Of a DNA stretch of 34,165 nt, positions 1 through 34,165 are shown piece after piece. The translations under genes and the position numbers were made by a program. Positions within the stretch are counted from its first letter, which is position 1, and each line of letters opens with the position of its first letter. The DNA comes from an uncultured Oscillospiraceae bacterium (GTDB taxonomy: Bacteria > Bacillota > Clostridia > Oscillospirales > Oscillospiraceae), in the NCBI GenBank assembly GCA_947631845.1, contig CANRMY010000026.1:1-34165 (forward strand), read 5' to 3'. The notes under the pieces were generated by a model that saw only the letters and a list, made by a program, of their open reading frames with translations, made no database searches and had not been told where the DNA came from.

Positions 1-2
1 TT

Positions 3-113
3 CAGGGCGATTATGCGGGGGTGTTCCCTCACATCTGGTGGGTAATAGGCTACGCAGCCGCCGTGACCGCCATAGCGGTATTCGCCTTTTTGCGGCAGAT
101 GAAAAGACAGTGA
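3..113 (+). CDS. C-terminal end of a membrane protein, probably an ABC-2 type permease (partial)
   Basis: The window opens inside a gene. Frame 3 reads 36 codons to a TGA at 111-113. The peptide holds one hydrophobic segment (from the tryptophan pair to the Phe-Ala-Phe-Leu stretch) followed by a short basic tail ending Met-Lys-Arg-Gln, which is how the last transmembrane helix of an ABC-2 permease usually ends. The family is inferred from this short tail only and could be another polytopic membrane protein. Confidence 0.4.
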   Translation, partial: QGDYAGVFPHIWWVIGYAAAVTAIAVFAFLRQMKRQ

Positions 114-165
114 GCGGGCAATATATGGATCGGAGCGAAAAATCAATATTTGCGGAGGATATAGT

Positions 166-708
166 ATGATAAGACCGGCAAAACCGGGCGACGCCTTGAC
201 CTTGGCAGGGCTGGCAATAAAACTTTGGCAAGGCCATTCCATTCAAGAAATGGAGGATATGTTTGAAAATCTTCTTTCCGGCGGCAATGCTGCGTGCTTC
301 CTGCAATATGTTGACGGAAAAGCGATAGGCTTTGCGCAGTGCCAGCTCCGGCACGAGTATGTGGAAGGGACCGGCAGCTCCCCCGTGGGATATCTGGAAG
401 GTATCTTTGTGGAGGATGTCTATCGCCGGCATGGATATGCCAGAGAACTTCTCGGGGTCTGTGAAGCATGGTCAAAAGAAAAGCATTGTACCGAGTTCGC
501 CAGCGATTGTGAGCTTGAAAACGATGACAGTCTGCGCTTTCATATGGCAATGGGGTTTGAGGAAGCGAATCGGATGGGTATCATTTTGAGATGGGTCTTC
601 CCGCCGACAAATGGGGCGCCAAATGGATCTCCACCGGCAGAAAAGCAGATAAGGAGAGACTTCCGGCCGAATACTTCAAACGAGACTTTTCCCTTCGGGG
701 AAAGGTAA
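166..708 (+). CDS. AAC(6')-type GNAT acetyltransferase, C-terminus replaced by fusion into GH78 DNA
   Basis: This is a GNAT-fold acetyltransferase resembling aminoglycoside 6'-N-acetyltransferases of the AAC(6')-I type, which move acetyl from acetyl-CoA to an amino group. The start has a good ribosome site (GGAGG, 8 nt upstream). Family hallmarks are the SSPVGYLEGIFV block, the acetyl-CoA-binding Arg-Arg-His-Gly-Tyr-Ala loop, the FASDCELEND stretch and GFEEANR near the end. Family members normally finish about ten residues after EANR. Here similarity stops at residue 136 (base 573), and the frame runs about 45 residues through rhamnosidase DNA in a wrong frame. The core is nearly complete, so activity is possible but unproven. 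Aminoglycoside resistance cannot be claimed from sequence alone. Confidence 0.7.
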   Translation: MIRPAKPGDALTLAGLAIKLWQGHSIQEMEDMFENLLSGGNAACFLQYVDGKAIGFAQCQLRHEYVEGTGSSPVGYLEGIFVEDVYRRHGYARELLGVCEAWSKEKHCTEFASDCELENDDSLRFHMAMGFEEANRMGIILRWVFPPTNGAPNGSPPAEKQIRRDFRPNTSNETFPFGER

Positions 709-1896
709 AAAGGGCGAGGCTCTATGCCACCGCCTGCGGCGTTTACACGGCATCCATCAATGGCCAGCGCCTTCCCAGCGTCCTGGCTCCGGGCACAACG
801 GAATACCCCAAACGGCTCTACTATCAGACCTATGATGTAACGGCGCTGCTCCAAAATGAGAACACGCTGGAATTTACGCTGATGGACGGCTGGTATATGG
901 GCAAGCTGGGCTATCTCAATCAGCACAACCGCTTCGGCAATCAGCGCAAGCTCCTGGCCCATTTGGAAATCGAGTACGAGGACGGGAAAACGGACGCCAT
1001 AAACACAGATGAGTCTTTTTCCTGCTGTGCGGACGGTCCGATACGGTATTCCGATCTCAAGGACGGGGAGAACTACGACTCCCGCATGATACCCAGCTTT
1101 TCGGAAAAGGCCGTCACTGTCAGCCAGGATATCATACCCACCGCGTCGCCCTCAGACGGGATCGCGGAGCATGAGAGGTTCCCGGCAAACCTGATCGTCA
1201 CCCCCAGCGGGAAGAAAGTGCTAGACTTCGGACAGAACCTGGCGGGATATGTCTGCTTCACTGTTCAGGGAAAGCCGGGGCAGGAGATCAGGCTCTCCCT
1301 GGGTGAGGTGTTGGATCACGGCGAGTTCAGCCGTGCGACTCTCATTGAAGAGGGCCGCCCGGAAATCCGACAGGAGATCGTGTTCATCTGCAACGGTCAA
1401 AGGCAGGCGTTCCACCCGGAGGGGTTCTACTCCGGCTTCCGCTACGCGCTGGTGGAGGGGCTGGACGATATTGACCCGGCTGATTTTACCGCTGTGGCGG
1501 TCTACTCCGACCTGGAGTTTACCGGCAGCTTCTCCTGCTCCAATGAAAAGCTCAACAAATTCCACCAAAATACCCTTTGGAGTCTCAAATCCAACTTCGT
1601 AGATGTCCCCACCGACTGCCCCCAGCGGGAAAAGAGCGGCTGGGATGGGGACGCGCAGATATTTACGCCTACTGCCTGCTTCATGGCTGAACCCGCGGCG
1701 TTTTTCCACAAGTGGCTCCGGGATGTCCGGGACTGCCAGAGAAAAGACGGCCGGGTGGCGAATGTGTCCCCCAGTGCCCACCGCTTTCAGGATAGAGAGC
1801 CTCTGGGCGGCGCCGTGGGCTGGGCTGACGCGGCGATTATCATACCTTATACGCTCTGGAAACTATACGGCGACGAGCGGTTCATCGCCGGATGTT
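573..1896 (+). pseudogene. GH78 alpha-L-rhamnosidase fragment, truncated at both ends
   Basis: GH78 enzymes release terminal alpha-L-rhamnose from plant glycans and glycosides. The reading frame enters rhamnosidase sequence at about base 573 (Phe-Glu-Met-Gly-Leu, Trp-Gly-Ala-Lys-Trp-Ile). It covers the N-terminal beta domain (ACGVYTASINGQRL; GWYMGKLGY), a concanavalin-like domain (FGQNLAGYVCFTVQGKPGQ) and the first part of the (alpha/alpha)6 catalytic domain (NFVDVPTDCPQREKSGWDGD, GWADAAIIIPYTLWKLYGDE). It then switches near 1890 into a different GH78 copy. The first hundred-odd residues of a normal GH78 protein and most of the catalytic domain are missing. An ATG at 591 opens a 567-codon frame, but it lacks a good ribosome site. 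Almost certainly non-functional. Confidence 0.75.
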
Positions 1897-2297
1897 TGGA
1901 ATTCACCGTGAAGGGGCGGCCCGGACAGATGTTCACCCTCCGCATGGGCGAGGTGGTGAAGGACGGGCACGTGGACCTCTCCGGCATCCAGGAGCGCAAG
2001 CCCACGGGCGGCTGGACCCAGACGACCATGCTGAAAAAGCTCCTGACGGGCAAGACCCCGGCGAGACAGTGGGGACGCCCTTGCAGGAAGTACGCTTCAC
2101 CTGCTCCGGCGGCGTGGATCACTATAAAACCGGCTTTGCCGTGTTCGGCTTTCGGTACGCGGAGATCATCGGCGAGGCGAATTTTGAGAATATTTCCGCT
2201 ATCGCGGTTTATTCGGACATGGAGCGGACGGGCAACTTCCAATGCTCCGATGAGCGCGTCAACCGCCTCTTGGAGAACACTCTCTGGAGCATGACAC
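1897..2297 (+). pseudogene. Second GH78 rhamnosidase fragment, frameshifted
   Basis: After the break at about 1896 the DNA again encodes the GH78 concanavalin-like domain (EFTVKGRPGQMFTLRMGEVV, then RKPTGGWTQ), homologous to but different from the copy at about 1240-1570. A frameshift inside 2060-2075 moves the match to another frame, where the block GFAVFGFRYAEI and then NFQCSDERVNRLLENTLWSM align with the earlier copy's YSGFRYALVEG and FSCSNEKLNKFHQNTLWSL. The match stops at about 2297. This looks like what is left after deletion between two tandem GH78 genes. Confidence 0.7.
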
Positions 2298-2603
2298 CAG
2301 CTTCGTGTCCGCACGGCGGCGGCCACCACCTGGGCGGATCGGGGCGCCCGAATCAACACCATCAGCCCCGGCATCATCGTGACGCCGCTGGCCTACGACG
2401 AATTTAACGCGCCGGGCAACACCTATCAGAACATGATCGACTGCTCCGCCGTGCGCCGCGCCGGAACATCGGACGAGATTGCGGCGGCGGGCGCGTTCCT
2501 CTTGGGCCCGGACGCCGGATTCATCACAGGAACAGACCTTTTGATCGACGGCGGCGTGATCGCGTCGCTGAAAAGCGGCAGATTCAATCTCCGCGTAAGA
2601 TAG
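2298..2603 (+). pseudogene. Short-chain dehydrogenase/reductase (SDR) C-terminal fragment
   Basis: From about 2298 a third frame encodes the end of a classical SDR oxidoreductase: ARINTISPGIIVTPL (the stretch after the catalytic Tyr-x-x-x-Lys helix), then GTSDEIAAAGAFLLGPDAG and FITGTDLLIDGG, the usual SDR finish. The Rossmann dinucleotide-binding half and the catalytic Ser-Tyr-Lys residues are absent, so the remnant cannot be an enzyme. It is joined directly to the rhamnosidase fragment at the NTLWSM site without a promoter or ribosome site of its own. Confidence 0.75.
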
Positions 2604-2614
2604 GAGGAACCGAA

Positions 2615-2688
2615 AATGACAAAGTTATTGATACGCTTCATCAGGCAATAGATATTTGCGCGAAGCTGCCAAACCGAAGCGGCGAGGA
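2615..2688 (+). pseudogene. Short degraded coding fragment, family not recognised
   Basis: A clear AGGAGG lies at 2602-2607, before an ATG at 2615, but that frame stops after eleven codons. In the next frame the same DNA reads NDKVIDTLHQAIDICAKLPN and then RSGEE before a stop, which looks like a genuine N-terminus displaced by one frameshift. I do not recognise the family. Confidence 0.3.
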
Positions 2689-2721
2689 ATGATGAAGCCG
2701 AAAAAATGCGAGGTGACGATC

Positions 2722-2993
2722 ATGACCACGGAGAAGGAAGCCTTTGACAACTATCTGATCCTGCAAGACAGGCTGTTAAGCTATGGATTTCAGCGGGACG
2801 GTAACAAACTGGTATATAGGAAGCCGCTGCCGGAACCTGTATTTCAAGTCCAAACAGGCCCGGAGGATAGCAGAAAGGATACTATCCGGCTTTCCACATG
2901 AACAAAAAGTGCTGGGTATCCATTATTTTGGACGATACCCTGGCTGATAGTGAAATTCAAAGGCTAATCGCCGACAGCCATAAAAGCGTTTAG
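2722..2993 (+). pseudogene. MmcQ/YjbR-family protein, internally deleted and frameshifted
   Basis: The start (ATG 2722, GAGGTGA upstream) opens a peptide with the N-terminal region found in longer clostridial MmcQ/YjbR proteins (EAFDNYLILQDRLLSYGFQR). At about 2835 the frame is lost: the family block F-K-S-K-Q-A-R-R-I is readable one frame over. At about 2897 the family C-terminus HMNKKCWVSIILDDTLADSE appears in a third frame and ends at the TAG at 2991-2993. The central part of the domain (normally about 100 residues) is missing. The family has a CyaY-like fold of uncertain role. The remnant is not expected to work. Confidence 0.65.
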
Positions 2994-3004
2994 GAGGGAA
3001 AGGT

Positions 3005-3610
3005 ATGGGACATTGCGATTGGGCGCTTTACAATGACAAAATGCGGGCTTACCACGACAGCGAGTGGGGCGTCCCCGTACATGACGACCGCCAGATGTTC
3101 GAGCATCTGACGCTGGAGTGCCTTCAATGCGGCCTTAGCTGGGGGCTGATGATGAAAAAACGCGAGATTTTCCGTCAGTGCTTTGAAAACTTTGAATACG
3201 ACAAAATAGCCGCTTACAGCGAGGATGATATACAGCGGATTCTGAACACGGAAGGGATGCTGAAATCAGAGCGGAAGGTTCGGGCGGTCATCAACAATGC
3301 CAGGTGTTATCAGAAGATTCGGGCGGAGTTTGGCAGTTTCTGCGCTTACCTCTGGGCGTATACCGGCGGGAAAACAATTTTGTACGACGGTCACGCCGAC
3401 GGTGCGATACCAGTCAGCAACGGCCTTTCAGGCAAAATCAGCCGCGACCTCAAAAAGCGGGGCTTCAAGTTTGTGGGGGCGGTGACCATCTACTCACACC
3501 TCCAAGCCTGCGGTATTATCAACGACCACGCCATCGACTGCCCCTGTTATATGAGGATCAACGAAACCAATCCCACGGTGAAAATGAGGCCGGATCAGGA
3601 GGTGGGATAG
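3005..3610 (+). CDS. tag: DNA-3-methyladenine glycosylase I
   Basis: This cytoplasmic base-excision repair enzyme removes 3-methyladenine from alkylated DNA. Its 201 residues compare with 187 for the E. coli enzyme. The N-terminus CDWA...YHDSEWGVPVHDD is diagnostic. Cys4 and His17, with the late His and Cys of NDHAIDCPCY, match the zinc-binding set of Tag. The helix-hairpin-helix region holds W-G-L-M-M-K-K-R and K-F-V-G-A-V-T-I-Y. The ribosome site TAGGAGGG sits 8-9 nt before the ATG, beside the stop of the broken MmcQ/YjbR gene. It is the first intact gene after a run of fragments and ends against the phosphate operon in convergent orientation. Confidence 0.93.
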   Translation: MGHCDWALYNDKMRAYHDSEWGVPVHDDRQMFEHLTLECLQCGLSWGLMMKKREIFRQCFENFEYDKIAAYSEDDIQRILNTEGMLKSERKVRAVINNARCYQKIRAEFGSFCAYLWAYTGGKTILYDGHADGAIPVSNGLSGKISRDLKKRGFKFVGAVTIYSHLQACGIINDHAIDCPCYMRINETNPTVKMRPDQEVG

Positions 3611-3643
3611 GCCGAAGGAAAAAATACATACATAATGAATAAG

Positions 3644-3674
3644 CCGTGGCCCTTCAAATTCTGCGGGGCCACGG
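3644..3674 (-). terminator. Hairpin between convergent tag and phoR
   Basis: A 9-bp perfect stem (CCGTGGCCC / GGGCCACGG) with a 13-nt loop lies 10 bp past the phoR stop. On the minus strand it is followed by a T-rich stretch that ends in a run of T, so it probably ends the pst-pho transcript. It may also stop tag transcripts from the other side. Confidence 0.55.
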
Positions 3675-3683
3675 TGATTTATC

Positions 3684-5345
3684 TTACGCTTCCGGCTTAG
3701 GGAAGGTCACGGTGACTGTGGTGCCGGAGGGGGAGCTTGATAGGTCGATGGTGGCGTCGTGGAGCTGGGCGGCGTGCTTGACGATGGAGAGGCCGAGGCC
3801 GGTGCCGCCGCGGGCCTTGGAGCGGCTTTTATCGACGCGGTAGAAGCGCTCGAAGACGCGGGGCTGGTACTCCGGGGGGATGCCAATGCCGGTGTCGGAG
3901 ACGGTGAGGGTGATTCGATCCGCCTCATTCTTCACGGAAACGGCGACGCTGCCGCCGGAGCGGTTATACTTAATGGCGTTGTCCGTGAGATTGTAGACGA
4001 TGGAGGCCAAAAGCTGGGGGATGCCGGTGATCTCCGCGCTCTCGCCGCTGAGGGTGACGCGGACGCCGGCCTTTTCCGCCTCGGCGGTGAGGGCTTGGAC
4101 GGTCTCTCCGGCGATGGTGTAGAGGTCGCAGGGTTCGCGTTTCATGTCTGCCGCGCCCTCGTCCAAGTGGGAGAGGCGGATGATGTCCTCCACAAGCCGG
4201 GTCATTCTCTGGGCCTCGTTGTAGATACGGGCGTAAAATTCCTGCCGGTCGGTGTCTTTGACCAGACCGTTCATCAAAAGCTCCGCGCTCCCGGCGATGG
4301 TGTGGAGGGGCGTTTTCAGCTCGTGAGAGACGTTGGCGGAAAACTCCCGGCGGAGGGCCTCCCGCTCATGCCGCTCCGTAATGTCAATGACCAGCACTAC
4401 CGCGCCGGAGACCTTATCCTCCGACAGAACGGGGCTTGCCAGAAGCTCATATTTCCGTCCTTTCAGCTCTATGGGCCGCTCCCCGTGGCGGCCCTCCAGC
4501 GCGTCACGCACAAGCTCGGACAGCTCCGGGCCCCGGTTCACCGAGAGAACGTCCCGGCCAAGGCATGATTTGTCGGCGTCGAAGATCTCCCGCGCCGCCC
4601 GGTTTATGGACAGGACCACGCCGCGAGAGGTGAGCAAAAGCATCCCCTCCGCCATATTCTCCGTGATGACCTCCAGCTCCTTCTGCTTCTGAAGGAGCTT
4701 TTCACTTTGCAGGGCGATCTCCCGCTGTTGCACGTCGATACGGTGAAAGAGCGGCGCCAGCTCGTCAAGGCCCTCGTTTTTCAGGGGCTCGTCCAAATCA
4801 AGGGCGTTCAGGGGCTTCACGATCTGCCGGGACAGCCGGGACGCCAGGAAAAGCGACAGCCCCAGGGCCACAAAGACGATGACGATCATGGGCCCCATCA
4901 TCCCCATGATAAGGGTCAGAATGGAGCTCTGGGACACGGACAGCCGCAGCACCGTCCCGTCCGGGAGCCGCTGGGCCCGATAGAAGGCCCGCTCGGTGAG
5001 GGTGGCGGAATACCGGGAGCTCTCGCCCGCGCCGCTTTCCAGAGCCTCACGAATTTCCTCCCGCTCAAGATGGTTTTCCATCTCCCCGGCGTCGGCGTCA
5101 CTGTCAAACAAGACTTCGCCGTTTTCGCCTACCCAAGTCACGCGAAAACGCCTGGTGTCCAGACCGTCAAAATAGCCCATGCCCTCACGAGAAACAGCGT
5201 GGGCGGCAAGCTCCGTCTCCGCCCGAAGCTGATCGACCTGCACCGCGGAGAAATAGTCGTAGAGCACCCACAGAAAAAGCACCGCCGAGGCCAGAAACAC
5301 CCCCACGGCGGCCAGAATAATGGAGCGGAAAATGCGTTTTGTCAC
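3684..5345 (-). CDS. phoR: Phosphate sensor histidine kinase, PhoR type
   Basis: This membrane kinase is the partner of the response regulator just upstream. The GTG at 5345 is chosen because it overlaps the regulator's TGA (GTGA) and has GGAGG 7 nt before it. An ATG at 5360 has no comparable site. Of 553 residues, a transmembrane helix lies at about 8-30, an extracytoplasmic region follows to 140, and a second helix spans about 143-170. Then come HAMP (171-220), PAS (225-325), the HisKA box with His341 in FSANVSHELKTPL, and the HATPase with N-box N452/N456, DTGIGIP and GGTGLGLS. The medium-size sensor domain and PAS match Gram-positive PhoR/ResE-like kinases. The phosphate role is inferred from the operon. 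Confidence 0.88.
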   Translation of the reverse strand: MTKRIFRSIILAAVGVFLASAVLFLWVLYDYFSAVQVDQLRAETELAAHAVSREGMGYFDGLDTRRFRVTWVGENGEVLFDSDADAGEMENHLEREEIREALESGAGESSRYSATLTERAFYRAQRLPDGTVLRLSVSQSSILTLIMGMMGPMIVIVFVALGLSLFLASRLSRQIVKPLNALDLDEPLKNEGLDELAPLFHRIDVQQREIALQSEKLLQKQKELEVITENMAEGMLLLTSRGVVLSINRAAREIFDADKSCLGRDVLSVNRGPELSELVRDALEGRHGERPIELKGRKYELLASPVLSEDKVSGAVVLVIDITERHEREALRREFSANVSHELKTPLHTIAGSAELLMNGLVKDTDRQEFYARIYNEAQRMTRLVEDIIRLSHLDEGAADMKREPCDLYTIAGETVQALTAEAEKAGVRVTLSGESAEITGIPQLLASIVYNLTDNAIKYNRSGGSVAVSVKNEADRITLTVSDTGIGIPPEYQPRVFERFYRVDKSRSKARGGTGLGLSIVKHAAQLHDATIDLSSSPSGTTVTVTFPKPEA

Positions 5346-6016
5346 GGTTTTGCCTCCCATCTGTACCCCACGCCCCGGACGGTGGCCAGCATCTCCCCGC
5401 ATGCGCCCAGCTTGGAGCGGAGCGTCCCCACGTGGACGTCCACGGTCCGGGTCTCTCCCTCATAGGCCGCGCCCCAGACGGTATCTAAAAGCTGTCCGCG
5501 GGTGAAGACCGTGCCGGGGGAGGCCATCAGGGCCTTCAAAAGCTCAAATTCTTTCAGGGTGAGCTCAATTCGCTTGCCTTCCACGGTGACGGTGTGCTCC
5601 CGAAGGTTCACAGTGAGGCCGCCGGAACGGAGTATGTCCTTGTTCTCCCTTGCGCCTGTCCTGCGGAGCACCGCCTTGACGCGGGACACCATCTCCATCA
5701 TCCCGAAGGGCTTGGCAAGGTAGTCGTCGGCCCCCAGATCCAAACCCAGCACCTTGTCAAACTCCGTCCCCTTGGCCGTGGCCATGATGACGGGTATCTC
5801 CGAGGTGGCGGTATTCGACCGGAGGCGTTTTAGTATCTCGATCCCGTCCTCGCCGGGGAGCATGATGTCCAAGAGCACAAGGTCCGGTTTTTGTCTACGA
5901 ATGGCCTCCCAAAACGCGGCTCCGTCGGGAAAGCCCCGGGCCTCCAGCCCCGCCGCGTTCAGCGCATAGACCATCAGCTCCCGGATGCCGGGTTCGTCCT
6001 CCACACAGTAGATCAC
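5342..6016 (-). CDS. phoP: OmpR/PhoB-family phosphate response regulator
   Basis: It has a receiver domain plus winged-helix DNA-binding domain, 224 residues. The acidic pair E6-D7, phosphoacceptor Asp50 in LVLLDIMLPGEDG and Lys in YLAKPF are present. The C-terminal domain has the OmpR pattern (ELTLKEFELLKALM, RTVDVHVGTLRSKLG, VRGVGYRWE). The GTG at 6016 is preferred because GGGAGG lies 9-10 nt upstream. A GTG at 6025 would add three residues but sits against that site. It is last but one in the pst-phoU-phoPR gene order and has its own promoter and Pho-box array. It should activate pst and itself under phosphate limitation (family knowledge plus inference). Confidence 0.88.
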   Translation of the reverse strand: MIYCVEDEPGIRELMVYALNAAGLEARGFPDGAAFWEAIRRQKPDLVLLDIMLPGEDGIEILKRLRSNTATSEIPVIMATAKGTEFDKVLGLDLGADDYLAKPFGMMEMVSRVKAVLRRTGARENKDILRSGGLTVNLREHTVTVEGKRIELTLKEFELLKALMASPGTVFTRGQLLDTVWGAAYEGETRTVDVHVGTLRSKLGACGEMLATVRGVGYRWEAKP

Positions 6017-6039
6017 GGAAAACACCTCCCTTACCGCCC

Positions 6040-6094
6040 ATTATAAAACGTCAAGGTAAAATTCAAAATCAAGCCGTTGTAAAATCTTTGTAAA
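6040..6094 (-). promoter_or_regulatory. Pho-box array and promoter of the phoP-phoR pair
   Basis: On the minus strand four hexamers recur every 11 bp: TTTACA (6094-6089), TTTACA (6083-6078), TTGATT (6072-6067) and TTTTAC (6061-6056). A perfect -10 TATAAT (6045-6040) lies 10 bp further on, with no good -35. Direct TT(A/C/T)ACA repeats on one helix face replacing the -35 are the known B. subtilis PhoP-box layout. The pattern is seen directly; regulator identity is inferred. Confidence 0.7.
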
Positions 6095-6102
6095 GTCCGC
6101 TG

Positions 6103-6747
6103 TTATTCCGGTTCCTTTTCTCCTGTGACGGCGTAAAGCACCCATTTCGCGATATTCACGGCGTGGTCGCCCATGCGCTCCAAATACTTCGCCACCATCA
6201 AAAGGTCCAGCGCCGCCTCCCCGTCCGCCTCCGGCCCCCGAAGCGTACCGATAAGGGCGCTTTTGATGCGGTTAAAATGCCCGTCCACCACGTCGTCGTA
6301 GTCAATGACCGCCCGCGCCAGCTCCCGGTCGCTTTTCACAAAGGCATCGATGCTGTCCGTCACCATTTTGATGGTGGCAAGGGCCATATCGCGGAGGTTG
6401 AGACCGTTTTGGCCCGCGGTAATGTGGCCCATGGAGACGATCTCCGCGATGTCGCCGGAGTTGTCCCCGATGCGCTCCATGTCCGTCACCATTTTGAGGG
6501 CCGAGGAGATGACCCGCAGGTCCGTAGCCACGGGCTGCTGCTGGAGGAGGAGCTTAATGCAAAGGTTCTCAATATCCCGCTCGGCCCGGTCAATTCGTGT
6601 CACATATTCAAAAACTCCTCGCGCTTTTTCCGCGTCCGCCTCCTCCAAGGCCTTGGCGGAGAGGGCAATGGCGCTCTCGCAAAGGGCGCCCATGGCGATC
6701 AGGTCCCGGTGAAGGGCCTCAAGCTGTTCGTCAAACTTACTTCGCAT
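6103..6747 (-). CDS. phoU: Phosphate-specific transport accessory protein PhoU
   Basis: PhoU is a cytoplasmic all-alpha protein of two three-helix bundles. It links Pst transporter activity to the PhoR-type kinase and keeps the system off when phosphate is plentiful. The 214 residues match the usual length. The start [12 protein letters not shown] and the repeated E/D-x-x-x-D metal-site motifs (MERIGDNSGDIAE in the first half, LERMGDHAVNIAKWVL in the second) are diagnostic. The ATG overlaps the pstB stop by one base (TAATG), which suggests translational coupling. A separate promoter for phoP-phoR lies immediately downstream. Confidence 0.95.
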   Translation of the reverse strand: MRSKFDEQLEALHRDLIAMGALCESAIALSAKALEEADAEKARGVFEYVTRIDRAERDIENLCIKLLLQQQPVATDLRVISSALKMVTDMERIGDNSGDIAEIVSMGHITAGQNGLNLRDMALATIKMVTDSIDAFVKSDRELARAVIDYDDVVDGHFNRIKSALIGTLRGPEADGEAALDLLMVAKYLERMGDHAVNIAKWVLYAVTGEKEPE

Positions 6748-7505
6748 TATCCAAACCTCCCCGTGATGTAGTCCTCGGTGCGCTTATCGGCGGGATTGGA
6801 GAACATTTTCTCCGTGTACCCAAATTCTATCAGTTCTCCCAAAAGGAAAAACGCCGTCCTGTCCGAGACGCGCACCGCCTGCTGCATATTGTGAGTGACC
6901 ATGACAATGGTGTAGTCCGCTTTGAGCTCCATGACCAGCTCCTCGATTTTTGAGGTGGAGATGGGGTCCAGCGCCGAGGTGGACTCGTCCATCAGCAAAA
7001 CATCCGGCTTCACGGCGAGAGCACGCGCGATGCACAGCCTCTGCTGCTGCCCGCCGGAGAGGCCCAGGGCGGATTTTTTGAGCCGGTCCTTCACCTCGTC
7101 CCAGATGGCGGCGGCGCGGAGGGACTCCTCCACGATTTCATCGAGTTTGGCGCGGCTCCTGACGCCGTGGGTACGCGGCCCGTAGGCCACGTTGTCGTAG
7201 ATGGACATGGGGAAGGGGTTGGGCTTCTGGAACACCATGCCAATGTTGCGGCGAAGCTCCGTCACGTCCCGGCCCGGATCGTAAATCTCCTCCCCGCGAT
7301 AGGTAAGCGACCCCGTCACCTTTACGCCCTCGATGAGGTCGTTCATGCGGTTGACGGTCCGCAGAAACGTGGATTTCCCGCACCCGGAGGGGCCGATGAG
7401 GGCAGTGATGCGTTTTTCCGGGATGTCCAGAGAGATATTTTTCAGCGCGTGGGTCTCGCCGTAGTAGAAATCGAGACCCTTCGCGGAAATGATCGTGTCA
7501 GCCAT
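6747..7505 (-). CDS. pstB: Phosphate ABC transporter ATP-binding protein
   Basis: This is the ATPase subunit of the Pst high-affinity phosphate importer, 252 residues. The start [20 protein letters not shown] is typical. The open frame continues further upstream, but that extension is antisense to pstA and was not used. The Walker [10 protein letters not shown], PstB-specific [10 protein letters not shown]-loop [13 protein letters not shown], signature LSGGQQQRL and H-loop VTHNMQQA are intact. Walker B reads [12 protein letters not shown], with Ser in place of the near-invariant Pro after the catalytic Glu. Only two bases separate it from pstA, and it overlaps phoU by one. Confidence 0.95.
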
Positions 7506-7507
7506 AG

Positions 7508-8347
7508 TCAGCTCCTTTTGAGTTTCCGGCCAAGAAAGCTTGCGGAAAAATTGATGATGACCGTGAGGATCAGTAAAATGGTCGCAATAGAAAAGGCCAC
7601 GCCGAAATCGGCGTTCTCCTTGGCGTAGTGGTAGAGCGCCACAGTCAGCGTGGAGCCCGACGCCCGCGTCATACGGTCCAGGGAGAAGTCCTGCATCGCC
7701 ATACTCATGCCGGCGGTGTACATGAGTACCGCGCTCTCCCCCACCACGCGCCCCACGGCTAAAATGCACCCGGTGACGATGCCGTCCACGGAACTGGGAA
7801 GTACCACCGTGCGGATCATGCGCCATTTCCCGGCGCCTAAGCCCAGCGCCCCCTCCCGGTAGGACTGGGGCACGGTCTTCAGGCTCTCCTGAGTGGAGCG
7901 GATGATGGTGGGCAGGATCATCATAACCATGGTCAGGGATCCGGCCAGCAGGGTCTTTTGCAGTCTGAGGGCCGTACAAAAAACGATGACGCCCACTAAG
8001 GCGTAGATGATGGAGGGAATGCCCGCCAGGGCCTCGGAGGCAAACTCGATGACCGCCACGAGCTTCCTATTCCGGGCGTACTCCGTCAGATAGATCGCCG
8101 CGCCCACGCCCAGGGGCAGGGCGATCAGCAGAGAGACGACGACCACAAACAACGTGTTTTTGATAGCCGGCGCTATGCCGATTGTCCCCCGCAAAACGCT
8201 CTCCGAGGTGGTGAGGAAGCTCCAGCTGATGCCGCCCACTCCCCGAATCAGGATATACCCTATGAGGAAGACCAGCAGTCCCACCGTGAGGGCCGAGCAG
8301 CCGTAGAGGAGCGCCCGTGCCCCGATGTCGTACATTTTTCTGCGCAT
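7508..8347 (-). CDS. pstA: Phosphate ABC transporter permease PstA
   Basis: One of the two membrane subunits of the phosphate importer, 279 residues with about six transmembrane helices. The MetI-type permease coupling segment ([15 protein letters not shown], then the EAA-loop [18 protein letters not shown]) is clear, as is the later [15 protein letters not shown] stretch typical of PstA. The ATG at 8347 lies one base after the pstC stop. The stop at 7508 is two bases from pstB. Confidence 0.93.
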
Positions 8348-8348
8348 G

Positions 8349-9221
8349 TCAGTTCTCCTTCTCCCGCTTCAAAACAAGGTTCAAAAAGGCGTTGATGAGC
8401 ATGATAAAGAGGAACAGCACAAGGCCGATGGAGAAAAGCGCCTGCCGCTGTAAGCTCCCGTCCTGAGAGTAGTTGAGCTCGATGGAAATGCCCGTGGTGA
8501 GGAAACGGACGGATTTTGTGAGACTTGGCATATTGGCCACGTTTCCCGCCACCATCATAATGGCCATAGCCTCCCCGATGGCCCGCCCGATGCCCAGCAC
8601 CACCGCCGCCGCGATGCCGCTCTTGGCGGCGGGGGCCGAGACGTGGAAATATGTCTCCAATTTTGTGGCCCCCAAAGCCAGACTGGCCTCCTCATACTCC
8701 TTCGGCACCGCCTCCAGGGCCGTCTCGGAGAGGGAGATGATGTTGGGGAGGATCATTATGGCGAGGACAATGATGGCCGCCAGTAAGCTGTCCCCGGCGG
8801 GCAGGTCCAGCCAATTCCGCAGCGCCGGGACAAGGACGCACATTCCCACGAGGCCATAGACCACCGAGGGGATCCCCGCCAGCAGGCTCACGGCGGGCCG
8901 GATAACGTTTGCAAGCCATTTCGGGGCGGCCTTGGCGAGAAATACCGCCGTGAAAAACCCGATGGGCACGCCAATGACCACGGCCCCCGCCGTGCCGTAT
9001 ACGGAGGTTAGGATGAGCGGCAAAATGCCGTATTGATTTTGCCCCGCCGCCCAGGTCTTTCCGAAAAGAAACCTCCCAAACCCGATCTCCCGTATGGCCG
9101 GGAGGCCGGAGATGATGAGATACACGCTGATGAGCAGCACGAACCCCACCGCCATAAGACCGCAGAGGGTAAAGATAAGCTGCATGGCCCGCTCCGCCGC
9201 TTTCAATTTCGCCTTTTTCAT
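8349..9221 (-). CDS. pstC: Phosphate ABC transporter permease PstC
   Basis: The second membrane subunit, 290 residues with about six helices. Diagnostic stretches are GILPLILTSVYGTAGAVVIG, LLAGIPSVVYGLVGM, the coupling loop AVPKEYEEASLALGATK and GRAIGEAMAIMMVAGN. It lies one base after pstS and one base before pstA, so the four Pst genes form one tightly coupled transcription unit. Confidence 0.93.
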   Translation of the reverse strand: MKKAKLKAAERAMQLIFTLCGLMAVGFVLLISVYLIISGLPAIREIGFGRFLFGKTWAAGQNQYGILPLILTSVYGTAGAVVIGVPIGFFTAVFLAKAAPKWLANVIRPAVSLLAGIPSVVYGLVGMCVLVPALRNWLDLPAGDSLLAAIIVLAIMILPNIISLSETALEAVPKEYEEASLALGATKLETYFHVSAPAAKSGIAAAVVLGIGRAIGEAMAIMMVAGNVANMPSLTKSVRFLTTGISIELNYSQDGSLQRQALFSIGLVLFLFIMLINAFLNLVLKREKEN

Positions 9222-9222
9222 G

Positions 9223-10035
9223 TCAGTTGGGGTACACCGCGCCCGCGGCGGCTATGTACGCGGCGGCCTCGGCGCTGGTGGCGAAGCCCAGGAACGCCTG
9301 GGCGGCCTCGGAGAGCTCCACGCCCTTCTTGGTGACCATGACGAAGGGGCGCTGGATGGTGTAAGTGCCGTCCTTGACGGTGGCCTCGCTGGGTGCCACG
9401 CCGTTGACCTTCACCGCTGTAACCGTGTCGTTCACCGCTGAGAGGCTGGCGTAGCCGATGGCGTTCTCGTTCCCCGTTACGTTGCCGATGACGTCGCCGG
9501 TGGAGCCGTACTCATTGGTGTAGACGCAAGCGCCCTCCACCCCTACGATCTCCTCAAAGGCCGTGCGGGTGCCGGAGCCGTCCTCACGGCCGTACACCGC
9601 AATGGGGGCGTCGGCGCCGCCAAGTTCAGACCAATTCGTGATCTTCCCGGTGAAGATGTCCGCGATTTGCTCCGTGGTCAGGTCGGAGACGGGATTTTTG
9701 GGGTTCACCACCACCGCCACGCCGTCCAGCGCCACCACATGGGCGACCGCGCCCTTGTCCATCTCCTCCTGCTTCAACTCCCGGCTGGAGAGCCCTAAGT
9801 CGCAGGTCCCGTCCAGCACCCCGCTGATGCCGGACCCGGACCCGGTGCCGGAGTAGTTGACGGTGATGTCCGGCTCCTTCTCCCGGAACGCCTCCGTCAG
9901 CGCCCCCATCACGTCCGCCATGGACGTGGACCCGTCGGTGTTGACCGTGCCGGACATGCCGTCCTCCGAACAGCCGGCCAGAAGGGCCACAAGCATCACG
10001 GCGGCGACCACCATCGCCAAAATTTTCTTTTTCAT
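9223..10035 (-). CDS. pstS: Phosphate-binding lipoprotein PstS
   Basis: The extracellular phosphate receptor of the importer, 270 residues. A signal peptide ends in the lipobox LLAGC with Cys22 as the lipidation site. Phosphate-contact segments are visible: TDGSTSM near the mature start, GTGSGSGISGVLDG and LGLSSRELKQEE. Later blocks (TNWSELGG, VYGREDGSGTRTAFEEIVG) are standard PstS. The ribosome site AAGGAG lies about 10 nt before the ATG. It is first in the pst operon, with a Pho-type promoter directly upstream. Confidence 0.95.
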   Translation of the reverse strand: MKKKILAMVVAAVMLVALLAGCSEDGMSGTVNTDGSTSMADVMGALTEAFREKEPDITVNYSGTGSGSGISGVLDGTCDLGLSSRELKQEEMDKGAVAHVVALDGVAVVVNPKNPVSDLTTEQIADIFTGKITNWSELGGADAPIAVYGREDGSGTRTAFEEIVGVEGACVYTNEYGSTGDVIGNVTGNENAIGYASLSAVNDTVTAVKVNGVAPSEATVKDGTYTIQRPFVMVTKKGVELSEAAQAFLGFATSAEAAAYIAAAGAVYPN

Positions 10036-10084
10036 AACAGTTGTTCTCCTTTTTTACACATTTTCGCTTTCGCGTTACAGGTAT

Positions 10085-10140
10085 ATTGTACAGCACCAAT
10101 CATCAAATCCGCTGCCTTGCAATCATCAAATCCTTGTAAA
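10085..10140 (-). promoter_or_regulatory. pstS promoter with Pho-box candidates
   Basis: Reading the minus strand, TTTACA (10140-10135) is followed by two copies of GGATTTGATGATTG (10133-10120 and 10110-10097) spaced 23 bp apart, about two helical turns. The -10 TACAAT is at 10090-10085. The last TTTGAT element ends 11 bp before the -10, the same geometry as upstream of phoP, and there is no good -35 hexamer. This fits an activator-dependent Pho promoter. Confidence 0.6.
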
Positions 10141-10163
10141 GTCTGCTTCCGTCAAAATAACGC

Positions 10164-10193
10164 TTGACAACCGCCTGTCCCGTCTGGTACAAT
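10164..10193 (+). promoter_or_regulatory. Sigma-A promoter for the structured leader and the ion transporter
   Basis: A perfect -35 TTGACA (10164-10169) and -10 TACAAT (10188-10193) are separated by 18 bp. The predicted start is near 10200, so transcription would begin directly at the AAAAGGGAGTAG leader. The promoter is back to back with the pstS promoter. Confidence 0.7.
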
Positions 10194-10199
10194 TCCACC

Positions 10200-10503
10200 G
10201 TAAAAGGGAGTAGTTGGCGCCCCAAGGGCGCGGAGCGACTCGTCACCACGCTTTAAGGTGACGGAAGTCGAACTACACCGGTTTCTGACGGCGGATTTGC
10301 GCCCATGCCGCGTCGAAGCCCTTGGAAATACGAAAGTATTCCCTGCAGGCTTTTCCTTGCCTGGACACAAATCCGCTCGCCAGAAACTGCTTCGCACTCC
10401 ACGCGGCGCAGTTCGACTCCCGTCACCTTTGGGCCGGGCCGCCCTGGACGATAGATCCATTGCGAGACTTTTACCGCAAAAACGCGGTAGAAGTCTCTTT
10501 TTT
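10200..10503 (+). ncRNA. Structured leader RNA, yybP-ykoY (Mn2+) riboswitch-like, with terminator
   Basis: The leader begins AAAAGGGAGTAG, then a GCGCCC/GGGCGC hairpin, CTCGTCACCACG and CACCGGTTTCTGAC, all resembling conserved parts of the yybP-ykoY manganese aptamer (AAAGGGGAGUAG, GUCGUCA, CCGGCUU). It also has a very long rod. Positions 10255-10274 pair with 10410-10429 (19 of 20), 10281-10287 with 10381-10387, and 10291-10299 with 10368-10376, capped by a GAAA-loop hairpin near 10332. CGTCACC at 10241-10247 can instead pair with GGTGACG at 10257-10263, so alternative folds exist. A terminator ends the element. The class is my best match; a Na+-responsive leader or an independent RNA are alternatives. 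Confidence 0.5.
10465..10503 (+). terminator. Intrinsic terminator between leader RNA and transporter gene
   Basis: Stem 10465-10477 (AGACTTTTACCGC) pairs with 10484-10496 (GCGGTAGAAGTCT) through 13 positions including one U-G. The loop is AAAAAC and CTTTTTT follows. It lies 24 bp before the transporter start codon, as expected for the expression platform of a transcription-controlling leader. Confidence 0.8.
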
Positions 10504-10526
10504 GCCGCGAAATTCGGGAGGGTTTT

Positions 10527-11795
10527 ATGAAAATCTTCGCGCTTATTCTCTTCATCGTCACCTACGCCCTGATGATCGCCCTGCAAAAGGTGCGGCCCTG
10601 GATCGCCCTGGGCAGTGCCGCCGTGTTCGTCGTCGCCGGGATCGTCCCCCTCGCCGACATATTTCCCTCCATCGACTTCAACGTTCTCTTGATGCTGGCG
10701 GGGACCATGGGGACCGTGTCGCTGTTCATCGCCTCCGGTATGCCGGGGAGGCTGGCGGAGATTCTTCTTCAAAAGGCGCCCAACACCATGTGGGTGGCCG
10801 TGGCCATGTCCCTCTTTGCCGGTATCGTCTCCGCCTTCATCGACAACGTGGCGACAGTGTTGATGATCGCACCGGTGGGGATGGCCGTGGCGAAGAAGCT
10901 GAAAATCTCCCCCGTGCCGCTGATTATCTGCATCGCTGTCAGCTCCAACCTGCAGGGCGCGGCCACATTGGTGGGGGACACCACCAGCGTCATGCTGGGC
11001 GGCTACGCCGGTATGGATTTTCTGGACTTCATCTTCATGGACGGCCGCCCCGGCATCTTCTTCGCTGTGGAGCTGGGGGCCCTGGTCACCGTCCCCGTCA
11101 TCATGTTCATCTTCCGGCATGACCGGCAGAAGGTGGAGACAGCGAGGGAGACGCAGGTCCGGGATTATTTTCCCACTGTCCTCCTGCTTGCCAACATCGC
11201 CCTGCTCATCGGCGCATCCTTCATCCCAAATAAGCCCTCCGTCACCAACGGGCTCATCTGCGTGGCCGTGTTCCTCACGGGCGCCGTGAAGGCCGCGCTG
11301 TCCGCCCGCGGCCTTACTCCCGTGAAAAAGACCCTCCGGGACATTGACTATGAGACGATTTTGCTTCTGGCGGGCCTCTTTATCGTCATCCGGGGCATCA
11401 CCAACGCCGGGATCATCGACGACATAAGTGGCATCTTCGTAAAGCTGGGCGGGAATCACATTTTCCTTCTCTACACCGTCATCGTCTGGGGCTCGGTGCT
11501 GATCTCCGCCTTTGTGGACAATATCCCCTACGTGGCCACCATGCTCCCGGTGATCCAGGGGGTGGCCGCCGCCATGGGCGTGGAGCCCACGCTTTTGTAC
11601 TTCGGCCTTCTCTCCGGCGCTACCCTGGGCGGAAACCTGACCCCCATCGGCGCCTCGGCTAACATCGCGGGGATCGGTATCCTGAGAAAAGCTGGCTATG
11701 AGGTCAAGACCGCTGACTTTGCCCGTATCGGCGTGCCCTTCACCCTCTGCGCCGTGCTGACCGGGTATCTCTTCTGCTGGTTCGTGTGGGGATGA
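10527..11795 (+). CDS. ArsB/NhaD-type (ion transporter superfamily) membrane permease
   Basis: A polytopic inner-membrane protein of 422 residues with about eleven helices. The two halves repeat the same signatures: VSAFIDNVATVLMIAP with NLQGAATLVGDTTSVMLGG in the first, and ISAFVDNIPYVATMLPV with GATLGGNLTPIGASANIAG in the second. This is the inverted-repeat architecture of the ArsB/NhaD/SLC13-like superfamily, whose members move Na+, arsenite or dicarboxylates. Substrate is not readable from sequence. The ribosome site GGGAGGG lies about 5 nt before the ATG. It sits behind a structured leader with a terminator, so expression is probably ligand-gated; if the leader is Mn-responsive a metal-related role is likely. 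Confidence 0.8.
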   Translation: MKIFALILFIVTYALMIALQKVRPWIALGSAAVFVVAGIVPLADIFPSIDFNVLLMLAGTMGTVSLFIASGMPGRLAEILLQKAPNTMWVAVAMSLFAGIVSAFIDNVATVLMIAPVGMAVAKKLKISPVPLIICIAVSSNLQGAATLVGDTTSVMLGGYAGMDFLDFIFMDGRPGIFFAVELGALVTVPVIMFIFRHDRQKVETARETQVRDYFPTVLLLANIALLIGASFIPNKPSVTNGLICVAVFLTGAVKAALSARGLTPVKKTLRDIDYETILLLAGLFIVIRGITNAGIIDDISGIFVKLGGNHIFLLYTVIVWGSVLISAFVDNIPYVATMLPVIQGVAAAMGVEPTLLYFGLLSGATLGGNLTPIGASANIAGIGILRKAGYEVKTADFARIGVPFTLCAVLTGYLFCWFVWG

Positions 11796-11817
11796 TTCTA
11801 TCAAGGAGACGATTATT

Positions 11818-12315
11818 ATGAAACACGAATGTAAGGTCGCCCTGCTGTGGTCAGACCTCGATGAAAAGGCCATGACCCTGAACGTCTGCAAGCAGGCCGC
11901 CGGAGTCAGAGGCGGAGGAGTGAAGGTCACAAGGCCGAAAACGGAGACCTCCATCCGCAGAATCTCTCTGTCGCAGGAGACCATCGACGTCCTGAAACGG
12001 GAGCATGAAAAACACCCCGAGCTTGAGATCATGTTCCCCTCCCCGAAGACGCTGGGGATATACTACCCTGATTCCGTCACAGCCATCCACAACAAAATAC
12101 TCAAAAGCGCCAGCCTCCCGCACATCCGCCTGCACGATTTGAGACATACCTTCGCCACCTTGGCGCTCCAAAACGGCGTAGACGTAAAGACAGTGTCCTC
12201 CATCCTCGGTCACTTCGACGCCGGCTTTACCCTCCGCACCTATACCCACGTCACCACAAAAATGCAGGAGGAAGCCGCCGCCACCATGGGCAAGCTGATC
12301 GGGGCGAGCGTATGA
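11818..12315 (+). pseudogene. Tyrosine recombinase/integrase, C-terminal catalytic fragment (copy 1)
   Basis: This is the C-terminal part of a phage/ICE-type tyrosine integrase. HDLRHTFATLALQNGVDVKT, the SSILGHF box and the nucleophile tyrosine in TLRTYTHVT are intact. The SAM-like core-binding domain and the first catalytic Arg (normally in a T-G-x-R-x-x-E box) are missing. Match begins exactly at the V-A-L-L-W strand (base 11836). An ATG at 11818 with AAGGAG upstream could still produce a 165-residue protein. Without the first Arg it should not recombine DNA. It forms part of a 0.7-kb repeat whose other copy is at 33233-33933. Confidence 0.8.
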
Positions 12316-12536
12316 GTAAAAATGACACAGCCATAACTAAAAAAAGGCCGTGGGAGCCAAAATCCCGCGGCCTTGTGCTATCTCGTCCTTTCCGCTCCAA
12401 ATTCCCGTTGGGGTCAGAAGTGGGTCAGAACGCGATCAAGCCGAAATCTATCGGAGGGAAGGGATGGGAAGGGGAACCGTCAGGGTTCCCCTTCTGATTC
12501 AATCACTTACCCTCCTCCACCACGAAAAAACCGCCC
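11836..12536 (+). repeat. 0.7-kb direct repeat, copy 1 (recombinase fragment plus hairpin region)
   Basis: Aligned with 33233-33933. Both begin at the same codon of a tyrosine recombinase and run to the same stop with no indel. They continue through roughly 220 bp of non-coding DNA that is even better conserved than the coding part: a GGCCGTGGGA hairpin, the tandem GGGTCAGAA-GT-GGGTCAGAA at 12411-12430, and the hairpin 12468-12494 (GAAGGGGAACC / GGTTCCCCTTC). Better conservation outside the gene suggests that the non-coding part is the functional piece, such as an attachment or recombinase-binding region. Confidence 0.75.
12338..12374 (-). terminator. Hairpin with U-run on the minus strand
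   Basis: Stem AAGGCCGTGGGA (12344-12355) pairs with TCCCGCGGCCTT (12363-12374), with one G-U pair and a 7-nt loop. On the minus strand it is followed by seven T residues. It would end leftward transcripts and shield the transporter gene from them. The matching hairpin at 33741-33771 has a perfect A-T at the G-U position. Confidence 0.6.
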
Positions 12537-12557
12537 AAACGGGCGGTTTTTTCGTGG
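12520..12557. terminator. Bidirectional terminator at the end of the serine-recombinase operon
   Basis: A perfect 17-bp stem, CCACGAAAAAACCGCCC against GGGCGGTTTTTTCGTGG, with loop AAAC. It supplies GC-rich stem plus T-run on both strands. It lies 60 bp past the last gene of the leftward operon. In repeat copy 2 the right half of this hairpin is lost, so homology stops in its middle. Confidence 0.8.
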
Positions 12558-12617
12558 AATAAGCGGTTAAAACTCCTACTACCGAAAAGCTTTGAGGCGC
12601 AACGGCTTTCAGGTTCC

Positions 12618-12968
12618 TCACCGTTCAATTCTCTCAGCTTTTGAAAGATCAAACAAAATCAGGCTCCGTGTCCGAATAAGCTCGCCATGTGCGCGGTACG
12701 AACGGGTCATGTCCCATGAATACAGCGCCGCCAGAGCGGAGCAAAGCCGGGTGCTGGATATCTCAAAGGGCCGGCCGCTCCGGTAAACCTCATCGGGTAC
12801 TTCATGGGACTTAAAGTCTCTCTTTTGATAAGGCGACAGCGCCAGGGATCCGCCGCCGGGAGAGATCATGAAGCAGACGCGGCGCGGGCACCCGATCCCC
12901 CGAAGAGCCTCCAGGAATACGCGGATCCGGCAGGACTTCAGGTAAAAAGAGATATACGCCTCACCCAT
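12618..12968 (-). CDS. Stand-alone recombinase-C-terminal-domain protein, smallest paralogue
   Basis: A 116-residue protein of no established family name. It starts at ATG 12968, overlapping the upstream stop by one base (TGATG). It resembles the domain at the C-terminus of the serine recombinase of this operon: a strand-rich start (CRIRVFLEALRGIGCPRRV), a basic-polar middle (LALSPYQKRDFKS), a FEISSTRLCSALAALYSWD helix and the closing SYRAHGELIRTRSLILFDL. The last two blocks align with the recombinase's FGAALFEIMGWD and IYKVRG...ERIILFNL. It lacks the leading D-L-x-G-Y-Q-V block that the other copies have. No transmembrane segment or catalytic motif is visible. A DNA- or recombinase-binding role is a guess from context. 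Confidence 0.6.
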   Translation of the reverse strand: MGEAYISFYLKSCRIRVFLEALRGIGCPRRVCFMISPGGGSLALSPYQKRDFKSHEVPDEVYRSGRPFEISSTRLCSALAALYSWDMTRSYRAHGELIRTRSLILFDLSKAERIER

Positions 12969-13426
12969 CACGCCTCTCTCTTGCCCTTTCCCCTCCAGGT
13001 TTCCGGATGGGAAAAGTCGAAGAGGAGCATGATCTTGCTGTCTGCGGAGACGATCCTCCCCTTGGCGCGGTAGGTATTTTCCTTCTCCCACTGCCACACC
13101 TCATAGATGGCGGAGGAAAACTTCACACTCTCCATTCGTTTGGGCGCGAACTCCTTGATGTTTTTCCGCCAGAGGATGGCGTCTTTATCCTTTGCCGTCA
13201 CAGGGGTGACCAGTATACATTTCCGCGCCGGATTGATCTCCATTCGGATGCGTTCGCAGTTGTTGAGCGCGGTCAAGGCGATCTTGTTGAAGGTAATGCC
13301 CGAGGGCCAAATGGTACAGGCGGGCGTATCATAGATGCTGCGGCTGGAAAAATAGTCGGAGCTGACCACCTGAAAGCCTTCCAGGGATATCTCCTCTATA
13401 CCGGTCTTGAAATGTTTTTCGTCCAT
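12968..13426 (-). CDS. Stand-alone recombinase-C-terminal-domain protein, middle paralogue
   Basis: A 152-residue protein homologous to the C-terminal domain of the neighbouring serine recombinase. Shared blocks in order are GFQVVSSDYF, ACTIWPSGITFNKIALTAL, then IRMEINPARKCILVTP, AILWRKN, SAIYEVWQWEKENTYRAKG and IMLLFDF. It begins 11 bp after the upstream gene stops and overlaps the downstream gene by one base, so it is co-translated with both. The tail after LLFDF is short and basic. The part after the domain (P-x-E-W-x-x-x-F-G in the recombinase) is absent. No enzymatic motif is seen and the function is unknown. Confidence 0.65.
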   Translation of the reverse strand: MDEKHFKTGIEEISLEGFQVVSSDYFSSRSIYDTPACTIWPSGITFNKIALTALNNCERIRMEINPARKCILVTPVTAKDKDAILWRKNIKEFAPKRMESVKFSSAIYEVWQWEKENTYRAKGRIVSADSKIMLLFDFSHPETWRGKGKREA

Positions 13427-13437
13427 ATTCTGTCACC

Positions 13438-14037
13438 TTATATTTTATCGCTCGTGATATAGCCGTTGGCAAGATCGACCTTATATTCCTGCTCGTGATC
13501 CTTCACGGGAATGCCGAAATAGTCACGCCATTCTCCCGGAAGACAGGATCTTGTTTTCGGCCCTCCGAGAAACAGCTCAAAATCGCTCAGCTTGAACAGG
13601 AACAGCGCCTCTCCCTCGTATACAGCCGGTCTTCCCATGATCTTGTACCTGTATTCGGGATCCCATCCCATCAGATCAAACACCTTCCCGGCGAAGATCC
13701 TGCAAAGCATATCCCGAGCCAAAAGCTCCTTTTCCCCGCCTCCCTTTGCCCAACGGAGGGAATCGGGGGCGTCCGGGGAGCAGGGCCGGATGATCAGGCG
13801 TTTCTGCTCCGGATGTACCAGTATCAGAATGTGTGTCGCTCCGGGGAACCTTCTGAGGCAAGCCATATTGAATTTGATCCGTGTGGGCCAGATCGTGACG
13901 GACGGTTCCCTTGTGTGGGCAAACAGCTCGCCTCTTGTCACCTGATACCCCGCCAGATCCGCAATGAGCTCCGTCTCATCGTCCCTGATCAGTTTCGCGT
14001 TATTAAAAACGTTATCGAGCGCCTCCTGATCCGACAT
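13438..14037 (-). CDS. Stand-alone recombinase-C-terminal-domain protein, full-length paralogue
   Basis: A 199-residue protein. ATG 14037 is used because it lies inside the recombinase end (26-bp overlap) with AAGGAGG upstream; the frame upstream of it is antisense-free but unsupported. It matches the recombinase C-terminus over its whole length: LAGYQVTRGELFAHTREPSV, TIWPTRIKFNMACLRRF, ILVHPEQKRLIIRPC, SLRWAK, KVFDLMGWDPEYRYKIMG and LFLFKL. A second region then matches, LPGEWRDYFGIPVKDHE against the recombinase's FFPEEWEGEFGDEFYDH. This copy is therefore the recombinase tail without the recombinase. It could compete for, or cooperate on, the same target as the fused domain (inference). Confidence 0.7.
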   Translation of the reverse strand: MSDQEALDNVFNNAKLIRDDETELIADLAGYQVTRGELFAHTREPSVTIWPTRIKFNMACLRRFPGATHILILVHPEQKRLIIRPCSPDAPDSLRWAKGGGEKELLARDMLCRIFAGKVFDLMGWDPEYRYKIMGRPAVYEGEALFLFKLSDFELFLGGPKTRSCLPGEWRDYFGIPVKDHEQEYKVDLANGYITSDKI

Positions 14038-15847
14038 ATGTGTTTTTCGCCTCCTTGATAAGTTCTTCGGCAAGAGATTTGACGTCTTCCTCAGAGGGCG
14101 TGGAGAACTGCTCGATTCCAGGCGCCGGGATGCTGGCTTTTCCCGCTCTCCACTCGGTGTCCCCCGATAGATAGTAGATATCGTTCTCCGCGATATGGTC
14201 ATAGAACTCATCCCCAAATTCCCCCTCCCATTCCTCGGGGAAGAACTCCGCCCGCCGCTTTTTGACGCCGTCTTGCCCCGGTATTTCAACCAGGACGGCC
14301 CCCACGGCAGAGCACAGATTGAATAAGATGATCCTTTCATCGCCTCGGGTCATCCAGGTGCCCCGGACTTTATATATGCAGTCCGGGTCCCAACCCATGA
14401 TCTCAAACAGGGCCGCCCCGAAATGAGGGCAGCTGAGACTTTTGGAGTAAATTCCCGCCGCGTCCTCCGCCCTCCAGCGAATGCTGTGTATTGCTCCCTG
14501 ACCGCAGGGCCGTATCGCCAGCTTGCGCTCGGAGGCGTGAAGGAGGAGCTGGATATGTCCCACATCGGCAAACCTTCTTACACACCAGGTGTTAAAGGTG
14601 ATACGGCCTTTTGAAACAGTGAGGGACGGGCCGTCATATCGTATCTGTGTAAATTGATTTCGCACAACCTGATATCCCGTGAGGTCGAAAGCGGAGAAGG
14701 ATTTTTTGGGGACGTGGGTCTCCCGTCCCTTTTTCCTGACGCTGTTGGAGGAATCAAAATACGGTGCCGGTTCTTCGTTTACCCAGTGGTGGTTGATGGG
14801 GACGAACCCTCGAAAGATCCCTTCATCTATGACATGGATGCCGGGCAGGGAGCCCTGAATATGGTGCTTCCTGTTCTGGATCAGTACCTGGACCAGCTCA
14901 AACTCTTCTCGGGAGATTATGGCCTCATGCTTATTTTTCAAGCGCCACTGATCTCTGTCGCCGCGGTTTTTCCTGTGGGTGTGGTCAAACAGGTCGCTTG
15001 TAAAGGTTTTCCATGTCAAAATATCGCCGCAGTAGCGCTCATTGGAAAGGATGTATCTTATGGAACCGGCGCTCCACATGGCGGAACCGGTTTTTGTCCG
15101 GCATCCGATGTCGGTGAGGAAGGCGGCGATACTCTCCACGGATCTGCCGCTCAGATATGCGCCAAATATGAACCGCACGATCTTGGCTTCCTCGCGGTTC
15201 ACGGTCAGGGGAGCGTCCTTGACATATCTACCAGAGGCATCCTTTTGCCTGTCGTAGCCCAACAGCGGAGGCGTCAGGGCTTTCTCATCCTTAAAGCGCT
15301 GGGTGAGCGACCATATCATCGCCTCTCTCTTTTTGACGGATTCCTCCTCGGCGAACTTTGCCAGAAACGTCAACATAAAATCGGAGTTTTCATCCAGCGT
15401 ATTCAGCCCGTCCGTTTCAAAAAACACGCCCACCGGCGGATCCAGTTTTTTGAGGCGGCGGATCAGCGAGACGCAGTCGATCAGATTCCGGGCAAAACGG
15501 GAGACGCTTTTTGTTACAATGAGGTCGTATTCTCCCCGTTCACAGGCCGCGATCATCTCGTTGAACTGTGTCCGGTTCTTCAGCGAAGTACCGGAAATAC
15601 CTTCATCCGCGTAAATACGGCGAAGATCCCAATTTGGCCGCTCACGGGCCACTTGCCGGTAGTGCGCCTGCTGCAGCTCATAGGAGGAGAGCTGCTCGTC
15701 GCTCCCGGTGGACACCCGGCAATAGGCGCAGGTACGAAAGATCCTGTTTTGGTCATTGAGGCTGATCTTGGGCTTCGCGGGTATGTAGACCTTGTCGCCG
15801 GCGCTCTGGGATTGGTACATCCTTCCGATCTCTTCGCGGCGATCCAT
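14012..15847 (-). CDS. Large serine recombinase with a non-canonical C-terminal domain
   Basis: A site-specific recombinase of the resolvase/invertase superfamily, 611 residues. Its catalytic domain (about 36-185) has CAYCRVST with nucleophile Ser46, YADEGISGTS and KSVSRFARN. The recombinase domain (about 195-330) reads PLLGYDRQKDASGRYV...IRYILSNERYCGD...HEAIISREEFELVQ. Large serine recombinases normally follow with a zinc ribbon (two Cys pairs) and coiled coil. Here there is no Cys cluster. A linker (IFRGFVPINHHW) leads to a 130-residue domain (386-515) and a P-E-E-W-x-x-x-F-G tail. The same domain occurs alone in three downstream genes. It sits downstream of an XRE regulator. It probably moves or inverts a DNA segment; the att sites are not identified. 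Confidence 0.88.
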   Translation of the reverse strand: MDRREEIGRMYQSQSAGDKVYIPAKPKISLNDQNRIFRTCAYCRVSTGSDEQLSSYELQQAHYRQVARERPNWDLRRIYADEGISGTSLKNRTQFNEMIAACERGEYDLIVTKSVSRFARNLIDCVSLIRRLKKLDPPVGVFFETDGLNTLDENSDFMLTFLAKFAEEESVKKREAMIWSLTQRFKDEKALTPPLLGYDRQKDASGRYVKDAPLTVNREEAKIVRFIFGAYLSGRSVESIAAFLTDIGCRTKTGSAMWSAGSIRYILSNERYCGDILTWKTFTSDLFDHTHRKNRGDRDQWRLKNKHEAIISREEFELVQVLIQNRKHHIQGSLPGIHVIDEGIFRGFVPINHHWVNEEPAPYFDSSNSVRKKGRETHVPKKSFSAFDLTGYQVVRNQFTQIRYDGPSLTVSKGRITFNTWCVRRFADVGHIQLLLHASERKLAIRPCGQGAIHSIRWRAEDAAGIYSKSLSCPHFGAALFEIMGWDPDCIYKVRGTWMTRGDERIILFNLCSAVGAVLVEIPGQDGVKKRRAEFFPEEWEGEFGDEFYDHIAENDIYYLSGDTEWRAGKASIPAPGIEQFSTPSEEDVKSLAEELIKEAKNTYVGSGGAR

Positions 15848-15868
15848 GCTGTCAGCTCCTTTTTCTGT

Positions 15869-16177
15869 TCATTGTCCGCACCGATCCCGCATCTGCTTGA
15901 TCAGTCTGTTTTTCTCGGCGAGGATGGATGCCAGCGCCTGCAGCTCCAACGCCTCTTCCCCTTCAAGGCCGTACAAGTCAAGGGAAAGCGTGTTGGTCCG
16001 CCCCAACAGGTAATCGGTGGTCGTTCCGAAAATATCGGCGATCCTTGAAAGAGTTTCCAAAGGGGGCTGCCGGATGCTCTGCTCATATGCCGAGATCGTG
16101 GACCTGTCTATTGACAGAAGACCGGCAAGCTGGTCCTGAGAGAGATTCTTCGCCTGCCTGAGCTCCTTCAATCGCAT
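15869..16177 (-). CDS. XRE-family transcriptional regulator
   Basis: A small DNA-binding repressor-like protein of 102 residues. The Cro/CI helix-turn-helix covers residues 1-60 (MRLKELRQAKNLSQDQLAGL, then STISAYEQSIRQPPLETL, IADIFGTTTDYLLGR). The C-terminal 40 residues form a charged helix, likely for dimerisation. ATG 16177 fits the family start. A GTG at 16195 adds six residues and has a purine-rich GGAAGGGGG further upstream. It is the first gene of the recombinase operon, 21 bp before the recombinase start, and probably controls it. An imperfect CCTG-N14-CAGG dyad at about 16213-16234 is a possible operator. Confidence 0.85.
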   Translation of the reverse strand: MRLKELRQAKNLSQDQLAGLLSIDRSTISAYEQSIRQPPLETLSRIADIFGTTTDYLLGRTNTLSLDLYGLEGEEALELQALASILAEKNRLIKQMRDRCGQ

Positions 16178-16234
16178 TGAAAACGAAAATAACACCGTCT
16201 GCGGCCCCCTTCCTGTAAGATAAGTATATCAGGA

Positions 16235-16653
16235 AGTGTGCTACAATTGGTCGCAGACTCGTGACACTTTGCAACCACGCACGCATTTTGGTAATGAAAA
16301 TATCTTAGTCGTACATTCAGGTCAACCCAAATGGAGTATTACCATGGTTCATTTTTCAGGCCGGCGTTATGCGGCGGTCTTTTTGTTGTGTCCCTTTTCC
16401 GCCTCCAACATTTTTCTGTTTTCTTCATTTTTTGCTTGACTTTTTATTTGCAGGCTACTGTGCTCTTTCAAATTATGGATAGACTAATGAAGCGCTCCCC
16501 GGCGGACGATCACGTCTATACTTTCGTGGACAAGAGGCGAGTTGAGGGCAAGCCTTTCGCATACAAAAAAACTGTCATGGATATATCTTGCAGGAAGAAC
16601 CTTATCATGGTATACTCTATATGCCAGTGGTATTGATGAATTGTTTTTGCGTC
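16235..16653. other. About 420 bp without a recognisable gene
   Basis: Lower in G+C than its surroundings. Short open frames exist on both strands (the longest plus-strand one begins at 16331) but have no convincing ribosome site, composition or family match. The part next to 16200 should contain the promoter of the XRE-recombinase operon. I found no clean -35/-10 pair beyond a TATACT-like -10 on the minus strand near 16224. Probably a degraded end of an integrated element. Confidence 0.4.
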
Positions 16654-16878
16654 TTAGATGAGCAGTATTGACTGTCCGTAGGGAGGATCTGCGGGAATAC
16701 AATTTATAATGATGACCCAGTCCTCCATATGCTCCAACCGGCCTGACGACGTAAGGCCGTTCACCCGGAATTCCAGACAGTCCCCGCAGTGGAGTCCGCC
16801 CAGCAATTTTCCGTCAGGCAGGACCAGATCGGGGCGGCCAATTGATTCGTTGTATATGAGAATCCCTTCCATTTCCAT
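16654..16878 (-). CDS. DUF5348-family small protein
   Basis: A 74-residue protein of unknown function, found in clostridial conjugative elements and phages. Features matching the family are the opening G-I-L-I-Y-N, the central GGLHCGDCLEFRVNG and the closing DWVIINCIPADPPYG-like strand. The start is ATG 16878 with AAGGAG 2-7 nt upstream. Its ribosome site overlaps, back to back, that of the divergent jetA remnant, leaving only 20 bp between the two start codons. That leaves no room for a promoter, so its original upstream region has probably been replaced. Confidence 0.65.
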   Translation of the reverse strand: MEMEGILIYNESIGRPDLVLPDGKLLGGLHCGDCLEFRVNGLTSSGRLEHMEDWVIIINCIPADPPYGQSILLI

Positions 16879-16898
16879 TCTCCTTGGAGGTGTAGTGT

Positions 16899-17356
16899 AT
16901 GAGACTCTTTGAGGCTGTCCCTTCTGAGTTGTTCTCCGTTCTGGCATCGCCAAACAGGGAGCTGTAGCGGATGCGTTGGATGTACTCTACGAGGCGTATG
17001 GGGACAACCTGAAAATATCCGAGAACACCTATTACAGTATGCTCAGAAGCAGGCTGGAGGATCAACTCGTCCAAGCCGATTTTTCGGATGAGGATATTGA
17101 TGAGGAGGAGCTTCGGGACATCTCCGGCCGCGCCCGTTTTTTGATACGCAAGCTGGGAAGCCGGGGGTGGTTTGAGAAAGAGCGGGGCAGGGACTATAAC
17201 AGCTTTGAGGAGTATCTTACCATTCCAAGCTATAGCGGCCGCATTTTGGAGCTGCTCCATCAACTTCGGGACAACGCGCCCATGCGGGGCTTTTCCTATG
17301 TGTTCGGAACCTATTCCGCGCTGACTGTAGCAAGGAACAGCGCAAGCTATATTATT
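16899..17356 (+). pseudogene. jetA: Wadjet anti-plasmid protein JetA, N-terminal remnant
   Basis: JetA is the kleisin-like subunit of the Wadjet SMC-type system that cleaves circular plasmids. ATG 16899 (GGAGG upstream) gives MRLFEAVPSELFSVLASPNR and E-L, then a TAG. One missing base at about 16965 explains this, since the next frame continues ADALDVLYEAYGDNLKIS, RSRLEDQLVQADF, EEELRDISGRARFLIRKLGS, RGWFEKERG and SYVFGTYSALTVARN. Similarity ends near 17345, where the IS3-family element begins. About 150 of the roughly 450-500 residues remain. JetB, JetC and JetD are not in the window, so the system is dead here. Confidence 0.75.
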
Positions 17357-18566
17357 CACTATGAATTTACTGATATAATAGCCGCATCACGTAAAAGGAG
17401 ATGCGGCTATGACTACATATAGCGGCACACAGAAGCAAGCCATTTTAGACCGTTACTTTTCCGGGGAGAGCGCCAGAACGCTGGTTTCGAGTACCGGGAT
17501 CCCGCGCAGTACGATATATGCGTGGGTAAAGAAGGCAAACGATATCGGAAAAAACGATTCAATCAGCAGAAAAGCCTACAACCAGTTACAGGAGCACGCC
17601 TGTCGTCTGGAGGAAATGATGAATATTCTGAAAACCTGCGGTTGCGCGCCGCATGATCCGCTTTCTGAAAAGCTGAAAACGTTGGAATGGATATACAATG
17701 AGGGTGGTCACAGTGTAAGGGTTATCTGCGAGGCTCTTGATGTCCCCAGAGGGACCTTTTATAACCACATCTTTCGCAACAAGAGAGAGAAAAACAGTTA
17801 CGAAAAGCGCCGGGAGGAGTTGCGCGGGCATATTCGGGAAGTCTTTGATAACAGCAATCAAATTTTCGGTGCCGCTAAGATCGTTGCCGTTTTGCGGGAG
17901 CAGGGGGTAAATACCACAATAGAGACGGTGCGCCAGCTCATGCGGGAGATGGGGCTGGCGAGTGTCCGAAAGGGGGCGAAAAAGCAATATGAGGACGAGT
18001 CCAGAAAAACAAGAAATGTCGTTAAGCGCAATTTTCAGGTGGACAGGCCAAACGCGGTCTGGGTGAGCGACGTCACCTTTTTCCGATTCAACGACCTTTA
18101 CTATTGCGTTTGCGTCATTATGGATCTGTACGCCCGTAAGATCATTTCCCACCGCGTTGGTACCAACAATAGCACCCAACTGGTCAAAAGTACTTTTCGC
18201 GAAGCGTATGAGTCACGGGACCCGGAAAATGGCTTGATTTTTCACTCGGACCAGGGGAGCAATTACCGTTCTCGTGCTTTCCGTGCCTTTTTGACAGAGC
18301 GCGGTGTTATCCAATCATTTTCCAATCCTGGTTCGCCATATGACAACTCCGTGGCGGAATCGTTCTTTTCCTCCATGAAAAGCGAAGAACTGTACAGATA
18401 CAAGTACCACTCGGAGAAAGAGCTTCGCGAGGGCGTGGCGCGATATATACGTTTTTACAACTCTGAGCGCCCACATAAATCCCTCAGCTACAAGACTCCA
18501 AATCAGAAAGAGCAGGAATACTGGACAGCCATGGAGAATAGTTGAATATACAGATTAGACACAGTG
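17357..18566 (+). mobile_element. IS3-family insertion sequence (boundaries approximate)
   Basis: A 1.2-kb element carrying one transposase gene. The ends are suggested by an imperfect inverted pair: CACTATGAATTTACTG beginning at 17357 and its partner, the reverse complement of 18550-18566 (CACTGTGTCTAATCTG). A duplicated target could not be identified because jetA sequence is not found on the right side. Either the insertion was followed by deletion or the right flank was already different. Confidence 0.6.
17409..18545 (+). CDS. IS3-family transposase, single uninterrupted frame
   Basis: A DDE transposase of 378 residues. The N-terminal helix-turn-helix has TLVSSTGIPRSTIYAWVKKA. A second helix-turn-helix follows (VICEALDVPRGTFYNHIF), then the HTH_21/linker (NQIFGAAKIVAVLREQGV). 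The rve core has all three acidic residues: Asp in WVSDVTFF, Asp in FHSDQGSNY and Glu in SVAESFFSSMKSEEL. Most IS3 members split this protein into orfA and orfB joined by a -1 frameshift. Here it is one frame. AAAAGGAG lies about 8 nt before the ATG. It appears intact and potentially active. Confidence 0.9.
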   Translation: MTTYSGTQKQAILDRYFSGESARTLVSSTGIPRSTIYAWVKKANDIGKNDSISRKAYNQLQEHACRLEEMMNILKTCGCAPHDPLSEKLKTLEWIYNEGGHSVRVICEALDVPRGTFYNHIFRNKREKNSYEKRREELRGHIREVFDNSNQIFGAAKIVAVLREQGVNTTIETVRQLMREMGLASVRKGAKKQYEDESRKTRNVVKRNFQVDRPNAVWVSDVTFFRFNDLYYCVCVIMDLYARKIISHRVGTNNSTQLVKSTFREAYESRDPENGLIFHSDQGSNYRSRAFRAFLTERGVIQSFSNPGSPYDNSVAESFFSSMKSEELYRYKYHSEKELREGVARYIRFYNSERPHKSLSYKTPNQKEQEYWTAMENS

Positions 18567-18636
18567 GTTCGCAAGTGACCGTTTTTGATTTTTAGTATTG
18601 GCTTTTTCATAAAATCTTCAACGTGTATCTGGACAT

Positions 18637-18960
18637 TTAGCGAAAGCAAAAAAGCTGGAACCCGTTGAAAATCAAGGCAAAATAAAAGAGAGGACCTTCA
18701 TGTCCAAACCTCAGCGGTTCAGATTTGAAGGTTCTCTCAGACGGATTCGAACCCCCGACCCGATGATTACAAACCAGCTCCAGCCTATAATTCTGAGTAT
18801 TTCTAAGACTTATCGCTCCGTTTCCCTCCAAAATCAGCAGCTCGTTCATGCTGTTCGCTCCACTGTTTCCACTCGCGAATTTCGTCCAGTGGGTCAACTT
18901 GTGGGTCAGGCCGCCTTCCGGGCAGAAAGTGGGCTGGACGATTCGGATAATCGAAGAATC
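18637..18960 (-). other. Integration-site remnant region (GGGTCA repeats plus tRNA 3' fragment)
   Basis: No gene is supported here. The segment holds GTGGGTCAACTT-GTGGGTCAGG at 18889-18910, like the tandem GGGTCA motif in both 0.7-kb repeats. It also holds the tRNA fragment at 18730-18778. An inverted repeat on the minus strand, GAGAACCTTCA against TGAAGGTCCTCTC with T-rich DNA after it, resembles a terminator that starts inside the tRNA end. This is the signature of the tRNA-side end of an integrated element whose integrase has been lost. Confidence 0.5.
18730..18778 (-). other. 3' part of a tRNA gene, probably tRNA-Thr-like attachment-site remnant
   Basis: On the minus strand the DNA reads an anticodon arm (GCTGG-TTTGTAA-TCATC), a variable loop and a T-arm with loop TTCGAAT (stem GGGGG/CCGTC, one mismatch). 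A seven-base acceptor half TGAGAGA and an A discriminator follow. No matching 5' half is found upstream. Integrases that target tRNA genes leave exactly such 3' fragments. The anticodon assignment (TGT) is tentative. Confidence 0.55.
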
Positions 18961-19828
18961 AAGCAAGGAGGGCCTTCCAATCTACCGGGAAACCCATAGA
19001 CGTGATTTTCACGGAGGGGTACTTTTCGATATACGATTCAAGCTCGTCCACGAAGCGCTTCCAGCGCCGGTCATGGGGGACTATCTTGGAAACGCACAAG
19101 AGTACGCCATAGATCCTGTTATTCCCGATGCCCATTTGTGTGTACTGCTTGTACAGCTTTGGTGTTTTGGCGAGCTTGGCATTGTAAAGCCGTCCATAAT
19201 GAGCGCAGAGATTTCGTACGTAAGCGATGCTCTCGATCCAGCTCTCGAAATATGTATATCCGACTCCGTATGTGCCGGCAACCGCCTTCTTGTCCTCATT
19301 TTTCATGTTCTTGAAAAATTTTGACAGCGTACCGAAGCTGAAGAGCTCCACCAGCGCGTACATAGGAATTTTTCCATCCACGTAATTTGTCTGAAAATTC
19401 CTGACGAACGGGGACTTGGCGTTGCGTTCAATTTCGCGGTTTATGTCCTCGATAAACTCTTTATGATAGCCGGCATCGGCAAAATTTGCGGGGGTTTCAT
19501 ATCCCAAAACGCCGTACTTGCAGGAGAAGTAATTTGCCAGCCTGCAACGCAGATTGACTTCAACGCGCTCGATGACCGTAAACAGAAGCTGACGAAATTT
19601 CCCATTAAATTTATACAACTCCACGATTTGTTCAAAGGTCATCCCGTCTGAATATGTGCCGTTTTTGGGCTTCAATCCAAGGCTAAATGCCTTTACAAGG
19701 CGAAAGTAGGATATATCATTCAAAATATTCTCCGCCATGCTCTCGTCACTGATCGTAAGGCCAATGCTTTTGAGATTTTTCACCTGCTCCGCTACAGTCA
19801 TGGGCGACTGATGCTCCTTGAGCTCCAT
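18959..19828 (-). CDS. Abi_2/AbiF-type abortive-infection protein (HEPN superfamily)
   Basis: A 289-residue Abi_2 (PF07751) protein related to lactococcal AbiD/AbiF, phage-defence factors thought to be HEPN RNases. The motif ISYFRLVKAFSLGLK follows the N-terminal helix. IERVEVNLRCRLANYF comes next, then PMYALVELFSFGTLSKFF. The HEPN-like R-x4-H is R205-N-L-C-A-H210. Start ATG 19828 is chosen for its GAGGTGA site; an upstream in-frame extension would run through the hairpin RNA region. It is transcribed from a promoter at 19903-19931, and a conserved-looking hairpin forms the 5' leader. It is divergent from a TOTE-type gene, and a Wadjet remnant lies nearby. Confidence 0.88.
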   Translation of the reverse strand: MELKEHQSPMTVAEQVKNLKSIGLTISDESMAENILNDISYFRLVKAFSLGLKPKNGTYSDGMTFEQIVELYKFNGKFRQLLFTVIERVEVNLRCRLANYFSCKYGVLGYETPANFADAGYHKEFIEDINREIERNAKSPFVRNFQTNYVDGKIPMYALVELFSFGTLSKFFKNMKNEDKKAVAGTYGVGYTYFESWIESIAYVRNLCAHYGRLYNAKLAKTPKLYKQYTQMGIGNNRIYGVLLCVSKIVPHDRRWKRFVDELESYIEKYPSVKITSMGFPVDWKALLA

Positions 19829-19852
19829 GAAAGTCACCTCAGTAATTAAATG

Positions 19853-19890
19853 ACCCGACGTGGTACGCATCGTTGAGAGGCGTGTCGGGT
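19853..19890 (-). ncRNA. Hairpin RNA upstream of the abi gene (abiF RNA motif candidate)
   Basis: On the minus strand the outer stem ACCCGAC/GTCGGGT encloses an inner ACGC/GCGT stem with an 11-nt loop and a short ACCAC bulge. It starts a few bases after the predicted transcription start and ends 24 bp before the abi start codon. An abiF RNA motif upstream of abi genes has been described bioinformatically. The layout fits it, but I cannot run the covariance model. Confidence 0.55.
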
Positions 19891-19902
19891 TCTGTTACTG
19901 TT

Positions 19903-19931
19903 ATTATACGCGAATACAAGCAAAAATGCAA
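19903..19931 (-). promoter_or_regulatory. Promoter of the abi gene and its leader RNA
   Basis: On the minus strand TTGCAT (19931-19926) and a perfect TATAAT (19908-19903) are separated by 17 bp. The start point is expected near 19896, just before the hairpin. Confidence 0.65.
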
Positions 19932-19974
19932 CAATAATATTTGCCAAACAAATAAAAGATTTCGTAGCAATGAC

Positions 19975-20003
19975 TTGTGCGAAGGGAAGCTAAGACCTAT
20001 AAT
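19975..20003 (+). promoter_or_regulatory. Promoter of the TOTE-type primase-helicase gene
   Basis: TTGTGC (19975-19980) and a perfect TATAAT (19998-20003) lie 17 bp apart, about 40 bp before the start codon. The promoter is divergent from the abi promoter within 45 bp, so the two defence genes share one control region. Confidence 0.6.
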
Positions 20004-20042
20004 TATAAAATGTAATATAAAAAAGATGTTGGGTGAGGTGTT

Positions 20043-22940
20043 ATGGAGAATACAGCAAATATCGATGGGAGGAATTATTGCTTTTTGGAGCTTCTTGGCG
20101 CGGCTGACGGGAGTGGGGATTATGTGCTCTGCTCCGATTCCAACGGTGTGCGGTATGTCTGTCCGGCGGAGGTGTGGCGGGCAAACGCCGTCGTGGATAC
20201 ATCGTCGGTCAATCGAAGCAGTTCCGCCAAAGAGAAGATTGATCTCTTTCTCGACCTTTTTCGCGGGCGCGAGGACGTGTACGCAAGGCACTGGTACAGT
20301 CCGAAGACGGGCAAGAGCGGCTATGCCCCCGTGTGCCGGAACGAGTGGCGGGAGGGCGTGTGCGATAAAAGGAAATACAAATGTGCCGAGTGTCCAAACC
20401 GGGAATTCGCGCCGTTGAACGCCGAGGTCATCAGGGCGCACCTTATGGGGCGGGACGAGCTTTGCCGGGATGTGGCGGCGGTCTATCCCATGCTGCCAGA
20501 CGACACCACGCGTCTCCTGGCCATGGATTTTGACGGGGCGAGCTGGAAGGCCGACGTCTCCGCTGTGAGAAAGGTCTGCGAAAGCGTCGGACTTGTCCCC
20601 GCCGTGGAGCGCTCCCGCTCTGGTGACGGCGCCCATATCTGGTTTTTCTTCTCGGAGCCTGTCAAGGCCGCGGATGCCCGGAGGCTGGGCACGTCCTTTT
20701 TGACAAGAGCCATGGGCGAGCGTCACGAGCTGTCCTTCGCCTCCTACGACAGGCTCTTTCCGGCCCAGGATTTCCTTCCCAAGGGCGGGTTTGGGAATCT
20801 CATCGCCCTACCGTTTCAGGGGCGGGCACAACGGGAAGGAAATACGCTCTTTGTGGACGGGGAATTTGAGCCATATCCCGATCAGTGGGCGTTCCTCTCG
20901 TCCTTGCCGAAGCTCTCTTCCGGGAAGCTCGACGAATTGTTTGCCGAATTAAAGGACGACGTCGACATGGGGCCACTTCTGGATGCCGAATCCGTTAGGC
21001 CACGGCCCGAAAAAAGGACACGTCGAAAGCTGACAAGGGAGGACTTCCCCCTCTCCGCAAGGCTCATGCTGTCCAATGCCCTCTATATCGACAAATCCGG
21101 CTTCACAAGCCCCGCCCTCAACGCCATCAAACGTCTGGCGGCCTTTCCAAACCCGGAGTTTCGGCAAAAGCAGGCCATGCGGCTGCTCGTGAGGGGCGTG
21201 CCAAGGATTATCTCCTGTACTGACGAGGATATGGACTTTCTCGCGCTTCCCCGCGGCTGTATTGATGCCTTGATCGAATTGCTTGATGAATACAAGGTGC
21301 CCTATTCCTTGGAGGACAGCCGCGCTGAGGGCCGTTCCATCGACGCAATATTTTCTGGCACTCTTCGCCCAGAGCAAGCGTCGGCGGCGGAGGCCCTTTT
21401 GCGGGAGGACACCGGCGTGCTGTCCGCCGCCACCGCCTTTGGAAAAACCGTCATCGGCGCGTACCTTATCGTACAGCGCAAGGTCAATACCCTGATTCTA
21501 GTCAACTCCACCGCCCTGCTCAGCCAGTGGCGGGAGGCGCTGGAGAAATTCCTGACGATAAACGAATCGCTCCCAGTGGAGCCGAAAAAGCGCGGGAGAA
21601 AGAAGATTCGCCGCCTGATCGGTCAGCTGGGCGGCGGGAAGGACACGCGGGGCGGCGTCATCGACATTGCCCTGATGCAGTCGCTGTTCGAGGGCGACGA
21701 GCGAGAGGTCAAGCCCTTCGTTGAGGACTACGGCATGGTCATCGCGGACGAGTGCCACCACGTCGCCGCCTTCACTTTCGAAAAGGTCATGAAGGCGGTG
21801 CGGGCCAAATACGTTTATGGTCTTTCGGCCACGCCGGTCAGGAAGGATGGACACCAGCCCATCATCTTCATGCAGTGCGGCCCGGTACGGTACATCGTGG
21901 ACGCCAAAAGCCAGGCGGAAAAACGGGCGTTTTCTCATTTTGTAATCCCACGCTTTACAAGAACGCGACTTCCGGCAATCAGTGGCATCCAGGACGCCTA
22001 CGCAGGGATCGTGGAGAACAACGCCAGAAACGATTTTATCATCTCCGACGCCCTGCTAACGATCTCCGAGGGACGCACGCCTATTTTGCTCACGGAGCGC
22101 AAGGAGCACGCTGCTGCGCTCGCCTCAAGGCTTCAGGGAAAGGTGCAGAATGTCATCCTGCTCGTCGGCAGTGCGGGTCAAAAAGAGAAGCGGGAGAAGC
22201 TGGCGGCGCCGCAAAATGTCCCGCAAGAGGAGACGCTGGCCGTGGTGGCCACAGGCCGATATATCGGTGAGGGCTTTGACGCGCCGAGGCTGGACACACT
22301 CCTCCTGACCATGCCCGTCTCCTGGAAGGGCACGCTGGCGCAGTACGCGGGCCGCCTCCACCGGAGCTACGAGGGAAAACGGGAGGTGCGGATCTACGAC
22401 TATGTGGATGCCCAAGTGCCCATCTTAGAGAGGATGTATCATAAGCGTCTGCGGGGCTACGCGGATCTGGGCTATGAGGTGAAGCTGGGCGGCCGCGACA
22501 ACGCGTCCTGCGTTATTTATACAGGAAGTGAATACCTGGAGCCCTTTACAACCGATTTGGCAAGCGCGGCCCGGGAGATCGTCATCTCCAGCCCCTATAT
22601 TCAGAAAAACCGGGTAAAATCCCTGCTGCCGCTCCTGACAGGCGTCCCCGCCACGGTCTACACCGCCCCACCGGAGAGCTATAAGCCGGAATATCAGGAC
22701 GCCTTAGCCGCATCGATTGCCCTGCTGGAGTCCTCCGGCGTCACCGTCATCCGCCGCCCGAACCTCACTCTGCGTCTCGCGATCATCGATAAGTCCTTTG
22801 TTTGGTACGGTGATATAACCCCCCTGGCCTACCCCGCCCGCGACGCTGACGCTATCCGCTTCGACAGCGCCGACATAGCAGGAGAGTTGCTGGACACTCT
22901 GAACGGTTCCGGAGAACAGCTTGGTATTGAAGAAGTATAG
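20043..22940 (+). CDS. TOTE-type archaeo-eukaryotic primase / superfamily 2 helicase fusion
   Basis: A 965-residue cytoplasmic nucleic-acid enzyme of the type annotated as TOTE conflict system, proposed to act against invading DNA. A Cys cluster (C98, C107, C114, C117) may bind zinc. The AEP primase domain has metal ligands D162 and D164 in LLAMDFDG, S-G-D-G-A-H-I-W with H198, and GFGNLIALPFQGRAQ. The SF2 helicase follows: Walker A ATAFGKT (463-469), DECHH (569-573), LSATPVRKDG and motif VI QYAGRLHRS. A C-terminal phospholipase-D-like region (845-930) ends LRLAIIDKSFVWYGDI, without the usual His, so its nuclease site looks lost. GTGAGGTG lies upstream of the ATG. Confidence 0.85.
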   Translation: MENTANIDGRNYCFLELLGAADGSGDYVLCSDSNGVRYVCPAEVWRANAVVDTSSVNRSSSAKEKIDLFLDLFRGREDVYARHWYSPKTGKSGYAPVCRNEWREGVCDKRKYKCAECPNREFAPLNAEVIRAHLMGRDELCRDVAAVYPMLPDDTTRLLAMDFDGASWKADVSAVRKVCESVGLVPAVERSRSGDGAHIWFFFSEPVKAADARRLGTSFLTRAMGERHELSFASYDRLFPAQDFLPKGGFGNLIALPFQGRAQREGNTLFVDGEFEPYPDQWAFLSSLPKLSSGKLDELFAELKDDVDMGPLLDAESVRPRPEKRTRRKLTREDFPLSARLMLSNALYIDKSGFTSPALNAIKRLAAFPNPEFRQKQAMRLLVRGVPRIISCTDEDMDFLALPRGCIDALIELLDEYKVPYSLEDSRAEGRSIDAIFSGTLRPEQASAAEALLREDTGVLSAATAFGKTVIGAYLIVQRKVNTLILVNSTALLSQWREALEKFLTINESLPVEPKKRGRKKIRRLIGQLGGGKDTRGGVIDIALMQSLFEGDEREVKPFVEDYGMVIADECHHVAAFTFEKVMKAVRAKYVYGLSATPVRKDGHQPIIFMQCGPVRYIVDAKSQAEKRAFSHFVIPRFTRTRLPAISGIQDAYAGIVENNARNDFIISDALLTISEGRTPILLTERKEHAAALASRLQGKVQNVILLVGSAGQKEKREKLAAPQNVPQEETLAVVATGRYIGEGFDAPRLDTLLLTMPVSWKGTLAQYAGRLHRSYEGKREVRIYDYVDAQVPILERMYHKRLRGYADLGYEVKLGGRDNASCVIYTGSEYLEPFTTDLASAAREIVISSPYIQKNRVKSLLPLLTGVPATVYTAPPESYKPEYQDALAASIALLESSGVTVIRRPNLTLRLAIIDKSFVWYGDITPLAYPARDADAIRFDSADIAGELLDTLNGSGEQLGIEEV

Positions 22941-22976
22941 TGCAATAGCCGCCGGCAGATGCCGGCGGCTATTGCA
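22941..22976. terminator. Perfect 16-bp hairpin after the primase-helicase gene
   Basis: TGCAATAGCCGCCGGC and GCCGGCGGCTATTGCA flank the loop AGAT, beginning right after the stop codon. There is no T-run on the plus strand, so it may be a poor intrinsic terminator, a transcript-stabilising structure, or a barrier between this gene and the convergent envelope operon. Confidence 0.5.
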
Positions 22977-23027
22977 TATAAAGTGAACTCAAATTTTGTG
23001 ACGCTATAAGCAAAAGTGGACATGTTG

Positions 23028-23831
23028 TTATTCCGCTACCCTCATTGCCATCACCCCGTCCGCGATGGCCTGGGCGATGGTGGTTTGATATTCTTCAGTC
23101 TGGAGCCTGGCGCGTTCGGCGGGGTTGGAGAGGAAGCCGATTTCCATCAGCGCCGCGGGCATGGTGGTGTCACGAATGACCTGGTAGTTTTCGTCCCTGA
23201 CGTGGCGGGTCTTGACGCCCAGCGCGTCAGCCGCCGCCAAGATGTACTCCGCCAGGCGTTTCCCCTTTGTGCCGTTGTGGTAGTAGCCCTCAAAGCCGCT
23301 GACGGAGCTGTCCTCATAGGAATTGCAGTGGATACTCACAAAGAGGTCGGCGGAGGCGTCGTTGGCGATTTGGCACCGCCGGTCCAGGCTCACGTCCGTA
23401 TCATCCTCCCGCGTCAGGATGACCGTTACGCCCTCGGCCCTCAGCTTTTCGGCGGCGAGAAGGGTGACGGCCAGTGTGATGTCCTTTTCCAGTACGCAGT
23501 CAAAGGCACAGCCGGACTGGACACCGCCGTGACCCGCGTCCAGGACCACGGTATATTTGTCCGTTGGAGGCAGTGGCAGTGATGTGCTTTCCACTTCCTC
23601 GTTAGTCGTATCTTCGCTTGTATCGAGCGTTTCCGTTGAACCGTTATCAGCGGGAGGAACAAGATGTTCTTTTACATACAGTATCCCACACACAAATAAC
23701 ACCACAAGCGTAAGCGCTAACAAACCAATCAGGCCTCGCAGGGCGTAGGCGACAGCCAGCCGCACTCCGCGCTTTTTCCTTCGCTGTGGGGGCGGAGTGC
23801 TGACCTCCTTATGATTCACTTCTCTGTCCAT
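23028..23831 (-). CDS. Membrane-anchored N-acetylmuramoyl-L-alanine amidase (Amidase_3)
   Basis: This cell-wall hydrolase cuts the amide bond between MurNAc and the peptide stem outside the membrane. Of 267 residues, a basic segment and one transmembrane helix (about 30-52) anchor it, and a Ser/Thr/Pro/Glu-rich linker follows to about 90. The zinc amidase domain has His in VVLDAGHGG, Glu in VLEKDITLAV, His in LFVSIHCNS and catalytic Glu in ALMEIGFLSN. ATG 23831 follows the DUF4358 stop by one base, so it is the coupled last gene of the envelope operon. Its anchor closely matches that of the SGNH hydrolase two genes upstream. Confidence 0.9.
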   Translation of the reverse strand: MDREVNHKEVSTPPPQRRKKRGVRLAVAYALRGLIGLLALTLVVLFVCGILYVKEHLVPPADNGSTETLDTSEDTTNEEVESTSLPLPPTDKYTVVLDAGHGGVQSGCAFDCVLEKDITLAVTLLAAEKLRAEGVTVILTREDDTDVSLDRRCQIANDASADLFVSIHCNSYEDSSVSGFEGYYHNGTKGKRLAEYILAAADALGVKTRHVRDENYQVIRDTTMPAALMEIGFLSNPAERARLQTEEYQTTIAQAIADGVMAMRVAE

Positions 23832-23832
23832 C

Positions 23833-24294
23833 TCACTTATGGAGGCTGCCCACAGCATTCGGCAGGGTGTCAGGGTCGCCAACGGCGAAAAGCACGGTGT
23901 ACCCTATTCGGTCGATGACAGCCGCCTGTAAACGCGGAACAGCGGCGGGACAGTAGGACTTGGCGTTCTCAATTTCACTTTCTACGACTTCCCGCAAAGC
24001 CTTCACCACGTTTTCCGCGGCTTCCGCGTCATCCAGAATAAGCACTGTTACCTCGTCATAGCTTGCCGCTGTATTCGTGGCGCGGAAGCTGACGCATTCG
24101 GCGACATCCTCGCTGTCCATCCCATAGAGGGTGGAGGGAAAGCTCTCTACCTTTACCATATCACCGTCAAAAACACCGGCATCAAGGAGCGCTTGGGCGT
24201 CGCCTGCCGTGTACGGTTGCGTATTCTGCCCGCAGGATGCAAGGACAGGGATAAGCAGGGCCAATAGCATAAAGACTGATGTAATTTTCATCAT
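23833..24294 (-). CDS. DUF4358 lipoprotein
   Basis: A 153-residue secreted lipoprotein of unknown function. The signal peptide ends in V-L-A-S-C with Cys21 as the lipidation site. The mature part has the DUF4358 pattern: a short start (FDGDMVKVESF), LYGMDSEDVAECVSFRATNT, the strand EVTVLILDDAEAAENVVKAL and a later YCPAAVPRLQAAVIDRIGY. It starts 9 bp after the SGNH gene and is coupled to the amidase. In clostridia DUF4358 genes often sit next to SGNH/GDSL or acyltransferase genes, as here, which hints at a shared cell-envelope task (inference). Confidence 0.75.
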   Translation of the reverse strand: MMKITSVFMLLALLIPVLASCGQNTQPYTAGDAQALLDAGVFDGDMVKVESFPSTLYGMDSEDVAECVSFRATNTAASYDEVTVLILDDAEAAENVVKALREVVESEIENAKSYCPAAVPRLQAAVIDRIGYTVLFAVGDPDTLPNAVGSLHK

Positions 24295-24303
24295 TCAACC
24301 TCT

Positions 24304-25194
24304 CTATCTTTCGTTTCTGTTGTAAAAATACCGCTCCGGCTCCATCGTGTGAATTCTCAGGTAGTCGGCCCATTTCACATAACCGTCGGTGGAAAAGTGG
24401 ACGCCGTCACGGGTCAACTCCTCCGGGAGCTGTCCCTCCGCGTCACGCAAGCAGGAGGCTGTGTCCAGGAGGACAACGCGCTCTTGCCCGGCAATTTTGA
24501 CGATGACCTGGTTGAACTTCTCCACATTGGCGGCGGTTTCATAGGCCGGGAGGCCGTTTTCGTATGCTTGTGCATCGTTGACGGGGGGTAGAGTTTCCAG
24601 GTAGATCACCGCCTCCGGCTGTGCTAAAACGATCTCCGCAACCAGCTCCGACAAAGCCGATTCAAAGGAGCTTACGGGGTATCCAAGCTCGTTGATACCA
24701 AGCATCAGGTAAACGGCGGCGTACCATTTTGCCCTCACGGCCCCCATAAGCGTGACGGCATCGCCTCCCACATTGAAAACCCGGTAGTCGTCGCTGTCGG
24801 CGTTAAATACGCTCATCCCCCTGTGGCAGTAAAATGTCCCATGGTTAAGACCGCTGAATAGTTGGAACCCCTCTGTACGGGAATCGCCGAGAAATACCGC
24901 GTCGTCAAACCATTCGTCCGGGACGGCTGCGCTCTCCTCCAGGGGTGTCCCGAACTCGTATGGCTCATAAGCCGTTGGCGGGATGTGGGGCGTGTCCGTG
25001 GGCGGCGGCGTGTCAATTGACGTCGTGTCCGTCGGCGCCGGCACGGTCGGGGAAAGACGCTCCCGAATGTAGAGTACGCCGCAGAACGCCAGTATTGCGG
25101 CGGTCAGGGCTGACAGCGATAATACGGCTTGCAGAGCATAGGCCACCGCCAGTCTCACTCCCCGCTTTTTTCTTCTTGGCGACACACGGTTCAT
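24304..25194 (-). CDS. Membrane-anchored SGNH/GDSL-type hydrolase
   Basis: A probable extracytoplasmic esterase acting on wall or surface polymers, 296 residues. A basic stretch and one transmembrane helix (about 18-45) lead to a Thr/Pro-rich linker (48-75). The SGNH domain has block I VFLGDSRTEGF with Ser105, the GGDAVTLMG and MLGINELG blocks holding the Gly and Asn, and DGVHFSTDGY with the Asp-x-x-His pair. ATG 25194 is taken because it has a purine-rich site and begins the anchor shared with the amidase; the open frame upstream is antisense to the permease. It follows the ABC permease by 14 bp. Confidence 0.87.
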   Translation of the reverse strand: MNRVSPRRKKRGVRLAVAYALQAVLSLSALTAAILAFCGVLYIRERLSPTVPAPTDTTSIDTPPPTDTPHIPPTAYEPYEFGTPLEESAAVPDEWFDDAVFLGDSRTEGFQLFSGLNHGTFYCHRGMSVFNADSDDYRVFNVGGDAVTLMGAVRAKWYAAVYLMLGINELGYPVSSFESALSELVAEIVLAQPEAVIYLETLPPVNDAQAYENGLPAYETAANVEKFNQVIVKIAGQERVVLLDTASCLRDAEGQLPEELTRDGVHFSTDGYVKWADYLRIHTMEPERYFYNRNER

Positions 25195-25208
25195 CTTCTG
25201 CCTCTCCC

Positions 25209-27479
25209 TCACGTAAAGAACCAGGCGTATACAGGATATAGTGAGAAGTATTGGGCGGCTTCGAGGCCCAAGGCGGACAGGACGCAGGGGGCGGCGAGGA
25301 GCAGGAACGCGAGGAAAATCGTTTGGATATGGCTCCCGCGCCAGAAGGACAACAGCGCGACGATCAGCGCCATGACCGCGCCGCAGAGCATCTGGAGCGT
25401 CAGCTTTGCCGCTCCCAAGGCCGCCGCCGGGACAAAGGCAGGCAGGCCCCGGTAAAGGGGGATCATCCGGGCCGTGGTGAAAACACCGTGTATGGGAAAG
25501 GCCCTGACCGTGGAGACGGCCCGGAACACAAAGGGGACGGCGGCAAAAATCGCCCCGGTAAAGGCGCACACTGCAAGCTTCCGCCGCAGAACGCCCCTGC
25601 CTCCCGTTTTCGTTGCGTTGAGGACGTTCCACGCGCCGCTGGAAAACTCCATGGCCCCGGCGCCCGACAGGGCGAGAATGAGGCCCATGGTCAGAAGGAG
25701 GAAGCCCGACAGCTCCGGCACGCCCAACGCTCCCAGGAGGTAGAGCCAGCCGGTGTCATAAAGGAAGGAGCCACCATTTTTGACAAGCTCGTATTGGTCC
25801 AGTACCCGCTCAAAGGCGGGGTAGAAGGCGGTGACGGCCTGCCAGTTGGCCTTCAGCGTATCGCCAACATCCTCCGAAATCTCCCCGGAGGCCGCGGCGG
25901 CATTGATCTGGCGGAGCTCCTCAAACGCCTCGTCAAACCGGGCCGCCTCGGCGGCGATGAGCGCCTCCTTTTCCTCCGTCAGCTCCCCCTCCAGACTCAG
26001 CATGACGCTCTGATAATATTGCTCCATGGAGGAGGGTGTGTAGGTATTGGTGAGGCTCTGCGCGGCGATGAGGCATGTAAACGCCAGCAGAATAACAAGG
26101 CCGTGATTGGTGATAAGGAGCTTGTACGCCTCATGCCGCGTGAGGGAGGCGTGGGGACGGAAAGGCAATGGCCGGGGGCGGAAAGCCCGCGCCGTGTTCT
26201 GCTCGATGGGACGCCGGTACAGGAAAAGGTCCAGGGCGACGCCCACAAGAGCTGTGGCCAACCCAAGACACAGGCTTATCCACATGCGCAAGACGGGTTT
26301 TCCGCCTATGTCGAGATTTAGATAGGCGCCGAAAATGCTCTCCGTCCGCAGGAGGGCAAACAGGTTCAGGTGCTTTGCGGGGCTTGCCGCCGAGGCCGCC
26401 GGAACGAAGCGCCAAAGCGCGAAGCTGACCACCCACAGGGCCGCGCCTCCAAAGTACGGCACCGTCACACGGCAGCTTACGATGCAAAGCCCGGTGATCA
26501 GCGCAAAAGCCACGAACAGCGTGAGGCTCTTTGTGACCACGGACAGGGCATAGAACTCTAAGATAGTGATATTGAGACTGCTCTCCCTATACGCGGCCAC
26601 CGATTGAAGCCGGACGGTCAGATCCCATCCCCCGGCCACAACGCCGGAAAAGAGGACGTTAACGGTAAAAAACACCGTCTCCGTCACAAAGCAGTAGACA
26701 AGCAGGGCCAGGAGCTTGGCGGTTACAGTGGGAACCACGCCGCGCTTTGTGGCCCTGGTGACAACCGCAAGCCCCTTCAGCTTCTCGTCAGACACAAGGC
26801 CGGTGACAAAAAGGAAGGTCAGCGCGATCACAAGAAGGTCGGCCCACAGATTTTGCGCCGGCGCGGTAACGGGCGCGGAGGGGATCCAGCTGACGCCCTC
26901 CGTCGTCAGCGTTGCGTGGTCGGCGGCGCTTTTTCGGATGTTCCGGGCGGAAAAGCTGTCCTCGGTTTGGGCGTCTCCGAAGATGGAGATACCGCCCAAG
27001 AGATTTTCCCGCTCCTGGATTTCCCGAAGATATGCCTCATAGCCGTAGACCTTGCTCTCCTCACCGTATATTCTGTCGATGAACGCCTTTTCCGCCGCCA
27101 GGGAATCGGTGTAGCGCAGGTAAGCCTCGGAGGTATAGAGGTCATAGTACCTTTCAAAGACGCCGGGGTTCTCCGCCAGCTCCTGCTCGGCGAACTGCTC
27201 CCCCATCCCGGAGGCGCGCAGGAGCAGGATGTTCTCTACAAACGATACGCCGTCGACGGTCTCCCGGAGCTTGCCCACATAGGCGTGCTTCTCCTCCCCG
27301 CTCATGCCCGAAATATCGGCATGGAGCTTCTTGTATGATGCCAGCCCCGGCGCGGACGGGCCGCCAAGGTTTGAATACCACAAGATAAAGACATTGACTG
27401 CCAACAGCGCCAGTGCGGAGAGAACGAACGCCCGCCGCCGCCACACCTTGGAAAGCTCAAACAGCGCAAGACGTACCAT
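25209..27479 (-). CDS. Double-length ABC-2-type transporter permease
   Basis: A 756-residue polytopic membrane protein made of two similar ABC-2-like halves. Each begins with a cytoplasmic amphipathic start and helix (LALFELSKVWRRRAFVLSAL; TRHEAYKLLITNHGLVILLA), then a long extracytoplasmic alpha-helical segment, then about five helices. The outside loops are rich in Glu and Ala and may form a stalk. ATG 27479 lies inside the end of the ATPase gene (23-bp overlap), which indicates coupling. Substrate cannot be read from sequence; with amidase, SGNH enzyme and lipoproteins in the same operon, an envelope component or antimicrobial peptide is plausible. Confidence 0.8.
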   Translation of the reverse strand: MVRLALFELSKVWRRRAFVLSALALLAVNVFILWYSNLGGPSAPGLASYKKLHADISGMSGEEKHAYVGKLRETVDGVSFVENILLLRASGMGEQFAEQELAENPGVFERYYDLYTSEAYLRYTDSLAAEKAFIDRIYGEESKVYGYEAYLREIQERENLLGGISIFGDAQTEDSFSARNIRKSAADHATLTTEGVSWIPSAPVTAPAQNLWADLLVIALTFLFVTGLVSDEKLKGLAVVTRATKRGVVPTVTAKLLALLVYCFVTETVFFTVNVLFSGVVAGGWDLTVRLQSVAAYRESSLNITILEFYALSVVTKSLTLFVAFALITGLCIVSCRVTVPYFGGAALWVVSFALWRFVPAASAASPAKHLNLFALLRTESIFGAYLNLDIGGKPVLRMWISLCLGLATALVGVALDLFLYRRPIEQNTARAFRPRPLPFRPHASLTRHEAYKLLITNHGLVILLAFTCLIAAQSLTNTYTPSSMEQYYQSVMLSLEGELTEEKEALIAAEAARFDEAFEELRQINAAAASGEISEDVGDTLKANWQAVTAFYPAFERVLDQYELVKNGGSFLYDTGWLYLLGALGVPELSGFLLLTMGLILALSGAGAMEFSSGAWNVLNATKTGGRGVLRRKLAVCAFTGAIFAAVPFVFRAVSTVRAFPIHGVFTTARMIPLYRGLPAFVPAAALGAAKLTLQMLCGAVMALIVALLSFWRGSHIQTIFLAFLLLAAPCVLSALGLEAAQYFSLYPVYAWFFT

Positions 27480-28203
27480 CCTCCCCCTCCTCTCCAAAGA
27501 GCCTCATATACACGTCCTCCAGGCTGGCCGCCCCGTGAATTTCGCAAAGCTCCTCCACCGACCCCCGGTCAATGATCTCGCCGCTTTTGAGCAGAATGAT
27601 CTCGTCCGCAATGGTCTCAATATCCGAAACAACATGGGTGGAGACGAGGATGATCCGCCCCTCCGCAAGCTCCGCGATCCGCTCCCGAATCCTCACCCGC
27701 TCCTTGGGGTCCAGGCCCGCCGTGGGTTCGTCCAGGATAATGAGCTTGGGGTCGCCTAAAATGGCCTGGGCGATCAAAAGCCGCTGTTTCATGCCGCCGG
27801 AATAGGTGCCGATAAGGCGGTTTGCGTTCTCAGTCATGTTGACATACCGCAGGACGCGGTCAATTTCCCCCGGCTGTTCCCGGCTACGGATGCCCTTGAG
27901 GGTGGCCATGTAGCTTAAAAACCGCCGCCCGGTAAAGGCGTCGTACATCCCCTGCTGTTGGGGCGCAAAGCCCAGGATGGCCCGGTACTCAGCGCCGAGC
28001 GCGCCGATCTCCGTCCCGTTCCACAGCACTCTGCCGCCCGTGGGGCGCAGATTGCCGGTGATGATGTTCATCAAGGTGGACTTTCCTGCCCCGTTTGGCC
28101 CCAAAAGCCCGTAGACGCCGTTATGAAGTGTGAGACTCACGTCAGCGAGGGCCAGCTTGTCCTTGTACTTTTTGGAAATATCGTACAGCTCCAGCATGGT
28201 CAC
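27457..28203 (-). CDS. ABC transporter ATP-binding protein
   Basis: The ATPase partner of the double-length permease, 248 residues. Walker A is GPNGAGKST, the Q-loop FAPQQQGMYDAFTGRRFL, the signature TYSGGMKQRL, Walker B LIILDEPTAGLDPKERVRI and the H-loop LVSTHVVSDIE. The GTG at 28203 overlaps the lipoprotein stop (GTGA) and has GGAGG 7 nt upstream; ATG 28197 is a weaker alternative. It belongs to the group found with ABC-2 permeases (CcmA/BcrA-like). Confidence 0.92.
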   Translation of the reverse strand: MTMLELYDISKKYKDKLALADVSLTLHNGVYGLLGPNGAGKSTLMNIITGNLRPTGGRVLWNGTEIGALGAEYRAILGFAPQQQGMYDAFTGRRFLSYMATLKGIRSREQPGEIDRVLRYVNMTENANRLIGTYSGGMKQRLLIAQAILGDPKLIILDEPTAGLDPKERVRIRERIAELAEGRIILVSTHVVSDIETIADEIILLKSGEIIDRGSVEELCEIHGAASLEDVYMRLFGEEGEDGTSCAV

Positions 28204-29786
28204 ATCCCCGCCTCCACCATCTTGACCGTCGCGTAATCAGCCCGTCCGGCATAGAGGTCTGAGAGGCTTATCAGCGCGTAGCGGTAACCCTTGACGGTAA
28301 AGGAGCCGTCCTTGCGCTTTGTGGCGTCGGTGTCGTAGATGACCAGAACCTGATTGCCCGCTTCGGCGACGATCTGGATATGCGACCCGGTGGTTTTGTC
28401 CTTCAGAGAGCATCGGCTGACGCTCCCGCTGGCGGGGTCGATGAAATAGAAGCCGTCCCCGTACTCCCAGGTGTAGGGCCTGCCGCCCACAACGCCCCAA
28501 AGCTTGTCATGGGCGGTCTTGCACAAAACCCGCTCCTGGCCGTCAGTGATGGAGACAGCCAAAATCTCCTTGCTCCCGTCCACGGCGTAATAGAGCGTCT
28601 CCCCGTCCAGCGCCCAGCTTCGGGATTTCGGATACTTCACCCGGTAGAACTCCCGGAGCTTGCCGGTATCCACGTCCAGCGCGGCAAAGACGTCGTGGGC
28701 ATTATTGTAGATGTTGCGGTCATTTTTCATCTCCAGGCTGGTCACCGCCCGCCCAAAGTCGATGCCGCTGAGGATGAGCTCCCGACCATACGCGCCCGCC
28801 GGATTCCAGTCCACATGGCCGCCAAAGTCCATGTCGCAGACCGTGGACAGCTTCCCGGTGGACAGATCCAGCCGGACAAGCTTCCTGTCGGTGGCGGTGA
28901 AATAGGTGGAGCCGCCGTCTGACTTGGTGGAGACCTTCTTCGTGATAAAGTAAAGCCCACTGCCGTCCCCGGCGGCAAAGCTCTCTACGGTGAGATTGGC
29001 GTTAAAGGTGTAGATTTTTTTCCTGCCCGTGCCGTCGGCGTTCATCCGATAAAGCTCCGCCCGTCCGCTCTGGGTGGAGGTTCCGCCGGAGGAACCCATC
29101 GCTACAACGCCCTCCTGGTCAGGCTGACTCACCAGCAGGTAGAGCTTTCCGTTCATGGTGAAAAGGGACATACCGCTGTGGTGGAAGTCCTCCTCCGGGA
29201 ATACCGACGTGCAGTCGGCGGTATTGTGGGCGCAGGAGGGGTCGCTGCACAGATAGACCTCCTGACGGGTGGCGTAGTCCATATACATCAGGTGGTGTCC
29301 GTCCCGCCCGTCGGTAAGCCGTCCGGCCCCCAGCGTCATATAGTAAAAGCCGCTCTCCGTGCCGCACCCCACAAGGGTCGTCCCCTCCCCCGTCAGCACA
29401 GTCAGCGCCTCCTGCTCCTTATCTTTGGTGCTGTCCTCCGGCGGCTGGGTCTCCTTGGACGGCTCTGTATTCTTGGGTGGTTCCGTCTCCCTGGGAGGTT
29501 CCGTTTCCTTGGGCGGCTCCGTACTCTTGGGAGGTTCCGTATTTTGTGGAGGCTGTGTATCCTGGGAAGATTGCGTATCTTGGGGTAGTTGCGTATCCTG
29601 AGGAGGCTCTGTATCCTTGGAAGGCTGCGTATCCCGGGGTAACGAAGTCCCCGTATTCACGGGTGTCCCGGCTGTATCCGCGGGTTCTTCACCCGTATCC
29701 ACGGGCTTTCCTGTCTTCGCTCCGCAGCCTGCCAGCAGGGAGATCAGCATACATGCAACAACGAATATAACCACTTTTGTTTTCAT
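28200..29786 (-). CDS. Repeat-linker lipoprotein with a beta-rich sensor-like domain
   Basis: A 528-residue lipoprotein, first gene of the envelope operon. The signal peptide ends in LLAGC (Cys near residue 21). Residues about 40-120 form a low-complexity linker of six-residue units of the type T-E-P-P-K-E / T-Q-P-P-Q-D. The rest is beta-strand rich with repeated G-x-x-Y-Y/F and D-x-x-T-G-K/R patterns (for example YTFNANLTVESFAAGDGSGL, LDVDTGKLREFY, DPASGSVSRC), as in beta-propeller proteins. CSDPSCAHNTADC may hold a metal or disulfides. ATG 29786 with AAAGGAG upstream is preferred to a GTG one codon earlier. Function unknown; it may bind a ligand for the ABC transporter or the kinase. Confidence 0.7.
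   Translation of the reverse strand: MKTKVVIFVVACMLISLLAGCGAKTGKPVDTGEEPADTAGTPVNTGTSLPRDTQPSKDTEPPQDTQLPQDTQSSQDTQPPQNTEPPKSTEPPKETEPPRETEPPKNTEPSKETQPPEDSTKDKEQEALTVLTGEGTTLVGCGTESGFYYMTLGAGRLTDGRDGHHLMYMDYATRQEVYLCSDPSCAHNTADCTSVFPEEDFHHSGMSLFTMNGKLYLLVSQPDQEGVVAMGSSGGTSTQSGRAELYRMNADGTGRKKIYTFNANLTVESFAAGDGSGLYFITKKVSTKSDGGSTYFTATDRKLVRLDLSTGKLSTVCDMDFGGHVDWNPAGAYGRELILSGIDFGRAVTSLEMKNDRNIYNNAHDVFAALDVDTGKLREFYRVKYPKSRSWALDGETLYYAVDGSKEILAVSITDGQERVLCKTAHDKLWGVVGGRPYTWEYGDGFYFIDPASGSVSRCSLKDKTTGSHIQIVAEAGNQVLVIYDTDATKRKDGSFTVKGYRYALISLSDLYAGRADYATVKMVEAGM
29440..29650 (-). repeat. Degenerate 18-bp tandem repeats in the lipoprotein linker
   Basis: About a dozen 18-bp units, each encoding six residues of a Thr-Glu/Gln-Pro-Pro-Lys/Gln-Glu/Asp pattern. 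Units differ at several positions, so this is an old array. It could expand or shrink by slippage and change how far the sensor domain reaches from the membrane. Confidence 0.7.
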
Positions 29787-29807
29787 CACGATTGCTCCTT
29801 TCGCGTG

Positions 29808-29826
29808 GTTTACCGTAATGGTAAAA
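29808..29826. promoter_or_regulatory. Inverted repeat before the envelope operon
   Basis: GTTTACC and GGTAAAAC face each other across GTAAT, 22-40 bp upstream of the lipoprotein start. It lies between the kinase terminator and the lipoprotein ribosome site, where a promoter would be expected, and may be an operator. A TTGACC is visible at about 29837 on the minus strand but no clear -10. Confidence 0.35.
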
Positions 29827-29856
29827 CGGAAAGGTCAAAAAAGAGACAAGGCCGCT

Positions 29857-29891
29857 AAAAATACCGCCCACTTTTTTGTGAGCGGTTTTTT
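29857..29891. terminator. Terminator after the histidine kinase gene
   Basis: CCGCCCAC (29864-29871) pairs with GTGAGCGG (29878-29885) around a T6 loop, with T-rich DNA on both sides. It lies just after the kinase stop and separates the two-component genes from the envelope operon. Read-through may still connect them. Confidence 0.65.
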
Positions 29892-29892
29892 G

Positions 29893-31182
29893 CTATATTT
29901 TCTTTACGGCCACCGTGATCTCCACCACGGCCCCGCCCTCCGGGGCGTTCATGATCTTAAGGCCTCCTCCATGAAGCCCACAGAGGATCTTGCCGGTTGC
30001 CAGGCCCAGCCCCATATGCTCGCCGGAGGCGTCCTCGGAGTAGTAGAGGCTCGACTTCTTTTTTAACATCTTCGAGGAAAAGCCGGGGCCGTCGTCGGTA
30101 ATTCTGGCAAGAAGCGTCTCCCCGCGAAGCGCAAACGCCAGCTCGATCCGGCTTTTGGCGTATCGCACGGCGTTGGAAAAGACGTTTTCCAACACCCGGT
30201 AGAAAATCTCCCGATCCAGCTCGATGACACCCTCCGGCACATCATAGGAAACACTGACCGTCAGGCCCTTCGGTTCAGCCAAGACCCGCACACCCTCCGC
30301 CGCCTCCCTGAGAAAGTCTGGCAGCGCCGCCTCGGTCATGGTTATCTCCGTGTCCTCGATGGCGGATAAATCCCGAATATAATCTGTGTACCGCTCCATG
30401 CGCTTGGCGGTGACGGACACGGTATCCAGAGCGGCCTCCAGCCGCTCCCCCGTCAGCTCCCCGGCGGCAGCCAGGGCGCGTATGTGCTCCACCGTCCCTT
30501 CCAGGATGGCCAGGGGATTTCGCAGATCGTGGGCCACCGACGCCTGCATGGTACGCCGCTCCTCCATAGAGCGCCAGAGCTTCAGATTGTTCTCATAGAG
30601 GGCGCCGCGCATCTCTTCAAAGGATTCGCACAGCCGCCCCAGCTCATTATGGACAGGGCACTCCACGGTGAAATCCAGATCCTGCCCGCTTATGTGGCGG
30701 GCGGCGTCGTCCAGCACGGTGATGGCCGGGGCCAGCCGCTTGCGGTAGAACCACAGCGCGCACAGGACTGTCCCCGCCAGGGCGTAGGCCGCCGGCAGAA
30801 CGCCCATAGCCGCCCCGGCGGCGATATAGGCCGCCTTCCGCCGGGGGCCGTTCCGCCCGATGCCGTAGTCCACGCTCTCCACGGAGAAGGCCATCTCCTC
30901 GAAATCGCACAACTCCATAGGTAGAGCGACGTTTTTGTCGGATTTGATAAAATTGTAGGGCCGAAACCCGCCGTCGAGCTCAAAGCGCATGCGCTCCTGT
31001 CTGATGATCTTTCCGCCCTCCGTCAGGAGCTCCACGTTAAGCATCACATAATTTGTATCCGGCACCAGCCACCTTTGGAGCCGCAGACAGCCCCACACCG
31101 TCAGCGCGGAGAGGACGGCCACAAGCACCAGCGTCACCGCCACGGCGGCAAAAAACTGGGTTTTCAGAGAACCTCTCTTCAT
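29893..31182 (-). CDS. Sensor histidine kinase
   Basis: A membrane kinase of 429 residues. The ATG at 31182 is chosen because it overlaps the regulator's TGA (ATGA). Transmembrane helix 1 is at about 10-32, an extracytoplasmic loop of about 80 residues follows, and helix 2 spans about 118-146. HAMP covers about 147-200. The HisKA box has His218 in SVAHDLRNPLAILEG. The HATPase domain has ENVFSNAVRYAKS, ITDDGPGFS and GLGLATGKILCGLHGG. The partner regulator is encoded just upstream. Short loop size and the ABC operon next door suggest envelope stress or peptide sensing, which is inference. Confidence 0.9.
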   Translation of the reverse strand: MKRGSLKTQFFAAVAVTLVLVAVLSALTVWGCLRLQRWLVPDTNYVMLNVELLTEGGKIIRQERMRFELDGGFRPYNFIKSDKNVALPMELCDFEEMAFSVESVDYGIGRNGPRRKAAYIAAGAAMGVLPAAYALAGTVLCALWFYRKRLAPAITVLDDAARHISGQDLDFTVECPVHNELGRLCESFEEMRGALYENNLKLWRSMEERRTMQASVAHDLRNPLAILEGTVEHIRALAAAGELTGERLEAALDTVSVTAKRMERYTDYIRDLSAIEDTEITMTEAALPDFLREAAEGVRVLAEPKGLTVSVSYDVPEGVIELDREIFYRVLENVFSNAVRYAKSRIELAFALRGETLLARITDDGPGFSSKMLKKKSSLYYSEDASGEHMGLGLATGKILCGLHGGGLKIMNAPEGGAVVEITVAVKKI

Positions 31183-31853
31183 TTCTTCCATCTGTACCCC
31201 ATCCCCCAGATCGTCTCGATAAACTCCTGCCCTGTGACCTCTAAGAGCTTTTGGCGTATTTTGCGGATATGTTCCTTGATGACCTTGCTGCCGCCCTCGG
31301 CGTCCAGCCCCCAAATCAGCTCGTACATCCGCTCCCGGTCGAAGATCTGGCCCTGGTTCATCACAAGAAATTCAATGACCTCATATTCCCGCCTGGAGAA
31401 GCGTATCTCCCGGCCCTCCCACAGCACCCTCCGGCCCGTCAGGTCAACGATCAGCCCGCGGGAGGTGATGAGCTGGCCGTCCCGCCGCTGACGCCGGTCC
31501 CGCCGCAGGTGCGCCGCGATCCGGGCCGACAGCTCCGAAAGGCTGAAGGGCTTGGTGATGTAGTCGTCGCCCCCGGCCTGAAATCCCCGGATCTTGTCCT
31601 GCTCGGTGATCCTCGCCGTGAGGAAAAGGATAGGGCAGCTCACCGCGTCCCGTATGGCCCTGCACAGCTCCAGCCCGTCCATCCCCGGCATATTGATGTC
31701 CAGCAGAATTAGATCCGGCCGCGTGCCCAGCTCGTCCAGCACCTCCTGGCTGTTTTTCGCCAGCGTGACCGCATATCCCTCCCGCTCCAAATGCGCCGAA
31801 AGAATATCCACCAGCATCGCCTCGTCGTCTGCTATCAAAATCCTGTACCCCAT
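31179..31853 (-). CDS. OmpR-family response regulator
   Basis: A DNA-binding regulator of 224 residues. The receiver has the acidic pair D9-D10, Asp52 in LILLDINMPGMDG, Thr in FLTARITE and Lys in DDYITKPFSL. The winged helix has IRFSRREYEVIEFLVMN and KVIKEHIRKIRQKL with GMGYRWKK at the end. The ribosome site GAGGTG lies 5-10 nt before the ATG. It is translationally coupled to its kinase. Direct repeats in its own promoter suggest autoregulation, and the envelope operon is the likely target. Confidence 0.92.
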   Translation of the reverse strand: MGYRILIADDEAMLVDILSAHLEREGYAVTLAKNSQEVLDELGTRPDLILLDINMPGMDGLELCRAIRDAVSCPILFLTARITEQDKIRGFQAGGDDYITKPFSLSELSARIAAHLRRDRRQRRDGQLITSRGLIVDLTGRRVLWEGREIRFSRREYEVIEFLVMNQGQIFDRERMYELIWGLDAEGGSKVIKEHIRKIRQKLLEVTGQEFIETIWGMGYRWKK

Positions 31854-31879
31854 ACCGTCACCTCGCTGTCATGACTATC

Positions 31880-31919
31880 ATGTTAAAAACATACCGCCAA
31901 AAAGTCAAGAAAAAGTCAA
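31880..31919 (-). promoter_or_regulatory. Promoter of the second two-component system, with 11-bp direct repeat
   Basis: On the minus strand TTGACTTTTTC and TTGACTTTTTG stand in tandem (hexamers at 31919-31914 and 31908-31903). The second TTGACT is a good -35, with TAACAT (31885-31880) 17 bp on. The 11-bp repeat is the spacing typical of OmpR-family binding sites, which suggests autoregulation. Confidence 0.6.
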
Positions 31920-31939
31920 AAGGACACCGCAGTCGCCGG

Positions 31940-31968
31940 TTGATTTTTTCCCGTCTATGTGGTATCTT
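31940..31968 (+). promoter_or_regulatory. Promoter of the small membrane protein and CPBP protease genes
   Basis: TTGATT (31940-31945) and TATCTT (31963-31968) are 17 bp apart, about 60 bp upstream of the first start codon and divergent from the two-component promoter. Confidence 0.45.
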
Positions 31969-32027
31969 TTTCTACATTAAACGGCCAAACGCGAGATCGC
32001 GCGAAAATCTGATCCTGGAGGTAGAAA

Positions 32028-32342
32028 ATGCGAATCATACTGTGCATTGTGAGCGTTCTTTTTGGCGGGCTGTCCATGATAGCCGCTTTCCATCAAATGA
32101 AAGGGAAACAAAAGCCGGTTTCCGCCATTCTTATGATTGCCGACTCCCTGTTGCTGTTGGCCGCCGTACTGTGCAATATACTGGGACGGCGGATCGATTG
32201 GGTAATCGCCCTGCTCGGGTGTATCGCCATCTGTGCCGCCGCGATTTGGAACGGCAAAAAGAGTGGGCAGCTTCACATACAGCATCACATCATTCGCATT
32301 GCCCTGTCCCTGCTCCTGATCATCGGCTTCGCGGTTTTATAG
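32028..32342 (+). CDS. Small membrane protein of unknown function
   Basis: A 104-residue protein with about four predicted transmembrane helices (residues about 3-20, 31-50, 56-73 and 86-103) separated by short basic turns. GGAGG lies 6 nt before the ATG. It ends 14 bp before the CPBP protease start, so the two are probably co-transcribed. No family is recognised. Such small proteins are sometimes partners or substrates of the neighbouring membrane protease, which is only a guess here. Confidence 0.7.
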   Translation: MRIILCIVSVLFGGLSMIAAFHQMKGKQKPVSAILMIADSLLLLAAVLCNILGRRIDWVIALLGCIAICAAAIWNGKKSGQLHIQHHIIRIALSLLLIIGFAVL

Positions 32343-32356
32343 GGGGAAAAGCGCAT

Positions 32357-33184
32357 ATGGACAGCGGTATCTCTATCGGAGAGGGCGTTTTGTGGATCCT
32401 CGGGTGGTTTGGCGTTATGCTGTTCTATACGCTTTTGGATGTGGCGGTATGGAGAAAATTAGCGCCCGGTCGCGCAAGGCTCCTGAATTTGATTTCATCC
32501 GCACTCTGTATGGGAGGCTATTTGCTTCTGCTGAAAACAAAAGGCCATTTTCAGCTTGACCTGACTTATGGCATCACACTTCAAGGCATGCTCCTGGCGG
32601 CAGGCTGTGCGGCAGCGTTGTACTTTCTTTTGGACAGGTTTTTAGACCCCCTATTGGAGGGAATGTTTCTGGGAAGCGAGGAGCGGTATCAGGAGACGCT
32701 TCGACATTTGAGCGAAGCGCCAGTGAGCAGCTTCCTTCAGGTCTGTATCCTTGCACCGTTCATGGAGGAGCTGCTGATGAGGGGCTTTCTGCTTGGCGGG
32801 TTATCGGCAAACTACGGAAAAGTAACCGCGCTTGTCCTGTCCTCGGCGGTCTTCGCGCTGCTCCATTTCAATATGGTGCAAACTCTTTCCGCGCTGATCT
32901 GCGGCGTGGTCTTAGGCTTGATCTACTTACGAACCGGCTCGGTCGTCTGCTGCATAACGGCACACGCGGGGTATAATATGATTTCATATTTCACAATGAT
33001 CTTGCCGATCGTCAAAAAGTCATTAAATCGGTTTGACCCCACCGCCCTGCGCGCCGCTTTGTCTGTCGCCGTGGCGCAATTGTTGCCCCCGTGCCGTGGT
33101 TTTCCGGGCGGCAGCCCGGCCCCACTGAGAGCGAAGGCGTATTTGTTTGTGCGCAATTTTCCCCCGGCTATTCAGATAGAGTGA
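32357..33184 (+). CDS. CPBP-family intramembrane glutamic protease
   Basis: A membrane protease of the Abi/CAAX (Rce1-like) family, 275 residues with about eight helices. The family motifs are present: E137-E138 and R142 in FMEELLMRGFLLGGL, H170 in FALLHFN, and H203 with N207 in CITAHAGYN. Roles in other bacteria include bacteriocin self-immunity and membrane-protein turnover. ATG 32357 has AGGGGG at the right distance; a longer open frame upstream overlaps the small membrane gene and was rejected. The last 50 residues (from RFDPTALRAALSV) lack family character and end next to the recombinase repeat, so the native C-terminus may have been replaced. Confidence 0.85.
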   Translation: MDSGISIGEGVLWILGWFGVMLFYTLLDVAVWRKLAPGRARLLNLISSALCMGGYLLLLKTKGHFQLDLTYGITLQGMLLAAGCAAALYFLLDRFLDPLLEGMFLGSEERYQETLRHLSEAPVSSFLQVCILAPFMEELLMRGFLLGGLSANYGKVTALVLSSAVFALLHFNMVQTLSALICGVVLGLIYLRTGSVVCCITAHAGYNMISYFTMILPIVKKSLNRFDPTALRAALSVAVAQLLPPCRGFPGGSPAPLRAKAYLFVRNFPPAIQIE

Positions 33185-33193
33185 TGGTATGTT

Positions 33194-33712
33194 GTGTGTT
33201 TGCATAAACGGCAGGAGATGCAAGGTGAGCTCGTTGCCCTCTTATGGTTCAACCTCGACGAGCAGTCGATGACGCTGAACATCTGCAAACAGGCCGCCGG
33301 AGTCAAAGGCGGCGGAGTGAAGGTCACGCGGCCCAAAACGGAAACCTCCATCCGCAGAATTTCCCTGTCCCAAGAAACCATCGACGTCTTGAAAGCCGAA
33401 CACGCCAAGCACCCAGAGCTTGAGATCATGTTTCCCTCCCCAAAGACGCTGGGGATGTACTACCCCGATTCCGTCACGGCAATTCACAACAAGATTCTCA
33501 AAAGCGCCGGACTCCCACACATACGTCTGCACGACCTGAGACATACGTTCGCAACTCTGGCTCTCCAGAACGGCGTTGACGTGAAGACCGTGTCCTCCAT
33601 CCTCGGCCACTACGACGCCGGCTTCACCCTCCGCACCTACACCCACGTCACCACAAAAATGCAGGAGGAAGCCGCCGCCACCATGGGCAAGCTGATCGGG
33701 GCGAGCGCATGA
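33194..33712 (+). pseudogene. Tyrosine recombinase/integrase, C-terminal catalytic fragment (copy 2)
   Basis: The same remnant as at 11818-12315. It carries HDLRHTFATLALQNGVDVKT, SSILGHY and TLRTYTHVT with the nucleophile Tyr. The upstream junction reads E-M-Q-G-E-L-V-A-L-L-W, so a little more of the box preceding the first strand survives than in copy 1, but the Arg of that box is missing. It opens with GTG and no clear ribosome site. Most differences from copy 1 are third-position or conservative, which indicates that both were under selection before truncation. Confidence 0.8.
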
Positions 33713-33933
33713 GTAAAAATGACACAGCCATAACTAAAAAAAGGCCGTGGGACGCCAACTCCCACGGCCTTGTGCTGTCCGGTCCTTTCCGCTCCGAAAT
33801 CCCGTTGGGGTCAAAAGTGGGTCAGAACGCGATCAACCCGAAATCTATCGGAGGGAAGGGATGGGAAGGGGAACCGTCAGGGTTCCCCTTCTGATTCAAT
33901 CACTCACCCTCCTCTACCACGAAAAAACCGCCC
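33233..33933 (+). repeat. 0.7-kb direct repeat, copy 2
   Basis: Partner of 11836-12536 in the same orientation. It includes the hairpin AAGGCCGTGGGA (33741-33752) / TCCCACGGCCTT (33760-33771), the tandem GGGTCA motif near 33810, and the GAAGGGGAACC hairpin. Homology ends in the middle of what is the terminator in copy 1. Confidence 0.75.
33735..33771 (-). terminator. Hairpin with U-run, copy 2
   Basis: A perfect 12-bp stem with a 7-nt loop, followed on the minus strand by a run of seven T residues. It is equivalent to 12338-12374. Confidence 0.55.
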
Positions 33934-34081
33934 GTTTGGCGGGTGTCCGTAAGAAAGTTTTGAAACAAAATTTGATTACGGCATCTGTCAGACAGGATTG
34001 GGACAATAAAAAAGTACGGAGCGGGTAGTTTCCGATAAGACAGTCTCACCAATGGGTTGAATTTCCATGCTGCATTAAACA
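33934..34081. other. Short region without recognisable gene
   Basis: Lower in G+C than the repeat. No supported open frame, promoter or RNA structure is seen. It separates repeat copy 2 from the ApbE-like fragment and may be the outer flank of the inserted region. Confidence 0.3.
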
Positions 34082-34165
34082 TTACACCTTCTCATAATTG
34101 CCGGAGGTTACCACCGCACAGTCGGAAGCCGTCAACACCCCTACAGTGTCGTTCTCAAACGGGCT
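34082..34165 (-). pseudogene. ApbE-like (FAD:protein FMN transferase) fragment, prematurely ended
   Basis: On the minus strand the window's last 84 bp read SPFENDTVGVLTASDCAVVT, then SGNYEKV and a stop. ApbE proteins have a conserved stretch of this kind (a hydrophobic strand, then A-V-V-T-S-G-x-Y-E). In ApbE this point is well inside the protein, with about 80-100 residues still to follow, so the gene is cut here. The rest lies outside the window. The match is short. Confidence 0.5.

Follow-up and report, generated by a model that had tools for sequence, protein, structure and literature searches.

A serine recombinase operon with free relatives of the enzyme's own C-terminal domain: a possible heteromeric recombinase in an uncultured Oscillospiraceae bacterium

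Why would a serine recombinase be encoded together with three small proteins that resemble its own C-terminal region? The question is raised by an operon in a 34,165-nucleotide stretch of DNA from an uncultured Oscillospiraceae bacterium (contig CANRMY010000026.1; hereafter, the window), where the gene order on the minus strand is HTH regulator, recombinase (Rec), S1, S2 and S3 (Table 1). A first-pass annotation of the sequence had described three downstream genes for proteins of 199, 152 and 116 residues, a count and lengths that agree with the open reading frame coordinates, and had seen in them copies of the control domain of the enzyme, becoming shorter and more diverged with distance. Here, we ask what these proteins are, how old their association with the recombinase may be and what they might do for it.

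Table 1. Features of the recombinase operon, in window coordinates.
Feature	Coordinates	Strand	Basis
XRE-type HTH regulator gene, first of the operon	15869..16195	-	Pfam HTH_3, E 2.1e-16
Rec, serine recombinase, 611 aa	14012..15847	-	Resolvase and Recombinase domains, Pfam
CTD (Rec residues 385-560), companion domain in cis, with P-x2-W-x3-F-G tail at its end	14168..14695	-	
S1, 199 aa, free companion domain with tail motif	13438..14037	-	
S1 tail P-x2-W-x3-F-G, residues 167-175	13513..13539	-	
S2, 152 aa, free companion domain without tail	12968..13426	-	
S3, 116 aa, free companion domain without G-Y-Q-V start and without tail	12618..12968	-	
Terminator-like GC stem and T run, 3' of S3	12525..12546	-	By eye; absent from consensus scan list
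Imperfect inverted repeat GGTTGCA-N14-TGCGACC, 5' of the HTH gene	16249..16276	-	

The HTH gene is separated from Rec by 21 nt, Rec and S1 overlap by 26 nt (with an AAGGAGG at 14050-14056, by eye), S1 and S2 lie 11 nt apart (by eye) and the S2 stop shares one base with the S3 start in TGATG (by eye); given the overlaps and the short gap between S1 and S2, translational coupling in the window operon is plausible. Across the loci compared, the gap falls between -30 and +30 nt in 130 of 154 cases for Rec-S1, in 29 of 30 for S1-S2, in 23 of 31 for S2-S3 and in 65 of 113 for S1-S3, and it does so for Rec-S1 in all 10 loci where S1 is the only companion seen; all these gaps are estimates, gene starts having been guessed by a simple rule. 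The inverted repeat upstream of the HTH gene is present in the window and in three of its relatives (L120, L121 and L122), with a variant in L123, and a second copy was not found within the window; the repeat is a candidate operator or a candidate recombination site.

Comparison of sequence profiles confirms S1, S2 and S3 as free relatives of the Rec C-terminal domain (CTD). With the CTD as a single-sequence phmmer query against the ORFs of 40 sources, S1 (E 1.8e-25) and S2 (E 2.7e-10) were matched and S3 was not reached at 1e-3, and in the same ORFs the S2 query matched S3 (5.9e-5) and the S3 query S2 (1.8e-5). Alignment of family profiles with hhalign (27 CTD, 77 S1, 16 S2 and 29 S3 rows) gave probabilities of 100% for CTD-S1, 99.8% for CTD-S2, 99.1% for CTD-S3 and 98.1% for S2-S3, so that the profile-profile check proposed along with the annotation finds significant similarity of all three small proteins to the recombinase tail. 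A profile built from free proteins only (A6) finds the window CTD (5.8e-8) and S1 (2.3e-7) in their own genome, with S2 and S3 not among the matches listed.

The motifs reported at first reading also survive closer inspection. The block then written as [G/Q/S]-W-[D/E]-x(3-4)-Y-[K/R] is kept as W-[DE]-x4-Y-[KR] in CTD, S1, S2 and S3, the G-[YF]-Q-V start is found in the first three but not in S3, and in the window the P-x2-W-x3-F-G tail belongs to CTD and S1 only, being lost, as described, from S2 on. More generally, 130 of 143 CTD and 131 of 139 S1 ORFs have a P-x2-W-x3-[FYV]-G tail after the domain, compared with 1 of 28 for S2, 0 of 127 for S3 and 0 of 12 for the free proteins of the two-gene and orphan kinds discussed below; within the S1 tail, P167, W170 and G175 are invariant across 77 rows. 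The AlphaFold model of S1 has block means of 85-95 pLDDT from residue 41 to 150 and low confidence in the tail on its own, which would fit the expectation for a docking peptide. The mean net charge of the domain is +3 to +6 per 100 residues in every class; the window CTD (pI 5.95) and whole S1 (pI 5.86) are acidic, unlike their class means, and the window S2 and S3 are basic (pI 9.1 and 9.6).

The companion domain does not correspond to a described family in the collections that we searched. The window S1-S3 have no Pfam match reaching a curated cut-off and no match in NCBIfam (E up to 1), PHROGs (0.01) or PADLOC (0.001), and the S1 profile matched no PDB sequence at E up to 1. The one weak match that recurs in Pfam is DUF6128, seen in 11 of 77 S1 rows (best E 0.0011) and reaching 13.9 bits in the window S1 against a cut-off of 27. 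Given the lack of a PADLOC match, we rejected the idea that Rec and S1-S3 belong to a defence system. Plasmid sequences gave no match to two free companion proteins (those of L213 and L208), and a search of viral contigs with Rec alone yielded nothing confirmed, although the S1 alignment did find relatives there. A phrase search of the open-licence literature gave no paper on multi-subunit or accessory-subunit serine recombinases, and searches on triplets and related terms led to element descriptions and integrase studies.

Rec itself matches the Pfam Resolvase (PF00239, E 1e-25) and Recombinase (PF07508, E 5.2e-25) domains and has all of the catalytic residues Arg44, Ser46, Arg117 and Arg120, the first two kept in 70 of the 70 alignment rows having that column and the last two in 71 of 71. 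It shares these domains and the catalytic Ser and Arg with the large serine integrases of the phiC31, Bxb1 and SPbeta YokA type, and chains of the SPbeta recombinase YokA make up two of its four PDB sequence matches. Unlike these integrases, Rec shows no match to the zinc ribbon (PF13408) at E up to 1 and has another domain there, with free versions of it in the operon. The Rec cores of L208, L278 and L281 likewise lack a zinc-ribbon match at 0.001, so that the ribbon was found in 0 of 4 Rec proteins scanned, as against 8 of 8 partner recombinases scanned (one of them 0.1 bit below the curated cut-off). The companion domain occupies the place where the partner recombinases have their zinc ribbon. 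The Rec core also matches the models of CcrA, CcrB and CcrC, the SCCmec recombinases that work in pairs, but with scores far below the curated cut-offs (CcrB: 94 of 900 bits).

The groups in the domain tree and the distribution of class labels on it mark S1, S2 and S3 as old, position-fixed classes and not recent copies wearing out with distance. In an unrooted tree built by a quick method from 125 of 218 clustered domains, thinned at random by class, and from 122 columns, which are few for so many rows, S3 forms a single group (support 92), as does S2 (support 100), the latter adjoining, with weak support (21), a small S1 group, presumably that of the window type. A few exceptions apart, CTD and S1 form separate sets, 32 of 36 CTD rows falling together and four apart, and four free two-gene-form or orphan proteins stand on the S3 side (support 98); hhalign, in turn, aligns the free two-gene-form proteins with S3 at 99.3%. 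Class labels change 9 times over the tree, where the least possible is 5 and the shuffled mean 70.9.

The classes also differ in rate. Across 152 complete loci, S1 identity tracks that of the catalytic core, 2-9 points lower, and CTD and S3 identity lies far below it. At 50-60% core identity (3752 pairs, not independent of one another), the figures are 54.3% for the core, 45.3% for S1, 30.6% for CTD and 24.7% for S3, and for window-type loci at 70-80% core identity (167 pairs, likewise not independent) they are 73.8% for the core, 76.6% for S1, 60.4% for CTD, 44.3% for S2 and 44.9% for S3; the main table covers pairs up to 95% core identity, the S2 table leaves aside the weak S2 rows of L187 and L197, and L165, with its frameshifted Rec, stands outside the tree, identity and tail-motif counts. 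S1 evolves nearly as slowly as the core, though not quite, and CTD, S2 and S3 evolve much faster. The shortening of the genes with distance that was first remarked on is real, whereas divergence as a gradient of decay is not borne out by the classes and identities.

How widely is this arrangement conserved? With the S1 alignment as query, 120 related stretches came from viral contigs and 203 from contigs of genomes; the best 80 from either set were analysed as loci. The operon is kept in gut phages and in Clostridia, and the fused Rec-CTD loci are of two types. In type I, S1 is 34-44% identical to that of the window, S2 is lacking and the HTH and Rec genes are followed by S1 (about 240 aa) and S3 (about 130 aa), then by the genes of a 317-aa protein, ParB-like by eye, and of a DUF6551 protein that matches the PHROG "ParB-like partition protein", beyond which two opposite-strand recombinases often stand. 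In type II (L040-L058 and L120-L132), S1 is 60-95% identical to that of the window, S1, S2 and S3 are all present and no row carries a ParB-like or DUF6551 label; the S2 class was seen mainly in window-type operons. Some type II loci have an AAA_25 ATPase gene 5' of Rec (L132) or two recombinases upstream (L042-L053, L132), and there is no recombinase pair near the window or near L124, L127, L129 and L130, all with at least 5.9 kb of upstream DNA (L120 and L122 have about 1 kb). The chromosomal neighbours vary among window-type loci, and the window cassette is a compact HTH-Rec-S1-S2-S3 unit without a zinc-ribbon recombinase pair, its Rec being the one recombinase of the window and the other recombinase matches of the genome lying on other contigs. 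Phage structural genes were not found among the 19 window ORFs scanned in Pfam, a scan that left out several ORFs, large ones included. S3 is absent from L121 and L122, where homology ends at the S2/S3 boundary, and from L157, L168 and L171, where the next operon gene follows S1 directly.

Among 166 fused Rec-CTD ORFs, two free companions follow downstream in 124 cases, three in 31, one in 10 and none in 1, a count that is not deduplicated, that is biased in that most loci were chosen by their S1 match and in which S2 of L121 and L122 was labelled S3 by position (relabelled in later analyses). A less biased count comes from 250 genomes sampled from the family of the window, 23 of which have a match (the window's own included) and 15 a fused Rec-CTD: S1 lies beside the latter in 13 of the 15, and the other two are cut by contig ends (within S1 in G035 and within Rec in G124). 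Absence of the small genes from related operons, which would have told against the annotation, was not seen here. Phylum-wide, 2 of 299 genomes had a match to the S1 profile and 5 of 398 one to the two-gene-form profile, the window's own genome being counted in both cases. Among viruses, HTH-Rec-S1-S3 is present in 3 of the 4 records of Ca. Heliusvirales gut phages examined, each with two opposite-strand recombinases, both of which have zinc ribbons in the one pair scanned (Pfam), and the record L281 holds the two-gene form, then two opposite-strand recombinases. Compared with the window, the type I operons of Ca. Heliusvirales add the 317-aa and DUF6551 proteins and lack S2.

In the two-gene form, found in 10 loci of the family (L206-L209, L211-L214, L216 and L254), a Rec core of 340-431 aa without CTD is directly followed by a free companion of 126-181 aa (lengths from stop to stop, the 340-aa core being cut by a contig end). 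In the alignment, these cores end about 10-40 residues past a conserved aromatic stretch and tryptophan, at which point the fused enzymes continue via a linker into the CTD. Given that the domain exists solely as a free protein in the two-gene form, its joining to the enzyme may have come later, as far as an unrooted tree allows; the small genes, first described as copies of the enzyme's own domain, are indeed related to it, but the direction of copying may have been the reverse. L213 and L212 adjoin genes matching restriction-modification models, and L206 and L216 have similar neighbours by eye. A Rec core adjoins 11 of 18 stand-alone companions examined (broken by a stop in L284), and no recombinase lies in the stretch for the other 7 (L259 being cut 0.4 kb upstream), three of which are beside Fic/Doc genes. 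Of two further companions, that of L297 shows no Rec core in the DNA around it and that of L298 is truncated by the end of its contig.

The two-gene form extends to streptococcal phages: tblastn with one of its companions matched 18 phage records, 10 of them from Streptococcus. Phi1207.3 and related streptococcal mef(A) prophages encode a zinc-less resolvase, then a companion, plus two zinc-ribbon resolvases. In Phi1207.3, orf3 (138 aa; 56.7 bits with the companion profile) directly follows orf2, a 370-aa resolvase without zinc ribbon, and the zinc-ribbon proteins of orf56 and orf57 are encoded at the other end; unlike the window operon, this element has one companion and an enzyme without CTD. 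In Phi-m46.1, ORF2 scores 53.6 bits and has no recombinase within the surrounding 9.2 kb, and two annotated site-specific recombinases lie at the other end, in the stretches read. For Phi1207.3, insertion at a GA dinucleotide in comEC is reported and the three resolvases have been called its recombination machinery; Table 1 of the same paper skips from orf2 to orf4, leaving orf3 without annotation there (PMC4260502). The nine core genes of Ca. Heliusviridae are reported to be shared by 61 deposited phages, all but one from Streptococcus (PMC9226167). Streptococcal ICEs with a serine-integrase triplet have three serine recombinases per module, compared with the single one of the window, and the zinc ribbon is given as missing in 10 of 42 integrases of the triplet-ICE study (PMC4701971). 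Three serine recombinases also stand together in the relatives L132 and L217, and in Phi1207.3 they are spread over both ends.

Taken as a whole, these observations incline us, with some reserve, to a heteromeric serine recombinase in which the companion domain replaces the zinc-ribbon region, S1 would be a core subunit, and CTD, S2 and S3 probably serve to recognize DNA sites or to link partners. The domain would then do the job that falls to the zinc ribbon and coiled coil in canonical integrases, that is, site reading, synapsis and gating, and the job would be divided between a part in cis (CTD) and parts in trans (S1, S2 and S3). Given its near-core slow evolution and the P-x2-W-x3-F-G tail that it has in common with the CTD, S1 could be the obligatory structural subunit, and the faster-evolving CTD, S2 and S3 might touch DNA sites particular to the element or partners that vary; both DNA binding by the domain and a bridging of subunits are inferences at this stage. 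As a phage or element module often found with two zinc-ribbon serine recombinases, the system may act with them in integration and excision. The simplest account would be that several related subunits share the zinc-ribbon functions, with S1 under the strongest constraint and S3 dispensable in a few loci. The use of the domain in trans, in the 10 two-gene loci of the family and in orf2 and orf3 of Phi1207.3, speaks for a multi-subunit enzyme; against it, the zinc-ribbon pair of the phages could do all recombination alone, the window CTD and whole S1 are acidic, S3 is absent in some loci, some companions have no recombinase nearby and, over all loci, S1 stays 2-9 points short of the core. The first-pass annotation was thus right to see in one enzyme kept together with several free relatives of its domain a pointer to a heteromeric system, and, among the roles that it offered, alternative target-binding subunits come closest to our reading.

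The main rival is excision control by one companion: Rec would integrate alone, and one or more of S1-S3 would be a directionality factor that binds the homologous CTD and brings about excision. Small proteins encoded beside a recombinase, in the same operon and after an HTH gene, would suit such a role, and the conserved tail common to CTD and S1 looks like a docking peptide. Moreover, factors of serine integrases are said to act on the zinc-ribbon/coiled-coil region, as reportedly does the one in a study of the phiC31 integrase. However, directionality factors are, to our knowledge, unrelated proteins with little conservation, in contrast to S1, which evolves almost as slowly as the core, and the two-gene form, with its one companion and an enzyme lacking the domain, better fits an essential subunit than an optional switch, so that we consider this explanation unlikely.

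Alternatively, the operon could be a control or maintenance module (regulator, partition, multimer resolution or antitoxin-like), with the companions as DNA-binding regulators and Rec as a resolvase. Its setting lends this idea some colour: in Ca. Heliusvirales, HTH genes stand near the start of the operon and the 317-aa and DUF6551 proteins are encoded further on in it, the latter matching a PHROG named for ParB-like partition; orphan companions stand beside Fic/Doc genes; and the window-type cassette is found alone among differing chromosomal neighbours. Yet, the 317-aa/DUF6551 pair is missing from window-type operons and two-gene loci and is not beside orf2-orf3 of Phi1207.3, and the intact catalytic residues (Ser46 in 70 of 70 rows) argue for DNA cutting, which makes such a module rather improbable.

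That the companions are decoys, or dominant competitors as was initially proposed, sequestering the enzyme or its sites, is a natural thought for free versions of an enzyme's own domain, but a very unlikely one given that S1 is more conserved than the domain with which it would compete and that the enzyme of the two-gene form lacks that domain altogether. Hardly credible is a series of functionless tandem duplicates in decay, for which the shortening with distance and the missing S3 of L121, L122, L157, L168 and L171 might be cited: the window frames are open, the same classes recur in the same order in many loci and viruses, and the fixed positions of the classes and the slow evolution of S1 led us to reject worn copies.

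Beyond the heteromeric recombinase that we favour, a bolder generalization can be offered tentatively, as something we would not yet bet on. The operon may represent a separate class of large serine recombinases, heteromeric in build, whose zinc-ribbon/coiled-coil region has given way to an undescribed companion domain that works both fused and free. S1 would then be the universal hub and CTD, S2 and S3 would be exchangeable site readers; in phages, coupling to two zinc-ribbon recombinases would make a three-enzyme integration machine, and the free domain would be ancestral, its fusion to the enzyme having come later. Serine integrases usually act as one protein, directionality factors apart, and hence are used as genome tools. 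If site reading or synapsis is split into subunits here, the system would show how that part of an integrase evolves, and recombinases retargeted by subunit exchange might follow. It would also provide testable roles for an unannotated gene of the Phi1207.3 prophage family and for the third, zinc-less enzyme of elements with three recombinases, and the gene family defined here recurs in gut phages and restriction-modification islands.

As to insertion sites, flank searches for empty or att sites met relatives mostly about 70% identical and defined no att site, and, at lspA-rluD and the window left flank, the relatives were too diverged or were other integrase-fragment copies. The window matches L120, from an Oscillospiraceae MAG, at 96% DNA identity over positions 12507-16341; the upstream breakpoint adjoins IS3-like sequence and therefore need not be the end of an element. 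Among the two-gene loci, L211 has, about 600 nt away, a gene with a tRNA_U5-meth_tr match that is probably RumA; serine-integrase ICEs are known to target rumA (PMC4701971).

The gene order in the window cassette is a helix-turn-helix gene, the serine recombinase Rec, then the free companion-domain proteins S1, S2 and S3. Two related loci, L121 and L122, carry the cassette at an identical place near lspA and lack S3, with homology to the window stopping at the S2/S3 boundary. A further layout is marked by a longer Rec of 731-798 aa (stop to stop) in L101, L085, L090, L103, L119, L187 and L197; in L101, an additional 241-aa gene, for which no Pfam match was found, sits between Rec and S1. L217 and L218 encode an additional protein of about 200 aa directly upstream of Rec, which may be a resolvase-like partner; in L217 it matches Resolvase at 29.4 bits, just above the cut-off of 23.3.

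In the type I operons, the DUF6551 protein and the 317-aa-type protein form a linked pair, as in L037 and equivalents, with 87 and 95 distinct ORFs, respectively. One such operon, in L215, has the C-terminal companion domain (CTD) as its own ORF, in the order Rec core (415 aa), CTD-class ORF, S1, 317-aa-type protein and DUF6551, in a record that contains ambiguous bases in this stretch.

Free companion-domain proteins also adjoin Fic/Doc-family genes, with no recombinase nearby, in 3 loci (L293, L294 and L210); this neighbourhood may reflect a toxin partner or chance within islands.

The right flank of the window cassette looks like a defence island. Several copies similar to the tyrosine integrase fragment that adjoins the cassette are present in related genomes, for example G547.

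Coordinates of features in the window and in related loci
Feature	Sequence	Positions	Location
Tyrosine integrase, C-terminal part, 165 aa	window	11818-12315	adjoins cassette
Region resembling a defence island	window	16976-22940	right flank
JetA-matching fragment	window	16976-17422	right flank
Transposase, rve + HTH_21 domains, IS3-like	window	17409-18545	right flank
AbiD/Abi_2	window	18959-19870	right flank
AEP-TOTE primase-helicase protein	window	20043-22940	right flank
Longer-Rec layout	L101	4323-7969	
About 200-aa protein	L217	6616-7218	before Rec
About 200-aa protein	L218	6597-7250	before Rec
Type I operon, separate CTD	L215	6487-9068	
DUF6551 and 317-aa-type pair	L037	7439-9318	
Free companion + Fic/Doc-family gene	L293	3564-4524	
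Free companion + Fic/Doc-family gene	L294	4401-5302	
Free companion + Fic/Doc-family gene	L210	5929-7355
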